Of a stretch of 64,000 nt of DNA, positions 1-64,000 are shown one piece after another. The notes below the pieces were generated by a model, which worked only from the letters and a program-made list of their open reading frames with translations, was not told where the DNA came from and did no database searches. The translations under genes were made by a program, and so were the position numbers. Source of the stretch: Crossiella cryophila (GTDB lineage: Bacteria; Actinomycetota; Actinomycetes; Mycobacteriales; Pseudonocardiaceae); the NCBI RefSeq assembly GCF_014204915.1, contig NZ_JACHMH010000001.1, positions 1,488,001-1,552,000 on the forward strand. Direction: 5' to 3'. Each line of letters begins with the position of its first letter. The stretch's first letter is position 1.

Positions 1-241
1 CGCCGTCGGCCTCCTCCTCCCAGTACATCCGGTAGCCGTTGCTCTCGATGAAGCTGGTCCAGCTCACCTCCGCGCCGGTGACGTGCTTGATCAGGCCGGC
101 CAGGGTCAGTTCGCTGACCGTGGTGCGCTGGTTGGCCTGCTCGTCGGTGAGGTTCTGGGTGGTGTGGCGGAGGAAGAAGCGGGCATTGGCGAGCGCGGCC
201 AGCAGGTCGGCGCGCTCGCCCGTCAGCTTGGTGTCGGTCAT
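1..241 (-). CDS. DinB-like four-helix protein, C-terminus cut off by window edge
   Basis: This gene is read leftwards from an ATG at 239-241 and runs off the window, so only about 80 N-terminal residues are visible. It begins MTDTKLTGERADLLAALANA and continues with FFLRHTTQNLTDEQANQ, closely matching the neighbouring DinB-like gene over the same stretch. The family is a metal-binding four-helix bundle (DUF664/mycothiol transferase-like DinB group); the usual histidine of the second helix is visible in LIKHV. The upstream gene stops at 247, five bases before this start, so the two are one transcript and probably a tandem duplication. The substrate cannot be told from sequence; thiol transfer is a family possibility only. 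Confidence 0.8.
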   Translation of the reverse strand, partial: MTDTKLTGERADLLAALANARFFLRHTTQNLTDEQANQRTTVSELTLAGLIKHVTGAEVSWTSFIESNGYRMYWEEEADG

Positions 242-246
242 CGGGG

Positions 247-765
247 TCAGCCCATCGACTTCTGGCCGTCGATGGCCTCGCGGATGATGTCCGCGTGGCC
301 GGCGTGCTGGGCGGTCTCGGTGGCGATGTGCGCGAACACCCGGCGGGCCGACCAGGACTTGCCGGGCTCGAACCAGGGGGCCTCGGGGAGCTTGTGTGCC
401 ACGTCCAGGCTGGGCAGGGTGCTCAGCAGCTCGTCGGTGCGGGCGGCCACCTCGGCGTAGCGGTCCAGCAGGGTGGCCAGCGGCTCGGTGACGGTCCACA
501 GCGCGTGCCAGTCCGCCTCGTCGAAGTCCATCGCGGACGGGCCCTCGACGATGAACTTCGCCCAGGAGGACTCGGTCTCGGCCACGTGCTTGATCAGCTT
601 GGCGATGGTCAGCTCGCTGACCGTGGAGGTCTGGTTGGCCTGCTCCTCGGTGAGGTTCTGCGCGGTGTGGCGGAGGAAGAAGCGGGCGTTGCCCAGTGCC
701 TCCAGCAGGTCGGCGCGCTCGCCGGTCAGGGTGGCGTCGGTGCTGGTCAGTTCGGTGCTGGTCAT
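247..765 (-). CDS. DinB-like (DUF664) four-helix protein
   Basis: A 172-residue protein of the usual DinB-superfamily length. Helix 1 carries TGERADLLEALGNARFFLRH, helix 2 carries LIKHVAETESSW, and near the C-terminus lie HIATETAQHAGHADIIREAI residues typical of the DUF664 branch (histidines at about 148, 155 and 158 would complete a metal site with the helix-2 histidine). A GAGGAAGG ribosome site precedes the ATG. It is the first gene of a pair with a closely related copy beginning five bases downstream. The family includes mycothiol-dependent enzymes in actinobacteria; whether this member uses mycothiol is inference. Confidence 0.85.
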   Translation of the reverse strand: MTSTELTSTDATLTGERADLLEALGNARFFLRHTAQNLTEEQANQTSTVSELTIAKLIKHVAETESSWAKFIVEGPSAMDFDEADWHALWTVTEPLATLLDRYAEVAARTDELLSTLPSLDVAHKLPEAPWFEPGKSWSARRVFAHIATETAQHAGHADIIREAIDGQKSMG

Positions 766-880
766 CGTTCTGCCTTCCTCGGTGGGCTGCTGGGGACTAC
801 GTTAAGAGCCGTATAGGTCAGCTACGGTCCTATTTCCGAACCAGGTTTTGGGAAATTCTCGGGAGGGGGTAGCCGAGGGT

Positions 881-1330
881 ATGAGCACCGTGGCGGGAAC
901 TGAAGCGATTGGCCGCAGACTGCTGGTCTCTGCGGCGGCCGGACTGGCGCCCGGACTGGTGTTGTTGCTGGTGGACGTGCTGCTCAGCCGGCAGATCGTG
1001 TGCACCAACCAGGGCTTCGGCTGCCTCGGCGCCTGGTTGCTGGCCTTCCCGCTGGGGGTGGCCCTCGGGGTGGGGCTGGCCTGGCTGGTGCTGCATCGCG
1101 CCGGGGTCGAGCAGGGCTGGCGGATCGCGTTGCTCGGGCCGGTGGCGGCCTGGGCCATCCTCCGGTTCCTGTCCGGGCTGCCGCTGCCGATGTCGGCGTT
1201 GCTGCTGCTCTACTGCGTGCTCGGCTACCTGGCCGCGGGATTCGTCACCGCGCCGAGGGTGGCCTGGCCGTGGCGGGCCGGGGTCGGATTGCTGCTGCTC
1301 GCGGCGGTGCTGCTGCCCAGTCTCGGCTGA
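881..1330 (+). CDS. small integral membrane protein, function unknown
   Basis: About 149 residues with four predicted membrane segments: AAAGLAPGLVLLLVDVLL, LLAFPLGVALGVGLAWLVL, LLGPVAAWAILRFLSGL plus ALLLLYCVLGYLAAGFV, and GVGLLLLAAVLLP. It starts MSTVAGTEA at ATG 881; an upstream in-frame TTG at 848 would add 11 residues without a better ribosome site. It is divergent from the DinB pair and convergent with the ASCH gene. I recognise no family or catalytic motif. Confidence 0.6.
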   Translation: MSTVAGTEAIGRRLLVSAAAGLAPGLVLLLVDVLLSRQIVCTNQGFGCLGAWLLAFPLGVALGVGLAWLVLHRAGVEQGWRIALLGPVAAWAILRFLSGLPLPMSALLLLYCVLGYLAAGFVTAPRVAWPWRAGVGLLLLAAVLLPSLG

Positions 1331-1334
1331 GGGC

Positions 1335-1733
1335 TCAGGGCAGCAGGCGGAAGTGCATGCAGACCACCTGGGTGTCCTCCGCGACGGTCGCGCCGCTGTC
1401 GGTGAAGTACTTCAGGTGCACCTCCCGCCAGTGCTCGACCGAGCGGAAGTCCTCGCCCTCGGCCTTGGCGAAGGCCCAGTCCACCGCGATGAAGGGCCGC
1501 ACCTCGACCTTGGTCACCTCGACCGTGCCGATCCGCCGCTCCTGGCTGTCCACCAGCGCGAGTAGCTCACCGACGTGTTCCAGCGGCTCGCCCTCGGCCT
1601 GGTAATCGGCGTCCAGCAGCCCCGCGGTGGCCTGCTTGTGCCCGCCCAGCACGCGTTCGTTGAGCCAGTCCCGCATCTCGCCCGGGGTGCCAAGGCCCAG
1701 CACCCGCTGCCCGTCGAGGCGATCCCAGGCCAT
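1335..1733 (-). CDS. ASCH-domain protein
   Basis: 132 residues, almost all one ASCH domain (RNA-binding-like beta-barrel related to PUA). The hallmark GGHKQATAGL (Gly-x-Lys-x-Ala-Thr) lies near residue 30, followed by the beta-strand segment ending in a VDSQERRIGTVEV pattern, VDWAFAKAEGE near residue 85 and a WREVH motif near residue 103, all typical of the DUF984 branch. Its ATG begins one base after the stop of the CNNM-family gene, so it is the last gene of a leftward operon MFS-CNNM-ASCH. Family members are proposed to act in RNA metabolism or as amidohydrolases; no role can be assigned here. Confidence 0.85.
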   Translation of the reverse strand: MAWDRLDGQRVLGLGTPGEMRDWLNERVLGGHKQATAGLLDADYQAEGEPLEHVGELLALVDSQERRIGTVEVTKVEVRPFIAVDWAFAKAEGEDFRSVEHWREVHLKYFTDSGATVAEDTQVVCMHFRLLP

Positions 1734-1734
1734 C

Positions 1735-3018
1735 TCAGTCCTCCGCCCGCTTCGCCTTGGGGCGCAAGCGGATCTCGGTGATCGCGTGCCGGTCCACCGC
1801 GGTGATCTCCAGCGTCCACTCGGCCAGTTCCACCCGGTCGCCCGGCTGGTCGGGGATGCGCCGCAACGCGATCAGGGCCAGGCCGGCGATCGTGGTGTAG
1901 TCGCCATCGGGTGCGTCGCCCATCTCCACACCCAGGTCGATCAGGTCGTGCACCGGGAAGGTGCCGGGCAGCAGCAGCGCGCCGTCCGGTTCGGCCTGCA
2001 CGGCCATGATGTCCCGGTCGGTCTCGTCGTAGATCTCCCCGACGATCTCCTCCAGCAGGTCCTCCAGGGTCACGATGCCGTCCACCGCGCCGCGCTCGTC
2101 GACCACCAGGGCGAACTGCTGGTGGGTGGCCTTGAACTGGCGCAGGGCGTCGGAGACGCGCAGGGTGTCCGGGAAGATCGTGGCCGTGCGGGTCACCTCC
2201 AGCACGGTGGTGCTGTCATCCAGCAGCTCGCGCAGGTGCACCACGCCCGCCACATCGTCCAGGTGCCCGGAGCGCACCACCGGCGCCCGCGAGTGCCCGG
2301 AGTCGGCCAGCACCCGGCGGGCCTCCTGCACGGTGGCGTCGGCGGCGACCACGAAGACGTTGCGCCGCGGCACCAGCACGTGCCGGAGCAGCCGCTCGTG
2401 GATCTCCAGCGCGCCGGTGATGATCATCCGCTGCTCGGCGTTGAGGCCGCGGTGCCCGGCAACCAGGTCGCGCAGTTCCTCGGGGCTGAGCTGCTCGGAC
2501 CCGGCTTCCGGGTTGCCGCCGAACAGGCGTACCACCACGTTGGTCGAGTGGCTCAGCGCCCAGATCGCCGGGCGCGCGATGGTCGCGATCAGGTCCAGCG
2601 GGCGGGCCACCAGCATCGCCCACCGGTGCGCGTACTGCATGGCCAGCCGCTTGGGCGCCAGCTCGCCGAAGACCAGGGTGAAGAAGGTCAGCACCAGCGT
2701 CACCAGCGCCACCGCCAGCGGCCCTGCCGCCTCCCCGGCGAAGCTCAGTGCCGGGACCAGTGGCTGGGCCAGGGTCACCGCGGCGGTGGCCGAGGCCAGC
2801 GCGCCGGAGAGGGTGATCGCCAGCTGGATCGCGGCCAGGAACCGGTTCGGGTCCCTGGTGAGCCGGATCAGCACCCGCGCGGTGCGGCCGCCACGGCGTT
2901 CGAGCTGCCGCAACTGCCCTTCCCGCAAGGAGATCAGCGCGATCTCACTGCCCGCGAACAACGCGTTGACCAGGATCAGGAACGCGACGAGGGCGAGGTT
3001 TAGCCAGTAACCGTCCAT
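1735..3018 (-). CDS. CNNM/CorC-type membrane protein with DUF21 and CBS domains
   Basis: 427 residues. The N-terminal half is a DUF21 transmembrane domain (three or four helices, starting MDGYWLNLALVAFLILVNAL with the conserved FAGSEIALIS motif), then a CBS pair (about residues 200-330, including VDERGAVDGIVTLEDLLEE) and a C-terminal CorC/HlyC domain (about 345-425). Proteins of this build are magnesium or cobalt efflux or homeostasis factors, often annotated hemolysin-like. I chose the ATG at 3018 because the next upstream start lengthens the protein with a low-complexity shadow sequence. The first 74 bases overlap the end of the upstream MFS gene in another frame. Confidence 0.88.
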   Translation of the reverse strand: MDGYWLNLALVAFLILVNALFAGSEIALISLREGQLRQLERRGGRTARVLIRLTRDPNRFLAAIQLAITLSGALASATAAVTLAQPLVPALSFAGEAAGPLAVALVTLVLTFFTLVFGELAPKRLAMQYAHRWAMLVARPLDLIATIARPAIWALSHSTNVVVRLFGGNPEAGSEQLSPEELRDLVAGHRGLNAEQRMIITGALEIHERLLRHVLVPRRNVFVVAADATVQEARRVLADSGHSRAPVVRSGHLDDVAGVVHLRELLDDSTTVLEVTRTATIFPDTLRVSDALRQFKATHQQFALVVDERGAVDGIVTLEDLLEEIVGEIYDETDRDIMAVQAEPDGALLLPGTFPVHDLIDLGVEMGDAPDGDYTTIAGLALIALRRIPDQPGDRVELAEWTLEITAVDRHAITEIRLRPKAKRAED

Positions 3019-4201
3019 GGTGGCCACCACAGTAGTGCTGTCGCGCCGGTGGCCAGGTGCGCACCGCGAACAACACGCCCAGCCCGGCCAGGCCACCGAG
3101 CACGGCGAAGGTCAGCGGCCCTGGGCCGAGCAGCCCGGCGACCAGGTAGGTCACCAGCCAGGCCGCGTGCGAGAGGGTGAACTGGGCGGCGAAAAGCCCG
3201 GCCCACCCGTCCGGCGACCCGGACCGCCGCACCAGCCGCCCCACCGGCGTCTGCACCACCGCCCCGCCCGCGCCGAGCACCGCCCACAGCACCAGCAACG
3301 CGGTCAGCCCCGGCGCGAGCGCGAACCACAGCGCGCCCAGTCCGAGCGTTCCGGCCAGCACCGCACCGCCGCCCAGCAGCACCGCCCGGTCCGGCACCGC
3401 ACGCAGCGCCCTCGGCAGCACCAGCGCGGCCAGCACCGACCCGGCCCCGTAGCAACCCAGTGCCACCGCGACCGCCACCGCGGGCCCGCCGAAGTGCTCC
3501 CGCACCAGCACCACGGTCTGCACCAGCACCAGCGCGCCACCGGCCGCGGCGGCCAGGTTCAGTCCCAGCAACGCCCGGAGTGCCGGTGTGCCAAGGAAAG
3601 TCCGCAGACCACCCGCTCGGCCACGGCGGATCTCCCTGCGCGGCAACACACTCCCGGCCACCAGCAGCGCGGAGGCCAGGAATCCCAGCGCGGTGCCGAA
3701 GAACAACTGCGTCGGCGCGACCATCAGCAGCAACCCGGCCGCCAGCACCGGCGCCAGCAGTGCCTCCAGCTCGAAAGCCAAGCGGGACAACGACAACGCC
3801 TGGGTGTAGTCCCGCTCATCGGTGAGCACCGCGGGCACGGTGGCCTGGTAGGTCGGGGTGAACGCGGCCGCAGCCACCTGCAACAGCACCACCAGCGCGT
3901 AGACCTGCCACAGCGCGTCCACCAGCGGCAGCACCCCGGCCACCACCGCACGCAGCACATCCATCGACACCAGGAACGCCCGCGTGGGCACCCGCGCCGC
4001 CACCGCGGTGACCACCGGCGCGACCAGCACGTACGCCGTCATCTTGATCGCCAGCAACACCCCGAGCACGGTGCCGGCCTCGGCCCCGGCCAGCCGGTGG
4101 GCCAGCAGACCGAGTGCCACCGTGGCCAGCCCGGTGCCCAGTAACGCCAGCACCTGCGCGGCGAACAACCGGCGGAAGACCGGGTTCGCCAGTGCGCTCA
4201 T
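2945..4201 (-). CDS. MFS transporter, 12 membrane segments
   Basis: 418 residues with about 12 hydrophobic segments, beginning MSALANPVFRRLFAAQVLAL, the usual start of actinobacterial MFS exporters. The cytoplasmic loop after TM2 (about residues 65-75) shows a weak motif A. The last about 30 residues after the final helix are Arg/Pro/Gly-rich and read through the start of the CNNM gene in another frame, so the real functional end may be near the last helix. First gene of the leftward operon MFS-CNNM-ASCH. Substrate unknown. The start at 4201 is preferred over upstream in-frame codons because the latter add non-MFS sequence. Confidence 0.83.
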   Translation of the reverse strand: MSALANPVFRRLFAAQVLALLGTGLATVALGLLAHRLAGAEAGTVLGVLLAIKMTAYVLVAPVVTAVAARVPTRAFLVSMDVLRAVVAGVLPLVDALWQVYALVVLLQVAAAAFTPTYQATVPAVLTDERDYTQALSLSRLAFELEALLAPVLAAGLLLMVAPTQLFFGTALGFLASALLVAGSVLPRREIRRGRAGGLRTFLGTPALRALLGLNLAAAAGGALVLVQTVVLVREHFGGPAVAVAVALGCYGAGSVLAALVLPRALRAVPDRAVLLGGGAVLAGTLGLGALWFALAPGLTALLVLWAVLGAGGAVVQTPVGRLVRRSGSPDGWAGLFAAQFTLSHAAWLVTYLVAGLLGPGPLTFAVLGGLAGLGVLFAVRTWPPARQHYCGGHHGRLLAKPRPRRVPDPGQRVVRGQ

Positions 4202-4362
4202 GGCGGCACGATAGGCGCGAAACACCCCCTGCGACGACGGTGCAACAGCCGCACCCTGGCAACAGAGAAAGCCTGGCACAACGGACAAAAGTCCGGATAT
4301 GGTGGTATTGCGCGGTGTCGGGGGCAGGGGCGCGCGATCATCTTCTGTGGGGGAAGACCACC

Positions 4363-6081
4363 TTGACCACGTTCGGCTTTTCACGCCGGGCTGGGGCGAT
4401 CACCGCTGGACTCGCGCTTGGCGCGGGCCTGCTGGCGCCCCTGGCCCATGCTGACGAAACGAGTGCCACCAGCACTCCGCCCGCCACCAGCAGCGCCACC
4501 CCGTCAGCCACCACCCCGTCGGTGACGCCGTCGGCCACCGCGCCGTCGAGCACCACTCCCTCGGCCACCACCAGCAACCCGGCCAAGAAGGAAGCCGCCG
4601 ACCAGCCGGACCTGCGCATCACCGCGGAACTCCCGGTCACCGGCGACCTGGTCAACGGCCAGGAGTTCCAGCCCAAGATCACCATCACCAACACCGGCAA
4701 GGGCGTGGCCCGTTCGGTGCGGGCCAAGCACGTGAGCGGGTCGCTGTCGGTCTACGGCTGGAACGAGCTGGACCCGTTCGGCCCCGGCACCACCATCGAA
4801 CCCGGCGCCTCGCTGACCGCGCGGCCACGGGCCCAGGTGCGCTGGCAGGAGAACAACAACACCAGCACCACCTTCGCGGTGACCACCGACAACGAGGCCA
4901 CCCCGGAGAACAACGCCGCCACGGTGACCTACCGGATCGTGCCGCCCAGCACCAAGGGCGACATCGCGGGCGTGCTCTACGGCGACCGCAACGGCAACGG
5001 GCAGCGGGAAGCCGGTGAGGAGCTGACCGGCATCAAGGTCACCACCTCCGCCGGCGGCGGCATCGAGCAGCGGGAGGGCCGCACCGACGCCGCCGGACGG
5101 TTCAGCTTCACCGGGCTGCCCGCCGGGGCCTACTGGGTGGGCTTCCCCGAACTGCCCGACGGCTGGGAGATCGGCGGCGGCAACCAGACCGTGCTGGTCG
5201 ACGGCACTGAGCGCAGCACCAAGCTGCTGGTCCGGGCGGACCGGCCGGAGACCGACGTGCTCGCCGCGACCATGGCCTTCACCAAGAAGTCCTACCGGGT
5301 CGGCGAGCAGGCCCAGGTCCGGCTCACCCTGACCAACAAGAGCGCCAAGACGCTGACCGACATCGAGTCGGCCTGCAACCGCAGTGGCGAGGGCCCGCAC
5401 ATCGGCGGCCACGAGTGGCAGCCGCTGCCCGGTGGGAAGGTCACGCTCAGGCCGGGTGAGAGCCGGACCTTCCTGCCGACCGGCAAGGTGCCGGACTCGG
5501 CGGGCAAGATCGGCTACATCTTCGCGGCCTGCGACTTCGGCCGGGTGGGCACGCCGGAGAGCGGCCGGGCCGAGGCGGCCACCCAAGCGCGGGTGCCGGG
5601 GGAGAAGGGCAGCTCCTGGGGTTATGTCTTCCACGACAAGAACGGCAACGACCGGCCTGATGACGGCGAGGGCCTGGTCAACGTCAAGATCGGTCTGATC
5701 GACCCGGACAGCGGCAGGCAGGTCACCACCGCGGTCACCGACGGCACCGGCCGGGTCGAGTTCACCAACATCCTGGTCGGCGGGTACCGCATGCACATCT
5801 ACGGGCCGTGGACCGTGGAGGAGATCTCCAGCGGGCTCGTCACCGTCTACGCGCCGCCGTGGAGCGGCAACGGCTGGCAGGCCAAGGTCAAGCCGGGCAC
5901 CCAGTTGCCCGACCCGGCGCCCGCGGAGAACCCGGCCGACCCGGAGCCGCAGCCCGGTCCGGCCAAGAAGCTGGCCAGCACCGGCGCGGACGTGACCGGC
6001 CTGGCCGGGGTCGGGTTCCTGGTGCTCGTCGGTGGGGCCGCGCTGGTGTTCGCGGTGCGTCGCCGCCGGGTCACCGGCTGA
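4363..6081 (+). CDS. secreted surface protein with SdrD-B-like domains and LAxTG sorting signal
   Basis: 572 residues from a TTG start with a GGGGGAAG ribosome site six bases upstream. A signal peptide (residues 1-30, ending LAPLAHA) is followed by a Thr/Ser/Pro linker (30-75), a CARDB-like beta domain (about 80-195), a B-domain with GDRNGNGQREAGEE (about 205-285), a middle beta region, and a second B-like domain with HDKNGNDRPDDGEG (about 420-500). The Asp/Asn-rich loops resemble calcium sites of SdrD B domains. The C-terminus carries LASTG, a hydrophobic helix and RRRR, matching the LAxTG signal of class E sortases of high-GC actinobacteria. It should be attached to peptidoglycan; the sortase itself is not in this window. 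Confidence 0.82.
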   Translation: MTTFGFSRRAGAITAGLALGAGLLAPLAHADETSATSTPPATSSATPSATTPSVTPSATAPSSTTPSATTSNPAKKEAADQPDLRITAELPVTGDLVNGQEFQPKITITNTGKGVARSVRAKHVSGSLSVYGWNELDPFGPGTTIEPGASLTARPRAQVRWQENNNTSTTFAVTTDNEATPENNAATVTYRIVPPSTKGDIAGVLYGDRNGNGQREAGEELTGIKVTTSAGGGIEQREGRTDAAGRFSFTGLPAGAYWVGFPELPDGWEIGGGNQTVLVDGTERSTKLLVRADRPETDVLAATMAFTKKSYRVGEQAQVRLTLTNKSAKTLTDIESACNRSGEGPHIGGHEWQPLPGGKVTLRPGESRTFLPTGKVPDSAGKIGYIFAACDFGRVGTPESGRAEAATQARVPGEKGSSWGYVFHDKNGNDRPDDGEGLVNVKIGLIDPDSGRQVTTAVTDGTGRVEFTNILVGGYRMHIYGPWTVEEISSGLVTVYAPPWSGNGWQAKVKPGTQLPDPAPAENPADPEPQPGPAKKLASTGADVTGLAGVGFLVLVGGAALVFAVRRRRVTG

Positions 6082-6127
6082 GGTGCTGCTCGTCTCCGGG
6101 TTCCCGACCGGCCCGGAGGCGAGCACT

Positions 6128-6616
6128 ATGCGGGGTATGCACCCGGAAGCCGACGAGCACGCGCTGGCGCGCGGTCAGGCCGTCGCGCTGCTGCTCGCGT
6201 TGCGGGCGCATGAGCTGGACCGGACCCGGCAGGTGCTGGCGGAGAACGCGCGGGCCGGGCGGGGCAGGCTGGTCGAGCTGCTCTACGTGCTGGTGCGCGG
6301 GGTGGCGGCGATGCTGCACGAGGTGGGCTGGGACATCGCAGGCTCGCTGGCGGTGCGGCTGGAGTCGCGGCCGGACCCCACGCCGGTGGACGCCGCGGTG
6401 GAGCAGGCGCGGGCGCTGGTGCTTCAAGCAGTGCAGCTGGAGGCGGACGGGGACGCGGCCGGGGCGGAGCGGATCGTCGGGCAGGTGGTGGACGCCGAAC
6501 CGAGCGTGGTCCTGGTGTGGGGACTGGTCACCGCGGCCGAACTCGTCGAGCAGTTGCTGGTGGTCTGCCGGGACCGCGGTGTGCCGGTCCCCGCTTGGCT
6601 GGAACCGGCCGGATAA
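6128..6616 (+). CDS. conserved helical protein of unknown function
   Basis: 162 residues, predicted mostly alpha-helical, rich in Ala, Leu, Glu and Arg, with no signal peptide or membrane segment. ATG 6128 is chosen because GGAGG lies eight bases upstream; a second in-frame ATG at 6137 is too far from it. Visible features are an amphipathic stretch around HELDRTRQVLAENAR and a C-terminal WLEPAG. I do not recognise the family. It lies downstream of the surface protein with a 46-base gap and may be cotranscribed. Confidence 0.6.
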   Translation: MRGMHPEADEHALARGQAVALLLALRAHELDRTRQVLAENARAGRGRLVELLYVLVRGVAAMLHEVGWDIAGSLAVRLESRPDPTPVDAAVEQARALVLQAVQLEADGDAAGAERIVGQVVDAEPSVVLVWGLVTAAELVEQLLVVCRDRGVPVPAWLEPAG

Positions 6617-6756
6617 CTGTGCGTAATGCATTCTATTGCGCAAGATTCACCTGGACAGGCTATGTACTTCGGCACTCTCCGCCGTCCATAACGCATCCGT
6701 AGTGTTCTGGATCACTCTCGTTATGTGGATCTCTCCTCGGCAGAGCGGTTCTGCGC

Positions 6757-6912
6757 TACGCTTTGCTAGTCGTAGTCAGCTTTGCCTTGAGCGCCCGTGG
6801 GCTTGTGACCACGGGTTTTCTTGTATGCCGAACCCTTCGGGGAAAGGGGCGGATCTTGACTGCGACCACGCCTCCAACCTGGGCGTGAGATCGGCCCTGC
6901 AAGGAGAGAAAA
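6757..6912 (+). promoter_or_regulatory. structured leader of the cold-shock gene
   Basis: Some 296 bases separate the previous gene from cspA. A weak -10-like TACGCT lies at 6757-6762. Downstream is a perfect 7-bp hairpin (CCCGTGG 6794-6800, CCACGGG 6809-6815) followed by TTTTC, which looks like an intrinsic terminator inside the leader. A second hairpin (CACGCC 6867-6872, GGCGTG 6882-6887) stands just before the GGAGAG ribosome site. Long structured leaders are usual for cold-shock genes; attenuation or temperature control here is inference. Confidence 0.5.
6794..6820 (+). terminator. possible attenuator hairpin within the cspA leader
   Basis: A perfect 7-bp stem (CCCGTGG/CCACGGG) with an eight-base loop is followed by TTTTCTT. 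There is no coding gene immediately before it that needs a terminator, since the last stop codon is 178 bases upstream. It could instead end transcription of the upstream helical-protein gene. Confidence 0.5.
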
Positions 6913-7116
6913 ATGGCTTCTGGCACTGTGAAATGGTTCAACAGCGAGAAGGGCTTCGGCTTCATCGCGCAGGATGACGGCGGACCGGACGTGTTCGTGC
7001 ACTACTCGGCGATCGTCGCCAAGGGCTATCGCTCGCTGGAGGAGAACCAGCGGGTGGAGTTCGAGATCACCCAGGGTCCGAAGGGCCCACAGGCCGACCA
7101 GGTCCGCACAGTCTGA
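6913..7116 (+). CDS. cspA: cold-shock protein, CspA family
   Basis: 67 residues, the exact size of the family. The RNA-binding motifs RNP1 (KGFGFI, residues 15-20) and RNP2 (DVFVHYSAI, residues 27-35) are intact, and the protein begins [17 protein letters not shown] as in actinobacterial CspA. It is an OB-fold single-stranded nucleic-acid chaperone that melts mRNA structure at low temperature. A GGAGAG site lies just before the ATG. It is monocistronic, with a structured leader before it and a strong terminator after it. One of several paralogs usually present; the symbol is used in the family sense. Confidence 0.95.
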
Positions 7117-7150
7117 GCTACGCGGTTCTGATCTTCCTTTTGCCACATAC

Positions 7151-7190
7151 ACGAATGGCCCGCACCACTCGGTGCGGGCCATTCGTGTCT
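7151..7190 (+). terminator. intrinsic terminator after cspA
   Basis: A 16-bp perfect stem (ACGAATGGCCCGCACC 7151-7166 pairing with 7171-7186) closed by a four-base loop, 34 bases after the cspA stop. There is no U-tract, as is common in actinobacteria. The symmetric stem could act on both strands. Confidence 0.85.
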
Positions 7191-7323
7191 GCGTCAACTA
7201 CCGCCTGTATTGATTCCGTGCGCAAGATCACCCTCGCGGACTCTTGCGGTTAACCGTTTACCTGCGCTAAGTGCACCCATTTGGGTGATTACGCAGCGGA
7301 GCTTCGAGGCGAAGACTCCCCGC

Positions 7324-7719
7324 ATGCGTGCTGACCTCGAAGAACATCTAACGGCCGTACCGCGGCGACTCCGTCTGCGGCATGGCGAGGCCACCCACTT
7401 GCTCGACGGACTACTCGGACCGGGGGAACGGGTCCGCGCCGCGGTGGCCGGGATGCTCGCCGGGGTCGGACCGGTGCTGGTCGTCGCGACCAACCGCCGG
7501 GTGCTGGCGGCCGGTCGCGACGGGTGGAACCTCTCGGTGCTGTACTCGCAGATCTCCAGCGTCGACTCGGGTGGCTGGTTCGGGCACACCGTGGTCATCC
7601 AGTCCGCGGGGACCGTCTACGCGGTGCGCTCCAGCCGGGCCACCCAGCTCTTCACCGCCACCGTGCAGGCGGGCATTCCCTCCGGCGCGCCAACGGCGCG
7701 GCTGGCCACGGCCATCTAG
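7324..7719 (+). CDS. small PH-like domain protein
   Basis: 131 residues from ATG 7324; the in-frame ORF extends 38 codons upstream, but that sequence has no conserved character. The centre (GPVLVVATNRRVLAAGRD, WNLSVLYSQISSVDSGGWFG, HTVVIQSAGTVYAVRSS) has the strand pattern of bacterial PH domains (YokE/SHOCT-associated type), where a sensed lipid or protein is unknown. No signal peptide or membrane segment is visible, so it is likely cytoplasmic. It lies alone between cspA and the convergent amidase gene. Confidence 0.6.
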   Translation: MRADLEEHLTAVPRRLRLRHGEATHLLDGLLGPGERVRAAVAGMLAGVGPVLVVATNRRVLAAGRDGWNLSVLYSQISSVDSGGWFGHTVVIQSAGTVYAVRSSRATQLFTATVQAGIPSGAPTARLATAI

Positions 7720-7750
7720 CCCGCGACCCCGCGCCGATGGCAGTCACCGG

Positions 7751-8584
7751 CTAGGCGGGCAGCTCCCCGATCACGTGCGGCACCAGTCCGGCCAGACGGC
7801 GGATGGAATCGGTGTCCAGCGCGATCGGCTCGCTCTGCCCGGCCAGCCGGTGGTTGCCGTGGAAGGTCACGTCCTCCTCGCCCTGCAGGGCGACCAGCAC
7901 GCAGCCTGGCACGTACAGCCACTGCGACCCGGTCGCCTCGTGCCGGATCATCCGCGGGCCGCCCATCGGCCAGCGGCGCAACTCGTCGACCGCTTGCTCT
8001 AATCGGATCAGCCGGTCCCGGTCGGACTGCTGGAACTGGTCCCCGTTGATCCACTGCGCGACTCCAGCCCGGAAGCCGTCCATATCGCCGGGCCAGCCGG
8101 CCGGGTCGATCTTGCGCGTGGGAGCCCACTCCTTGTGCGCGATCGCCCGGTCGACGGCCAGTCGCAGGTGGCGGAGCAGCACGGCGACCCCTCGCGGGTA
8201 GACGTCGAGCTGCGCCTGCGTCCAGTCGCCGCGTCCGGTGGACTCGGCCTCGATGCCGATGATGTGGTTGTTGCCGTTGTCCCGGCCGCACCACGCGATG
8301 TAGCCCGCACCCGCGTGGTAGGCGAGTCCGGCCGCGATGACGTACCAGGTGCCGTCCCTGGCCAGGCCCAGGTTGGACAGCGGTCCGGCCAGTCCGGGCC
8401 GCCCGTTGACCACCACGTCCAGCGACGGGAAGTTCCCGATCGCCGGACCGGCGGTGTGGTGCATCATCACGCCTCGCAGATCCGAGACGTTGCCGTGGCC
8501 GCGGTCCTGCCAGCCGGCCACCTCCTGAACGGAAAGCCCGGCCTGCCGGAGCACGGTGGCCATCCAGGTGAGTGCGTGAGCCAT
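7751..8584 (-). CDS. N-acetylmuramoyl-L-alanine amidase (Amidase_2, phage-lysin-like)
   Basis: 277 residues from ATG 8584 with GGGGTGAT five bases upstream. An Amidase_2 domain occupies about residues 35-180: the zinc histidine in MMHHTAGP, the central GNNHIIGIEAEST strand and the second zinc region HKEWAPTRKIDPAGW, where the Lys-x-Asp-Pro pattern matches T7 lysozyme and actinophage LysA amidases. It cleaves the amide between MurNAc and L-Ala of the stem peptide. There is no signal peptide, so export would need a holin or another route, as for phage endolysins. The about 75-residue C-terminal part (from QFQQSDRDRLIRLEQ) starts with a short coiled coil. The upstream DNA (8590-8690) is unusually AT-rich. 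Confidence 0.85.
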   Translation of the reverse strand: MAHALTWMATVLRQAGLSVQEVAGWQDRGHGNVSDLRGVMMHHTAGPAIGNFPSLDVVVNGRPGLAGPLSNLGLARDGTWYVIAAGLAYHAGAGYIAWCGRDNGNNHIIGIEAESTGRGDWTQAQLDVYPRGVAVLLRHLRLAVDRAIAHKEWAPTRKIDPAGWPGDMDGFRAGVAQWINGDQFQQSDRDRLIRLEQAVDELRRWPMGGPRMIRHEATGSQWLYVPGCVLVALQGEEDVTFHGNHRLAGQSEPIALDTDSIRRLAGLVPHVIGELPA

Positions 8585-8697
8585 GGCGATCACCCCAAGC
8601 TCAACAAGAGTTGATAACAGAGAGTTACTAATTGGATGCGCTCGGTTATCTCTAGGGTGTGGTGAAAAAAGCACCTGGTCTAGCGCCAAGTGGGTGA

Positions 8698-9354
8698 CTA
8701 GTCGACCAGCTCGACCGTGATCAGCTCATCGGTCGGCGCGGCCACCACCTGGGCGCCGCCGCGGAAGCGCACCACCAGGTCACCCGCGGCGGTGGAGGCG
8801 GTGCCGGAGACCTGACCGACCGGGCCCAGGCTGCCGTAGAGCCGGGCCCACTGGCCGGGGCGCAGCACCGAGGCGAGCACCGCGGGGCCCGCGGTGAACC
8901 GGGAGGCCGGTTGCAGCCAGGTGGTCACCAGCTGCCAGCCGCCGAAGCCCACGACCAGGCCGATGACCAGGCCCAGCCAGCCCAGCACCGGGGTCAGCAC
9001 GGCGATCCCGGCCAGGCCGCTGAGCACCGGCGAGGGCACCGGGCGGCGGCCCAGCAGCAGCCAGCCGGTGGTGCGCACGGTGCCGTCGGGGCACAGTCCG
9101 CGCGGGGTGCGCCCGCCGGGCAGCCGCGGCGGCTCCACCTCGCCCGGTGGGCGTTCGCCGAGCACCTCGGTGACCAGCACCGGGTCCACCGGCAGGGTGT
9201 GCGCGCAGTCCGGGCACACCAGCAACAGGCCGGAGCCGTTGCGGATCGGCCGCAGCTCGCCGTGACCGATCGGACAGCCATAGGCCCGGTCGGGCTCTCG
9301 CTGCCACTCGATCAGCGCGGTGACGGCCGCGTCGTCGGGCTGCTCACCGGTCAC
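8698..9354 (-). CDS. membrane protein with N-terminal zinc-ribbon-like segment
   Basis: 218 residues from GTG 9354, which overlaps the stop of the upstream Excalibur gene by 11 bases, implying translational coupling. Near residues 23-50 are CPIGHGELRPI and CPDCAHTL, a Cys/His cluster like a short zinc ribbon. A helical hairpin at about residues 120-160 (VLSGLAGIAVLTPVLGWLGL and LVIGLVVGFGGWQLVTTW) spans the membrane. The rest forms beta-rich segments. I recognise no named family; the cluster could bind metal or be structural. Confidence 0.65.
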   Translation of the reverse strand: MTGEQPDDAAVTALIEWQREPDRAYGCPIGHGELRPIRNGSGLLLVCPDCAHTLPVDPVLVTEVLGERPPGEVEPPRLPGGRTPRGLCPDGTVRTTGWLLLGRRPVPSPVLSGLAGIAVLTPVLGWLGLVIGLVVGFGGWQLVTTWLQPASRFTAGPAVLASVLRPGQWARLYGSLGPVGQVSGTASTAAGDLVVRFRGGAQVVAAPTDELITVELVD

Positions 9355-10120
9355 AGGCAACCCCGTCGCCGTCCTTGTCCAGCTGCGGGCGGTACCCGGG
9401 CTGATCACGCAGCAGCGGGGCCTTGCCGGCCTTCCGCACCTGCGCGCAGTTCTTGTAGAAGGGCGCGTCCGCGGTGCTCGTGGGCGCGGCGGCACTGCTG
9501 CTCGGCGGCGGTTCAGTGGTGGTCACCGGGACCTCGGCGGCCGGGCTGGTGCTCGGCGGCGGGGCACTGGTCGTGGTGGTGCGCTGGCAGGCCGCCTGCC
9601 AGTCCGCGAGCAGGGTGGCGTACTCGTGGCCCGCGGTGAACACCCTGGCCGCCGGGCGGGCGTTCTCCTCGCGCAGGTCGAGCAGGCCGACCTTCTTGCC
9701 CAGCAACTCCTTCTCCGCGAACCGGGCCGCGTCCCCGGCCGCACAGCCGGGCTGGGCACTCGGTTGCGGGGTGCCCACCACCTGCACGGTCACCGGTGCG
9801 CCGCTCTCGTCGGTGCCGGTGATGGTGCGGGCGTCGAGCACCTTGGTCACCGTCAGCACCCGGCTCGGCCAGGCCGGGGTGCGCCCGGCGATCGGCGGCG
9901 CGGTGATGCTCGGGGTGATCGCGCTGGAGGTGCCAAGTGGCTGCACCACACCACCGGCCAGCGGATCGGGCTGCTCCGCTGGCAGCGCCGGCAGTGAGCC
10001 GGCCGCGCTGATGAGGGCCACCGTGGCCAGCGTGCCGCCGGTGGTGCTGAGCAGCCGCTGCCAGGTCGCCGCCCGCCACCACCAGCGGCGTAGCGCGGAG
10101 GCCCTGGGCAACTCACTCAT
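9344..10120 (-). CDS. secreted Excalibur-domain protein with degenerate SNase-like region
   Basis: 258 residues; ATG 10120 has AGGAG upstream. A membrane anchor or signal segment lies at about residues 25-45. Residues 85-150 (VLTVTKVLDARTITGTDESG, then GAPVTVQVVGTPQPS and AEKELLGKKVGLLDL) follow the strand order of staphylococcal-nuclease domains, but the catalytic Asp-Gly-Asp-Thr and Arg/Glu positions are replaced. A Thr/Ser/Pro linker leads to an intact Excalibur domain (about 220-258, YKNCAQVRKAG to DKDGDGVACDR), a calcium-binding module with two cysteines. It is probably extracytoplasmic. Nuclease activity is unlikely on sequence grounds. Confidence 0.8.
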   Translation of the reverse strand: MSELPRASALRRWWWRAATWQRLLSTTGGTLATVALISAAGSLPALPAEQPDPLAGGVVQPLGTSSAITPSITAPPIAGRTPAWPSRVLTVTKVLDARTITGTDESGAPVTVQVVGTPQPSAQPGCAAGDAARFAEKELLGKKVGLLDLREENARPAARVFTAGHEYATLLADWQAACQRTTTTSAPPPSTSPAAEVPVTTTEPPPSSSAAAPTSTADAPFYKNCAQVRKAGKAPLLRDQPGYRPQLDKDGDGVACDR

Positions 10121-10224
10121 CGCTTCTCCTGGCGGACTCGACTCGGCTCCGGGCAGTTCATCACTGTTCACCTGCCGTGACAATCCTCGCACTGTCGGTG
10201 GGCCCGAACGGGTAGGGATCGCAC

Positions 10225-10266
10225 AAAAAAGCCGGGCCCGGACACGCATCGCGTGCCAGGCCCGGC
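10225..10266 (-). terminator. intrinsic terminator of the thioesterase-like gene
   Basis: On the minus strand a GCCGGGCC/GGCCCGGC stem (10259-10266 and 10231-10238) is followed by six T (10225-10230), 30 bases after the stop at 10296. This is a textbook intrinsic terminator, rare for this GC content. Confidence 0.9.
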
Positions 10267-10295
10267 CTTGATCCCGCGGCTGGGCGGGAGCGGTG

Positions 10296-10760
10296 CTACT
10301 TCGAGTGCGGTTTGAGGGTCCAGATGATGTCCAGTGCGCCGGTCACCACGCCCTCGGCGTTGGTGATCTCCACGTGCACCGGGATCTCCGGGCGGGTGCC
10401 CGACTCCAGCTCGGCGACGGCCTCCGCGGCCGGCCTGCCCAGCGTGGCGGTGGCGGTGAGCGGGCCGAGCGCGAGCTTGTAGAAGCCGATCTGGCCCTTG
10501 GTGGGCAACGGGATCGCGATCGCGAGCTGATCGGCGAAGGCGGCCAGCACCAGCGCGCCGGATGCGGTCTCGGCCACGCCGAACATCATCGCCGCGTGCG
10601 GTCCGCCGACGTGGTTGCGCAGTTCCTCGGCATCGCCGAGGGCGGCGACCACCCGCTCCGGAGTGGTCTCGGTGAACTCGATGCCGACGGTGCGCACCCA
10701 CGGCACGACCTGCTTCATCAGGTCGCCGACCTGGCTGGTGTCCACGCTCATGCCCGGCAT
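10296..10760 (-). CDS. hotdog-fold thioesterase-like protein (DUF4442)
   Basis: 154 residues of single hotdog fold. The N-terminal helix (MKQVVPWVRTVGIEFTET) is followed by the characteristic RNHVGGPHAAMMFGVAETAS segment, where the catalytic acid/His region of DUF4442/PaaI-like thioesterases lies, and then paired strands ending in VHVEITNAEGVVTGALDIIW. A shorter start at 10751 is possible. The acyl-CoA substrate is unknown. It diverges from the MerR gene with 62 bases between starts, so the two may share a control region. Confidence 0.8.
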   Translation of the reverse strand: MPGMSVDTSQVGDLMKQVVPWVRTVGIEFTETTPERVVAALGDAEELRNHVGGPHAAMMFGVAETASGALVLAAFADQLAIAIPLPTKGQIGFYKLALGPLTATATLGRPAAEAVAELESGTRPEIPVHVEITNAEGVVTGALDIIWTLKPHSK

Positions 10761-10822
10761 GTTACTCGCGGGTAACCGAGTTTGGGAAGTGCCGGAACAA
10801 CGCGCCGCCGTCGCTGGTTGGG

Positions 10823-11176
10823 GTGAAGGTGCTGATCGGTGAACTGGCCGCGCGCACCGGGGTCAGTCCACGGTCGCTGCGCTACTACGAGAAGCAGGGC
10901 CTGCTGATCCCCGAGCGCTCGGTGAACGGCTACCGCGAGTACCCCGAGTCCGCGGTGGACACCGTCGGCGTGGTGCGCAGGCTGATCGCCGCCGGACTGT
11001 GCACCGGGACCATCGCCCGGGTGCTGCCGTGCGTGCGCGCCGAGGGCGCCCAGGTGGTGCCGTGTGCCGGGCTGGTGTCCGAGCTGGCGGTCGAACGGGC
11101 CCGGATCACCGCCCAGCTGGCCGAGCTGTCGCACTCCCGCGCGCTCCTGGACGAGGTCATCGCCGCAGCTCAGTGA
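10823..11176 (+). CDS. MerR-family transcription regulator
   Basis: 117 residues. An N-terminal winged helix (IGELAARTGVSPRSLRYYEK, then GLLIPERSVNGYREY) is characteristic of MerR proteins, followed by the VRRLIAAGLCTGTIARVLP helix and a coiled-coil dimer helix (about residues 75-112). The C-terminal effector part is short; two cysteines in LPCVRAEGAQVVPCAG could sense metal or redox, but this is speculation. GTG 10823 or GTG 10829 may be the start. It is divergent from the thioesterase-like gene, its most likely target. Confidence 0.88.
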   Translation: MKVLIGELAARTGVSPRSLRYYEKQGLLIPERSVNGYREYPESAVDTVGVVRRLIAAGLCTGTIARVLPCVRAEGAQVVPCAGLVSELAVERARITAQLAELSHSRALLDEVIAAAQ

Positions 11177-11250
11177 CTGTCCGCGCACGCAGCGTGCGGA
11201 GACGCGGGTCACCGGAAAAATAGTTTGCGGAATAAGAGTTCTCGTCGCAT

Positions 11251-11289
11251 GCTTGTATGCAGCAACTAATTGGATGATGCAAGCAACTA
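11251..11289 (+). promoter_or_regulatory. probable operator of the MarR-DHA2 pair
   Basis: Just before the MarR ATG (11300) are two 12-13 base direct repeats, ATGCAGCAACTA (11257-11268) and ATGCAAGCAACTA (11277-11289), offset by 20 bases, about two helical turns. GCTTGTAT (11251-11258) and ATGCAAGC (11277-11284) also form an imperfect inverted repeat. The location suits autorepression by MarR. Confidence 0.6.
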
Positions 11290-11299
11290 GAGGGATCAC

Positions 11300-11791
11300 A
11301 TGGACGAGACGGGACTGGCCCAGGCCAACGAGATCGGCATGGCCCTGGTCCGGCTCAACCGCGCGACGGCGTGCATGGCGGCGCAGAGCGCCAAACTGGG
11401 GATCGACAAGACTTCGTTCACTCTGCTCGCCACGCTGGTGCACACCGGGCCGCTGCGGTCCAGCGCGCTGGCCGAAGCCGTCTACTCCGATCCATCCACG
11501 ATCAGCCGTCAGGTGGCCCAACTGGTCAAGGACGGCCTGGTCGAACGAACCGCCGACCCCCTCGATGGCCGGGCCACCCTGCTGGCCGCCACCGAGTCCG
11601 GGCGTGAGCTGTTCCTCCGGCATCGCGACCGGCGCAACGAGATGATCGCCAGCATGGTCTCCGGCTGGCCGCCGGAGGACCGGCGGCAGTTCGCCACCCT
11701 GCTGCACCGCTTCGTGGGCGCCTACGAGGAACACATGCCCGGCCTGATCGCCGAACTGGTCGACTACGCCCGTTCGGGAGTGGAGAAGTAG
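11300..11791 (+). CDS. MarR-family transcription regulator
   Basis: 163 residues with the winged-helix fold of MarR: recognition region STISRQVAQLVKDGLVER at about residues 65-82 and wing ADPLDGRATLLAATESG at about 84-100, with N- and C-terminal dimer helices. Its TAG stop ends at 11791, directly before the ATG of the DHA2 exporter, so both lie on one mRNA. Such regulators are usually released by the compound that the adjacent pump exports. Confidence 0.93.
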   Translation: MDETGLAQANEIGMALVRLNRATACMAAQSAKLGIDKTSFTLLATLVHTGPLRSSALAEAVYSDPSTISRQVAQLVKDGLVERTADPLDGRATLLAATESGRELFLRHRDRRNEMIASMVSGWPPEDRRQFATLLHRFVGAYEEHMPGLIAELVDYARSGVEK

Positions 11792-13462
11792 ATGTCAGAC
11801 ACCCAAACCGCCCCGGTCGCCAGTGGCCTGAGCCATCGCCAGATCATGGCCATCATGTCCGGTCTGATGATGGGCATGTTCCTGGCCGCCCTCGACCAGA
11901 CCATCGTCTCCGCGGCCATGCGCACCATCGCCGACCAGCTGCACGGGCAGACCGTGCAGGCGTGGGCGACCACCGCGTACCTGATCACCGCGACCATCTC
12001 GACCCCGCTGTACGGCAAGCTGTCCGACATCTACGGCCGCAAGCCGATGTACCTCACCGCGATCTCGCTGTTCCTGATCGGCTCCGCACTGTGCGGGGTG
12101 GCGAACTCGATGTACGAGCTGGCCGCCTTCCGCGCCGTGCAGGGCCTGGGCGCCGGTGGCCTGATGTCCCTGGCGCTGGCGATCATCGCCGACGTGCTGC
12201 CGCCCCGGGAACGCGCCAAGTACCAGGGCTTCTTCATGGCCGTCTTCGGTATCTCCAGCGTGGCCGGCCCGGTCGCCGGTGGCTTCTTCGCCGGGCTCAA
12301 CGACTTCATGGGCATCGACGGCTGGCGCTGGGTCTTCCTGGTCAACCTGCCGCTGGGCATCGCCGCGCTGGTCGTGGTCACCAGGGTGCTCAACATCCCG
12401 CACAACCGGGTCAACCACCGCATCGACTTCCTCGGCGCGGCCTCGCTGGCCGTCGGCCTGGTGCCGCTGCTGATCGTGGCCGAGCAGGGCCGTCAGTGGG
12501 GCTGGGGCGACCCGCTCACCCTTGGCCTGATCGGACTGGGCGTCGCCGGGCTGGTGGCCTTCGTGCTGGCCGAACGGCGGATGGGCGATGAGGCGCTGCT
12601 GCCGCTGCGACTGTTCCGCAGCTCGGTGTTCAGCCTGGGCAACCTGCTCAACTTCATCATCGGCATCGGCATGTTCGGCGGCCTGCTCTCGCTGCCGCTG
12701 TACCTGCAGATCGTCAAGGGCATGAGCCCGACCGAGTCCGGCCTGATGATGCTGCCGCTGACCTTCGGCATCCTCACCGCGAGCATGTACAGCGGCACCA
12801 GGACCGCCAAGACCGGGCGGTACAAGACCTTCCCGATCGTGGGCATCGGCCTGATCGTGGCCGCGCTGCTGCTGTTCAGCACCATCGGCTTCAGCACCCC
12901 GCTGTGGCTGACCGCGATCTACATGGTGCTGATGGGCGCCGGCCTCGGGTCCTGCATGCAGACCCTGGTGCTGGCGGTGCAGAACGACGTGCCGCCCTCG
13001 GACATGGGCGTGGCCACCGCCTCGGTGACCTTCTTCCGGCAGATGGGCGGCACCATCGGCGCCGCGGCCTTCCTCTCCATCCTGTTCGGGGTGGTCGGCG
13101 ACCGCATCGCCAGTGCACTGCGCAGTGCCGCGCTCACCCCGGAGTTCCTGGCCGCGGTGCGCGATCCGGCGGTGCTGGCCAACCCGGCCAACAAGCCGGT
13201 GCTGGACATGATGGCCAACGGTGGGGTCGGTTCCCCCTCGCTGGACGACACGTCCTTCCTGATCAACCTCGACCCTCGGCTGGCGCGGCCGTTCCAGGAC
13301 GGCTTCTCCTCCGCGATGGACACCGTCTTCCTCACCGGCGCGCTGGTGATGGTGGTGGCCTTCGTGGTGGTCTGGTTCCTCAAGGAGAAGCCGCTGTCCA
13401 ACCAGTCCGGCATGCAGCGCCGGGCCCAGGAGGAGCACGCGGCCGCCGCACTGGCCGGCTGA
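11792..13462 (+). CDS. DHA2-family MFS multidrug exporter
   Basis: 556 residues with 14 predicted membrane segments, the DHA2 (EmrB/QacA) arrangement. Motif D1 LDQTIVSAAMRTI (about residues 35-47) and motif A GKLSDIYGRKPMYL (about 76-89) are intact, and motif C (GISSVAGPVAGGFFA) is at about 151-165. A large extracellular loop precedes the last helix. It is a proton-driven drug exporter; the substrate is unknown. It abuts the MarR gene without a gap and ends before a hairpin terminator. Confidence 0.95.
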   Translation: MSDTQTAPVASGLSHRQIMAIMSGLMMGMFLAALDQTIVSAAMRTIADQLHGQTVQAWATTAYLITATISTPLYGKLSDIYGRKPMYLTAISLFLIGSALCGVANSMYELAAFRAVQGLGAGGLMSLALAIIADVLPPRERAKYQGFFMAVFGISSVAGPVAGGFFAGLNDFMGIDGWRWVFLVNLPLGIAALVVVTRVLNIPHNRVNHRIDFLGAASLAVGLVPLLIVAEQGRQWGWGDPLTLGLIGLGVAGLVAFVLAERRMGDEALLPLRLFRSSVFSLGNLLNFIIGIGMFGGLLSLPLYLQIVKGMSPTESGLMMLPLTFGILTASMYSGTRTAKTGRYKTFPIVGIGLIVAALLLFSTIGFSTPLWLTAIYMVLMGAGLGSCMQTLVLAVQNDVPPSDMGVATASVTFFRQMGGTIGAAAFLSILFGVVGDRIASALRSAALTPEFLAAVRDPAVLANPANKPVLDMMANGGVGSPSLDDTSFLINLDPRLARPFQDGFSSAMDTVFLTGALVMVVAFVVVWFLKEKPLSNQSGMQRRAQEEHAAAALAG

Positions 13463-13479
13463 TCGATCCCACCACGACG

Positions 13480-13516
13480 ACGGCCCCGGGCGCGCTGCGC
13501 TCGGGGCCGTTGTGTG
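13480..13516 (+). terminator. terminator between the exporter and ppa
   Basis: ACGGCCCC (13480-13487) pairs with GGGGCCGT (13503-13510), followed by TGTGTG. It lies between two convergent genes and can serve both. Confidence 0.75.
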
Positions 13517-13533
13517 TTCCGGGTGCGGACGGG

Positions 13534-14028
13534 TCAGTGCTGTCCGTCGGCGTTCTTCAGGCGCTCGTAGGAGCGGACGACCTCGGCCTCGGCCTCGGTG
13601 CGGCCGACCCAGGAGGCGCCCTCCACGCTCTTGCCCGGCTCGAGGTCCTTGTAGACCTCGAAGAAGTGCTGGATCTCCAGGCGGTGGTACTCCGCGAGGT
13701 GGTGGATGTCGCGCAGGTGCTCCGAGCGCGGGTCCGCCGCCGGGACGCAGAGCAGCTTGTCGTCGCCGCCCTTCTCATCGGTCATCCGGAACATGCCGAT
13801 GGTGCGGGCGCGGATGAGGCAGCCGGGGAAGGTCGGCTCCTGCACGAGCACCAGCGCGTCGAGCGGGTCGCCGTCCTCGCCGAGCGTGTTGTCCACGAAG
13901 CCGTAGTCCGCCGGGTACTGGGTGGCGGTGAACAGGGTGCGGTCCAGCTTGATGCGCCCTGTCTCGTGGTCCATCTCGTACTTGTTCCGCACACCCTTGG
14001 GGATCTCGATGGTGACGTCGAACTCCAC
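13534..14028 (-). CDS. ppa: family I inorganic pyrophosphatase
   Basis: 164 residues, the normal size of soluble bacterial PPases. The metal- and phosphate-binding residues are visible: [13 protein letters not shown] near the N-terminus (Lys and Glu), [20 protein letters not shown] with its Asp cluster (about residues 45-64, family signature D-G-D-P-L-D) and VYKDLEPGK near residue 125. It hydrolyses pyrophosphate and pulls biosynthetic reactions forward. GTG 14028 is chosen because homologs start [12 protein letters not shown]. It stands next to dacB in opposite orientation, as in M. tuberculosis (Rv3628-Rv3627c region). Confidence 0.96.
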
Positions 14029-14210
14029 GCGGTTCCTCGCTCGTTCTTCGGATCGGCACGTGCCCCGGCTAGCAGGCGCAGCCGAGCTGTGTCTAGACCC
14101 GTCTAGTGTGGACCAAGAGTCGCGCCGAAACCGCTCCGAGCGGGCCTGGGACGGTGTGACATTGACCGAGTTCAGAAGTTCCTTTCTCCATCCGCCGCAG
14201 GAGGACACGC

Positions 14211-15794
14211 GTGACCGGAGGCGAGCAGCCGCACGGCAACGGCCCGGTGCCACCGCCGCAGCAGGGCCCATCACCGCAGGTCAACCCGGGCCTGGACCAG
14301 GTGACGGTGCGGCTGCCGGTGCCCAGTGCGGCCCCCGCGCAGCCGGTCAGGGTCGGCCCGCCCCCGCCGGCGGCAGCCGCGGCCGCCGCGGCGCCACCCA
14401 AACCGGGGAAACGTGGCAAAAAACTTCTGCTGCTCGCCACCGTGCTGGTGCTGGTGGCCGGACTCGGCGTCGGCGGGGTGCTCGGCGGGCCCTGGATCGC
14501 CCAGCAGCTCGGTCTGAGCAGCGAGGGCGGAGTCGGCACCCAGCCGCCGCCCGCGCCGCTGAACCCGCAGGCCGCGCTGCGCGCACTGCCCGCACAGGCC
14601 CCCACCCCCAGCCCGAAGGGCGTGGCCGCCGCACTGGACCCGCTGGCCGGCAACGCCGCGCTGGGTGAGCTGACCGGCAGCGTGCTCGACGCGAGCACCG
14701 GCAACGTGCTGTGGGAACGCGGCGCGGGCACCGCGCGCACCCCCGCCTCCACCGGCAAGCTGGTCACCGCGGCCGCCGCGCTGCTCGCCCTCGACCACCA
14801 GACCCGGCTCAGCACCACCGTGCTGGAAGGTCCGGAACCGGGCACCGTGGTGCTCGTGGGCGGCGGCGACACCACGCTGTCCGCGCTGCCCGCCAACAAG
14901 CCCACCTACTTCTACCCGGACGCCGCACGCCTGGACGACCTCGCCGAGCAGGTCAAGGCCAAGGCGGGCGGCCCGGTGAAGAAGATCGTCATCGACGTGG
15001 ACCGGTACGCCGGTCCGCCGCTGGCGCCGGGCTGGCTGGCGGTGGACATCGCCGGCGGGCACGTCGCGCCGATGGTGCCGCTGATGGTCGACGCGGCCCG
15101 CCGCGACCCGCTGACCTCCACCACCCCGCGCACCGACAAACCGGCCCAGGCGGCAGCTAACGAGCTGGCCAAACGGCTCGGCGGCAACCCGGCGACCGAG
15201 GTCGGCTCCGCGCCCAAGGGCGCCAAGGTGCTGGCCAAGGTCGACTCGCCGCCACTGCCCCGGCTGGTCGGCGCCTTCCTGTCCACCTCGGACAACATCC
15301 TGGCCGAGGCGGTGGCCAGGGAGACCGCCCGCGGCACCGGCAACGAGCCCTCCTTCGCCGGGGCCAGCAAGGCCGCGCTGGACGTGCTCTCCCGCAACGG
15401 GTTCGACCTGGCCGGGGTGAAGATGTCCGACGGCAGCGGCCTGTCCACCGAGGACCGGGTGCCCGCCAAGTTCCTCAGCTCACTGCTGGCCGCGGCCGCG
15501 GGCACCGACGCCCGCGCGGCCAAACTGCGCCCACTGCTCACCGGCCTGCCGGTGGCGGGTGGCACCGGCACCCTGGCCAAGCGGTACGAGAAGGGCCAGA
15601 ACGCCACCGGCCGCGGCTGGGTGCGGGCCAAGACCGGCACCCTGGACGGGGTGAACAGCCTGGCAGGCGTCGTCACCACCAACGACGGTCGCCTGCTGGC
15701 CTTCTCCTTCATGGCCACCGGCGCGGCCAGCGACCCGGCGCGGGACGCGCTCGACTCACTGGCCGCGGCGTTGCGGCGCTGCGGTTGTAACTAG
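14211..15794 (+). CDS. dacB: D-alanyl-D-alanine carboxypeptidase, PBP4 (S13) family
   Basis: 527 residues. A cytoplasmic proline-rich N-terminus (1-65) leads to one membrane anchor ([20 protein letters not shown], about 66-86). The S13 domain follows: active-site STGK in [13 protein letters not shown] (about residue 182), STSDN as the SxN element (about 362) and KTGTLDG as the KTG element (about 475). It trims the terminal D-Ala of peptidoglycan stems or cuts cross-links. GTG 14211 has GGAGG upstream. Its stop codon overlaps the convergent hydrolase stop within a CTAG. Confidence 0.93.
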
Positions 15795-17278
15795 CCGAAC
15801 GGCACCGGACGTGGGTTGGGCGCGCATTCGGCGTCCGCCCGCACCCCCGGCTGCCGGGCAGGCAGTTCACCGCGCAGCAGGAAGGCGTTCAGCGCGGCGT
15901 TCACGCAGGCGTTGCCGTTGGGCGTGACGCCGTTGCTGGTGCCGCCGGGCAGGGCCAGCAGGGCCGAGTTCGGCCAGCGGGACCGGGTCTCCAGGCTGCC
16001 GGTGAACGGGCTCTCCGCGTCCAGGGTCTCGGCCACCAGCAGCGTGCGGGTCGGCCCGCCGGTGTTCACCTGCGTGGAGGCCTGCACCGGCCAGCGCAGG
16101 CAGGGCGCGTTGAACCAGACGTTGCCCCAGGTGGTGTCCGGGGCGAAGGTGTGCAGGGCCTGGGCGTCCCGGCGCCAGCCGGGGAAGTCCGCTGGCATCT
16201 GCGCGTCGGTGCAGATCTGGGCCAGCAGGGCGGCGTAGACGTTGTCGTTGCCGCGGTGCATGACCTGGGTGAACAGCGCCTTGAGCGGTTCGGCGTCACC
16301 GGTGCGCACCCAGTCGGCCAGCGCCTTGCCGAACACCGGCCAGCTGGCCTGGTTGTAGGCGGGCACCAGGAAGAAGTCCAGCAGCTCCGACGGTCCGATC
16401 GCGCCACCGGCCGGCTGCTCGCTCACCTCGCGGATCTTGCTGTCCCACAACGCCTTCACCTCGTCCCTGGTGCGGCCGAGGTGGTAGCTGTCCGCGTGCT
16501 CGGCCAGCCAGTCGAACCAGATCAGGAAGTTGCGCTGCAACGGCTGGGCCAGGTCGACGTTGTTCGCGCCGTACCAGACCCGGCGCGGGTCGACGCTGCT
16601 GTCCAGCACCATCCGGCCCAGCCGGAACGGGTACCGGGAGGCGTAGACCTGGGCCTGGTAGCTGCCGTGCGTCTGGCCGAACAGCGACACCGTCTGCCTG
16701 CCCAGCGCGGCCCGCACGTAATCCATGTCCGCGGCCACGTCCACCGCGCGCATGTGCGGCAGCAGCGCCTTGGCCTCCTGGTTGGCGCAGGCATCGGCGT
16801 AGGACCTGGTCCGGTCCAGCCACACCTGCTCGTCCGCGGCCGAGGTCGGCACGTACTTCGGGCGGTTGAAATCGTGGTAGTTCGGTACGCAGCTCAGCGC
16901 CGGGCTGCTCGGGGCGAGCCCGCGCCGGGCGAAGCCGACCCAGTCGTAGGCCGCGCCGGCGCCGGGCAGTCTGGCCGCGGTCAGCGGGAACAGGTAACCG
17001 CCGCCGGTGAAGGCGTCCGGGGCGACCAGCAGCACCCCGAGGTACGCACTTTCAGGCACCGAATGCTTCACCCGCGATACGGCCAGACTGATTCTGGGGC
17101 CGCCGGGGTTCGCGTGGTCCAGCGGCACCGCGATGTCGGTGCACTCGGCCCCGGCGGCGGCCAGCTGGGCCTCCGCGCAGGGCTTCCAGCTGATCAACGG
17201 CGTGGCGGAGGCGGTGGGCACGGTCAGCGCGGATAACAGCAGAGCTGCCGCGACCGAGCCTCTGAGCAGTCGTTTCAC
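15791..17278 (-). CDS. Tap-like secreted alpha/beta-hydrolase with lost catalytic residues
   Basis: 495 residues from GTG 17278 with AGAGGA upstream. A signal peptide (VKRLLRGSVAAALLLSALTV, then cleavage after ASA at about 25) is followed by an alpha/beta-hydrolase resembling tripeptidyl aminopeptidases with a TAP C-terminal domain (about 390-475, GNACVNAALNAFLLRGELP). The nucleophile elbow, GxSYG in the family, reads GQTHG here with Thr203 (codon 16670-16672). The catalytic GH near the end is replaced by GGTSNG; the catalytic Asp (LDAESP) remains. It is probably secreted, but canonical peptidase activity is doubtful. It lies between dacB and the DUF2342 gene. Confidence 0.85.
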   Translation of the reverse strand: MKRLLRGSVAAALLLSALTVPTASATPLISWKPCAEAQLAAAGAECTDIAVPLDHANPGGPRISLAVSRVKHSVPESAYLGVLLVAPDAFTGGGYLFPLTAARLPGAGAAYDWVGFARRGLAPSSPALSCVPNYHDFNRPKYVPTSAADEQVWLDRTRSYADACANQEAKALLPHMRAVDVAADMDYVRAALGRQTVSLFGQTHGSYQAQVYASRYPFRLGRMVLDSSVDPRRVWYGANNVDLAQPLQRNFLIWFDWLAEHADSYHLGRTRDEVKALWDSKIREVSEQPAGGAIGPSELLDFFLVPAYNQASWPVFGKALADWVRTGDAEPLKALFTQVMHRGNDNVYAALLAQICTDAQMPADFPGWRRDAQALHTFAPDTTWGNVWFNAPCLRWPVQASTQVNTGGPTRTLLVAETLDAESPFTGSLETRSRWPNSALLALPGGTSNGVTPNGNACVNAALNAFLLRGELPARQPGVRADAECAPNPRPVPFG

Positions 17279-17381
17279 CCGGATTCCTCTCAGTGGGTCA
17301 GGGTCTCGATCGCGACCGTAACCATGCTGTTCACCGGCTGGCCGATGACGATCACGGGGGGTGCCAGGTAGCGTCCTAGGG

Positions 17382-18455
17382 GTGAACGCGGGATCGGCCG
17401 CACGGCCGCTGGATCCGGCTGAGGGGCCGGGGCCTGTCGACTGGGGTGTCGCCACGGCGACCGCCCAGCGGCTGCTCCGCCCTGGGCCCGTCATCGCCCG
17501 CGACGCCGCCCAGGCGGCCGTGCGCGGGATGCGGGAACTCTCCGTCGCCGCGGAGAGCCACGTCCGCGAGATCACCGGCCTCGGCGCCGGACTCCCCTTG
17601 CTACCCGGCGATGTGGTCGACCGCCCGGACTGGGTGCGGGCCGCCGTGGACGGCCTGGCCGCGCTCACCGATCACGCCCTGCCCCGCGGCGCGGGCGGCT
17701 GGCGCGGTGGCGTGCTGGCCGGGACCGCCGGGGTGCAGGCCGGGATGGTGCTGGCCTACCTGAGCACCAGGGTGCTCGGGCAGTACGACCCCTTCGGCGG
17801 CGCGGACGGCGCGGGCCGGCTGCTGCTGGTCGCACCGAACATCGTGGCCGCGCAACAGGCCCTGCGGGTCCCGGAGACGGACTTCTGGATGTGGGTCTGC
17901 CTGCACGAGTCCACCCACCGGCTCCAGTTCACCGCGGTGCCCTGGCTGCGCGAGCACTTCGCCGCCCAGGTCGGCACCCTGCTCTCCACCATGGACGACG
18001 CCACCGCCGGACTGCTCTCCAGAGCCGGTGAGGCACTGCGCTCGGCCCGCCGCAAGGACACCGAGGAACCACCGGTCGCGCTGGTCGAGCTGCTGCAGAC
18101 GCCCAAGCAGCGGGCCGTGCTGGACCGGATCATCGCGCTGTCCACCCTGCTGGAGGGGCACGCCGACCACGTGATGGACGCGGCCGGACCGGCCGTGGTG
18201 CCCAGCGTGGCCACCATCCGCTCCCGGTTCACCGTGCGCCGCAACCCGCGCGGGGTGGCCGACCGGGTGCTGCGCGCGCTGCTCGGCGTGGACGCCAAGA
18301 TCCGCCAGTACGCCCAGGGCTCGGCCTTCACCGGACACGTGGTCGACCGGGTCGGGATGACCGGGTTCAACCGGGTCTGGACCTCGCCGGAGACCCTGCC
18401 CAGCCGGGCCGAGATCGCCGATCCGGACGCCTGGATCCGCCGCGTGCTCGGCTGA
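17382..18455 (+). CDS. zinc-dependent metalloprotease-like protein (DUF2342)
   Basis: About 357 residues. The HEXXH-type zinc site HESTH lies in CLHESTHRLQFTAVPWL (about residues 176-180), and ALSTLLEGHADHVMDAAG (about 255-270) provides the third ligand region, as in the DUF2342 family (Rv3626c-like). The protein has no signal peptide. The start is uncertain: GTG 17382 gives a possible leaderless message behind TAGCGT (17370-17375), GTG 17361 adds seven residues. It is followed four bases later by tilS, giving the conserved DUF2342-tilS-hpt operon. Biological substrate is unknown. Confidence 0.87.
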   Translation: MNAGSAARPLDPAEGPGPVDWGVATATAQRLLRPGPVIARDAAQAAVRGMRELSVAAESHVREITGLGAGLPLLPGDVVDRPDWVRAAVDGLAALTDHALPRGAGGWRGGVLAGTAGVQAGMVLAYLSTRVLGQYDPFGGADGAGRLLLVAPNIVAAQQALRVPETDFWMWVCLHESTHRLQFTAVPWLREHFAAQVGTLLSTMDDATAGLLSRAGEALRSARRKDTEEPPVALVELLQTPKQRAVLDRIIALSTLLEGHADHVMDAAGPAVVPSVATIRSRFTVRRNPRGVADRVLRALLGVDAKIRQYAQGSAFTGHVVDRVGMTGFNRVWTSPETLPSRAEIADPDAWIRRVLG

Positions 18456-18459
18456 GTCG

Positions 18460-19419
18460 TTGGCCGCGCCCGATCCGGCGGTCTCGCAGGTCCGCACCGC
18501 ACTGCGCCGCTTCCTGGACCGCCACCAGGTCACCGGCCCGATCGCGGTGGCCTGCTCCGGCGGCGCCGACTCGCTCGCGCTGGCCGCCGCGACCGTCCAC
18601 TGTGGACGGAAGCGCGATCTCGACGTGCACGGCCTGGTGGTCGACCACCGGCTCCAGCCGGGATCGGCCGAGGTCGCGGCCAGGGCCGCCGAGCAGCTCC
18701 GCGAGCTGGGCGCCTCGGCCAGGGTGCTGACCATCGAGGTCACCGGGCCGGGTGGGCCGGAGGCGGCCGCCCGCCGGGCCCGCTACGCCGCGTTGCGCGC
18801 GGCCGCGCCCGAGGGCGCGCTGGTGCTGCTCGGGCACACCAGGGACGACCAGGCCGAGACCGTGCTGCTGGGCCTCGGCCGCGGCTCAGGGCCACGCTCG
18901 ATCGCCGGGATGGCCGAACTGGACCCGCCATGGGGCCGCCCACTGCTCGGCCTGGCCAGGAGCACCACCGCGGCCGCCTGCGCCGCGCAGGGCCTGACCG
19001 CCTGGTCCGATCCGCACAACCTGGACCCGGCCTACACCAGGGTCCGGCTGCGCCGGGAGGTGCTGCCGCTGCTGGAGGAGGTGCTCCAGGGCGGGGTGGC
19101 CGCCGCGCTGGCCCGCACCGCCGCCCAGCTCCGCGAGGACACCCAGGCCCTGGACGAACTGGCCGCCGAGTTGCTGTCCCAGGCCCGCGACGGCGACGGA
19201 TTGGCCGTCGGCGCGCTCAAGGCCGCACCCGCCGCGCTGCGCCGCCGGGTGCTGCGAAGCTGGCTGCTCGGCGCGGGTGTGAGCGAACTCACCGACCCCC
19301 AGTTGCGGGCTGTGGACGCCCTGGTGGCGCATTGGCGTGGTCAGGGGGGTGTCGCGCTGCCCGGCGGGTTGGTGGCCGGGCGCGCGCATGACAGGCTGGT
19401 CCTCGACCGATCGTTGTGA
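18460..19419 (+). CDS. tilS: tRNA(Ile)-lysidine synthetase
   Basis: 319 residues with the PP-loop ATP pyrophosphatase motif SGGADS (about residues 33-38) and the downstream GHTRDDQAET and PHNLDPAYTRVRLRREVLP segments typical of TilS. It adds lysine to C34 of the CAU-anticodon tRNA(Ile), changing AUG to AUA decoding, an essential step. The length matches short actinobacterial forms without the long C-terminal domain. The start is a TTG four bases after the DUF2342 stop; hpt follows after 18 bases. Confidence 0.94.
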   Translation: MAAPDPAVSQVRTALRRFLDRHQVTGPIAVACSGGADSLALAAATVHCGRKRDLDVHGLVVDHRLQPGSAEVAARAAEQLRELGASARVLTIEVTGPGGPEAAARRARYAALRAAAPEGALVLLGHTRDDQAETVLLGLGRGSGPRSIAGMAELDPPWGRPLLGLARSTTAAACAAQGLTAWSDPHNLDPAYTRVRLRREVLPLLEEVLQGGVAAALARTAAQLREDTQALDELAAELLSQARDGDGLAVGALKAAPAALRRRVLRSWLLGAGVSELTDPQLRAVDALVAHWRGQGGVALPGGLVAGRAHDRLVLDRSL

Positions 19420-19437
19420 CTGAGGGGAAGCCGCGCC

Positions 19438-19992
19438 GTGTACGAGGGCGACATTGCCTCCGTGCTCGTTTCCGAGCAGCAGATCCAGGACAAGACCGCC
19501 GAGCTGGCGAAGAAGATCGCCGCTGACTACCCGACCGACGGACGCTCCTCGGACCTGCTCCTGGTCGGCGTCCTCAAGGGCGCGGTGATGTTCATGGCCG
19601 ATGTGGCCAGGGCGTTGCCCGTGCCGGTGCAACTGGACTTCATGGCCGTCAGCTCCTACGGCTCCGCGACCTCCTCCTCCGGGGTGGTCCGCATCCTCAA
19701 GGACCTGGACCGGGACATCGCCGGGCGGGACGTGCTGATCGTCGAGGACATCATCGACTCCGGCCTGACCCTGTCCTGGCTGCTGAAGAACCTGGCCTCG
19801 CGCCGACCCGCCTCGCTGGAGGTCTGCACGCTGCTGCGCAAGCCGGACGCGGTCAAGGTGGACGTGCCGGTGAAGTACGTCGGCTTCGACATCCCGAACG
19901 AGTTCGTGGTCGGGTACGGCCTGGACTACGCCGAGCGCTACCGCGACCTGCCCTACATCGGCACGTTGGACCCAAAGGTCTACACGACCTGA
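19438..19992 (+). CDS. hpt: hypoxanthine phosphoribosyltransferase
   Basis: 184 residues. The PRPP loop is [17 protein letters not shown] (about residues 100-116), with [17 protein letters not shown] near residue 40-56 and the purine-binding [20 protein letters not shown] segment (about 143-162). It converts hypoxanthine or guanine and PRPP to IMP or GMP in purine salvage. The start is GTG 19438. It ends the DUF2342-tilS-hpt operon; in M. tuberculosis a similar order leads on towards ftsH, but here a hairpin element and an opposing gene intervene. Confidence 0.96.
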
Positions 19993-19996
19993 GCCA

Positions 19997-20158
19997 GGGC
20001 CTCCTCCGCAAAGCCGCGCCCGCGATAGCCGCGCCGAGGCGGCCCCTGGCGGCACGGCCGGACCACCCGAATACGCCCGGTATGAGGGCGGCCCGGCCGC
20101 GCCACCAGGAACCACCTCGATCACGACTCTCGCCCACGCGGCTTCGCGGAGGAGGCCC
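19997..20158. repeat. 162-bp nested inverted repeat between hpt and the VWA gene
   Basis: Outer arms 19997-20018 and 20137-20158 are 22 bases with one mismatch. A second pair, 20045-20061 and 20093-20109, matches at 15 of 17. At the centre ATAC (20071-20074) and GTAT (20080-20083) close a small loop. The element starts five bases after the hpt stop and ends at the stop codon of the convergent gene. It may be a bidirectional terminator, a structured RNA or a MITE-like remnant. Confidence 0.75.
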
Positions 20159-21867
20159 TAGCAGTTCGGCCGGCAGCGCCGCTGGATCAGCGCGTCCATC
20201 AGGACCGCGCGGATGTCGGTGGCCTCCCGCGCCGCGTAGGCCTTGCCGCCGGTCACCTTGGCGACCTGCTGCAACGCGTTGAGATCGGCATCGGGCCCGA
20301 GCCCGATGCCGATCACCGGCACCGGCTGGGCCGGGTCGGTCTCCGCGGTCAGCGTCTGCACCAGCCCGCCAAGGTCCAGCCCCGACCGGTTGTCGTTGGC
20401 GCCGTCGGTGATCAGCACCACCGAGTTGATCCGCTTGCTGTCGAAGTCCTTCTTCACCGTGCGCACCGCGGCCAGCAGCGTGTCGTAGAGCGCGGTGTTG
20501 CCCTTGACCTTGCTCGGCAGCGTGGCCGCCGCGCCAGCCAGCGCGGCCCGCCGGTTGACCCCGGCCATCGGCTCGGCCAGCGGGCCGAGGCTGACCAGTT
20601 CGGTCCAGTGCCGGTTCGGCGCGTGATCGGTGGAGAAGGCCCACAGGCCGATGTGCGTGGTGTCCGGCAGCAGGCCCAGCGCGGTGCCCGCGGCGTCGCG
20701 GGCCAGTTCGATGCGGCTCTGGCCGTTGCCTGCCTTGGCCGACATCGAGCCGGAGACGTCGATCACCGCCAGCATCCGGGCGTCCAGGGTCACCGCGCTG
20801 TAGGTGCGCAGCACCTCGGCGGCCTGGTCCGGGGTGGGCAGCGGCAGCAGCGAGGGCGGGTTCGGGCTCACCCCGGCATCGGCCCATGCCTGGTCCGCGC
20901 GGCCACCGGGATCGCGGAAACCGGCGTCCCGGAACCGCTTGGCGGTGCCCTCGGTGCGCAGGAACCGGCTGAAGGTCTCCGCCGCCTCGGCGGTGCCCGG
21001 CGCCTCCTCCTTGCTGGCCACCCTGGTCAGCGGGTAGTCGAAGGAGATGGTGCCCTCATCCGGGTAGAACGCGGTCGCCTTGACGCCGAGGCCGCGCCGG
21101 TTGTGCGCGATCACCGACTGCTCGGTGGCGGAGAAGGCGGGTGCGGTCTCCGGTTCCGCGGCCAGCTTGTCGAAGCCGTCGCGCACCAGCGGCATGGTGT
21201 TGCGGCCCACCCGCAGCAGCGCGGCCACCAGCTCCTGGCGCGGACTGCCGTCCGGGTTGCCCAGCAGCGAACGGATCAGCATCAGCGTGGCCAGGCCCTC
21301 GGTGGTGCCTGCCGGATCGCCGATCGTGGTGGTCACCCCGCCGTCGACGACCCGCTTCCAGGACACAGCCCCGCCCAGCTTCTCGCTGGTCCCGGGGCCT
21401 GCCACGACGACAAGCGGCGAACTGGCCAGTGACTGGCCGGGCTCGATCGAGGCCACCGCGCTGGGGGCGGCCGAGGACTCGGCCTGCTTCTTGCCGCGCT
21501 GGGCCCACAGCCCGGAGTCCGGGATCCACAGCGCGGGCACCTTCTGCCCAGGGATCACCGGCCCGGTGATGTCGGTGGCGGCCTCGGCCGAGTTCAGCGG
21601 GCGCACCTCGACCTTGACGCACTTGCCGCCGATCGCGGTCTTGGCCTGGTGGAACTCGTCGGCGGCCGCCTTGACCACCGGTTCCACCGCGGGCGCCGTG
21701 GTCACGTAGAGCGGGAGTTCGCCCGCACAGCCGCCTGCCGGGTCCCAGACCCGCAGCGCGACCACGGTGGCCCCGGCCGCGACGACAACACCGAGCAGCG
21801 CGCCGAGGGGGAGTGCGGCCCTCTTGAGACCTGCGCTGGGCCTGGAGAGCTGGTGACGACCAGACAT
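20158..21867 (-). CDS. exported solute-binding plus von Willebrand A domain protein
   Basis: 569 residues. One N-terminal membrane segment (LPLGALLGVVVAAGATVVAL, about 19-38) leads to an extracellular periplasmic-binding-like region (about 50-330, with SSPLVVVAGPGTSEKLGG and ISFDYPLTRVAS typical of extracellular solute-binding proteins). A VWA domain follows (about 365-560) with an intact MIDAS start DVSGSMSAKAG and TDGANDNRSG. It probably binds metal-dependent ligands outside the cell. The same fusion occurs in actinomycetes, function unknown. It opposes hpt and interrupts the hpt-ftsH order. Confidence 0.87.
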   Translation of the reverse strand: MSGRHQLSRPSAGLKRAALPLGALLGVVVAAGATVVALRVWDPAGGCAGELPLYVTTAPAVEPVVKAAADEFHQAKTAIGGKCVKVEVRPLNSAEAATDITGPVIPGQKVPALWIPDSGLWAQRGKKQAESSAAPSAVASIEPGQSLASSPLVVVAGPGTSEKLGGAVSWKRVVDGGVTTTIGDPAGTTEGLATLMLIRSLLGNPDGSPRQELVAALLRVGRNTMPLVRDGFDKLAAEPETAPAFSATEQSVIAHNRRGLGVKATAFYPDEGTISFDYPLTRVASKEEAPGTAEAAETFSRFLRTEGTAKRFRDAGFRDPGGRADQAWADAGVSPNPPSLLPLPTPDQAAEVLRTYSAVTLDARMLAVIDVSGSMSAKAGNGQSRIELARDAAGTALGLLPDTTHIGLWAFSTDHAPNRHWTELVSLGPLAEPMAGVNRRAALAGAAATLPSKVKGNTALYDTLLAAVRTVKKDFDSKRINSVVLITDGANDNRSGLDLGGLVQTLTAETDPAQPVPVIGIGLGPDADLNALQQVAKVTGGKAYAAREATDIRAVLMDALIQRRCRPNC

Positions 21868-22300
21868 GGCCCTTCGAGACCCTTCCGTATAGAAAATAGT
21901 CGACGAACTTGCACCTGATATGGTGAAAGATTTTTCGCACCCCGACGTCTGCGACCACGGAGAATGACATATTCACTCGTCCGTGAAAAGTCGGCGACTT
22001 CGTACTCACTCGTACGGATCAGTGGGCTTCAGCGTTCAGCGATCAAGGCTCAACCGAACGGGCCAGCTCGCCGTGGCGCTGCTCACACCGGCGAGACCTG
22101 GGTCATCTGGGGAACCCCAGCGGCCACCCGTCCGTTGGCAAGGCGAAACAGTGGTGGGCGGCCGGTCCGCTCACCAGGCCGCTACACCATGGGCGGTACG
22201 CTGGCCGGACGATGGTTTCCCGCTCCGCGTCAGCGGCGGGTGCTCCGTTGCCCGGCACGCAAGTCAGGGAGGGTGGAGGCCGCCCCGCGGCCGCACGTTA
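21868..22300. other. intergenic region upstream of ftsH
   Basis: 433 bases with no supported gene; the in-frame extension upstream of ftsH looks like a shadow. The leftmost part is AT-rich and holds the probable promoter of the VWA gene (TATTTT and TATACG on the minus strand near 21889-21900). At 21967-21981 and 22002-22016 two similar 15-base direct repeats around TCACTCGT are 35 bases apart and might bind a regulator. No SD-like sequence is close to the ftsH start. Confidence 0.5.
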
Positions 22301-24588
<2,288 letters not shown>

Positions 24589-24592
<4 letters not shown>

Positions 24593-25701
24593 ACACGGAC
24601 AAGCAGCAGGGACGGCCCGCCTTCGACCACACCAGGGCGGAGGCGGCCGTCCGTGAACTACTCCTGGCCTGCGGCGAGGACCCGGACCGGGACGGCCTCA
24701 AGGACACCCCGTCCCGGGTCGCCCGCGCCTACCGCGAGATGTTCGCCGGCCTGTACACCGAACCCGATTCGGTGCTGAACAAGACCTTCGACGAGAGCCA
24801 CGAAGAACTGGTCCTGGTCAAGGACATCCCGATGTATTCGACGTGCGTGCCGAGCAAGCAGACGGTCAACGCCGTCGGCGGGCGCAAGGCCGCCAGGGAT
24901 GTCCGCATCGGCGACCGGTTGTGGACCCTGGCCGACGGACGCGTGCAGCAGACCGAGGTCACCGAGGTCACCGCCCGACCGGCCCGCGAGCTGGTCGAGG
25001 TCACCACCGAGGAGGGCCGCTTCGTCCTGACCCCGGACCACCCCCTGGCAACCCCGGAGGGCTGGCAGGAGGCCAAGGACGTCGGCGGCAGCTACCTCGA
25101 GTGGACGCCGCTGGCCGACCTCGGCACCCAGCTCGTCCGCCCGATGACGCTTGCCGGTGCTCGGGTGCCGGTGTTCGCGGGCGGGGACGACTGGACGGTG
25201 CGGCACGGGTTCGCCCAGGACACGCACCGCACCGAACTGGTCGACTCGCGCTGGACCCGGGTGCTCTCGGTACGACCGGTCCAAGCGGCCGAAACCGTAT
25301 ACAGCTTCACCTGCGACCCCCATCCGACCTTCCTGGTCGCCGGGCACCTCACGCACAACTGTGAGCACCACCTGGTGCCCTTCCACGGGGTCGCGCACGT
25401 CGGGTACATCCCGAACAGCCACGGCCGGGTCACCGGCCTGTCCAAGATCGCGCGGCTGGTCGATCTGTACGCCAAGCGGCCGCAGGTGCAGGAACGGCTG
25501 ACCTCGCAGGTGGCCGACGCGGTGGTGCGCAAGCTGGATCCGCGTGGGGTGATCGTGGTGATGGAGGCCGAGCACCTCTGCATGGCCATGCGCGGGATCC
25601 GCAAACCGGGGTCGCGCACGATCACCTCGGCCGTCCGTGGTCTGCTGAAGACCTCGGCCTCCTCTCGGGCCGAGGCGCTGGAGCTGATCAAGGGACGGTG
25701 A
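24589..25701 (+). CDS. folE: GTP cyclohydrolase I interrupted by a mini-intein
   Basis: 370 codons, of which 85 N-extein and 113 C-extein residues make a 198-residue FolE, the normal size, closely like M. tuberculosis FolE. The N-extein carries RAEAAVREL and [16 protein letters not shown]; it ends MYST. A 172-residue intein follows, then [10 protein letters not shown] resumes. In E. coli the equivalent Cys and second His of CEHH plus the Cys of EHLCMAMRG bind zinc and the first His is catalytic; all are present after splicing. The enzyme makes dihydroneopterin triphosphate, the first folate step. No ATG, GTG or TTG lies between the ftsH stop and the conserved region, so I infer a CTG start overlapping that stop (CTGA), with a distant GTG 24469 less likely. 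Its stop overlaps the folP start. Confidence 0.9.
24844..25359 (+). other. mini-intein inside folE at the zinc-ligand cysteine
   Basis: 172 codons, in frame, absent from FolE homologs. It starts with Cys, has block A-like region ([11 protein letters not shown] about residues 19-29), block B TPDH (about 63-66, in [13 protein letters not shown]), a block F-like [20 protein letters not shown] segment, and ends His-Asn before a Cys +1 residue. All class 1 splicing residues are present: N-terminal Cys1, block B Thr and His, penultimate His, terminal Asn, Cys +1. There is only room for about 75 residues between blocks B and F, so no homing endonuclease is present. The usual block F Asp position is Ser here. 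Confidence 0.93.
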
Positions 25702-26588
25702 ACGTGATGGGAGCGGCGCTGCATCGGCTGCTGCCCGACCCCGGCCGGTGTGTCGTCATGGGCGTGGTCAACGTGACCCCGGACTCCTTCTCCGACGGCG
25801 GCCGCTACCTGGACACCGCGGACGCGGTCTCGCATGGCATCGAGATGCATCGGCGGGGCGCCGACCTGGTCGATGTCGGTGGCGAGTCCACCCGGCCGGG
25901 AGCGGAGCGGGTGGCGCCGGAGGTCGAGGCCGCCAGGGTGGTGCCGGTGATCCGGGAGCTGGTGGCCGAGGGCGTGCCGGTGAGTGTGGACACCATGCGC
26001 TCGGAGGTGGCGCTGGCCGCGCTGGCGGCTGGGGCGAGCATCGTCAACGACGTCTCCGGCGGGCTGGCCGACGAGCGGATGGCCGCCGTGGTCGCCGAGG
26101 CCGGGGTGCCCTGGATCCTGATGCACTGGCGTGGGCACAGCGCGGGCATGGACCTGCTGGCCAGTTACCGGGACGTGGTCGCCGACGTGCGCGCCGAGCT
26201 GACCGCCAGGGTGGACGCGGCACTGGCCGCGGGAGTGGCCCCGGAGGCGCTGGTGGTCGACCCCGGACTGGGCTTCGCCAAGACCGACCGGCACAACTGG
26301 GCGTTGCTGCAACACCTCGACCAGATCATCGATCTGGGTTTCCCGGTGCTCGTCGGGGCCTCCCGGAAGCGGTTCCTGGGTAGCCTGCTCGCTGGACCGC
26401 ACGGCACACCGCGCAGTCCGGACGGCCGGGAGGCGGCCACCTCGGCGGTGTCCGCGCTGGCCGCGGCGGCCGGTGCGTGGGGGGTGCGGGTGCACGATGT
26501 GCACGGCTCGCTCGACGCGGTGGCGGTGGCCTCGGCCTGGGCTCGCGGCGGGGTGCGCGCGGCAGTGGCGGAGAAGGGGGATCGGTGA
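25698..26588 (+). CDS. folP: dihydropteroate synthase
   Basis: 296 residues from GTG 25698, overlapping the folE stop (GTGA); ATG 25707 is an alternative. The DHPS hallmarks are present: [19 protein letters not shown] near residue 20, [11 protein letters not shown] near 57-67, and GASRKRFLG near 220. It condenses 6-hydroxymethyl-dihydropterin pyrophosphate with p-aminobenzoate and is the sulfonamide target. It is followed by folB with another GTGA overlap, so folE-P-B are translationally coupled. Confidence 0.97.
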
Positions 26589-26974
26589 CCGACCGGATCA
26601 CGCTGACCGGGCTGCGGGTGCGCGGGCATCACGGCGTCTTCGAGCACGAGAAACGCGACGGCCAGGACTTCCTGGTCGACATCACGGTGTGGCTGGACCT
26701 GGACGTGGCGGCCGAGACCGACGACCTGGCCGACACCATGGACTACGGCGCGCTGGCCCAGCGGGCCGCCGCGATCGTCGGCGGCGAGCCGTTCGACCTG
26801 ATCGAGACGGTGGCCGCGCGGGTGGCCGATGACGTGATGACCGACCGGCGGGTACACGCGGCCGAGGTCACCGTGCACAAGCCGTCCGCGCCGATCCCGC
26901 TGACCTTCGCCGATGTCGCGGTGACCGCCCGGCGCTCCCGCCGGGCCCGCGGCAAACCGGCCGGGGACTACTGA
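26585..26974 (+). CDS. folB: dihydroneopterin aldolase
   Basis: 129 residues, the usual length. It begins [27 protein letters not shown]-like sequence with the conserved [10 protein letters not shown] region, has [11 protein letters not shown] near residues 50-60, and ends with [19 protein letters not shown], the DHNA family signature with its catalytic Lys. It splits dihydroneopterin to 6-hydroxymethyl-dihydropterin and glycolaldehyde. GTG 26585 overlaps the folP stop. Confidence 0.95.
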
Positions 26975-26978
26975 ACCG

Positions 26979-27476
26979 ATGAGCGCCGCGGTGCTCTCCC
27001 TCGGTTCCAACCTGGGGGACCGGCTCGGTCACCTCCAGTTCGCGGTGGCCGGGTTCGGGGCCGCGGTGCGCGCGGTGTCCCCGGTGTATGAGACCGCCCC
27101 TTGGGGCGTGACCGACCAGGACGACTTCCTCAACGCGGTGTTGCTGGTCGAAGATCCGGCCACCGACGAGTGGGGGTGGTTGCGCCGTGGCCAGGAACTG
27201 GAGAATGCGGCCGGCCGGGTCCGGACCCTGCGGTGGGGGCCGCGGACCCTGGACGTCGACGTGGTGACCGTCGACGGGGTGCGCTCGGACCACCCTGACC
27301 TGCTGCTGCCGCATCCGGGCACCCCGGAGCGGGCCACCGTGCTCGCGCCATGGCTGGACGTCGAGCCCGCCGCGATCCTGCCCGGCCACGGCCCGGTCGC
27401 CGCGCTGCTGTCCGCGCTGTCGATGGACGGGGTGCGCAGGCGGGACGACCTCACGCTCACCCTCCCGCCGGCGTAG
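26979..27476 (+). CDS. folK: 2-amino-4-hydroxy-6-hydroxymethyldihydropteridine pyrophosphokinase
   Basis: 165 residues. It begins SAAVLSLGSNLGDRLGHL and shows SPVYETAPWGVTDQDDFLNAV and RWGPRTLDVDVVTVDG, which contain the ATP and pterin binding Arg/Asp pairs of HPPK. It transfers pyrophosphate from ATP to 6-hydroxymethyl-dihydropterin, feeding FolP. It starts four bases after folB and closes the folate part of the operon. Confidence 0.96.
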   Translation: MSAAVLSLGSNLGDRLGHLQFAVAGFGAAVRAVSPVYETAPWGVTDQDDFLNAVLLVEDPATDEWGWLRRGQELENAAGRVRTLRWGPRTLDVDVVTVDGVRSDHPDLLLPHPGTPERATVLAPWLDVEPAAILPGHGPVAALLSALSMDGVRRRDDLTLTLPPA

Positions 27477-27486
27477 GAGGCCGAGG

Positions 27487-28887
27487 TTGACGCACCACCG
27501 CCCCGGTGAGGCCATGCTGCTCGCCGAGTCCGCGCTGCGCTCGGCGCGGTCGCTGGCCGAGCGGGGCCGGGACGACGAGGCGGAGGTGCTGTGCCGGGAG
27601 GGCCTGACCGAGCTGCCCGGTCCGCCCACCCCGGAGACCGACCGGCTGTGCGTGGAACTGCTGGAACTGTTGCTGCTGCTCACCGAACCGCGCTGGAGCC
27701 GGAGCCCGGAGTTCCGCTCGGCCAACCCGGTGGAGCGCTGGGCCGCTGACGCCGAGGCCGCCGCGACCCGGATCGGCGATCTGCAACTGCGGATCAGGGC
27801 CGCCTCGGTGGCCGGCCGGGTGCTGCACCGCACCCAGGGCGTGGAGGCGGCGCTGGCCGTGCAGCAGCGGGCGGTGGAGCTGGCCAGGCAGAGCGGGGAC
27901 GCGGTGGTGCAGTTCCTCACCCTGTCCGCCTACGGCCGGGAGCTGACCAAACGCGATCTGCGCGCCGGGCTGGCGGTGCTGCTGGAGGCGGAGAAGCGGG
28001 CCAAGGCGAGTCCGGAGATCACCGGCAGCCGGTCCTCGGTGCTGCGCGGGGCCTTCCGGCGGACCGAGCTGGAGATCGGCGTCGGCGAGTTCGACGCCGG
28101 CTATCTGGGCATCGCCAAGTCCCGGCTGGAGTTCGCGGTGGCCCGGCTGCGCGGTGAGCCGGAGTCCGCGCGGCTGCTGCCCATCGGGCTCAACCACCTG
28201 GCCCAGGTGCAGCTCGCGGCCGGGCTGTGGGATCCGGCCGCGGACACCCTGACCGAGGCCGCCGGACTCGGTGACGGCGCCCCGGACCCTTGGCACGCCT
28301 ACAACCTGGCCCTGTTCGGCCGGCTGCGGGTGGAGCTGGGCGATCTGGCCGCCGGGGTGCACGTGCTGGAGTCGGCCTGGGCCGAGACCGGCCGCACGCC
28401 CTCGGTGACCGTGGCCACCCTGGTGTGCAACCTCTACGCCGAGGGCCTGCTGGTCACCGCGGGCCGCCGGGCTGATGTGCTCGGCGCGGCCGAGGAACTG
28501 CTCGCGGCGAACCTGGAACGGTGTCAGCGGGCGGCCATGGTGCGCAGCGAGGTCACCGCGCACTCGCTGCTGGCCCGGCTGCACCTGGCACTGGACGAGT
28601 TGCCGCAGGCCCAGGCCGCCAGCACCGCCGCGGTGGAGCTGTACGCCCGGCGTGGTCCGCTGCCCACCGTGCGCGGCGAGGAGATCCTGTACTGGCACGC
28701 CGAGGTGCAGCGGCGCTCCGGGCGCTTCGACGCCGCGGTGGAGACGCTGGCCAGGGCGCGGCAGCTGGTGCGGACCAAGGCGGGTTCGCTGGACCCGGAG
28801 CTGCGGGAGTTCTACCTCGCGGTGCCGCTGAACCAGCGCGTGGCCGCGCCCATGGACGGGGTGGCCGAGGGAATGGGGAGCATATGA
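27487..28887 (+). CDS. helical-repeat (TPR-like) protein
   Basis: 466 residues, nearly all alpha-helical and Ala/Leu/Glu-rich, with repeating helix pairs such as AALAVQQRAVELARQSGD and HSLLARLHLALDELPQAQAA that resemble TPR units. No DNA-binding or enzymatic domain is visible. It starts at TTG 27487 behind AGGAGG and its stop overlaps the DUF3180 start (ATGA). The M. tuberculosis fol operon has no counterpart that I recall, so this may be an inserted lineage gene. Confidence 0.65.
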   Translation: MTHHRPGEAMLLAESALRSARSLAERGRDDEAEVLCREGLTELPGPPTPETDRLCVELLELLLLLTEPRWSRSPEFRSANPVERWAADAEAAATRIGDLQLRIRAASVAGRVLHRTQGVEAALAVQQRAVELARQSGDAVVQFLTLSAYGRELTKRDLRAGLAVLLEAEKRAKASPEITGSRSSVLRGAFRRTELEIGVGEFDAGYLGIAKSRLEFAVARLRGEPESARLLPIGLNHLAQVQLAAGLWDPAADTLTEAAGLGDGAPDPWHAYNLALFGRLRVELGDLAAGVHVLESAWAETGRTPSVTVATLVCNLYAEGLLVTAGRRADVLGAAEELLAANLERCQRAAMVRSEVTAHSLLARLHLALDELPQAQAASTAAVELYARRGPLPTVRGEEILYWHAEVQRRSGRFDAAVETLARARQLVRTKAGSLDPELREFYLAVPLNQRVAAPMDGVAEGMGSI

Positions 28888-29342
28888 GGTTCACCAGGGC
28901 CCGCGATCTTGTGGTGCCCGGTCTCGTGCTGGCCGTTGTGGCATATCTCGCACTGCGACTTGCCTACGGCTACGTGCCAAGGGTGCCGGTGCTCGCGGGG
29001 GTCACGCTGCTGCCGGTGGCCCTCGGCGAGGTGTGGTGGGCCTTCGTGCTGCGCGGCCGGATCCAGCGCCGCCCGAACGCGCGGCTGCTCGAACCGTTGG
29101 TCGCCGCCCGCTCGGTCGCGCTGGCCAAGGCGTCCTCGCTGGCCGGGGCGGTGCTGCTGGGGGTGTGGCTGGGTGTGCTGGCCTACGTGCTGCCGTTGCA
29201 GGGACAGCTCGCGGCGGCGCAGAACGACACCGTGCCCGCGGTGCTGGGCGCGTTCAGCGCGGGTGCGTTGATCGCCGCCGGGCTGTGGCTGGAGCACTGT
29301 TGCCGCACGCCGGACCAGCCGGAGGACCGGGACGCACCGTGA
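28884..29342 (+). CDS. DUF3180 membrane protein
   Basis: 152 residues with four membrane helices (DLVVPGLVLAVVAYLAL, VPVLAGVTLLPVALGEVWWA, ALAKASSLAGAVLLGVWLG, AVLGAFSAGALIAAGLWL). DUF3180 proteins are actinobacterial and routinely follow folK (Rv3605c). Their role is unknown. The start is coupled to the previous stop. Confidence 0.9.
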   Translation: MRFTRARDLVVPGLVLAVVAYLALRLAYGYVPRVPVLAGVTLLPVALGEVWWAFVLRGRIQRRPNARLLEPLVAARSVALAKASSLAGAVLLGVWLGVLAYVLPLQGQLAAAQNDTVPAVLGAFSAGALIAAGLWLEHCCRTPDQPEDRDAP

Positions 29343-29450
29343 CCTGTGGTCGCTGTCCGTGGATTTTTTCGTTGCCTGAACGACTTCCTTACCAATCCGG
29401 AACCTGACGGACAGGTCTCGAACGGATAACTCCCGGGTACCGTAGGGGCC

Positions 29451-31157
29451 ATGAACGGCCGCAGCGACTCGACCTCCGAGCCTCGCAGCACGGCCCGCGG
29501 GAACGGAATCCTGCTGCTCGGAGCCGTATTGCTCCTGGCTGCGACCGCCGCCGTGGTGCTCGTGATCAGCGACGATGCCCGATGGTTGCGGCTGGGCGTG
29601 GTCGCGGCCCTGTGGGCGGCGCTGGTCGGCGCCTTCGCCGCCGCGCGCTACCGCAAGCAGGCGGGCGAGCGGGCCCAGCGTGCCGAGGAGCTGCACCGGG
29701 TCTACGAGCTGGAGCTGGAGTGCGAGGTCGCGGCGCGGCGCGAGTACGAGCTGGAGGTCGAGGCCAAGACCAGGGAGCGGATCGAGCAGGAGTCGCGCAG
29801 CGATCTGGACGAGCTGCGCAACGAGCTGCGCGCGCTGCGGGAGAACCTGGAAGCGCTGCTGGGTGGTGAGGTGCTGGTCGAACGCGTGGCCTTACGGGCC
29901 GAATCGACCCGCATGCGCTCGCTGCCCGACCAGTCCCGCCGGCTGGCCATCTCCGACCGGTCCGACCGGGTCATCGCCTCCGCGGAGGAGCGCATCCGCA
30001 AGATCACCGCGGGCACGGTCGAACCGGTCCGCGCCCAGGCGACCCGCCAGGAGGAGAGCACCCAGCTCATCCCGGCCGTGCGCGCCGACCGCAAGGAACC
30101 CCAGCAGGACGTGCGCGCCGACGCCGCCCGCACCGCCTTCGTGTCCAAGGAGGCCGTGCGCGCCGAGGCGCAGCGCCGGGAGGCCCGGCCTGCCGCGCCG
30201 CAGCGCCAGCACGTGCCGCCGCGCAAGCAGACCACCCCCGAGCCCAGCCGCCCGGACGTGCAGCGGGACCGGGACCGGCAGCAGCCGCGCCGGGAGCCCG
30301 AGCGCCGCGAGCCGGAACGCCGCGAGCCGGAACCGGCCTTCGCCGAGACCGCCCGGCTGGCCAGGCAGGCCCAGCCGCAACCGCAGCCCAAGCCGCAGCC
30401 CGTGCTCAAGCAGCAGCCCGCGCAGCGGCCGGAGTTCCGCCGCCCGGAACCGGCCAGTGCCTCGATCGTGGCCGAGCTGGACGGCGGCGCGTCCACCTGG
30501 ACCGAGACCCCGCCCGCCCGCCCTGCCCGCCCGGAACCCGCGGTGACCCGCGGCGAGGTGATCGGCAGCGGCCAGGTGCAGCGCCCGGCCCAGCCGCCGC
30601 GGCCGGCCGAGCGGCCCGAGTTCCATCCCACTATCGGTGATCGTCACCCCGAGCCGAGTGCACCCGCGGTGATCGACCACACTGAGGTGGTGGCCCGTCG
30701 TTACCGCCCCGACCCGGAACCCAACGAGCCCGCCGCGACCCCGTCCTGGGCGTTCGACTCCGGCTCTTCCTCGAGCAGCTCGACCCCGTCCTCCTGGACG
30801 GAGGCCGAATCCACCGGCCGCCGCCGCAAGCCGGAGTACGAGCCGGAGGAGCCGGCCGGCCGCAGGCGCAAGCCGGAGTTCGAGTTCGAGGAAGCCCCCG
30901 CCGAGCCCGCGGGCCGTCGCCGCAAGCCCGAACCGGAACCGGAGTCCGAGGCCCCCGGCGGCGGTCGCCGCCGCAAGCCGGAAAGCTCCTGGGACGCCCT
31001 CGGCGGCTGGAACCCGGAACTCTCCGACGACGCCAGCCGCTCCCGGCTGGACCCGGACACCGGCGCGCACGGCGGTGGCGGCAAGTCGGTCAGCGAACTG
31101 CTGGCCGCGCACGGCAACACCGAGCCGCCGCGGCGTCGTCGCCGCAAGGACGACTAG
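29451..31157 (+). CDS. DUF6779-like membrane protein with coiled coil and repeat tail
   Basis: 568 residues. Two N-terminal membrane helices (GILLLGAVLLLAATAAVVLV, then LRLGVVAALWAALVGAFAAA; about 18-65) precede a coiled coil (about 70-150, Glu/Arg/Leu-rich) with EALLGGEVLVERVALRAEST, the conserved core of this family. The remainder is disordered and Pro/Arg/Glu-rich, ending with four copies of GRRRKPE (30816-30983) and a conserved-looking SVSELLAAHG. Rv3604c occupies the same position in M. tuberculosis. It is probably a membrane-attached scaffold; function unknown. Confidence 0.8.
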   Translation: MNGRSDSTSEPRSTARGNGILLLGAVLLLAATAAVVLVISDDARWLRLGVVAALWAALVGAFAAARYRKQAGERAQRAEELHRVYELELECEVAARREYELEVEAKTRERIEQESRSDLDELRNELRALRENLEALLGGEVLVERVALRAESTRMRSLPDQSRRLAISDRSDRVIASAEERIRKITAGTVEPVRAQATRQEESTQLIPAVRADRKEPQQDVRADAARTAFVSKEAVRAEAQRREARPAAPQRQHVPPRKQTTPEPSRPDVQRDRDRQQPRREPERREPERREPEPAFAETARLARQAQPQPQPKPQPVLKQQPAQRPEFRRPEPASASIVAELDGGASTWTETPPARPARPEPAVTRGEVIGSGQVQRPAQPPRPAERPEFHPTIGDRHPEPSAPAVIDHTEVVARRYRPDPEPNEPAATPSWAFDSGSSSSSSTPSSWTEAESTGRRRKPEYEPEEPAGRRRKPEFEFEEAPAEPAGRRRKPEPEPESEAPGGGRRRKPESSWDALGGWNPELSDDASRSRLDPDTGAHGGGGKSVSELLAAHGNTEPPRRRRRKDD

Positions 31158-32306
31158 TCACTTGTCCACGTCGCCGACGATCACGGCGAAGGACCCCAGC
31201 ACCGCGGGCAGGGCCGCCACCGGCGTGCCCGGCAGCAGCGCCGCCAGTGCCTGGATGTTGTTGAACGACGGGGTGCGCAGTTTGAGCCGCCATGGCGTTT
31301 TCTCGCCGCGGGAGCTGAGGTGCACGCCGGAGACGCCCAGCGGCGCCTCGCCCCAGGTGTAGACCGAGCCCTCAGGGGCCTTGACCGCCTTGGGCAGGCG
31401 CAGGTTCACCGGGCCCGGCGGCAGGCTGGTCAGGCAGTGCCGGGCCAGGCGCAGGGACTGTTCGACCTCGCCTGCCAGGCAGCGGACCCTGGCCAGGGCG
31501 TCGCCCTCGGTGGCCAGCACCGGGGTCACCGCCAGTTCGGGGTAGGCCAGGGTTGGCGAGTCCCGGCGCAGGTCGAAGTCGAGGCCGCTGGCCCGGCCTG
31601 CCGGGCCGGTGACGCCAAGGGCCATCGCGTCGGCGGCGCTGAGCATGCCGATGCCCCGGTACCCCGCCACGAACTCCGGTGAGTCCACAGTGGACATGAT
31701 CGCGGTCAACGCTGTGTCCACAGTGGACAGTGCTGCGGTGGTTTGGCCAGTCCAGCCCGCCGGCACGTCCTCGCGCAGGCCGCCGATGCGGCTGGCCATG
31801 AAGTGGATCCGGCCGCCGGAGGCCGCCTCCATCACGGCCTGGATGGCCTGCGTCCCGACCTGGGCTGACCTGGTTGCCTCGGTGGACCCGCCCTCGGCCG
31901 AGCGGGTCAGCGGGGTCAGGAAGATCAGGTGCGCGAGCAGCCGGTTCAGCTCGCACAGCAGGGTGCGCAGCCAGAGTGCGCGGGCCGGGACGTCCATCCC
32001 GGTCATCCGCTCCACCGCCTGGGCCACCACCACCTCGTTGCAGAAGGCGGCCAGCCAGTCGTGCCGGTTGGCCAGGGTGAGCACCTGCCGGTAGTCGCGG
32101 ACCTCGAACAGCTTCTCCGCACCCCGGTGCAGGTGTCCGACCAGCGGTTCGGCCGCGGTGATCGTGGTGCCGTCCAGGGTCAGGCGCAGCCGGTAGGCCC
32201 CGTGCGCGCTGGGGTGCAGCGGGCCGAGGTCGACCACCCGGTCCACCCCGAGGTGGGCCGCGCCCGCGCCGACTCCGACGATCTCCTGCCTGCTCACGCC
32301 GGTCAT
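31158..32306 (-). CDS. orphan NuoD/49-kDa subunit-like protein
   Basis: 382 residues aligning along the whole NuoD/NDUFS2 family. GPLHPSAHG near residue 29 matches the quinone-site loop, HLHRGAEKLFEV near 58-69 contains Arg61 (codon 32124-32126), equivalent to human NDUFS2 Arg118 (mature Arg85), the site methylated by NDUFAF7. The quinone-binding Tyr of the DYV segment (human Tyr141) is Trp84 here (RHDWLAAF). No other nuo genes lie nearby, so this is not part of a complex I operon. Its ATG overlaps the stop of the methyltransferase gene (ATGA). It may be a repurposed complex I fold. Confidence 0.85.
   Translation of the reverse strand: MTGVSRQEIVGVGAGAAHLGVDRVVDLGPLHPSAHGAYRLRLTLDGTTITAAEPLVGHLHRGAEKLFEVRDYRQVLTLANRHDWLAAFCNEVVVAQAVERMTGMDVPARALWLRTLLCELNRLLAHLIFLTPLTRSAEGGSTEATRSAQVGTQAIQAVMEAASGGRIHFMASRIGGLREDVPAGWTGQTTAALSTVDTALTAIMSTVDSPEFVAGYRGIGMLSAADAMALGVTGPAGRASGLDFDLRRDSPTLAYPELAVTPVLATEGDALARVRCLAGEVEQSLRLARHCLTSLPPGPVNLRLPKAVKAPEGSVYTWGEAPLGVSGVHLSSRGEKTPWRLKLRTPSFNNIQALAALLPGTPVAALPAVLGSFAVIVGDVDK
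31683..31728. repeat. two copies of the palindrome GTCCACAGTGGAC
   Basis: Exact 13-base palindromes at 31683-31695 and 31716-31728 within the NuoD-like gene, 33 bases apart. The same word (centre A or T) is exact at 18595-18607, 33086-33098 and 62746-62758, with a one-mismatch copy at 32857-32869. Confidence 0.8.
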
Positions 32307-33268
32307 GCTCGCATGAGCTGCGGCGCGGGCGTGCCCGCGGTGCTCTGCAACAGCCAGTGGAAGCCGCCCAGTCCGGCCGGGTCCAGCAGTTCGTGTGCCC
32401 GGCCCGCGGCGGCGGTCGCGCTCAGCCAGGCGGCCGGGTCGGTGGCGGCCAGGCCGGACGGTGGCGTGGCCGCGGTGAGGCCGAGTGCGCGCAGGGCGGC
32501 TGACTGCGTGCTCAGCACGGTCGAACCGGCCGCGGCGGCACTGGCGCAGGCGTCCATGGCCACGTGCGCCGTGAGGTCGCAGGAACCGTCCGGCACCGGC
32601 CTGACCTGCCGTCCGGACCGGTACCCGGTCAGCGTGCCGTCGCCGGGCCGGTCGGCCGCGAGATGTCCGTAGTCCACCGCCAGCGCCGCCCCGCGGACCC
32701 TGGCCAGCGCGGCGGCCCAGGCCGCGTCCCTGGTGGTGCCGACCTCGGCCCGGTGGGCCCCCGGCCACCACCGCCGCAACCAGTCCCGCTCCGCCGCCCC
32801 GGCCTCCGGACCCGGCTGCTCAGCGCCGTGCTCGTCGACCAGCACTCGCCGGATGAGTCCATTGTGGACGGTGATGACCGGGCACGGGATCGCGTCCAGC
32901 CACTCGTGCCCGACCAGCAGTCCGAGCACCTGCTCCGGCAGCTCGTGAAACCAGTGAACTCCAGGTATATCCCGGCTTGGTCCCAGATCCACCGCGGTCA
33001 CCCGCAGTCGGCTGGACAGCCTTGGCGGGGCCAGCCGGAGGACCGTCTCGGCCAGTTCGCCGCCACCCGCTCCCATGTCCACAAAGTCCACAGTGGACGG
33101 TCGGCCGAGGCCGTGGTCCACCCGGTCCAGCAGCACCAGCAGTGCCTCGGCCAGTTCGGGGCCGACCAGCGGCGCGGTGCGGAAATGCCCGGCCGGACGC
33201 TCCCCACGGGTAAAGAACCCCCCATTGGAGTACAACGCATTCCACCAGGCGTCCTGCCAGTCCCGCAT
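32303..33268 (-). CDS. NDUFAF7/MidA-family SAM-dependent methyltransferase
   Basis: 321 residues of the DUF185 (Methyltransf_28) family. The SAM site is VDFVDMGAGGGELAET (about residues 61-76); GHEWLDAIPCPV (about 122-133) matches the NE-x-x-DALP motif; AVDYGHLAADRPGDGTLTGY (about 213-232) matches the conserved DYG..TL.AY segment. The human member dimethylates an Arg of the complex I 49-kDa subunit. Here the gene directly precedes and overlaps a NuoD-like gene. It diverges from the PrsW gene with only 17-23 bases between starts. Confidence 0.87.
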   Translation of the reverse strand: MRDWQDAWWNALYSNGGFFTRGERPAGHFRTAPLVGPELAEALLVLLDRVDHGLGRPSTVDFVDMGAGGGELAETVLRLAPPRLSSRLRVTAVDLGPSRDIPGVHWFHELPEQVLGLLVGHEWLDAIPCPVITVHNGLIRRVLVDEHGAEQPGPEAGAAERDWLRRWWPGAHRAEVGTTRDAAWAAALARVRGAALAVDYGHLAADRPGDGTLTGYRSGRQVRPVPDGSCDLTAHVAMDACASAAAAGSTVLSTQSAALRALGLTAATPPSGLAATDPAAWLSATAAAGRAHELLDPAGLGGFHWLLQSTAGTPAPQLMRA

Positions 33269-33291
33269 GTGCTGACCGTAAAGTCTTGATC
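33269..33291. promoter_or_regulatory. very short divergent promoter region
   Basis: Only 23 bases separate ATG 33268 (minus) from GTG 33292 (plus), or 17 from the alternative TTG 33286. TAAAGT (33280-33285) is a likely plus-strand -10, which places the start site at or next to the GTG, so the message would be leaderless. No SD is visible for either gene. Confidence 0.5.
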
Positions 33292-34452
33292 GTGACCGCG
33301 CCTGAAGCCCCCGTGTCGCCTCGACTCGACCAGTTCGCCCGGCGCCGCCGGGCGGTGATCGGCTCGGTGCTCGGCCTGACCGTGCTGGGGGTGTCCGGCC
33401 TGGTGTTGCTGGGTGTGGCCACCGCACGGGTCGGGTTCGAGGCCGTGCTGGTCGGCGCGCTGGCCGCGCTGCTGCCGGTGATCCCCGTGGTTGGCGCCTT
33501 CCTGTGGGTGGACCGCTGGGAGCCCGAACCGGCCAGGCTGCTGCTGGCCGCCTTCCTCTGGGGCGCCTGCGGGGCCACCGCGAGCGCGCTGCTGGTCAAC
33601 GACACCGCCCAGCACCTCGGCGAGATCCTGCTCGGCCACGGCGAGGGCGACCTGATCACCTCGGTGATCTCCGCCCCGCTGGTTGAGGAGGCGGGCAAGG
33701 GCCTGTTCGTGGTGGCCCTGCTCTGGCGGCGGCGGCACGAGTTCGACGGGATCGTGGACGGCATCGTCTACTCCGGCATGGTCGCGGCCGGGTTCGCCTT
33801 CACCGAGAACATCTTCTACTTCGGCCGCGCCTTCGCCGAGTACGGCCTCGGCGGCATCAGCAGCGGTGTGATCGCGGTGTTCATCCTGCGCGGCGTGCTC
33901 TCCCCGTTCGCGCACCCGCTGTTCACCGTGATGCTGGGTATCGGCGCGGGCATCGCCGCCTCCACCGGCAACCGCGCGATCAAGGTGCTCGCCCCGGTGG
34001 CGGGCTTCCTGCTCGCGGTCACCCTGCACGCGCTGTGGAACGGCGCGGCCACCTTCGGCGGTGGGCTTGGCTTCCTCAACACCTACTTCGCCATCATGTT
34101 CCCGATCTTCATCGCCACCGTGGCACTGGTCATCTGGCAGCGCCGCCGCGAGCAGCGGGTGATCACCGGCGAGCTGCCGGAGATGGCCAGCAACGGCTGG
34201 ATCGCACCCAGCGAGGTCAAACTGCTGGCCACCCTGCCCGGCCGCCGCTGGTGGCGCAGCGCGGTGCACAAGCGCTCCGGCGAACGCGCGTCCAGGGCGG
34301 TGGCCGAGTACCAGGTGGCGGTCACCGAACTCGCCTTCCTGCGGCACCGCATCGGGCCGGGCCCCGCCCCGCGCGAGCTGGCCGACCGCCACTCGGAACT
34401 GCTGGTCGCGCTGACCAGGGCCAGGGAGATCGCCAGCGGTTCACCGGGCTGA
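33292..34452 (+). CDS. PrsW-family intramembrane metalloprotease
   Basis: 386 residues with eight or nine membrane helices. The PrsW motifs are all present: VEEAGKGLF (EExxK, about residues 130-138), GFAFTENIFY (FxxxEN, about 165-174), FAHPLFTVMLG (HxxxT, about 206-216) and LHALWNGA (about 245-252). Family members cleave membrane anti-sigma factors or process small membrane peptides. A cytoplasmic C-terminal tail of about 90 residues follows the last helix. No anti-sigma partner is adjacent. Confidence 0.9.
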   Translation: MTAPEAPVSPRLDQFARRRRAVIGSVLGLTVLGVSGLVLLGVATARVGFEAVLVGALAALLPVIPVVGAFLWVDRWEPEPARLLLAAFLWGACGATASALLVNDTAQHLGEILLGHGEGDLITSVISAPLVEEAGKGLFVVALLWRRRHEFDGIVDGIVYSGMVAAGFAFTENIFYFGRAFAEYGLGGISSGVIAVFILRGVLSPFAHPLFTVMLGIGAGIAASTGNRAIKVLAPVAGFLLAVTLHALWNGAATFGGGLGFLNTYFAIMFPIFIATVALVIWQRRREQRVITGELPEMASNGWIAPSEVKLLATLPGRRWWRSAVHKRSGERASRAVAEYQVAVTELAFLRHRIGPGPAPRELADRHSELLVALTRAREIASGSPG

Positions 34453-34558
34453 GCGCGACTGGTCACATTGAGCTGCCGGAGGGCTGGCCCGGGGTTACGG
34501 TGCCCAGGTCGTCCGGTACCCGCAGTGGAGCGGGACTGGAACGCCGGAAGAGGACACC

Positions 34559-35452
34559 ATGACCGACCGCCCAGCCCGACTCGCCGTCGGCGTCGTCTCG
34601 GCAGGCCGGGTCGGCGCCGTGCTCGGCGCCGCGCTGGCCAGAGCCGGACACCACGTGGTCGCGGCCGCCGCCGTGTCCACCGCCTCCCAGCGCCGGGCCG
34701 AGGCACTGCTGCCGGAGGCGGCCATCCTGCCTCCGGACCAGGTCGCCGAACGCGCCGACCTGGTGCTGCTCGCGGTGCCCGATGACGAACTGCCCGGACT
34801 GCTGCGCGGCCTGATCGCCACCGGTTCGCTGCGCGGCGGCCAGATCGTGGCGCACACCTCCGGCGCGCACGGCTCCGCACTGCTGGCCCCCGCCGCCGAA
34901 CTGGGCGCGCTGCCGCTGGCCCTGCACCCCGCGATGACCTTCACCGGCCGCCCTGAGGACCTGCAGCGCCTGGTGGCCTGCCCGTTCGGGGTGACCGCGC
35001 CCGACGGCGAGGAAATCGCCTGGAACGTGGCCGAGGCGCTGGTGGTGGAGATGGGCGCGGAACCGGTGCGCATCCCCGAGTCGGCCAGGGCGCTCTACCA
35101 CGCCGCGCTCGCGCACGGGGCCAACCACCTCATCACCCTGGTCGCCGAGGCCGCGGACCTGTTGCGCGGGGCAGGGGTGGCAGATCCCGGCCGGTTGCTG
35201 GGCCCGTTGCTCTCCGCCGCGCTGGACAACTCGCTGCGCCTTGGCGACCGGGCCCTGACCGGTCCGGTGGCCCGTGGCGATGTCGGTACGATTCGCACGC
35301 ATCTGGGCGTGCTGCGGGCGCAGGCGCCCGAATCGCTGTCCGCCTATCGGGCGCTGGCCCACCGCACCGCCGAGCGCGCGGTGGCCTCGGGTCTGCTCCG
35401 GCCTGGTCAGGCCGAGGCGGTCCACTTCGAACTCGACGAGGAGCAACCATGA
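34559..35452 (+). CDS. Rossmann and DUF2520 protein
   Basis: 297 residues. An N-terminal NAD(P)-binding fold (GVVSAGRVGAVLGAALARAG, about 9-28; ADLVLLAVPDDELPGLL, about 66-82; VAHTSGAHGSALLAP, about 100-114; LHPAMTFTG, about 123-131) is followed by a helical DUF2520 C-terminal domain (about 160-295), like 6-phosphogluconate dehydrogenase relatives. It occupies the Rv3603c position before panC and overlaps it (ATGA), suggesting a step near pantothenate synthesis; a ketopantoate-reductase-like role is an inference only. Confidence 0.85.
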   Translation: MTDRPARLAVGVVSAGRVGAVLGAALARAGHHVVAAAAVSTASQRRAEALLPEAAILPPDQVAERADLVLLAVPDDELPGLLRGLIATGSLRGGQIVAHTSGAHGSALLAPAAELGALPLALHPAMTFTGRPEDLQRLVACPFGVTAPDGEEIAWNVAEALVVEMGAEPVRIPESARALYHAALAHGANHLITLVAEAADLLRGAGVADPGRLLGPLLSAALDNSLRLGDRALTGPVARGDVGTIRTHLGVLRAQAPESLSAYRALAHRTAERAVASGLLRPGQAEAVHFELDEEQP

Positions 35453-36378
35453 CCGGGCAACGGCCCTACACGCCCGGCGAGCTGACCGTGCACCACTCGC
35501 CGGACGAGCTGGGCAAGGTCACCAGGGCGCTGCGGGCCACCGGCCGCAAGATCAACCTGGTGCCCACCATGGGCGCGCTGCACGAGGGCCACCGCACGCT
35601 GATCCGCCGCGCCCGCCGGATCCCCGGCACGGTGACCGCGGTGTCGATCTTCGTGAACCCGCTGCAGTTCGGTCCGGACGAGGACTTCCACCGCTACCCG
35701 CGGCCACTGGAAACCGATCTGGACGCCTGCCGGGCCGAGGGTGTGGACCTGGTCTTCAACCCCTCGCCGGAGGCCATGTACGGCACCGGCGCGACCACCA
35801 CCGTGCACCCCGGTCAGCTCGGCGCGGAGCTGGAGGGCGCGGTGCGGCCCGGCCACTTCGAGGGCGTGCTTACCGTGGTGGCCAAACTGCTCAACATCGT
35901 CCGGCCCGACTTCGCCTACTTCGGGGAGAAGGACTACCAGCAGTTCGTGCTGGTCAAGCGGATGGTGACGGATCTGAACCTGGAGAGCGCGATCGTCGGC
36001 GTGCCCATCGTGCGCGATGCCGACGGCCTGGCGCTCTCCTCGCGCAACGCCTACCTCAGTGAGGACGAGCGCCGGGCGGCGCTCGCGATCCCGGCGGCGT
36101 TGGCGGCGGGTGCGATGGCCGGTCCCGACGGCCCGGCGGCGATCCTCGCCGCGGCCAGGGCGGTCGTCGAAGCCGAGTCCGGGCTGCGCCTGGACTATCT
36201 GGAGCTGCGGGCCAGGGATCTGGGCCCCGCACCGGAGAACGGCAAGGCGCGGCTGCTGATCGCGGCCCGCGCCGGGCGGACCCGCCTGCTCGACAACATC
36301 CAGCTCGTGGTCGGTCACGGGGTCGACGAGAACGACGACACCTACAACCCGGCCGCCGGGCTTCCTCGGGAACGGTGA
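35449..36378 (+). CDS. panC: pantothenate synthetase
   Basis: 309 residues. The nucleotide site VPTMGALHEGH (about 38-48), FVNPLQFGPDEDFHRYPR (about 68-85), the FGEKDYQQ loop (about 160-167) and DGLALSSRNAYLS (about 193-205) are intact and match the family. It ligates pantoate and beta-alanine using ATP. ATG 35449 overlaps the DUF2520 stop; panD follows 15 bases later. Confidence 0.96.
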   Translation: MTGQRPYTPGELTVHHSPDELGKVTRALRATGRKINLVPTMGALHEGHRTLIRRARRIPGTVTAVSIFVNPLQFGPDEDFHRYPRPLETDLDACRAEGVDLVFNPSPEAMYGTGATTTVHPGQLGAELEGAVRPGHFEGVLTVVAKLLNIVRPDFAYFGEKDYQQFVLVKRMVTDLNLESAIVGVPIVRDADGLALSSRNAYLSEDERRAALAIPAALAAGAMAGPDGPAAILAAARAVVEAESGLRLDYLELRARDLGPAPENGKARLLIAARAGRTRLLDNIQLVVGHGVDENDDTYNPAAGLPRER

Positions 36379-36393
36379 ACGGGAGGCATCGCC

Positions 36394-36879
36394 ATGTTCC
36401 TGACCATGCTCAAGTCCAAGATCCACCGTGCCACGGTGACCCAGGCCGACCTGCACTACGTCGGCTCGGTGACCGTGGACGAGGACCTGATGGACGCGGC
36501 CGGCCTGCTGGCCGGCGAGCAGGTCGCCATCGTGGACGTCAGCAACGGCGCCCGGTTGGAGACCTATGTCATCCCCGGCGAGCGCGGTAGCGGCGTGCTC
36601 GGCATCAACGGGGCCGCCGCGCACCTGGTGCACCCCGGCGACCTGGTCATCCTCATCGCCTACGGGCTGATGGAGGAGGCGGAGGCCAAGGCGTACAAGC
36701 CCAAGGTCGTCTTCGTCGACGCGGAGAACCGCATCGTCGAACTCGGCGGCGACCCGGCGCACGCGCCGGAGGGCTCGGGGCTGTCCAGTGGCGCGGTCAC
36801 CGCCGAGACCGACGGCCCGCCGCAGTCGGAGACGGTGGACGCGGCGCGGCTGGACGCGCTGCTCCAGGCCGAAAACTAG
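36394..36879 (+). CDS. panD: aspartate 1-decarboxylase proenzyme
   Basis: 161 residues. The autocleavage site is the Gly-Ser pair in [18 protein letters not shown] (about residues 21-38), which yields the pyruvoyl group. [21 protein letters not shown] and [20 protein letters not shown] complete the fold. It decarboxylates aspartate to beta-alanine for PanC. The C-terminal 30 residues are a flexible acidic extension as in mycobacteria. GGGAGG precedes ATG 36394. Confidence 0.96.
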
Positions 36880-36893
36880 AGAGGACAACGCGG

Positions 36894-37679
36894 GTGCTGC
36901 TCGCCATCGACGTCGGCAACACCAACATCGTGCTCGGGCTCTACGAGGGCTCGGGCGACGATGCGAAGCTGGTCAGGGACTGGCGGATGCGCACCGACGC
37001 CCGGATGACCGCCGACGAGCTGGCGCTGACCATGCGCGGCCTGCTCGGCGAGCACGCCGGGCAGGTCACCGGCGTCTCCGCGCTCTCGACGGTGCCCTCG
37101 GTGCTGCGTGAGCTGCGGGTGATGCTGGGCCGCTACTTCGACTCGGTGCCCAAGGTCATCGTGCAGCCCGGCGTGCGCACCGGGGTGCCGCTGCTGGTGG
37201 ACAACCCGAAGGAGGTGGGCTCGGACCGGGTGATCAACACCCTGGCCGCGCACCACCTGCACGACACCGCCTGCGTGGTGGTCGACTTCGGCACCTCCAC
37301 CAACATCGACGTCATCTCCGCCAAGGGCGAGTTCCTCGGCGGCGTGTTCGCCCCCGGCATCGAGATCTCGGTGGACGCGCTGGCCGCCCGCGCCGCCCAG
37401 CTGCGCAAGGTCGAGCTGGTCCGCCCGCGCTCGGTGATCGGCAAGAACACGGTGGAATGCCTCCAGTCCGGCATCCTGTACGGCTTCGCCGGGCAGGTCG
37501 ACGGGCTGGTGCGGCGGATCATCGAGGAGCTGACCGCCGACGGCGAGGAGAAGATCACCGTGATCGCCACCGGCGGCCTGGCCACGCTGGTGCTCGCGGA
37601 GTCGGCCACCATCGAACACCACGTGCCGGACCTGACCCTGCTGGGCCTGAGGCTGGTCTACGAGCGCAACCTGAGGTAG
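36894..37679 (+). CDS. coaX: type III pantothenate kinase
   Basis: 261 residues. The CoaX signatures are present: AIDVGNTNIVLGLYE (about 4-18, phosphate loop), GSDRVINTLAA (about 106-116), VVDFGTSTNIDVIS (about 126-139) and GGVFAPGIEISVDALA (about 146-161). It phosphorylates pantothenate, the first CoA step, and is insensitive to CoA feedback. The start is GTG 36894. It completes the panC-panD-coaX operon. Confidence 0.96.
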   Translation: MLLAIDVGNTNIVLGLYEGSGDDAKLVRDWRMRTDARMTADELALTMRGLLGEHAGQVTGVSALSTVPSVLRELRVMLGRYFDSVPKVIVQPGVRTGVPLLVDNPKEVGSDRVINTLAAHHLHDTACVVVDFGTSTNIDVISAKGEFLGGVFAPGIEISVDALAARAAQLRKVELVRPRSVIGKNTVECLQSGILYGFAGQVDGLVRRIIEELTADGEEKITVIATGGLATLVLAESATIEHHVPDLTLLGLRLVYERNLR

Positions 37680-37680
37680 G

Positions 37681-38460
37681 TCACTTGCCGACCACGGCCC
37701 TGGACACCGTGGTCACCAGCGGCAGCTCGAACTCCCCGCCCGCCGTGGCCGGGTTGCCCTCCAGGTACGCGCGCACCCGGCCGAGCAGGGCCTGCTGCTC
37801 GTCCGGGGTGCGGACCAGGGTGGGGGAGTGGGTGCCCACGGTGGCGGTCAGCGAGGCCGCGGTGCGGGGCTGTTTGTGGCTGAACTCGCGCAGCTCCTGC
37901 TCCTGGAAATCGGCGTGTGCCGGGATGCTGCGGCCCGAGCGCAGGCTGTAGCGCACGCCCAGCCCGGCGATCTCGGCGAACTCGGCCACCCAGTCCACCC
38001 GGTCGTCGTCGAGGTTCCACAGCGCGGCCAGCACGCCGCCGGGGGTGAGCACCCTGGCGATCTCCGGCAGTGCCCGGTCCAGGTCGAACCAGTGCAGGGC
38101 CTGGCCGACCAGCACCGCGTCCACCCGGTTGTCCGGCAACGGGATGGCCTCGGCCGAACCGGGCAGCGCGACCACCCCGCGCAACCGGCCCACCAGTTCA
38201 TCGCGCATGGCCGCGTCCGGTTCCACCGCGATCACGTCCAGACCGGCCCGCAGCAGCTGCTCGGTGAGTTTCCCGGTACCGGCGGCCAGGTCCAGCACCC
38301 GCAGCGGGCGGCGGGCGGCCACCGGGGCCAGCGCGAAGCTCACCGCGGCCTCCGGGTAGTCCGGGCGGTGGTCGGCGTAATCGGCCGCGGCGGCGCCGAA
38401 GGAACGGGCCCGGCGCGCGTGTTCGGTGGCGAGGCGATCGCTTGGGGTGAAGTCCGGCAC
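37681..38460 (-). CDS. class I SAM-dependent methyltransferase
   Basis: 259 residues. The SAM motif is [16 protein letters not shown] (about 54-69), followed by [13 protein letters not shown] (about 76-88), and [19 protein letters not shown] (about 112-130), the AqualHWf signature of the Methyltransf_11 trans-aconitate-like group. It is convergent with coaX and divergent from lysS, with 56 bases between starts. The methyl acceptor is unknown. Confidence 0.88.
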
Positions 38461-38516
38461 AACGAGAACCTATCCCGTTCGCATTACTCTCCGGGTACTC
38501 CGTAACCTGTGTTGCC

Positions 38517-40028
38517 GTGACAGAGCAGCCGCAGCACCAGCCCGTAACCAGCGACGACGACCTGCCGGAGCAGATGCGCGTCCGGCGCGAAAAGCGGGAG
38601 CGGCTGCTGGCCGAGGGCAAGGCGCCCTATCCGGTCGTACTGGACCGCACGCACTCCCTCGCCGAGATCAGGGCCGCCTATCCCGATCTTCCGCCGGACA
38701 CCCCCACCGGGGAAATCGTCGGCGTGACCGGACGGGTCATGTTCCAGCGGAACACCGGGAAGTTGTGTTTCGCCACTCTCCGCGAGGGTGACGGCGTCGA
38801 GCTGCAGGCGATGCTGAGCCTGGACAAGGTGGGTGCGGAAGCACTGGCCGGGTGGAAGTCCGATGTCGATCTCGGTGATCACGTGTTCGTCCGCGGCGAG
38901 GTGGCCACTTCGCGGCGTGGAGAACTGTCGGTCATGGTCACCGAATGGCAACTTGCCGCCAAGACCTTGCGCCCGTTGCCGGTAGCCCACAAGCAGCTCT
39001 CCGAAGAGACTCGAGTGCGGCAGCGTTATGTCGACCTGTTGCTCCGACCGGAGGCCAGGGACGCGGTGCGTATCCGCGCCGGTGTGATGCGTTCGCTGCG
39101 GGAGTCCTTCCACCGCCGGACTTTCACCGAAGTCGAGACGCCGATGTTGCAGACGCTGCACGGCGGTGCCAGCGCTCGTCCGTTCACCACACACTCCAAT
39201 GCGTTCGACATCGACCTTTACCTGCGGATCGCACCCGAGCTGTACCTGAAGCGCTGTGTGGTCGGCGGGATCGAGAAGGTCTTCGAGATCAACCGGAACT
39301 TCCGGAACGAAGGATCCGACTCCTCGCACTCACCAGAGTTCGCGATGCTCGAGGCGTACGAGGCATACGGTTCCTACGACACGATTGGCAAGCTCACCCG
39401 GGAGTTGGTACAGGAAGCCGCGGACGCCGTTTTCGGTAGTCAGGCAGTCACCCTCGCGGACGGTTCGGAGTACGACCTGTCCGGCGAGTGGACCACACTG
39501 ACTATGTACGGCTCACTGTCCGACGCGCTTGGTGAGGAGATCACCCCGGCGACTCCGGTCGAGTTGTTGCGCAAGCACCTGGAATCTCGCGGACAGGAAG
39601 TTCACCCGGCTGCCGGACACGGAAAGTTGGTCGAGGAGCTGTGGGAACACCTCGTTGGTGATCACCTGCACGCACCCACCTTCGTACGTGACTTCCCGGT
39701 CGACACCTCGCCGCTGACCAGGGAACACCGCAGCGAGACCGGCATCGCGGAGAAGTGGGACCTCTACATCCGCGGTTTCGAGCTGGCCACCGGATACTCG
39801 GAGTTGGTCGACCCCGTTATCCAGCGGGAACGCCTCGAGGCGCAGGCCCGGCTGGGCTCGGCAGGCGACGTCGAGGCGATGCGCCTCGACGAGGACTTCC
39901 TGCGTGCGCTGGAGTACGGAATGCCGCCCAGTGGCGGTATGGGAATGGGTATTGACCGGCTGTTGATGGCGCTCACCGGTCTTGGTATCCGGGAGACGAT
40001 CCTGTTCCCGCTAGTCCGTCCTGAATGA
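38517..40028 (+). CDS. lysS: lysyl-tRNA synthetase, class II
   Basis: 503 residues. An OB-fold anticodon-binding domain (about 60-160) precedes the class II core: motif 1 region FTEVETPML (about 203-211), motif 2 ([21 protein letters not shown], about 258-278) and motif 3 ([15 protein letters not shown], about 478-492). GTG 38517 lies about 10 bases after TAACCT (38503-38508), so the message may be nearly leaderless. Codon third positions are noticeably less GC-biased than in neighbouring genes. Confidence 0.97.
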
Positions 40029-40031
40029 CGT

Positions 40032-40060
40032 TCACCACTTTGAGACCGTGTGGTGAGTGT
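40032..40060 (+). terminator. possible terminator after lysS
   Basis: TCACCAC (40032-40038) pairs with GTGGTGA (40050-40056), four bases after the lysS stop, then GTGTTCCTCT. It is weak but well placed. Confidence 0.5.
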
Positions 40061-40164
40061 TCCTCTAGCTGTTAGTGCGCTAATCTTCCGCGTAGTCTCT
40101 ACAGACGAACTACACGCCGGGAGCTTCGCCGGCAGCCACTGGGGTTTCAGGAAGGAACAAGCGC

Positions 40165-40530
40165 ATGGCGGAGAGAGTCGTCCGAACCCTGGTCGACGAC
40201 CTGGACGGTTCGGAAGCGGAAGAGACCGTCGAGTTCGCGGTCGACGGTGTGTCCTACGAGATCGACCTTTCCGGGGACAACGCGACGAAGCTTCGGGACG
40301 CGCTCGCGTCCTATGTCGCAGGCGCGCGCCGGACTGGCGGCCGGCGGCGCACCACTTCGGCGCCGGGTCGTTCCGGTGCGGTCGCCGGACGGGCGGCCGG
40401 TCGGGTCGCTTCCGCCGATCGCGAGCAGAACCAGGCGATTCGTGAGTGGGCCCGCAAGCGGGGCATGAAGGTTTCCGACCGGGGCCGCATCCCGGCGGAC
40501 GTGCTGCAGCAGTTCCACCAGGAGAACTGA
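40165..40530 (+). CDS. lsr2: Lsr2 nucleoid-associated protein
   Basis: 121 residues. The N-terminal dimerisation beta hairpin ([20 protein letters not shown]) and the C-terminal DNA-binding domain with [20 protein letters not shown] are intact; RGR is the AT-hook-like element that inserts in the minor groove. A Gly/Arg/Ala linker joins them. Lsr2 silences AT-rich and foreign DNA. GGAAGGAA precedes the ATG. It follows lysS as in other mycolata-related actinobacteria, with its own weak promoter-like TAGTCT at 40093-40098. Confidence 0.97.
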
Positions 40531-40570
40531 CCGGCTGAAAACGGCCACCACTTGGACATTTCAATACGGG

Positions 40571-40618
40571 ACGGGACCCGCCACCGGTTTGTAGCCGTGC
40601 GGCGGGTCCCGTTCTGTG
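40571..40618 (+). terminator. terminator after lsr2, shared with convergent gene
   Basis: ACGGGACCCGCC (40571-40582) pairs perfectly with GGCGGGTCCCGT (40601-40612), then TCTGTGC. It lies between lsr2 and the convergent lipoprotein gene. Confidence 0.85.
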
Positions 40619-40631
40619 CTATATGGCGTGA

Positions 40632-41618
40632 TCACTTACCGGGATCGACACCGAAAGCCTTCGCCAGGTCGTCCAGCACCACGTGTGCGCCTTGCAGGCT
40701 CACCGAGGAGATCCAGGTGGTATCCGAAACTTCATGCACCTGGCCCTTGAGCTGTGCCCACAGCGGATTGGCCTGGAACTTCTCCTTCGCCTTCGCCGAG
40801 CCGCCCTTCGGATCCGGGAAGGCGGTCACGAACACCTGGTCGCCATCGGCGCGCAGGATGTTCTCCGGGCTCAGCTCCACGAAGATCTGCGCCGCGTTCG
40901 GGTCGTTCTGATCCGCCGGCCTGCCCAGTCCGGTGTCCTTGAGCACGATCCCGATGAAGCTGTTCATCGAGTAGGCCCTGGTCGGCCCGTCCACGAATCG
41001 GACAACCGAGACAGTGGGCGTCTTCCCGGCCTTGGCCTTGATCGCCGCGCCGACCTTGGCCGCCCGGTCCTCATATGCCTTGATCTTGGTCTCGGCCAGC
41101 TGTTCCTTGCCCAGCGCCTTGCCCGCCAGCCGGATGTTGTCCTTCCAGGTCTTGCCGGTCTCCGCGCTGAACACGGTCGGCTTGCGCGCGGAGAGCACGC
41201 TGTACAGGTTCTCGTGCCGGACCTTGGCCGAAAGGATCAGATCCGGCTCGGCCACCAGGACCTGCTCCAGCTTGGTCTGCTCCAGCTCGCCCACCGGCTT
41301 GGCGTTCTTGGCGTACTTGTCCGCCTCGGCCTTGAGGTAGTCCGGGAACTTCTCCCCGCTGGCCGGGAACAGGGTGTAGGCGGCCAGCTGGGTCTCCAGC
41401 GCGAACACCGCGTCCACGTAGGAGCTGTCCAGCGCGGCCACCTTGACCGGCTGCTTCTCGATGGTCGTCTTGCCCATGGCGTGCTCGACGGTGCGCGGGA
41501 ACCCGGCGACCGACTCCCCGGCGGACGTCGTGCCGGTCTGCGGGGTCCCGCCACCGCCGCAGGAACTGACGAGCAGGGCCGTGGCGGCGGCGAGAACAGC
41601 CAGGGATGGCCTGGTCAT
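40632..41618 (-). CDS. iron-siderophore-binding lipoprotein
   Basis: 328 residues. The lipobox LLVSSC places the lipidated Cys at residue 20. The rest is a class III periplasmic-binding protein of the FepB/FecB type: KVAALDSSYVDAVFAL, KLEQVLVAEPDLILSA, and ELSPENILRADGDQVFVTA near the C-terminal lobe. It captures ferric siderophores outside the cell and hands them to the divergent permeases. A probable iron box lies in the 53-base divergent region. Confidence 0.9.
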   Translation of the reverse strand: MTRPSLAVLAAATALLVSSCGGGGTPQTGTTSAGESVAGFPRTVEHAMGKTTIEKQPVKVAALDSSYVDAVFALETQLAAYTLFPASGEKFPDYLKAEADKYAKNAKPVGELEQTKLEQVLVAEPDLILSAKVRHENLYSVLSARKPTVFSAETGKTWKDNIRLAGKALGKEQLAETKIKAYEDRAAKVGAAIKAKAGKTPTVSVVRFVDGPTRAYSMNSFIGIVLKDTGLGRPADQNDPNAAQIFVELSPENILRADGDQVFVTAFPDPKGGSAKAKEKFQANPLWAQLKGQVHEVSDTTWISSVSLQGAHVVLDDLAKAFGVDPGK

Positions 41619-41631
41619 GACGGTCCTTCCG

Positions 41632-41650
41632 TTCGGTTAGGCTTGCCTCA
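41632..41650. promoter_or_regulatory. iron-box-like operator between the binding protein and permease genes
   Basis: The 19 bases match the IdeR/DmdR consensus TTAGGTTAGGCTAACCTAA at 15 positions. It lies 14 bases before the lipoprotein ATG and 22 before the permease ATG, so one repressor could close both directions when iron is ample. Confidence 0.75.
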
Positions 41651-41671
41651 GTAGAGGATAGGAGCCGCAGC

Positions 41672-42724
41672 ATGACCCGTGCCGCGATCGCGCCCGGGTC
41701 CGCCGTTCCGGCCCCGGTCCGCCGACGCCGTCGTGTGCTCGGCATCCTGCTGCTCGCCATCGCGCTGGTGCTCGCACTGGTGGCCAGTGTGGCCATCGGC
41801 GCCAAGCCGGTCCCGCTGGGCGACGTCTGGCACGCGCTGACCGCCCCGACGGGCAGTGAGAACGACCTGATCGTGAACTCGCTGCGGATCCCTCGGACCA
41901 TCCTCGGCCTGCTGGTCGGCCTGGCGCTGGGCATCGGCGGCGCGCTGCTGCAGGGCCACACCCGCAACCCGCTGGCCGATCCCGGCCTGCTCGGGGTCAA
42001 CCAGGGCGCGGCCTTCGCGGTGGTGCTGGCCATCTTCACCTTCGGCTTCACCGACCTGTTCAGCTTCGTCTGGTTCGGCTTCGCCGGCGCGCTGCTGGCC
42101 ACCGTGATCGTCTTCGCCATCGGCTCGGCGGGCACCACCGGCCGCGGCGGGCCGACCCCGGTGACGCTGGCCCTGTCCGGCGCGGCCGTGTCGGCCTTCC
42201 TGTACGCGCTCAGCTCGGCGCTGATCCTGCTGGACGCGCAGAGCCTGGAGACCTTCCGGTTCTGGCGCAGCGGATCACTGGCAGGCCGCGATCCGGAGAT
42301 CATCCTGCAGGTGCTGCCGTTCCTGCTGGCCGGACTGGTGCTGGCACTGGCCAACGCACCCGGCCTGAACGCGGTCTCCCTCGGCGAGGACGTGGCCCGC
42401 TCGCTCGGCCAGCGGATCTGGCTGACCAGGGCGCTGGGCATCGCCGCGGTGACCCTGCTGACCGGGGCCTCGGTGGCCGCCTGCGGGCCGATCGGCTTCG
42501 TCGGGCTGATCGTGCCGCACATCGCCAGGGCCATCACCGGCCCGGACTACCGCTGGCTGCTGCCCTACGCCGGACTGATCGGCGCGGTGCTGGTGCTGGC
42601 CTCCGACGTGCTCGGCCGGGTGCTCGCCCGGCCAGGTGAGCTGCAGGTCGGCATCATGCTGGCGCTGGTCGGCTCGCCGTTCTTCGTGGTGCTGGTGCGC
42701 CGCCGGAAGCTGGTGAGCCTGTGA
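41672..42724 (+). CDS. FecCD-family iron-siderophore ABC permease
   Basis: 350 residues, about nine to ten membrane helices. RIPRTILGLLVGLALGIGGA and LLQGHTRNPLADPGLLGVNQGA (split over residues 70-110) match the conserved FecCD stretch, and GPIGFVGLIVPHIARAITG (about 272-290) is the family EAA-like coupling loop to the ATPase. It forms a heterodimer with the next gene, whose GTG overlaps its stop. Confidence 0.94.
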   Translation: MTRAAIAPGSAVPAPVRRRRRVLGILLLAIALVLALVASVAIGAKPVPLGDVWHALTAPTGSENDLIVNSLRIPRTILGLLVGLALGIGGALLQGHTRNPLADPGLLGVNQGAAFAVVLAIFTFGFTDLFSFVWFGFAGALLATVIVFAIGSAGTTGRGGPTPVTLALSGAAVSAFLYALSSALILLDAQSLETFRFWRSGSLAGRDPEIILQVLPFLLAGLVLALANAPGLNAVSLGEDVARSLGQRIWLTRALGIAAVTLLTGASVAACGPIGFVGLIVPHIARAITGPDYRWLLPYAGLIGAVLVLASDVLGRVLARPGELQVGIMLALVGSPFFVVLVRRRKLVSL

Positions 42725-43803
42725 CCGCCAAGACCGAGGCCAGGGTGCCCGGCAGGCCCGCACTGCGCCTGGCCGGGGCCTCCTGGACGCTGCGGCTGCG
42801 GGCCGTCGCGGTGCCGGTGCTCGGCCTGGCCGTGCTGGTGTTCGTGCTGGCGCTGAACCTGACCCTCGGCGATTTCCCGATCAGCCTCGGCGAGGTCTTC
42901 GCCGCGCTGCTCGGCGGCGGGGACGAGGCGCACCGGTTCATCCTCTACGACCTGCGGCTGCCCCGGGCGCTGACCGGCGCGCTGGTCGGCGCCGCGCTCG
43001 GCCTGGCAGGCGCGATCACCCAGGCCATCGCACGCAACCCGCTGGCCAGCCCGGACCTGCTCGGCGTGAGCGCGGGGGCTGGCGCGGGCGCGGTGTTCGT
43101 GGTGATGTTCGGCGGCAGCGCCGGCGGGCTCAGCGGCTACCTGGCCGCGGTCGGCCTGCCGATCGCCGCGCTGATCGGCGGCCTGCTCGCGGCCGCCGTG
43201 GTCTACCTGCTGGCCTGGCGGCGCGGCATCGAGGGCTTCCGGCTGGTGCTGGTCGGCATCGGCGTGCACGCGGTGCTGTCCAACGTGACCTTCTGGCTGC
43301 TCACCCTCTCCGACGTGGCCGACGCCGGCCGGGCCATGGTCTGGCTGACCGGCAGCCTCAACGCCCGCGGCTGGGACCACGTGCTGCCGGTGGGCATCGC
43401 GCTGGCCGTGCTGGTCCCGCTCACCCTCTTCGGCGCGCGCACCCTCGGCGCGCTGCAGTTCACCGACGACACCGTGCGCGGACTCGGCGTGCGGGTCGAG
43501 CTGAGCCGTTCGCTGCTGGTGCTGGCCGCGGTCGGCCTGGCCGCGGTGGCCACCGCCTCGGCCGGTCCGATCGAGTTCGTCGCACTGGCCGTGCCGCAGA
43601 TCGCGCTGCGGCTGACCGGCCTGGCCCAGCCGCCGCTGCTGGCCAGCGCGGTGCTCGGGGCCGCGCTCACCGTCACCGCCGACGTGCTGGCCCGCACCGC
43701 CTTCGGCTCGGTCGAACTGCCGGTCGGGATCGTCACCGCGATCCTCGGCGCTCCCTACCTGGTGTTCCTGCTCGTCCGACGTTATCGGGAGGTACGCGGA
43801 TGA
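42721..43803 (+). CDS. second FecCD-family iron-siderophore ABC permease
   Basis: 360 residues with about ten membrane helices. DLRLPRALTGALVGAALGLAG and ARNPLASPDLLGVSAGAG (about 78-120), and GPIEFVALAVPQIALRLTG (about 281-299) match the family. It pairs with the preceding permease. The start GTG overlaps that gene (GTGA), and its stop overlaps the ATPase gene (ATGA). Confidence 0.94.
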   Translation: MTAKTEARVPGRPALRLAGASWTLRLRAVAVPVLGLAVLVFVLALNLTLGDFPISLGEVFAALLGGGDEAHRFILYDLRLPRALTGALVGAALGLAGAITQAIARNPLASPDLLGVSAGAGAGAVFVVMFGGSAGGLSGYLAAVGLPIAALIGGLLAAAVVYLLAWRRGIEGFRLVLVGIGVHAVLSNVTFWLLTLSDVADAGRAMVWLTGSLNARGWDHVLPVGIALAVLVPLTLFGARTLGALQFTDDTVRGLGVRVELSRSLLVLAAVGLAAVATASAGPIEFVALAVPQIALRLTGLAQPPLLASAVLGAALTVTADVLARTAFGSVELPVGIVTAILGAPYLVFLLVRRYREVRG

Positions 43804-44618
43804 CCGCGCTGCCCACAGCCGCCCCAGCGATCCGCCTGGCCGCCAGCGAGCTGACCCTGGCCTACGGCGACAACGTGGTCGTCGACGGACTGGACTTCGA
43901 GGTGCTCGACGGCACCGTCACCGCGGTGATCGGCCCCAACGGCTGCGGCAAGTCCACCCTGCTGCGTGCGCTGGGCAGGCTGATCAACCCGCAGCGCGGG
44001 CACGTGCTGCTGGACGGCAAGCGGATCGACAAGACCCCGACCCGCGAGGTCGCCAAGGTGCTCGGCGTGCTGCCGCAGACCCCGACCGCGCCGGAGGGCC
44101 TCACCGTCGCCGACCTGGTCGCCCGTGGCCGGCACCCGCACCAGTCCTGGTACCGGCAGTGGTCGAGCGATGACGAGGACACCGTGGCCGAGGCGCTGCG
44201 GATGACCGGCATGCTGGAGTTCGCCGAGCGCACCCTTGACCAGCTCTCCGGCGGTCAGCGCCAGCGCGCCTGGATCTCCATGGCCCTGGCCCAGGGCACC
44301 GACCTGCTGCTGCTGGACGAGCCGACCACCTACCTGGACCTGGCCCACCAGGTCGACGTGCTGGACCTGGTCCAGCGGCTGCACACCGAGGCGGGCCGCA
44401 CCGTGATCATGGTGCTGCACGACCTGAACCTGGCCGCCCGCTACGCCGACCGCCTGGTCGCCATGCGCGCGGGCAAGATCGTCGCCCAGGGCCCGTCCGC
44501 CGAGGTGCTCACCGAGGACCTGCTGCGCGAGGTCTTCGAGCTGGACGCCAAGGTCATCCAGGACCCGATCGCGGGCACCCCGCTGGTGGTGCCGGTGGGC
44601 AGCAGGCACAAGATCTGA
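43800..44618 (+). CDS. iron-siderophore ABC transporter ATPase
   Basis: 272 residues. Walker A GPNGCGKST (about 43-51), Q-loop in VLPQTPTAPEGL, signature LSGGQRQRAWISMALAQGTD (about 148-167) and Walker B LLLLDEP (about 170-176) are intact, typical of FepC/FecE. It powers uptake through the two permeases. Confidence 0.96.
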   Translation: MTALPTAAPAIRLAASELTLAYGDNVVVDGLDFEVLDGTVTAVIGPNGCGKSTLLRALGRLINPQRGHVLLDGKRIDKTPTREVAKVLGVLPQTPTAPEGLTVADLVARGRHPHQSWYRQWSSDDEDTVAEALRMTGMLEFAERTLDQLSGGQRQRAWISMALAQGTDLLLLDEPTTYLDLAHQVDVLDLVQRLHTEAGRTVIMVLHDLNLAARYADRLVAMRAGKIVAQGPSAEVLTEDLLREVFELDAKVIQDPIAGTPLVVPVGSRHKI

Positions 44619-44635
44619 CCCGGCGGGGCCGGGTC
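44617..44635 (+). terminator. short hairpin after the iron transporter operon
   Basis: GACCCGGC (44617-44624) and GCCGGGTC (44628-44635) form an 8-bp stem with a three-base loop, at the ATPase stop codon and just ahead of the convergent reductase stop at 44639. There is no U-tract. Confidence 0.6.
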
Positions 44636-44638
44636 AGG

Positions 44639-45466
44639 TCAGGACTGCTCCAGCACCCGCTGCTCCCGCTCGGCCGCGGAGACCCGGGGGCAGGTCACGC
44701 AGGGGGTGCCGCCGTCGAGGGCGAAGTGGAAGCAGCAGCTCTCCCGGCGCCGGGTCCACACCGTCCTGCCCTCGCCGTGCACCGGGTAGAGCCGGGAGGC
44801 CGAGGTGAACGGCTCGATCCGCGCCGGCAGCACCAGCGCGGCCTGGGCCACGCCCGCGCCCTCGTCGCCGAACATCCGGCCGGTGTTCCACAGCGCGCTG
44901 TCCAGTGCGTCGGTGGCCGCGCCCCAGAGCATGTGCCTGCCCAGCCGGACGGTCGGGCCGTAGGCGGCGACGAACTCACCGGCGTGTCCGGCGTAGCGCG
45001 CCCGCAGCACCCCGGCCAGCGCGGCCTCGTCCCTGACCACGGTGGCCTCCGGCGTGCCCACTGCCGGGTCGTCCGGCAGGCAGACGAAACCGGCAGAAAG
45101 CAGGGCGATCCCATCGGGGTGCGGACGATCACCCGAAAGGCGGAAAGCAAGATCGGCAGGCCGCAGCCACGGCACCCGGCGGGCGGTGTGGAACAGGATC
45201 GCGCCCAGGTAGGCCGGGATCTGCAGGTACCAGGCCAGCACGTAACCGGCGGTGGTGCGTTCCGGAATATTTCCGTCGTGCCGGTCGTTGAGCCATTCGG
45301 CGAGGTCCTTGCGCCAGCGGTCGAAGGCGGCCGGATCGGCCAGCAGCCCGGCGCAGTTCCGCCAGGAGTCGTCGGGGGTCCCGAAGCGCACGGTCACATG
45401 TCCGCGCGAGGTGTCGGCGCTGGCCAGTGAGTCGGCCAGGGCGCTGCGCGCCAGACGGACGGTCAC
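44639..45466 (-). CDS. FhuF-like siderophore-iron reductase
   Basis: 275 residues. The C-terminal cluster site ESCCFHFALDGGTPCVTCPR gives CC-x10-C-x2-C, the 2Fe-2S motif of the FhuF family. The N-terminal part has WLNDRHDGNIPERTTAGYVL and an LYPVHGEGRTVWTRR stretch. FhuF-type proteins reduce ferric siderophores in the cytoplasm to release iron. It is convergent with the ATPase gene and preceded by an iron-box-like operator. The start is GTG 45466. Confidence 0.88.
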   Translation of the reverse strand: MTVRLARSALADSLASADTSRGHVTVRFGTPDDSWRNCAGLLADPAAFDRWRKDLAEWLNDRHDGNIPERTTAGYVLAWYLQIPAYLGAILFHTARRVPWLRPADLAFRLSGDRPHPDGIALLSAGFVCLPDDPAVGTPEATVVRDEAALAGVLRARYAGHAGEFVAAYGPTVRLGRHMLWGAATDALDSALWNTGRMFGDEGAGVAQAALVLPARIEPFTSASRLYPVHGEGRTVWTRRRESCCFHFALDGGTPCVTCPRVSAAEREQRVLEQS

Positions 45467-45487
45467 GCACGGCTCCTCGGTTGTTGG

Positions 45488-45506
45488 TCAGGCTTGCCTA
45501 ACCTAA
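45488..45506 (-). promoter_or_regulatory. iron-box-like operator of the reductase gene
   Basis: On the minus strand TTAGGTTAGGCAAGCCTGA matches the IdeR/DmdR consensus at 16 of 19 positions, 22 bases upstream of GTG 45466. It is stronger than the box at 41632 and supports co-regulation of reductase and uptake genes by iron. Confidence 0.8.
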
Positions 45507-45561
45507 CCTAGGGTAAGCGGGTATTCCGCCATCGGGGTGATCTCGTCGCCGGGAGGTGGTT

Positions 45562-45580
45562 TGTTCGCGCTTAGCGGACA
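45562..45580 (+). promoter_or_regulatory. ClgR-like palindrome upstream of clpC
   Basis: TGTTCGC (45562-45568) and GCGGACA (45574-45580) form a 19-base near-palindrome about 170 bases before the clpC start. It resembles the operators of ClgR, the activator of clp genes in actinobacteria; exact match to its consensus was not tested. Confidence 0.55.
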
Positions 45581-45606
45581 CCGCCGATCCGGTGGAATTG
45601 TGTCCA

Positions 45607-45646
45607 CCTCACACTCGTTGTGTCAGTCAGTAGCGAGAGTGTGAGG
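45607..45646 (+). promoter_or_regulatory. hairpin in the clpC leader
   Basis: CCTCACACT (45607-45615) and AGTGTGAGG (45638-45646) form a 9-bp perfect stem, extended by nearby complementary bases, about 100 bases before the ATG. It could be a protein-binding inverted repeat on DNA or an RNA stem; nothing else in the 281-base region is coding. Confidence 0.5.
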
Positions 45647-45747
45647 ACAGAAGGAAGAAGTCGGGCCTACTAGAGTGGCCCTACGGTGCCGACCCGGGAG
45701 TGAGACGCGGGGTCGAGGGCCGCCGGCGCAGCAGTCAGGGAGTGCGA

Positions 45748-48303
45748 ATGTTCGAAAGGTTTACCGACCGCGCGAGGCGGGTGGTTGTCCTGGCCCAGGA
45801 GGAAGCCAGGATGTTGAACCACAACTACATTGGCACCGAGCACATCCTTCTGGGCTTGATCCACGAAGGTGAGGGTGTCGCCGCCAAGGCGCTGGAGTCG
45901 CTGGGCATCGCCCTTGAGGGCGTGCGCCAGCAGGTCGAAGAGATCATCGGTCAGGGCCAGCAGGCGCCGAGCGGGCACATCCCGTTCACGCCGAGGGCGA
46001 AGAAGGTCCTCGAGCTGTCCCTGCGGGAGGCTCTTCAGCTCGGCCACAACTACATCGGCACCGAGCACATCCTGCTCGGCCTGATCCGCGAGGGCGAGGG
46101 CGTGGCCGCCCAGGTCCTGGTGAAGCTGGGCGCCGACCTGAACCGGGTGCGGCAGCAGGTGCTGCAGCTGCTCTCCGGCTACCAGGGCAAGGAACCCGCC
46201 GAGTCCGGTGGCAGGGGCGAGGGCACTCCCTCCTCCTCGCTGGTGCTCGACCAGTTCGGCCGCAATCTCACCTCCTCCGCCCGCGAGGGCAAGCTCGACC
46301 CGGTCATCGGGCGCGAGAAGGAGATCGAGCGGGTCATGCAGGTGCTGTCCCGGCGCACCAAGAACAACCCGGTGCTCATCGGTGAGCCCGGCGTCGGCAA
46401 GACCGCGGTCGTGGAGGGCCTTGCCCAGCGGATCGTCAAGGGCGAGGTGCCCGAGACGCTCAAGGACAAGCAGCTCTACACCCTCGACCTCGGCTCGCTG
46501 GTGGCCGGTTCCCGCTACCGCGGTGACTTCGAGGAGCGCCTGAAGAAGGTGCTCAAGGAGATCCGCACCCGCGGCGACATCATCCTGTTCATCGACGAGA
46601 TCCACACCCTGGTCGGCGCGGGCGCCGCTGAGGGCGCGATCGACGCCGCCAGCATCCTGAAGCCGATGCTCGCCCGAGGTGAGCTGCAGACCATCGGCGC
46701 CACCACGCTGGACGAGTACCGCAAGCACGTCGAGAAGGACCCCGCGCTGGAGCGCCGCTTCCAGCCGATCCAGGTCGGCGAGCCCTCGCTCGAGCACACC
46801 ATCGAGATCCTCAAGGGTCTCCGCGACCGGTACGAGGCGCACCACCGGGTCTCGATCACCGACTCCGCGCTGGTCGCCGCCGCCACCCTGGCCGACCGGT
46901 ACATCAACGACCGCTTCCTGCCGGACAAGGCGATCGACCTGATCGACGAGGCCGGCGCCCGGATGCGCATCCGCCGGATGACCGCGCCGCCGGACCTGCG
47001 CGAGTTCGACGAGAAGATCGCCGACGTGCGCCGGGACAAGGAATCCGCGATCGACGCGCAGGACTTCGAGCGCGCGGCCAAGCTCCGGGACGCGGAGAAG
47101 CAGCTGCTGGGCCAGAAGGCCGAGCGGGAGAAGCAGTGGAAGGCCGGTGACCTCGACGTCGTCGCCGAGGTCGACGAGGAGCAGATCGCCGAAGTGCTGG
47201 CGAACTGGACCGGCATCCCCGTCTTCAAGCTCACCGAGGAGGAGACCTCGCGTCTGCTCCGGATGGAAGACGAGCTGCACAAGCGGATCATCGGCCAGTT
47301 CGAGGCGGTCAAGTCCGTCTCGCAGGCGATCCGCCGTACCCGCGCCGGTCTGAAGGACCCGAAGCGCCCCTCCGGCTCGTTCATCTTCGCCGGCCCGTCC
47401 GGTGTGGGTAAGACCGAGCTGTCCAAGGCGCTGGCCGAGTTCCTCTTCGGCGAGGACGACGCGCTCATCCAGATCGACATGGGCGAGTTCCACGACCGCT
47501 ACACCGCCTCGCGGCTCTTCGGCGCGCCCCCCGGGTACGTCGGCTACGAGGAGGGCGGTCAGCTCACCGAGAAGGTGCGGCGCAAGCCGTTCTCCGTGGT
47601 GCTCTTCGACGAGATCGAGAAGGCGCACCAGGAGGTCTACAACACGCTGCTCCAGGTGCTCGAGGACGGCCGCCTGACCGATGGTCAGGGCCGCACGGTG
47701 GACTTCAAGAACACCGTGATCATCTTCACCTCGAACCTCGGCACCCAGGACATCTCCAAGGCCGTCGGCCTCGGCTTCACCGCGAAGACCGGTGAGGGGT
47801 CGAACTACGACCGGATGAAGCAGAAGGTCAACGACGAGCTGAAGAAGCACTTCCGCCCCGAGTTCCTCAACCGGATCGACGACATCATCGTCTTCCACCA
47901 GCTCACCGAGGAACAGATCATCCGCATGGTCGACCTGATGATCAACCGGGTGGAAACCCAGCTCCGCAACAAGGACATGTCGCTGGAGCTGACCCCGAAC
48001 GCGAAGAAGCTGCTGGCCAAGCGCGGGTTCGACCCGGTGCTGGGTGCGCGGCCGCTGCGCCGGACGATCCAGCGGGAGATCGAGGACCAGCTCTCGGAGA
48101 AGATCCTCTTCGGCGAGATCCAGCCTGGGCAGATCATCATCTGCGATGTCGAGGGCTGGGACGGCGAGGGTCCGGACGACAAGGTGAAGTTCGTCTTCCG
48201 CGGTGAGGCCAAGCCGACCCGCGTGCCGGACGCTCCGCCCGTCGACCTGGCCGGTCCGGCCGGCGGTGACGAGCCCGAGGCGGGCACCGGCACCAACGGC
48301 TGA
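45748..48303 (+). CDS. clpC: ATP-dependent Clp protease ATP-binding subunit ClpC
   Basis: 851 residues. It begins [20 protein letters not shown] with two N-domain repeats ([12 protein letters not shown] twice, about 27-110), then AAA-1 with [14 protein letters not shown] (about 215), the M-domain with the characteristic UVR-like segment (about 410-475), AAA-2 with GPSGVGKTE (about 548), and the ClpP-docking LGF loop region (VGLGFT, about 676). It unfolds substrates for ClpP and is essential in many actinobacteria. Preceded by a palindrome and leader hairpin that suggest stress control. Confidence 0.97.
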
Positions 48304-48321
48304 TCCACGGCACGAGCAGAA

Positions 48322-48355
48322 GGGGCAGGGCGCCACCGGTGTCCTGCCCCTTTCG
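48322..48355 (+). terminator. intrinsic terminator after clpC
   Basis: GGGGCAGG (48322-48329) pairs with CCTGCCCC (48343-48350), followed by TTTCG, 18 bases after the stop. Confidence 0.85.
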
Positions 48356-48397
48356 TCTGTGCCGACCCTCGCGCGGATGATCAGGCACTCTGGTGGG

Positions 48398-49465
48398 GTG
48401 AGCTATCCGCGGATCGAGGCAGACACGACGCCGTTGACTGCTCGGCCCACATCGCCCCGGCCGCCGGAGCCACCGGAGCCGAAGCGGCGGCGGCGCGGCG
48501 GGAAGTTCGCCGGGGTGACGCTGTTGCTGCTGGCCCTGCCGGTCATCGCGCTCACCGGGCTGCGCGCGGTCGGCTTCGACCAGCAGAAGCACGCGGCCGC
48601 CGCGATCGCGCTGACCCCGTACGCGCTGCCGGCCGCGGCCCTGCTCGCGGTGCTCACCCTGTTGTTCCGGCGCTGGCTGCTGGCCATCGTGCTGGTGCTG
48701 TGCACGGCGCTGCTGGCCTTCATCGTGCTGCCGAGGGCGTTCGTGAAGGCGCGGCCGATCGCGGTCGGCGCGCAGGTCAGGGTGCTCTCGGTGAACCTGC
48801 TCTTCGGCCGGGCCGATCCGGCGTTCGTGGTGAACCTGGTGCGCGACACCAAGGCCGACGTGCTCAGCCTGCAGGAACTCACCCCGGAGTCGGTGACCGC
48901 GCTGGAGCGGGCCGGACTCAACCAGGAGCTGCCGTTCCGGGTGCTGGAACCGGCCGACGGGGCCGCGGGCACCGGCATCGCCTCCCGGCATCCGCTGACC
49001 CGGATCGTGCTCGGCCGCCCGCCGGCGCCCGGCGCGTTCGCCCAGCCGGCCGCGCTGGTCAACCTGCCGGGCCCGCGCAGCCTGGAGATCATGGCGGTGC
49101 ACCCGCGCATCCCGGTCGGCCCCGAGGGCGCCGAGCCGTGGCTGCGGGACCTGGGCACGCTGCCCGAACCGCGTACCGAGGGCCCGGCCAGGGTGCTGGC
49201 CGGGGACTTCAACGCCACCCTCGACCACTCGCCACTGCGCCGCCTGCTCGGCCAGGGCTACCTGGACGCCGCCGACCAGGCGGGCGCCGGACTCACCCCG
49301 ACCTGGCCGGGCGTCGGCGCCGGGCTGATCCCGCCGCCGGTGACCCTGGACCACGTGCTGGTGGACAAGCGCTGCCCGGTGGACCGCTTCGACGTCTTCG
49401 AGATCCCGGGCAGCGACCACCGCTCGATCCTGGCCACCATCACCGTGCCCAGCGCCGGTCCCTAG
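48398..49465 (+). CDS. membrane-bound endonuclease/exonuclease/phosphatase family protein
   Basis: 355 residues from GTG 48398. A basic N-terminus (KRRRRGGK) and three membrane helices (about 45-120) lead to an EEP domain: VLSVNLLFGRADP (about 131-143), SLQELTPES (catalytic Glu, about 160-168), AGDFNATLDHSPL (about 268-280) and PGSDHRSILATI (catalytic Asp-His, about 338-349). The active site is predicted outside the membrane. Members hydrolyse phosphodiesters of nucleic acids or lipids; the substrate is unknown. Its stop shares CTAG with the convergent sirtuin gene. Confidence 0.88.
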   Translation: MSYPRIEADTTPLTARPTSPRPPEPPEPKRRRRGGKFAGVTLLLLALPVIALTGLRAVGFDQQKHAAAAIALTPYALPAAALLAVLTLLFRRWLLAIVLVLCTALLAFIVLPRAFVKARPIAVGAQVRVLSVNLLFGRADPAFVVNLVRDTKADVLSLQELTPESVTALERAGLNQELPFRVLEPADGAAGTGIASRHPLTRIVLGRPPAPGAFAQPAALVNLPGPRSLEIMAVHPRIPVGPEGAEPWLRDLGTLPEPRTEGPARVLAGDFNATLDHSPLRRLLGQGYLDAADQAGAGLTPTWPGVGAGLIPPPVTLDHVLVDKRCPVDRFDVFEIPGSDHRSILATITVPSAGP

Positions 49466-50295
49466 ATCAGCCCGTCCAACTGCTGCAAGGCGTCCAGGCA
49501 GGTCAGCGGCAGCGAAACACCGCGCCCGTGCCGGATCTCCGGCTCCCGAGGGTTGATCCGGATCAGCCCGCCGCCCGCCGCGCTGGCCAGTTCGGCCTGC
49601 CGCCGCACGGTGGGCACGGCCTGGCCCGCGCCGATCTCGATCACCACCAGGTTCGCGCCACGCAGTTCCCGCCGCCAGCGGGTGTAGTCCTCGAGCTGGG
49701 CCTGGCTGCGCCCGCCGACCCAGTCGTAGTCGCCGAACATCAGGATGTTCGGCCGGGCCAGCCCACCACAGCCGGGACAGCCCGGCAGCTCGCCGACGGC
49801 CCGCATGGTGTCCGGATCGACCTCGACCTGGAGGTCCGTGGCCGGCCAGATGTCATCCGAGCAGCCGCCTGCGCATTGCAGCCAGTGGATCGAGCCGTGG
49901 CATTCGGCCACCTGCTCGAACCCGGCCAGCTGGAACTGGCCGTCCACGTTGGAGGTGAACACCCACTGCCCGCGCGGCAGCCGCGCACCCCACTTCCGCA
50001 GCAGCGCGAATCCGGCGTGCGGCACGGTGGCCCGGTACAGCGCGATCCGGTGCCCGTAGAAACCCCAGGCCAGCGCCGGGTCCTCGGCGAAGTGCACCGG
50101 ATCGGCCAGCTGCTCGAAGCGCAGGCCGAGCGCGGCATAGGGCGGGTAGGCCCGCCAGAAGCCCGCGTCCCCGCGGAAGTCCGGCAGGCCGCTGTCCACA
50201 CCCATGCCCGCGCCCGCGCACACCAGCAGCGCGTCCGCACCGCGCAGCAGCTCCGCGGCGCGGGTGAGATCAGTCCTGGACGCGGGGTCCGGCAC
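49462..50295 (-). CDS. SIR2-family NAD-dependent deacylase-like protein
   Basis: 277 residues from GTG 50295, overlapping the mhuD end by 26 bases. The NAD loop GAGMGVDSGLPDFRG (about 27-41), SNVDGQF (about 113-119), HGSIHWLQC with the active His (about 128-136) and a Cys4 zinc site (CAGGC and CPGCG, about 136-181) are present. It may remove acyl groups from lysines in an NAD-dependent way; some family members are ADP-ribosyltransferases. Confidence 0.87.
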   Translation of the reverse strand: MPDPASRTDLTRAAELLRGADALLVCAGAGMGVDSGLPDFRGDAGFWRAYPPYAALGLRFEQLADPVHFAEDPALAWGFYGHRIALYRATVPHAGFALLRKWGARLPRGQWVFTSNVDGQFQLAGFEQVAECHGSIHWLQCAGGCSDDIWPATDLQVEVDPDTMRAVGELPGCPGCGGLARPNILMFGDYDWVGGRSQAQLEDYTRWRRELRGANLVVIEIGAGQAVPTVRRQAELASAAGGGLIRINPREPEIRHGRGVSLPLTCLDALQQLDGLI

Positions 50296-50584
50296 TGAGC
50301 ACGACCTCGAACTCCAGCAGGCTGGACCCGGTGCCGACCGGCTTGGCCCGCTCACCGGAGTGCGCGGCCTTGGCCGAGCCGTTCAGCCAGGCCTGGAAGT
50401 GCTCCTCGGTCTCCCAGCGGGTGTAGATGAAGTAGCGCTCCTCGCCCGCCTTCGGGCGGAGCATCTCAAAACCGAGGAAACCCGGCTCGCCCTCCACCGC
50501 GCCCAGACGCGCGGCGAACCGCTTCTCCAGCTCCGCGCCGGAGCCATCGGGTACCTCGATCGCATTGATCTTCACAACGGCCAT
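50270..50584 (-). CDS. mhuD: heme-degrading monooxygenase MhuD
   Basis: 104 residues, nearly the size and sequence of M. tuberculosis MhuD (Rv3592). The functional residues keep their numbering: Asn7 in MAVVKINAIEVP, Trp66 in HFQAWLNG and His75 (heme ligand) in AKAAHSGE. The C-terminal SSLLEFEVVL matches. MhuD cleaves heme to mycobilin, keeping iron. It sits near the iron uptake cassette as an alternative iron source. The gene is followed by an overlapping sirtuin. Confidence 0.93.
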   Translation of the reverse strand: MAVVKINAIEVPDGSGAELEKRFAARLGAVEGEPGFLGFEMLRPKAGEERYFIYTRWETEEHFQAWLNGSAKAAHSGERAKPVGTGSSLLEFEVVLSAGPRVQD

Positions 50585-50607
50585 GCGGCCAGCCTAGCCT
50601 GACCGGC

Positions 50608-51378
50608 ATGCGTGACGGAGTGGTCGACTTCGGTGGCGAGGGACCGGGAATCCTGTTGCTGCACGGGCTGATGGGCCGGGCCAGCACCTGGTGGTCCACC
50701 GCCCAGTGGCTGCGCCGCTACGGCCGGGTGGTCGGCCTGGACGCCCGCGCGCACGGCCGCGCCACCAGGGACAAACCCTGGCGCACCGAGACCTTCGCCG
50801 ACGACGCGGCCGCGCGGATCCGCGAGCTGGAACTGGGGCCCGCGATCGTGATCGGCCACTCCATGGGCGGCCTGCACGCCTGGGCGCTGGCCGCCCGGCA
50901 TCCGGAGCTGGTGCGCGCGGTGGTCTCCGAGGACATGGCCCCGGACCAGCGCGGCAAGAGCGTCGAGGACTGGCGGGACTGGTTCGCGGCCTGGCCGGTG
51001 CCGTTCCCGTCGCTGGCCGCGGTGCGCGCGTTCTTCGGCGCGGACCGGACCGAGGTCGGCGACTACTTCATCGAATGCGTCGAGGAGACCCCGGACGGCT
51101 ACCGGCTCACCGCGGACCTGGAGGACCTCTACGAGATCGCCGCCGAATGGGGCGAGCGCGAGTACTGGTCCTTCGTCGAGGCGGTGCGCTGCCCGCTGCT
51201 GGCCATCGAGGCCGGGTACTCGGGCATGCCGCCCGGCCAGATCGTCGAGGTGGCCCGCCGGGCCCAGGACGGCCGCTACTTCCTGGCCGAGGGCGCCGGG
51301 CACGTCGTGCACTACGAGGCCCCCGAGCTGTACCGGGGCGCGGTGGAGGCATTCCTGAGCGAGGTGCTGGGCCGCTAG
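50608..51378 (+). CDS. alpha/beta-hydrolase
   Basis: 256 residues. The elbow GHSMGGLHAWALA places the nucleophile Ser at about residue 85, LLHGLMG is the oxyanion loop at about 17-23, and GAGHVVHYEAPE carries the catalytic His near residue 232. It corresponds to Rv3591c by position. The substrate is unknown. It is divergent from mhuD with 23 bases between starts, and its stop shares CTAG with the convergent LigT-like gene. Confidence 0.88.
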   Translation: MRDGVVDFGGEGPGILLLHGLMGRASTWWSTAQWLRRYGRVVGLDARAHGRATRDKPWRTETFADDAAARIRELELGPAIVIGHSMGGLHAWALAARHPELVRAVVSEDMAPDQRGKSVEDWRDWFAAWPVPFPSLAAVRAFFGADRTEVGDYFIECVEETPDGYRLTADLEDLYEIAAEWGEREYWSFVEAVRCPLLAIEAGYSGMPPGQIVEVARRAQDGRYFLAEGAGHVVHYEAPELYRGAVEAFLSEVLGR

Positions 51379-51920
51379 GCCGACCACAGTTCGTCGACCT
51401 CGCCGGTGCGGGTGTCCACCACGCCGATCGCGGCCACACCCGCCCGGATCGGCTCATACGGGTGCACCGCGGCGAACCCGGCGGCCAGCTCGGCCCCGGT
51501 CACGCCCTGGGCCAGCGTGCAGTGCGGCACCCAGGACCCCGGCAGGTAGTAGGCCGAGGGGTGCTTGACCCGCCCGGCCAGCACATCGTGCACGGCCGAG
51601 TGCACCGCGAGCAGTTCCGCGTCCACCACCGCGGCCAGCATCAGCACGTTCTCGCTGGTGGCGAAGGCCCCGACGTTGTGCAGCCAGAGACCGGGCATGG
51701 CGAGCAGGGCCAGGTCCGCGCGCAGCTCCGCCCTGGCCCTGGCCGGGATCTGCGCGGCCACCGCCAGCGAGATGTGCGGCTGGTGCCGCCGGTGGGTCAG
51801 GGTGGCCAGGCTGGGCGCCCCGGCCTGCTCCAGCCTGCGCCACAGCCCGCGCACCGCGGTGTCGGCCTCGGGGTCGAAGAACATCTCCAGAGCGTCAGCC
51901 ACTCGCGCATCGTGCCGCAC
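51375..51920 (-). CDS. 2H phosphoesterase (2'-5' RNA ligase-like)
   Basis: 181 residues from GTG 51920; a longer form with upstream in-frame starts adds a poor N-terminus. The two HxS/T motifs are PHISLAV (about residue 47) and PHCTLAQ (about residue 124), as in the LigT/2H superfamily. Members hydrolyse cyclic phosphodiesters in RNA ends or nucleotides. The role here is unknown. Confidence 0.85.
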   Translation of the reverse strand: MRHDARVADALEMFFDPEADTAVRGLWRRLEQAGAPSLATLTHRRHQPHISLAVAAQIPARARAELRADLALLAMPGLWLHNVGAFATSENVLMLAAVVDAELLAVHSAVHDVLAGRVKHPSAYYLPGSWVPHCTLAQGVTGAELAAGFAAVHPYEPIRAGVAAIGVVDTRTGEVDELWSA

Positions 51921-51987
51921 GTGACCTACTAGGAAATTCGGAGCACACTGATCGCGGCACATTCCATCTGGCCCACCTGGAGCCGTC

Positions 51988-52359
51988 ATGAACACCGTGC
52001 TGTGGATCCTGCAGATCGTGCTCGCCGCCGCCATGCTCGGCGCCGGCGCGGCCAAGCTCAGCCAGGGCCGCGACAAACTGCTCGACAAGATGACCTGGGC
52101 GGAGTCCTACTCCGACCCGGCCTTCCGCGGCATCGGCGCGGTCGAGGTGCTCGGCGCACTCGGCCTGATCCTGCCCGCGGTCACCGGCATCGCGCCGGTG
52201 CTGGTGCCGCTGGCCGCCACCGGGCTGGCCATCACCATGCTGGGCGCGGTGCTCACGCACGTCCGGCGCAAGGAGTTCGGCCAGCTCGCGCCGGCCGCGG
52301 TGTTCCTGGTGCTGGCCGTGGTCATCGCCTGGGGCCGGTTCGGCCCGTACCCGCTCTGA
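51988..52359 (+). CDS. DoxX-like membrane protein
   Basis: 123 residues with four membrane helices; LAAAMLGAGAAKLSQ and GIGAVEVLGALGLILPAVTG carry the DoxX pattern. Members act in thiosulfate or redox-related membrane functions, or are unassigned. It is preceded by a gap of 68 bases after the LigT-like start and is on the opposite strand. Confidence 0.85.
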   Translation: MNTVLWILQIVLAAAMLGAGAAKLSQGRDKLLDKMTWAESYSDPAFRGIGAVEVLGALGLILPAVTGIAPVLVPLAATGLAITMLGAVLTHVRRKEFGQLAPAAVFLVLAVVIAWGRFGPYPL

Positions 52360-52412
52360 CCCGCCCTTGAACGGAGACGCTGCGGAAACACCCGGTCGGC
52401 GACCCTGGGGCC

Positions 52413-52595
52413 ATGCGGGTTCCGGTGGCCGAGGACGCACTCGCCGACCTCGTCGGCGGCTTCAACCTGGGCGCTGACAACTACCTGGCCAGGCCGTTCT
52501 GCTTCCCCGAGCTGGTGGCCAGGGTTCGCGCTCCGCGGTGCCGCGCCCAGGACCGGTGTTCGCCGGTCCTGGACGCGGACGGGGGCCGATCATGA
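52413..52595 (+). pseudogene. response-regulator remnant with internal deletion
   Basis: A 60-codon intact ORF. It starts [12 protein letters not shown], like the first strand and acidic pocket of a receiver, then jumps to [20 protein letters not shown], the segment around the conserved Lys of the same domain. The phospho-accepting Asp region (about 55 residues) and the whole DNA-binding domain are missing. Its stop overlaps the kinase ATG (ATGA), so coupling is kept. I take it to be a decayed OmpR-type regulator. Confidence 0.75.
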
Positions 52596-53557
52596 CCAGC
52601 CGCACCCGGATCACGCTGCTCTACGCGGGCACCGCCATCCCGGCCGGCCTCGCGCTGCACCTCCTGATCAGCGCCTGGCTGCCCGGGTCCGCGACGCCGC
52701 CGGGCCTGCTGCCGCTGGCCGCCGTCACGCTGCTGGTGCTCGTCGCCGCGCTCGGCACCGGCTGGCTCGTCGCGGGCCGGGTGCTGGCCCCGCTCCGCAG
52801 GCTCACCGGCCTGACCGAGCGGATCGCGGCCGGGCACCCGCACAGCCGGATCGAGCTGCCCGGCCCGCCGGGCGAGCTGCAACGCCTCGCCGGGACCGTC
52901 AACGGCCTGCTGGCCCGCCTGGAAACCGCCTCCGTCGCGCAGCGCCGCTTCGCCGCCAACATCGCGCACGAGCTGCGCACCCCGCTGGCCACCAGCCGCA
53001 CCCTGCTGGAGGTCGCCGCCGCGCACCCGGAGCGCTGCGACCTGCCGGACCTGACCGCCAAGCTGCTCACCGTGAACAAGCGGTGCACCGAACTGGTGGA
53101 CGCGCTGCTGGACCTGGCCCGCGCCGAGCACGGCCTGACCAACCCGGTGCCCACCGACCTGGCCGTGATCACCGCGCAGGCACTGGCCAACCTGGACCCC
53201 GGCGGCGTCAGCGTCTCCGCGGAGCTGTCCACCACCACCTTCCCCGGTGAGCCGACGCTGCTGCTGCGGCTGGTGAACAACCTGCTGGCCAACGCGATCC
53301 GGCACAACCGGCCCGGCGGCCGGGCAGGCGTCACGGTGGCCGACGGCAGGCTCACCGTGACCAACACCGGCCCGCTGATCCCGGCCGAACTGGCCGGGCA
53401 GCTCTTCGAGCCGTTCGTCCGCTCCGCCGGGCGCACCAGGGCGGCCGGGCACGGGCTGGGCCTGGCCATCGCGCGGGCGGTGGTCACCGCGCACCACGGC
53501 ACCATCACCGCCAGCCCGAACCCGGACGGCGGCCTGACCGTGGACGTGCGCTTCTAG
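52592..53557 (+). CDS. two-component sensor histidine kinase
   Basis: 321 residues. Two membrane helices (about 9-30 and 43-65) flank a short external loop; a HAMP-like segment follows ([19 protein letters not shown], about 67-85). The H box is [11 protein letters not shown] (about 125-135), the N box [10 protein letters not shown] (about 229-238) and the G box GHGLGLAI (about 287-294). The adjacent response regulator is gutted, so its partner must be elsewhere or lost. It is convergent with mutY and shares CTAG as stop. Confidence 0.9.
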
Positions 53558-54441
53558 CCCTCGCCGGGCAGCGCGAACATCCCGTTGTCGGTCTGCTCGA
53601 CCAAACCGTCCACCAGTAGCGAGTGCAGGCACCGGTCCCGCTGCCCAGGCTCGTCCCAGGCCGCGTCCAGCGCCGCCCTGGACACCGGCCCCGGCGCGCC
53701 GCGCAGCACGTCCAGCAGCCGCCCACGCACCTGCCGGTCGGTGCCGGCGAACTTCTGCACCACCTTGGCCGGACCCGCGTAGGCCGGTCGCCCGGCCCGC
53801 TGCCAGGCGCAGTCGGCGTAGACCGGGCAGTCCGCGCAGCGCGGGGTCCGGGCAACGCAGACCACCGCGCCCAGCTCCATCAGCGCCGCCGAGTACCGGG
53901 CCGCCCGCGCGGGTTCGCGCGGCAGCAGCACCTCGACATCGGCCAGGTCCCTGGTGGTCGAGGGCGGTCCGGCGTCCGCGGCCCCGTGCACCGCGCGGGC
54001 CACCACCCGGCGCACGTTGGTGTCCACCACCGGGACACGCTGGCCGTAGGCGAAGGCGGCCACCGCCCGCGCGGTGTACGCGCCGATCCCCGGCAGGCCC
54101 AGCAGGGTGTCCACGTCCGAGGGCACCACATCGCCGTGCTCGGCCGCGATCGCGGTGGCCGCGGCGTGCAGCCGCAGCGCCCGGCGCGGGTAGCCCAGCT
54201 TGCCCCAGGCCCGCAGCACCTCGCCCTGACCGGCCGCGGCCAGCGCCGAGGGCACCGGCCAGCGCGCCATCCAGTCCAGCCAGATCGGCTCCACCCTGGC
54301 CACCGGGGTCTGTTGCAGCATGACCTCGCTGACCAGCACACCCCAGCCGGTGCAGTCCGGGTCCCGCCAGGGCAGGTCGCGGGCGACCCGGTCGAACCAG
54401 CCGAGCACGGCCCCGGGATCCAGGGAAGAAACAGTCGCCAT
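53554..54441 (-). CDS. mutY: A/G-specific adenine DNA glycosylase
   Basis: 295 residues. VSEVMLQQTPVARV carries the catalytic Glu (about 38), LLGLPGIGAYTARAVAAFA is the helix-hairpin-helix (about 113-131), VDTNVRRV holds the catalytic Asp (about 139-146), and the 4Fe-4S site is CVARTPRCADCPVYADC (C-x6-C-x2-C-x5-C, about 194-210). It removes A opposite 8-oxoG. ATG 54441 is chosen although a long open frame continues upstream through the opposite genes. M. tuberculosis mutY lies at the same place. Confidence 0.95.
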   Translation of the reverse strand: MATVSSLDPGAVLGWFDRVARDLPWRDPDCTGWGVLVSEVMLQQTPVARVEPIWLDWMARWPVPSALAAAGQGEVLRAWGKLGYPRRALRLHAAATAIAAEHGDVVPSDVDTLLGLPGIGAYTARAVAAFAYGQRVPVVDTNVRRVVARAVHGAADAGPPSTTRDLADVEVLLPREPARAARYSAALMELGAVVCVARTPRCADCPVYADCAWQRAGRPAYAGPAKVVQKFAGTDRQVRGRLLDVLRGAPGPVSRAALDAAWDEPGQRDRCLHSLLVDGLVEQTDNGMFALPGEG

Positions 54442-54483
54442 AGCGTGCACAATCCTCGCACCTGCCCCGGACGCGGAGGAAAC

Positions 54484-55902
54484 ATGGCCACCCGCTCTGC
54501 CCCACCCTCGGACAACCTGCTGGCCAGGATCGCGTTGCGGTTCACCGCGTTCACCGAACGCTGGCTGCCGGACGCCTTCGGCTTCGTGCTCGTCGGCACC
54601 GTCATCGTGCTGTTGCTCGGCCTGGCCACCGGTCAGTCGCCGACCGCGCTCATCGACGGCTGGGGCAAGGGCGTCTGGAGCCTGGTCACCTTCACCCTGC
54701 AGATGGCGATGATCATCATCGGCGGGTACGCGCTGGCCACCGCCCGGCCGGTGGCCAGGGTGATCGCCTGGCTGGCCACCATCCCGAGGACGCCGAGGGC
54801 GGCGATCACCTTCACCGCCGCGGCCTCGATGATCACCTCGTACCTGAACTGGGCGTTCAGCCTGATCTTCGCCGCGATCCTGGCCAAGGAGATCGCCCGG
54901 CTGGTGCGCGGGGTGGACTACCGGGCGCTGGGCGCGATGGCCTTCCTCGGCCTTGGCACGGTGTGGGCGCAGGGCCTGTCCGGCTCGGCCGCGCTGCAGG
55001 TGGCCAGCGCGGAATCCAGCCCCAAGGCGGTGCAGGAGGTGATCAAGGCGGGCCGCGGCACCGGGCTGATCCCGCTCACCGAGACCATCTTCCTGTGGCA
55101 GGGCATCGTGGCCACGTTGATCGTCTTCGTGGTCGCGGTGGTCACCGCCGCGCTGATCGCGCCATCCGGCGAGCGCGCCAAGACCGCCGCCGACCTGGGC
55201 ATCGAGCTGAAACCGCTGATCAGCCCGCTTGAGGCCGAGCCGAAGGGCAGGCCGGGGGACTGGCTGGAGCGCAGCCCGGTGTTCTCGGTGCTGATCTTCG
55301 CCATCGGCGCCTGGTACCTGGTGCGGCACTTCGTCAACGCCACCGGCAGCCCGCTCAACGCGCTGGACCTCAACACCATCAACCTGATCCTGCTGCTGCT
55401 CGCGCTGATCCTGCACTGGCGGCCGCACCGGCTGGTCACCGCGGTGCGCGAGGGCGCGCCGGCCGCGGCCGGGGTGCTGCTGCAGTTCCCGCTCTACGGC
55501 GGCATCTTCGGCATGATCGCCTTCACCGGCCTGTCCGCCACCATCGCCGGCTGGCTGGTGGACATCTCCAACCCGGTGCTCTACCCGGCGCTGATCGCCA
55601 TCTACTCCTGCGTGCTGGGCGTGTTCGTGCCCAGCGGCGGCAGCAAGTGGGTGATCGAGGCCCCGTACGTGCTGGACGCGGCCAACCAGCTCCAGGTGCA
55701 CCAGGGCTGGATGGTGGTGGTCTACGACCTGGGGGAGGCCAGCGCCAACCTGCTCCAGCCGTTCTGGATGCTGCCGACGCTGGCCGTGCTCGGACTCAAG
55801 GCCCGCGACATCATGGGCTACACCTTCGCGATGTTCCTGGTCTGCTTCCCGACCGTGCTCATCGTGGTGACCCTGTTCGCGCGGACGTTGTCCTTCCCCT
55901 AG
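54484..55902 (+). CDS. short-chain fatty acid transporter (AtoE-type)
   Basis: 472 residues with about 12 membrane helices, matching the AtoE/TIGR00366 short-chain fatty acid transporter family; visible are MITSYLNWAFSLIFAAILAKE (split: about 118-137), GLGTVWAQGLSGSAALQVA and VPSGGSKWVIEAPYV near residue 381-396. It is divergent from mutY, with 42 bases between starts, and convergent with the carbonic anhydrase, sharing CTAG. Confidence 0.88.
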   Translation: MATRSAPPSDNLLARIALRFTAFTERWLPDAFGFVLVGTVIVLLLGLATGQSPTALIDGWGKGVWSLVTFTLQMAMIIIGGYALATARPVARVIAWLATIPRTPRAAITFTAAASMITSYLNWAFSLIFAAILAKEIARLVRGVDYRALGAMAFLGLGTVWAQGLSGSAALQVASAESSPKAVQEVIKAGRGTGLIPLTETIFLWQGIVATLIVFVVAVVTAALIAPSGERAKTAADLGIELKPLISPLEAEPKGRPGDWLERSPVFSVLIFAIGAWYLVRHFVNATGSPLNALDLNTINLILLLLALILHWRPHRLVTAVREGAPAAAGVLLQFPLYGGIFGMIAFTGLSATIAGWLVDISNPVLYPALIAIYSCVLGVFVPSGGSKWVIEAPYVLDAANQLQVHQGWMVVVYDLGEASANLLQPFWMLPTLAVLGLKARDIMGYTFAMFLVCFPTVLIVVTLFARTLSFP

Positions 55903-56390
55903 ATGACCTCGTGCAACAGCGCGGTGGAGACGTCGTAGACGAAGCCCCGGACCTGGTCGGTGTGCAGCAGGAAGGGGCTGCGCCGGACCCGCTGCACGGA
56001 CTGCCGGACGCTGTCCTTGACCTCGCGGAAGGCCTCCAGCGCCCACGGTGGGCGCAGGCCGGTGGTGCGTTCCAGCTCGTCCTTGAAATCGTCCTCGGTG
56101 AAGGTCGCCAGGCCGCAGCTGGTGTGCTGCATGACGATGATCTCCTGGGTCTCCAGCTTGCGCTGCGAGATGGTCAGCGAGCGGATCATGTCGTCGGTGA
56201 CCACGCCGCCGGCGTTGCGCAGGATGTGCGCCTCGCCGTGCCGGAGGCCGAAGACGTCGAACACCTTGATCCGGGCATCCATGCAGGTGACGATCGCCAG
56301 GTGCAGCGAGGGCTTCGGAGAGGGGATCTCCGGGTGACCCAGCTCGCCTGCGACGGCGTTGCGCTGGAGCAGTTCGTCGATCGCGGTCAT
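55899..56390 (-). CDS. beta-carbonic anhydrase
   Basis: 163 residues from ATG 56390. The zinc site is complete: CMDAR (Cys and the Asp-Arg dyad, about residues 36-40), and HTSCG (His and second Cys, about 89-93), with ILRNAGGVVTDDM between. It converts CO2 and bicarbonate. It matches the Rv3588c position (annotated canB in M. tuberculosis). Confidence 0.93.
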   Translation of the reverse strand: MTAIDELLQRNAVAGELGHPEIPSPKPSLHLAIVTCMDARIKVFDVFGLRHGEAHILRNAGGVVTDDMIRSLTISQRKLETQEIIVMQHTSCGLATFTEDDFKDELERTTGLRPPWALEAFREVKDSVRQSVQRVRRSPFLLHTDQVRGFVYDVSTALLHEVI

Positions 56391-56597
56391 GACACACACT
56401 CCTCAAGGCACGAGCGCATCCGGGTGTCTGAGGGGGTTGCCCTACTCCCTTGATGAGAACCCGAGTATGTGAACAGGGCAAGACTCGTTTGAGGAAACTC
56501 ACGCGTCCGGTCCACTCTTGGTTGCGCACGCAACACGCCCGAACGGTCCAAGGTCCAATTACGTCATTCGGAGCAACCGGGGCGTTACCGTCTGCAT

Positions 56598-57296
56598 GTG
56601 CTGGATCCGGTGGGACCTCACCCGTCGTCGGTGTACTGGCGCAGGCGCGCGGTGGCACTCGGCGCGTTCGTGCTGGTCTTACTCCTCGGGGTGTGGGCGG
56701 TCGGCCTGGCCTTCGGCGGGAGTGAGGACACCGAACGCGAGCTGGCCGAGCTGCGGGCCGCCGCGGCCGCGCGCAGTCTGGCCGCGACCGGGACGAGTGC
56801 GCCGGGCAGTGCCTCGGCGCTGCCGCCGCCGAGCAATCCCGCGCCACCCCCTGACCAGCCCCCGGCGCCGCCGCCACCCCCACCGCCGCCACCACCCGGG
56901 CCGCCGCAGCCCTGCCCGAACCAGGTCACCAAGGTCACCGCCGAGGTCGGCGCACCCGAGTACCGGGTGGGTCAGCGACCGGAGTTCCGGCTGGTGGTGA
57001 CCAACACCGGCCCGGTGCCGTGCACCCGCGAACTGGATCCCCGGGTGCAGGAGATCCTGGTCTTCGGCCTGGACGGCGCCCGGCTGTGGTCCAGCAACGA
57101 CTGCTACCCCGGCCGCAACCCCGACCTGCGCACCCTGGAACCCGGCGGCATGGCCGTGTTCCGGCTGGCCTGGCACGGCCGCACCTCGGCGCCCAACTGC
57201 ACCGGCAAGCGCAAGGCGCTGCTCGCCGGGGAGTACACCGTGGTGGCCAAGGTCGACGAGCTGGCCAGTCCACCGGCCCCGTTCCGGCTGCGCTGA
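56598..57296 (+). CDS. membrane-anchored protein with polyproline linker
   Basis: 232 residues from GTG 56598. One membrane anchor (VALGAFVLVLLLGVWAVGLAF, about 18-38), a coiled segment (about 43-58), a polyproline tract (about 75-105, including ten consecutive Pro), and an extracytoplasmic beta domain (about 108-232) with four Cys and the segments YRVGQRPEFRLVVTNTGP and LEPGGMAVFRLAWHG. It corresponds by position to Rv3587c. Function unknown. Confidence 0.8.
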   Translation: MLDPVGPHPSSVYWRRRAVALGAFVLVLLLGVWAVGLAFGGSEDTERELAELRAAAAARSLAATGTSAPGSASALPPPSNPAPPPDQPPAPPPPPPPPPPGPPQPCPNQVTKVTAEVGAPEYRVGQRPEFRLVVTNTGPVPCTRELDPRVQEILVFGLDGARLWSSNDCYPGRNPDLRTLEPGGMAVFRLAWHGRTSAPNCTGKRKALLAGEYTVVAKVDELASPPAPFRLR

Positions 57297-58376
57297 TCAG
57301 CCGTAGCGGTCCACGATCGAGGATTCGGCCAGCCGGGACAGTCCCTCGCGGACCATCCGGGCCCTGGTGTCGCCGACCCCGTCCACGGTCTGCAGGTCAT
57401 CCGCGGTGGCCGCGAGCAGTGCCTGCAACGAGCCGAAGTGCTCCACCAGCCGGTGCTGCACCGGCGCGGGCAGCCGCGGCACCCTGGCCAGCAGCCGGTA
57501 CCCGCGCGGGCTGACCTGGCCGTCCAGCGCCTCCGGTCCGGCCGGGAAGCCGAAGGCGGCCGCGATCGCGGCCACGTCCAGCAGTTCGGTGCCGTCCAGC
57601 GCGTCCAGCGCGGCCACCACCTGGCTGGCGCTCGGCGCGCCCGGCTCCTCCACCAGGTAGTCCCGGATAACCAGCTCGCGGTCCAGTTCGACCCCGCCGA
57701 CCAGCTCGTCGAGCTGCAGCTCTATCAACCGGCCGTCCGCGCCCAGTTCGACCACGTGCCAGCCGATCTCATCCGCGATGCGCTGCACCATCTCCAGCCG
57801 CTGCACCACGGTCATCGCGTCCTTGAGGGTGACGAAGTCCTCGATCTCCAGCGCGGACAGCGCCTGCGCCACCTCGTCAAGGCGGGCCTTGTACCGCTCC
57901 AAAGTGGACAGCGCCTGGTTCGCCCGCGACAGGATGGTGGCCGAATCGGTCAGCACGTGCCTGCGCCCGTCCACGTACACGCTGACGATGCTCATCGACT
58001 GGCTCACCGAGACCACCGGGTGCCCGGTCTGGATCGCGGTGCGCTCGGCGGTGCGGTGCCGGGTGCCGGACTCCTCGGTCGGGATGGTCGGATCCGGCAC
58101 CAGCTGCACGTTGGCCCGCAGGATCTTGCCCGCGTCGGTGGAGAGCACCAGCGCGCCGTCCATTTTGGACAGCTCGCGTAACCGGGTGGCGCTGAACTCC
58201 ACGTCCAGCCGGAAGCCACCGTCGCAGATGGACTCCACCGCCTCGTCGTGGCCGAGCACGATCAGCCCGCCGGTGCGGCCGCGCAGGATCCGCTCAAGGC
58301 CGTCCCGCAGCGCCGTGCCGGGCGCGAGCCGGGCCAGGGTAGCCCGCACCAGCTCCGACTGCGTCCGCTCGCTCAC
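57297..58376 (-). CDS. disA: diadenylate cyclase DisA
   Basis: 359 residues from GTG 58376. The DAC domain has DGALVLSTD (DGA motif, about 74-82) and GTRHRTAER (RHR motif, about 105-113). A helical linker (about 150-280) and a C-terminal HhH DNA-binding domain (about 310-350, [20 protein letters not shown]) follow, the normal octamer-forming layout. It makes c-di-AMP and scans DNA for branched structures. It sits in tandem with radA (same strand, different transcript), as in M. tuberculosis. Confidence 0.96.
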
Positions 58377-58472
58377 GATGCCCCTCCTGCCCGATCCGAC
58401 ACCGGAGTCTACGTTCGGCCACGAACGCGTGAACGCCTCGACTCCCGGCGGACAACACAGGTTGTGAGGACG

Positions 58473-59066
58473 ATGACCGAACGCCGGGCCGGGGCGCCGC
58501 CCCCTGCCGAGGCCGAGCACCCCGACCTGTCGTGCCCGCAACCGGCCGTGGTGTTCGGGCTGCTGTTCGACGCGCACGCCGCCGCGCTGCACCGCTACCT
58601 GGCCCGCCGGGTGGGTGCCACCGCGGCCGATGACCTGGTCAGCGAGACCTTCCTGGTCGCGCTGCAACGGCGGCACAGCTACGACCCGGCCCGCGCCGCG
58701 GTGCGCTCCTGGCTGTACGGGATCGCCACCAACCTGCTGCGCGGCCACCTGCGCACCGAGGTCCGCGGCTACCAGGCCACCGCCCGTGCGGCAGGCGCCG
58801 TGCGGCCGCACGAGGACGGTCACGACGGGCGCGTCGCGGCCAGGGTGGACGCCGAAACGGCCACCCGCGGCCTGGCCGGGGCACTGGCCGGACTGGCCCC
58901 CGGCGACCGGGACGTGCTGCTGCTGACCTCCTGGGCCGGCCTGGACTCCACCGAGGTGGCCGAGGCACTGGACATCCCGGTCGGCACCGTGCGTTCCCGG
59001 CTGCACCGGGTCCGCCGCGGCCTGCGCGCACACGCCCCCAACCCCAGCGAGGAGGACACCCGATGA
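58473..59066 (+). CDS. RNA polymerase sigma factor, ECF-type
   Basis: 197 residues from ATG 58473. Sigma region 2 ([21 protein letters not shown], about 30-50; [15 protein letters not shown], about 51-65; [13 protein letters not shown], about 78-90) and region 4 ([20 protein letters not shown], about 130-149; [20 protein letters not shown], about 157-176) are present without region 3. It overlaps the next gene (ATGA), which encodes a membrane protein probably acting as its control partner. Confidence 0.9.
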
Positions 59067-60250
59067 CCGAGCACCGCGTGTGGAGCGAGGACGAACTCGA
59101 CACCGCCCTGGCCGAGCTGCGCCCGGAGGTGTCCCCGGACCCGGAAGCCCTGGCCGCCGCCCGCGCCCGGCTGCTAACCGCGGCCCAGCTCCCGGCCCCG
59201 GCCCAGCTCCCAGCCGCGATCCCGGCCAAGAGCCCGGCTCCGGCTGCGATCCCCGCCCAGCTCCCGGCCGCGATCCCGCCGCTGATCCCGGCCCAGGCCC
59301 GGCCGCGTCGTGCCACCCGGCGCTGGCTGCTCGCGGCCGCCGCGGTCGCGCTGGTCACCACCGGCGCGCTGCTGGCCCAGCCCTTCTCCGGCGGCGGGAC
59401 GGCCGACGCCCGGGACGTGCTGGCCACCGCCGCCCGCGCCGGTGACGGCGACCGCCCGCTGCGGCCAGGCGAGTTCCGCTACGTCCAGACCCGGTCCTGG
59501 GACGCCGCCAGCGCGGACCGCGACGGCAAGACCTACAGCTACCTGGAGGAAACCCTCCGCGAGACCTGGATCCCCTTCGACGAGACAGGGGAGTGGGTCA
59601 GCCGGGAACGCCAGACCGGCAACCGGCAGTGGACGCTGGGCGTCACCGAGGCCGAGTACCGGGCCGCCGGACTGCCGCTGGACCCGCCCGGCCAGGTCAC
59701 CGAGAAGCGGGCCCTGCGCGGGGAATTCAGCCAGGCGGGTGAGTTGACCCGCTGTGCCGAGCCGCCCTGCCCGGTGCTGCCGCCCGAGGCCGTGCACGCC
59801 AGGGACCGCGCCGGGGCCTGGCACAACCCCACCCAGAGCTGGCAGAACGCGCTGCCCAGTGATCCACAAGCGCTCTACGCCGCGCTGCGCGCGCACGATC
59901 CGGCCGGTGTCGGCGAGTCGGTGGCGCTGGACAACGCCCGCGTCGCACTGCGCACCGGCAGGCTGCGCACCGAGATCCGCAACCGGGTCTACGCGGCCCT
60001 GCGCCTGGTGCCCGGCATCAGGATCAAGGCCGACGCGGTGGATCTGGGCGGCAGGCACGGCGTCTCCCTCGGCGTCGAGGACGACCGGGTCGGCACCGAG
60101 ATCATCATCGAGCCGTCCGGCGGCCGATTCCTCGGCGAGCGCACGGTGGTGCGTCAGGACAGCGCGTACTACCCGAGGGGCACGGTCATCGAGCACAGCA
60201 CGGTGAGCACGGCGATCGCAGCTCAGGCGGGCGTTGCGCCGTCCCGGTGA
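59063..60250 (+). CDS. CU044_5270-family membrane protein, sigma-factor partner
   Basis: 395 residues. A cytoplasmic N-terminus (1-90) has a tandem Pro/Ala tract (59184-59297 in DNA) of AQLPA and IPA units, then one membrane helix ([19 protein letters not shown], about 91-110) and a large external domain (about 115-395) with [14 protein letters not shown] and LLVPGI-like elements of the CU044_5270 family. Sigma gene and this gene are coupled, so it may be an anti-sigma-like sensor; no zinc anti-sigma motif is visible. Confidence 0.8.
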
Positions 60251-60267
60251 GCATTGGGTGACCGCGC

Positions 60268-60297
60268 GTGACAGACCCCAGGGGGGAGGGGGTATTG
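60268..60297 (+). promoter_or_regulatory. candidate promoter of a small RNA
   Basis: GTGACA (60268-60273) and TATTGT (60292-60297) are separated by 18 bases, close to sigma-70 spacing. There is no ORF with support before the terminator at 60395. Confidence 0.45.
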
Positions 60298-60303
60298 TTA
60301 GCG

Positions 60304-60429
60304 CGTTCACTCCTCAGCCATCGAGTTGGTGGACACGAAATCAAGTGTTGTGGCCAGTCGGGATTCGGGGTCCGGGCTGTGCTTGCTGGAAGAGGGCCCG
60401 CACACCGCTCGGGGGTGTGCGGGCCTTTC
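60304..60429 (+). ncRNA. candidate small RNA of about 125 nt
   Basis: Between a promoter-like pair and a perfect intrinsic terminator is a 90-base stretch with less GC bias and no credible coding frame. The terminator sits 145 bases from the CU044_5270 stop and is more simply its terminator, so the small RNA is only a candidate. Confidence 0.35.
60395..60429 (+). terminator. perfect 12-bp terminator before radA
   Basis: GGCCCGCACACC (60395-60406) pairs with GGTGTGCGGGCC (60414-60425), then TTTCC. It also lies next to the radA stop (60435), so it can terminate both strands. Confidence 0.9.
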
Positions 60430-60434
60430 CACGT

Positions 60435-61811
60435 TCAGTCCTCGGAACGCAGTTCCCGCAGTGCGGAGCCAAGATCGGGCACCACGGTGGCCTTGATCTC
60501 CGGCGGCAACGGGCCCGAGTCCGGCGGCACCAGCGCGTGCGTGAAGCCCATCCGGACCGCCTCGGCCAGCCGCCGCCCGGCCCCGGCCACCCGCCGCACC
60601 TCACCGGCCAGCCCGACCTCACCGAGCGCGATCATGGTGGGGGGCAACGCGATGTCCCGCGCGGCCGAGGCCACCGCCAGCGCCACCGCCAGGTCCGCCG
60701 CCGGTTCCAGCACCCGCATACCGCCCACGGTCGCGGTGAACACGTCCTTGTCGCCAAGGCGCACCCGGCCGCGGCGTTCCAGCACCGCGAGCACCATCGC
60801 CACCCTGGCCGAGTCCAGCCCGCTCACCGCGCGCCGCGGCGCGGGCAGATTGGTCGCGGCCACCAGCGCCTGCACCTCGCCCAGCAGCGGCCGCTTGCCC
60901 TCCACGATCACCGTGATCGCGGTGCCGGGCACGCCGACGTCGCGCTGGTTGAGGAAGAGCCCGGACGGGTCGGCCACCCCGACGATGCCGTCGTCACGCA
61001 GCTCGAAGCAGCCCACCTCGTCGGCAGGGCCGTAGCGGTTCTTCACCCCGCGGATCAGCCGCAGGGTGGAATGCCGGTCGCCCTCGAAGTGCAGCACCAC
61101 GTCCACCAGGTGCTCCAGCATCCGCGGCCCGGCGATCGAACCGTCCTTGGTGACGTGCCCGACCAGCAGCACCGGCAGGTTGTTCTCCTTGGCCACCGCG
61201 ATCAGCGCCGAGGCCACCGCACGCACCTGGGTGACCCCGCCCGGCGCGCCGTCGATCATGGCGGACTGGATGGTCTGCACCGAGTCCACGATCAGCAGCC
61301 CCGGCCGCACCGTCTCGATGTGGCCCAGGATCGCGCCCAGCTCGCCCTCGGCGGCCAGGTACATCTCGCCGTGCAGGTTCCCGGTCCGCTCCGCGCGCAG
61401 CCGTACCTGGCCCGCGGACTCCTCGCCGGTGATGTAGAGCGAGCGCCCGTTGCCGGTGGAGGCGGCCCAGCGGTGCGCGACCTCCAGCAGCAGCGTGGAC
61501 TTGCCGACGCCCGGCTCACCCGCGAGCAGGATCACCGCACCCGGCACGACCCCGCCGCCGAGCACCCGGTCCAGTTCGCCGACGCCGGTGGAGACCGCGC
61601 GGGCGGCCTCGATGTCGACCTCGCCGATCGGCCTGGCGGGCGCGGACACCGGGGACGCGGTGATCTTGGCCAGTGCGGGTTTGACCGCGCCCTTCTCCTC
61701 GACCGTGCCCCAGGCCTGGCATTCCGGGCAGCGGCCGACCCACTTGGCCACCTCGTTGCCGCATTCGGCACAGCGGTAGCCGGGACGGGTCACCCGCACG
61801 TTCTTCGCCAC
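60435..61811 (-). CDS. radA: DNA repair protein RadA
   Basis: 458 residues. The N-terminal zinc finger CAECGNEVAKWVGRCPEC (about 14-31), Walker A GEPGVGKST (about 98-106), the RadA-specific KNRYG (about 255-259) and a Lon-protease-like C-terminal domain (about 280-458) are intact. It is a hexameric branch-migration helicase in recombination repair. Codirectional with and upstream of disA, as in M. tuberculosis and B. subtilis. Confidence 0.97.
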   Translation of the reverse strand: MAKNVRVTRPGYRCAECGNEVAKWVGRCPECQAWGTVEEKGAVKPALAKITASPVSAPARPIGEVDIEAARAVSTGVGELDRVLGGGVVPGAVILLAGEPGVGKSTLLLEVAHRWAASTGNGRSLYITGEESAGQVRLRAERTGNLHGEMYLAAEGELGAILGHIETVRPGLLIVDSVQTIQSAMIDGAPGGVTQVRAVASALIAVAKENNLPVLLVGHVTKDGSIAGPRMLEHLVDVVLHFEGDRHSTLRLIRGVKNRYGPADEVGCFELRDDGIVGVADPSGLFLNQRDVGVPGTAITVIVEGKRPLLGEVQALVAATNLPAPRRAVSGLDSARVAMVLAVLERRGRVRLGDKDVFTATVGGMRVLEPAADLAVALAVASAARDIALPPTMIALGEVGLAGEVRRVAGAGRRLAEAVRMGFTHALVPPDSGPLPPEIKATVVPDLGSALRELRSED

Positions 61812-61849
61812 GCCGGTGAACCTAGGGGGTCGGACCGACAGTCACCGGA

Positions 61850-62569
61850 TCAGTGACCGCCACCGCCACCGCCGTGGCCGCCGGTCTGCGGCAGGTCCTC
61901 GCGGTGTTCCTCGTCCGCGGCGATCGGCACCTGCAGGGTGACCTGACCGGCCTTGGCGAAGGTGAACACCACCGGGATGGTCTTGCCCGGCCACAGGTCG
62001 TGCTTGAGGCCGACCACGGTGATCACCACGGTGCCGACCTTGAGCTTGGTGTCCACCGAGGAGCTGGGCGGGGTGGCCGCCGAGGTCGAGGTGGCCGAGG
62101 AGCCGGTGGGGCGGCCCGCGGAGGAGGTGGGCGCGCCGGAGGTGCTGGTCGGCGCCGCGCTCGTGGTGGCCGCGCTGGTGGTGGCGTGCTCGGGCTCGTT
62201 CAGCTCCGCGCGGATGGCGAAACCGGACGGGATGGCGGCGTCGCCCTTGATCTCGACCGAACCGGCGCCCTCGGAGCTGACCGAGACGAGCTTGTCGTCG
62301 TTGGTCCCGCTGTTGACCAGGGAGATGCCCAGGGAGGCGTTGCTCTTGGCCGGGTAGTACTTCTTGGGGTTGTCCGAGGGGAAGGCGAGCTGGCCATCAC
62401 GCAGTTCGATGGCCCCGACCTTGCCGCTCGCCCCGTTCACCGCGGCGACCTGGACCGAGGTCTGCGAGTTCATGCCGGCGCCACAGCCGGTCACGGCCAG
62501 CGCGATACCCAGACCCAGCGCCGCCGGGACCAGGCGGGCACGGACTGCCTTCTGCTCTACACGGCTCAC
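61850..62569 (-). CDS. LpqE-like lipoprotein with histidine-rich tail
   Basis: 239 residues from GTG 62569. The lipobox ALAVTGC places the lipidated Cys near residue 24. A beta domain (about 30-120, with GAIELRDGQLAF and SLVNSGTNDDKLVSVSS) and a Thr/Ser/Ala linker (about 125-165) precede a strand segment (VVITVVGLKHDLWPGKTIPV) and a Gly/His tail. By position it equals Rv3584 lpqE. LPQTG near the C-terminus lacks a following hydrophobic helix and is not a sorting signal. The tail could bind metal. Confidence 0.8.
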   Translation of the reverse strand: MSRVEQKAVRARLVPAALGLGIALAVTGCGAGMNSQTSVQVAAVNGASGKVGAIELRDGQLAFPSDNPKKYYPAKSNASLGISLVNSGTNDDKLVSVSSEGAGSVEIKGDAAIPSGFAIRAELNEPEHATTSAATTSAAPTSTSGAPTSSAGRPTGSSATSTSAATPPSSSVDTKLKVGTVVITVVGLKHDLWPGKTIPVVFTFAKAGQVTLQVPIAADEEHREDLPQTGGHGGGGGGH

Positions 62570-62912
62570 AGCGCGCCGATCCTTCCCTGGAGTACCTGGT
62601 GAACTCCTCGGCCGCAGCCTAACCACCCGCGCCCGCGTGGGTGGCACCTGGTGGCCGTGCCAGGTGGCGGGTATTGATGATCACCTGTTCGCGCAATACG
62701 GCGTAGGCCATTTCGCCGTGCCCCGGACTTTCACGGAGATCAAAAGTCCACTGTGGACCCGGCGTTGTCCTGCGCTGACCGGGGGAAGCATGTCCCGCTC
62801 TGGTTTGTCAACCCCTCCCGTGGCCGCTGACCTGCGCTTACAGATCGCACGGGGGTCGAGCGGAGATGGCCGGACGTGTTAGGATGGGGGCAGCGAAAGG
62901 GGCAGAGGACAC
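62570..62912 (+). promoter_or_regulatory. carD upstream region
   Basis: 343 bases without a supported gene. TAGGAT (62880-62885) is a good -10-like hexamer 28 bases before the carD ATG, and GAAAGGGG is its ribosome site. A copy of the 13-base palindrome with centre CTG lies at 62746-62758. The divergent lipoprotein promoter must also lie here. Confidence 0.5.
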
Positions 62913-63401
62913 ATGGTTTTCAAGGTCGGAGAGACCGTCGTCTACCCGCACCACGGTGCCGCTCTCATCGAAGCAATTGAGACCCGCGTGATCAAGGGCG
63001 AGGAGAAGAAGTACCTCGTCCTCAAGGTCGCGCAAGGAGACCTCACCGTCCGGGTGCCCGCGGACAACGCCGAGATCGTCGGTGTGCGGGATGTTGTCGG
63101 TCAGGAAGGTCTGGATCGGGTCTTCGAGGTGCTGCGTGCTCCGCACACCGAAGAACCCACCAACTGGTCTCGGCGGTACAAGGCCAACCTCGAGAAGCTC
63201 GCCTCCGGCGATGTGAACAAGGTTGCCGAAGTGGTGCGCGATCTCTGGCGACGGGAGAAGGACCGCGGCCTGTCCGCTGGTGAGAAGCGCATGTTGGCCA
63301 AGGCTCGGCAAATACTGGTGAGCGAGCTGGCCCTGGCCGAAGGCACTGACGAGGACAAGGCCGAGGTTCTCCTCGACGAAGTCCTCGCCACCGCCTCCTG
63401 A
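62913..63401 (+). CDS. carD: CarD transcription factor
   Basis: 162 residues. The N-terminal RNAP-interaction domain ([20 protein letters not shown], about 4-23) and the DNA-binding helices with Trp85 in TNWSRRYK, numbered as in M. tuberculosis CarD, are intact. It binds the RNA polymerase beta subunit and stabilises open promoter complexes, notably at rRNA promoters. ispD follows 28 bases later, the usual order. Confidence 0.97.
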
Positions 63402-63429
63402 CAAGTCGAGAGAAGACACCGCCGCTGCC

Positions 63430-64000
63430 ATGAGTGTTGTCGCGCTCGTGCCCGCTGCCGGGCGAGGTGAGCGGCTCGGTGCCGGTGTGCCGAAGGCCCT
63501 CGTCGAAGTCGGCGGCGAGCCGTTATTGGTACACGCGGTACGTGGGTTGTGGCGTTCGGGCTGTGTCCAGCAGGTCGTCGTCGCCGCACCACGCTCCGAG
63601 GTTGACGTCGTGACCGCCGCACTGGCTTCTGTCGGTGCGGCGGTGCACGTCGTTGTCGGAGGCGCCGAGCGTTCCGAATCAGTCAAGCTGGCCCTGGACG
63701 CCGCGCTGGAGATCGTCCCGGACGCCGAGGTCGTGCTCGTGCACGACGCGGCCCGCGCCTTCACCCCGCCGGAGTTGACCGCCGCGGTGGTCGAAGCAGT
63801 GCGAGCGGGCGCCAAGGCGGTCATCCCGGCCCTTCCCGTGGCCGACACGATCAAGCAGGTCGATGCCGAAGGTGTGGTTCGCGCCACGCCCGACCGGACC
63901 ACCCTGCGTGCCGTGCAGACCCCCCAAGGCTTCGCCGTCGACGTGCTGCGCCGCGCCCACGAGGCCGCGCTGGCCGACGGTGTGGCCGCCACCGACGACG
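63430..64000 (+). CDS. ispD: 2-C-methyl-D-erythritol 4-phosphate cytidylyltransferase, truncated by window edge
   Basis: About 190 residues of an N-terminal part, open to the end of the window; no stop is visible. It begins MSVVALVPAAGRGERLGAGV, the nucleotide-binding signature of the IspD family, with VPKALVEVGGEPLL (about 20-33), DAARAFT (about 104-110) and AVQTPQGF (about 163-170). It makes CDP-methylerythritol in the MEP isoprenoid pathway. Start ATG 63430. Confidence 0.95.
   Translation, partial: MSVVALVPAAGRGERLGAGVPKALVEVGGEPLLVHAVRGLWRSGCVQQVVVAAPRSEVDVVTAALASVGAAVHVVVGGAERSESVKLALDAALEIVPDAEVVLVHDAARAFTPPELTAAVVEAVRAGAKAVIPALPVADTIKQVDAEGVVRATPDRTTLRAVQTPQGFAVDVLRRAHEAALADGVAATDD

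Follow-up and report, generated by a model that had tools for sequence, protein, structure and literature searches.

The window analysed here, a 64-kb stretch, is part of the single-contig 10.06 Mb genome of Crossiella cryophila and carries a folE gene, encoding the folate enzyme GTP cyclohydrolase I, whose frame is interrupted by an in-frame insert (Table 1). Matches to FolE families cover two parts of the precursor, one on each extein, and the exteins (85 residues ending in MYST and 113 starting with CEHH) combine into the normal 198-residue FolE that the initial annotation had described around the insert; the limits, codon count, frame and motifs it gave for the insert itself all proved exact. 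The gene probably starts at a CTG codon that shares bases with the TGA stop codon of the gene before it (24589-24592). The same CTGA occurs at the folE start in all five genomes of the Crossiella group, including G185, where the site is empty. Judging by motifs, we take the neighbouring frames to be ftsH-like upstream and folP-like downstream. A scan of positions 24400-25900 for promoters and terminators returned no match.

Table 1. Features of the interrupted folE gene (positions in the window)
Feature	Position	Strand	Remarks
folE N-extein	24589..24843	+	85 aa, ending KDIPMYST
FolE mini-intein	24844..25359	+	172 aa (516 nt = 172 codons), in frame
Cys1 codon, first splicing nucleophile (by motif)	24844..24846	+	Invariant in 37/37 aligned FolE inteins
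Block B TPDH motif	25030..25041	+	T, D and H invariant in 37/37 aligned rows
Low-confidence linker	25135..25182	+	pLDDT <50 at model residues 102-117; long/short alignment
Blocks F and [23 protein letters not shown]	25294..25359	+	End is the catalytic His-Asn
Block F Cys157	25312..25314	+	Invariant in 37/37 aligned FolE inteins
Cys+1, C-extein nucleophile and presumptive FolE zinc ligand	25360..25362	+	Aligns with residue 110 of 1fbx
folE C-extein	25360..25701	+	113 aa plus stop, beginning CEHH

The insert has the hallmarks of an intein: it lies in frame within a conserved protein, its flanks form a complete FolE, and an uninterrupted folE exists in G185. All class 1 motifs are present (Cys1, TPDH, a penultimate His, a terminal Asn and Cys+1), and the His-Asn pair followed by Cys+1 is kept in 37/37 aligned FolE inteins. 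A Hint fold is predicted by the structural model. The likeness to intein profiles that the initial annotation had proposed to check was also found, weakly: Pfam Intein_splicing reaches the last residue of the insert at 3.2e-5, with 24.2 bits against a gathering score of 35.8, and the TIGR01445 score is likewise under its curated cut-off. At 172 residues, compared with 324 in the forms of G187 and G188, the element is a mini-intein, and a domain search at E values up to 1 gave no LAGLIDADG match in it; the earlier assignment to a mini-intein with class 1 motifs thus stands. Class 3 inteins lack the N-terminal nucleophile and use a Cys within the intein instead, at block F position 4. This class was rejected, since Cys1 is present and position 4 of block F is, on our numbering, Ser.

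Searched singly against PDB sequences, the mini-intein retrieved no intein below E 1: the 26 rows were headed by dihydroorotate dehydrogenases (E 0.5), and chains with BIL2 domains appeared at E of about 2. A profile built from 23 FolE inteins matched the TliVMA intein 7qsu at 2e-6 and 7qss at 1e-5. TliVMA 7qsu carries a LAGLIDADG endonuclease, as do the two long FolE inteins scanned (L017 and L051), in both of which LAGLIDADG_3 was found; the window copy differs in having no endonuclease. The splicing domains of Ssp and Npu DnaB and of Mtu RecA are class 1 mini-inteins like the FolE insert, which is however only 14-20% identical to them (four rows) and has a folate enzyme as host. As far as its sequence tells, FolE carries a class 1 mini-intein, a known kind of element in a new host gene: in agreement with the initial annotation, which knew of no such case, we found no described intein in GTP cyclohydrolase or FolE in the titles and abstract beginnings of open-licence papers. 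The C. cryophila genome also holds a second intein-like, Hint-like insert that starts at a Cys (L002, G000:C1:8527686-8527928, minus strand) and, along part of the sequence, shares 36% identity with the FolE intein. From a motif, its host is presumably a DNA gyrase/topoisomerase A subunit.

Searching 390 Pseudonocardiaceae genomes with the mini-intein at 1e-6 gave matches in 43, from which G058 was dropped because its match is another Hint protein; 42 intein-bearing genomes are left, and 348 have no FolE-intein match. The weak relatives L103 (G058) and L106 (G215:C6) were rejected as Hint-domain proteins other than FolE. The search for the same insertion site in FolE homologs that the initial annotation had called for found an open insert there in 41 of the 42 genomes, 17 with a mini form (163-181 residues) and 24 with a long form (296-336 residues); G145, whose frame is broken, is counted as a 25th long form among the 42. 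That break (L102), genuine or an assembly error, lies within the intein, and in L030 (G115) the N-extein frame also looks broken upstream. Named FolE-intein loci are distributed over Crossiella, Actinokineospora, Actinophytocola, Herbihabitans, Amycolatopsis, Halosaccharopolyspora and Prauserella. In a class-wide sample, the long-form query matched 7 of 394 genomes, namely the window genome and six of one genus, recognised as Streptomyces by identical sequences in named records, so that, apart from these Streptomyces relatives, FolE inteins outside the family rest on one Thermomonospora locus and one locus of a Rokubacteria MAG (L046 and L051). L051, from another phylum, carries an endonuclease-bearing intein at the same site of FolE. 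Candidate mobile sources were rejected: tblastn with the mini-intein gave no match in plasmids and only a weak one, at E 1e-3, to Caulobacter phage CcrBL9 (two records), and none of 11 candidate stretches found in viral contigs with the long form was confirmed as a relative.

Three alleles of the site occur among five genomes of the genus Crossiella: empty in G185, the 324-residue form in G187 and G188, and the 172-residue form in the window genome and G186. The uninterrupted folE of G185 has alignable flanks, with 91% nucleotide identity in the C-extein. Both a further folE match and FolE2 are present in G187 and G188, and both are absent from the two mini-bearing members. We built a tree of 41 splicing domains (39 family rows plus L046 and L051; L007 and L009, missed by the sequence pattern, L102 with its frame break, and identical copies were omitted). 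In it the two mini forms cluster with a single long form of the genus, inside the genus clade (support 95/81, on a short branch), and at least five changes between long and mini forms are needed over the tree. This fits a homing cycle with repeated loss of the endonuclease, if loss was indeed the direction of change. The low-confidence linker sits at about the place that the LAGLIDADG endonuclease occupies in longer relatives, and may be the scar of its deletion.

Selection has acted unevenly along the intein. Between the window and G186, dN/dS is 0.25 over residues 1-90, 0.62 in the middle and 0.00 over the last 24 residues (0.39 over the whole intein, with few changes); against G187 the corresponding values are 0.07, 0.61 and 0.20. 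These sequence comparisons place the splicing blocks under strong purifying selection and the linker under weak constraint. Neither a second class I FolE nor a FolE2 was found in the window genome, and splicing is therefore very probably required in this strain, unless folate is imported. FolE2 is likewise missing from 16 of the 17 intein genomes whose folE matches are the two halves only, G014 being the exception (we picked these 17 by eye from the table of folE matches, as those that show exactly two).

We propose that the precursor would be translated as a single chain, that Cys1 and Cys+1 would bring about the acyl shift and branch formation, and that cyclisation of the terminal Asn would release the intein and join MYST to CEHH, which would allow the zinc site to form. 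An intein bearing a LAGLIDADG endonuclease would have homed into the conserved codons of this site, and the endonuclease domain would have been lost in an ancestor of C. cryophila and its close relative; the splicing domain would have stayed because it sits in a needed gene and splices well enough. This reading, a class 1 mini-intein in the only folE, which arrived by LAGLIDADG homing, later lost its endonuclease and splices, has in our estimate a probability of about 0.92.

Could the intein have been kept as a post-translational switch, with zinc or oxidation at Cys1 or Cys+1 holding FolE as an inactive precursor and thereby setting folate synthesis, along the lines of the zinc, redox or temperature gate that the initial annotation had suggested? 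Both nucleophiles are Cys, and Cys+1 is a presumptive zinc ligand, as the initial annotation had claimed: it aligns with residue 110 of 1fbx, which we take to be a zinc binder in E. coli FolE. The block F Cys is also invariant (37/37 rows). Mini forms are found in 11 of the 17 genomes with folE halves only and in 6 of the 25 with further folE matches (Fisher P = 0.012 over the 42 intein-bearing family genomes, uncorrected for kinship), an association that leans towards a role and serves as a lead only. There is a partial precedent: according to PMC7360933, zinc binds the initiating Cys of the mycobacterial DnaBi1 intein and blocks splicing, and the DnaBi1 intein of M. smegmatis and the FolE intein alike have a catalytic Cys as a potential site for zinc. 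However, DnaBi1 starts from Cys118 in the same source and is class 3 in PDB titles, whereas the FolE intein has Cys1. Other observations weigh against a switch: the sole Cys of the N-extein is at -58, with none close before the splice junction; 348 family genomes have no FolE-intein match; and an intein that homes into conserved active-site DNA would have come to lie at this position in any case. The insert can be explained with no regulatory role by an ordinary homing history, in which one genus holds empty, full and mini alleles, and we regard the switch as improbable.

Still less probable, in our view, is a dead Hint domain that no longer splices and leaves FolE inactive. The drifting linker and the frame-broken intein of the relative G145 would suit such a decay, but in the window copy the catalytic residues are all intact and the splicing blocks constrained, in a genome with no other FolE or FolE2. 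An assembly or sequencing artefact, for which we found no support, can be set aside, since 41 family genomes, and named records too, show this insert with an open frame at the identical FolE position, including an intein 92% identical in G186, another Crossiella genome.

Relatives of the FolE intein in Streptomyces may have taken another course; neither these nor the endonuclease-bearing relatives figured in the initial annotation. The long form matched 28 of 295 Streptomyces genomes at 1e-8, several of the matches being partial or weak. In some of these genomes folE is uninterrupted and is followed, close behind its stop, by a gene of about 330 codons, whose near-complete matches share 53-60% identity with the long FolE intein. 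Splicing-dead relatives of this free-standing kind occupy loci L052-L059, L107-L111, L113 and L117-L136, several of them truncated or frame-broken. We aligned 17 rows longer than 300 residues (14 different sequences), leaving out broken copies, L109 and L129, whose start pattern was missed, and L052, where the gene is present and the wrong frame had been picked. Block A begins 70-81 nucleotides past the folE stop in 16 of the 17 rows, and at 240 in L120. All 17 have Gly at the Cys1 position and a replaced block B His, and the 14 rows whose C-terminus is complete (12 different sequences) all have Arg in place of the penultimate His and another residue in place of the terminal Asn; L057, L124 and L108 have no normal C-terminus and do not enter these C-terminal counts. 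In the two LAGLIDADG motifs, Asp at 116, 216 and 218 is retained in 17/17 copies. Over the 19 of 66 pairs above 72% identity, dN/dS is 0.08-0.25 in the endonuclease domain and 0.09-0.75 in Hint-N. The predicted model of the free-standing protein (mean pLDDT 91.0) has endonuclease-bearing inteins as its top structural matches.

By motif pattern, 26 of 30 folE loci tested have no free-standing gene (these were the closest folE matches, not a random sample), and at least three of the 26 (L144-L146) have both flanks in common with gene-bearing loci. Another of the 26, L158 (G871), shows a weak match directly behind folE, probably a remnant. In 14/14 sequences a hairpin is predicted immediately before the free-standing gene begins (for example, L053:2940-2992), with differing stem sequences, and would apparently cover the ribosome site of the gene. 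The folE locus L155, which has no free-standing gene, still seems to have the hairpin, perhaps as a relic of a lost copy.

The nearest parallel we know for these Streptomyces genes would be the yeast WHO element, which adjoins FBA1 (PMC7282813). As in the WHO/HO case, an intein-like, apparently free-standing endonuclease gene closely follows a conserved metabolic gene. Unlike in WHO as described there, no duplicated 3' fragment of the host gene was found behind the Streptomyces copies: apart from folE itself, the limited downstream DNA of 25 loci gave weak pieces only, at E 0.055 or worse, and with only about 1.5 kb of flank at some loci, fragments could lie farther away. No free-standing intein copies in Streptomyces were described in the titles and abstract beginnings of the open-licence papers searched. 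We give even chances to a scenario in which the FolE intein left the protein in Streptomyces and gave up its splicing residues, while purifying selection preserved its LAGLIDADG domain; it would now persist as a free-standing gene, perhaps with a ribosome site shielded by the hairpin, and home directly behind an intact folE. Such homing is our hypothesis; it would make the element a bacterial counterpart of yeast WHO, with full, mini and empty relatives still extant in Pseudonocardiaceae.

These Streptomyces copies would represent a seldom-seen step, from an intein to an independent endonuclease gene, that is open to test. In C. cryophila, a single-copy folate enzyme apparently depends on protein splicing, which may offer a growth or folate readout of splicing in the native host, within a genus that has empty, endonuclease-bearing and mini alleles side by side. 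Should splicing prove responsive to zinc, metal status would be tied to folate supply.
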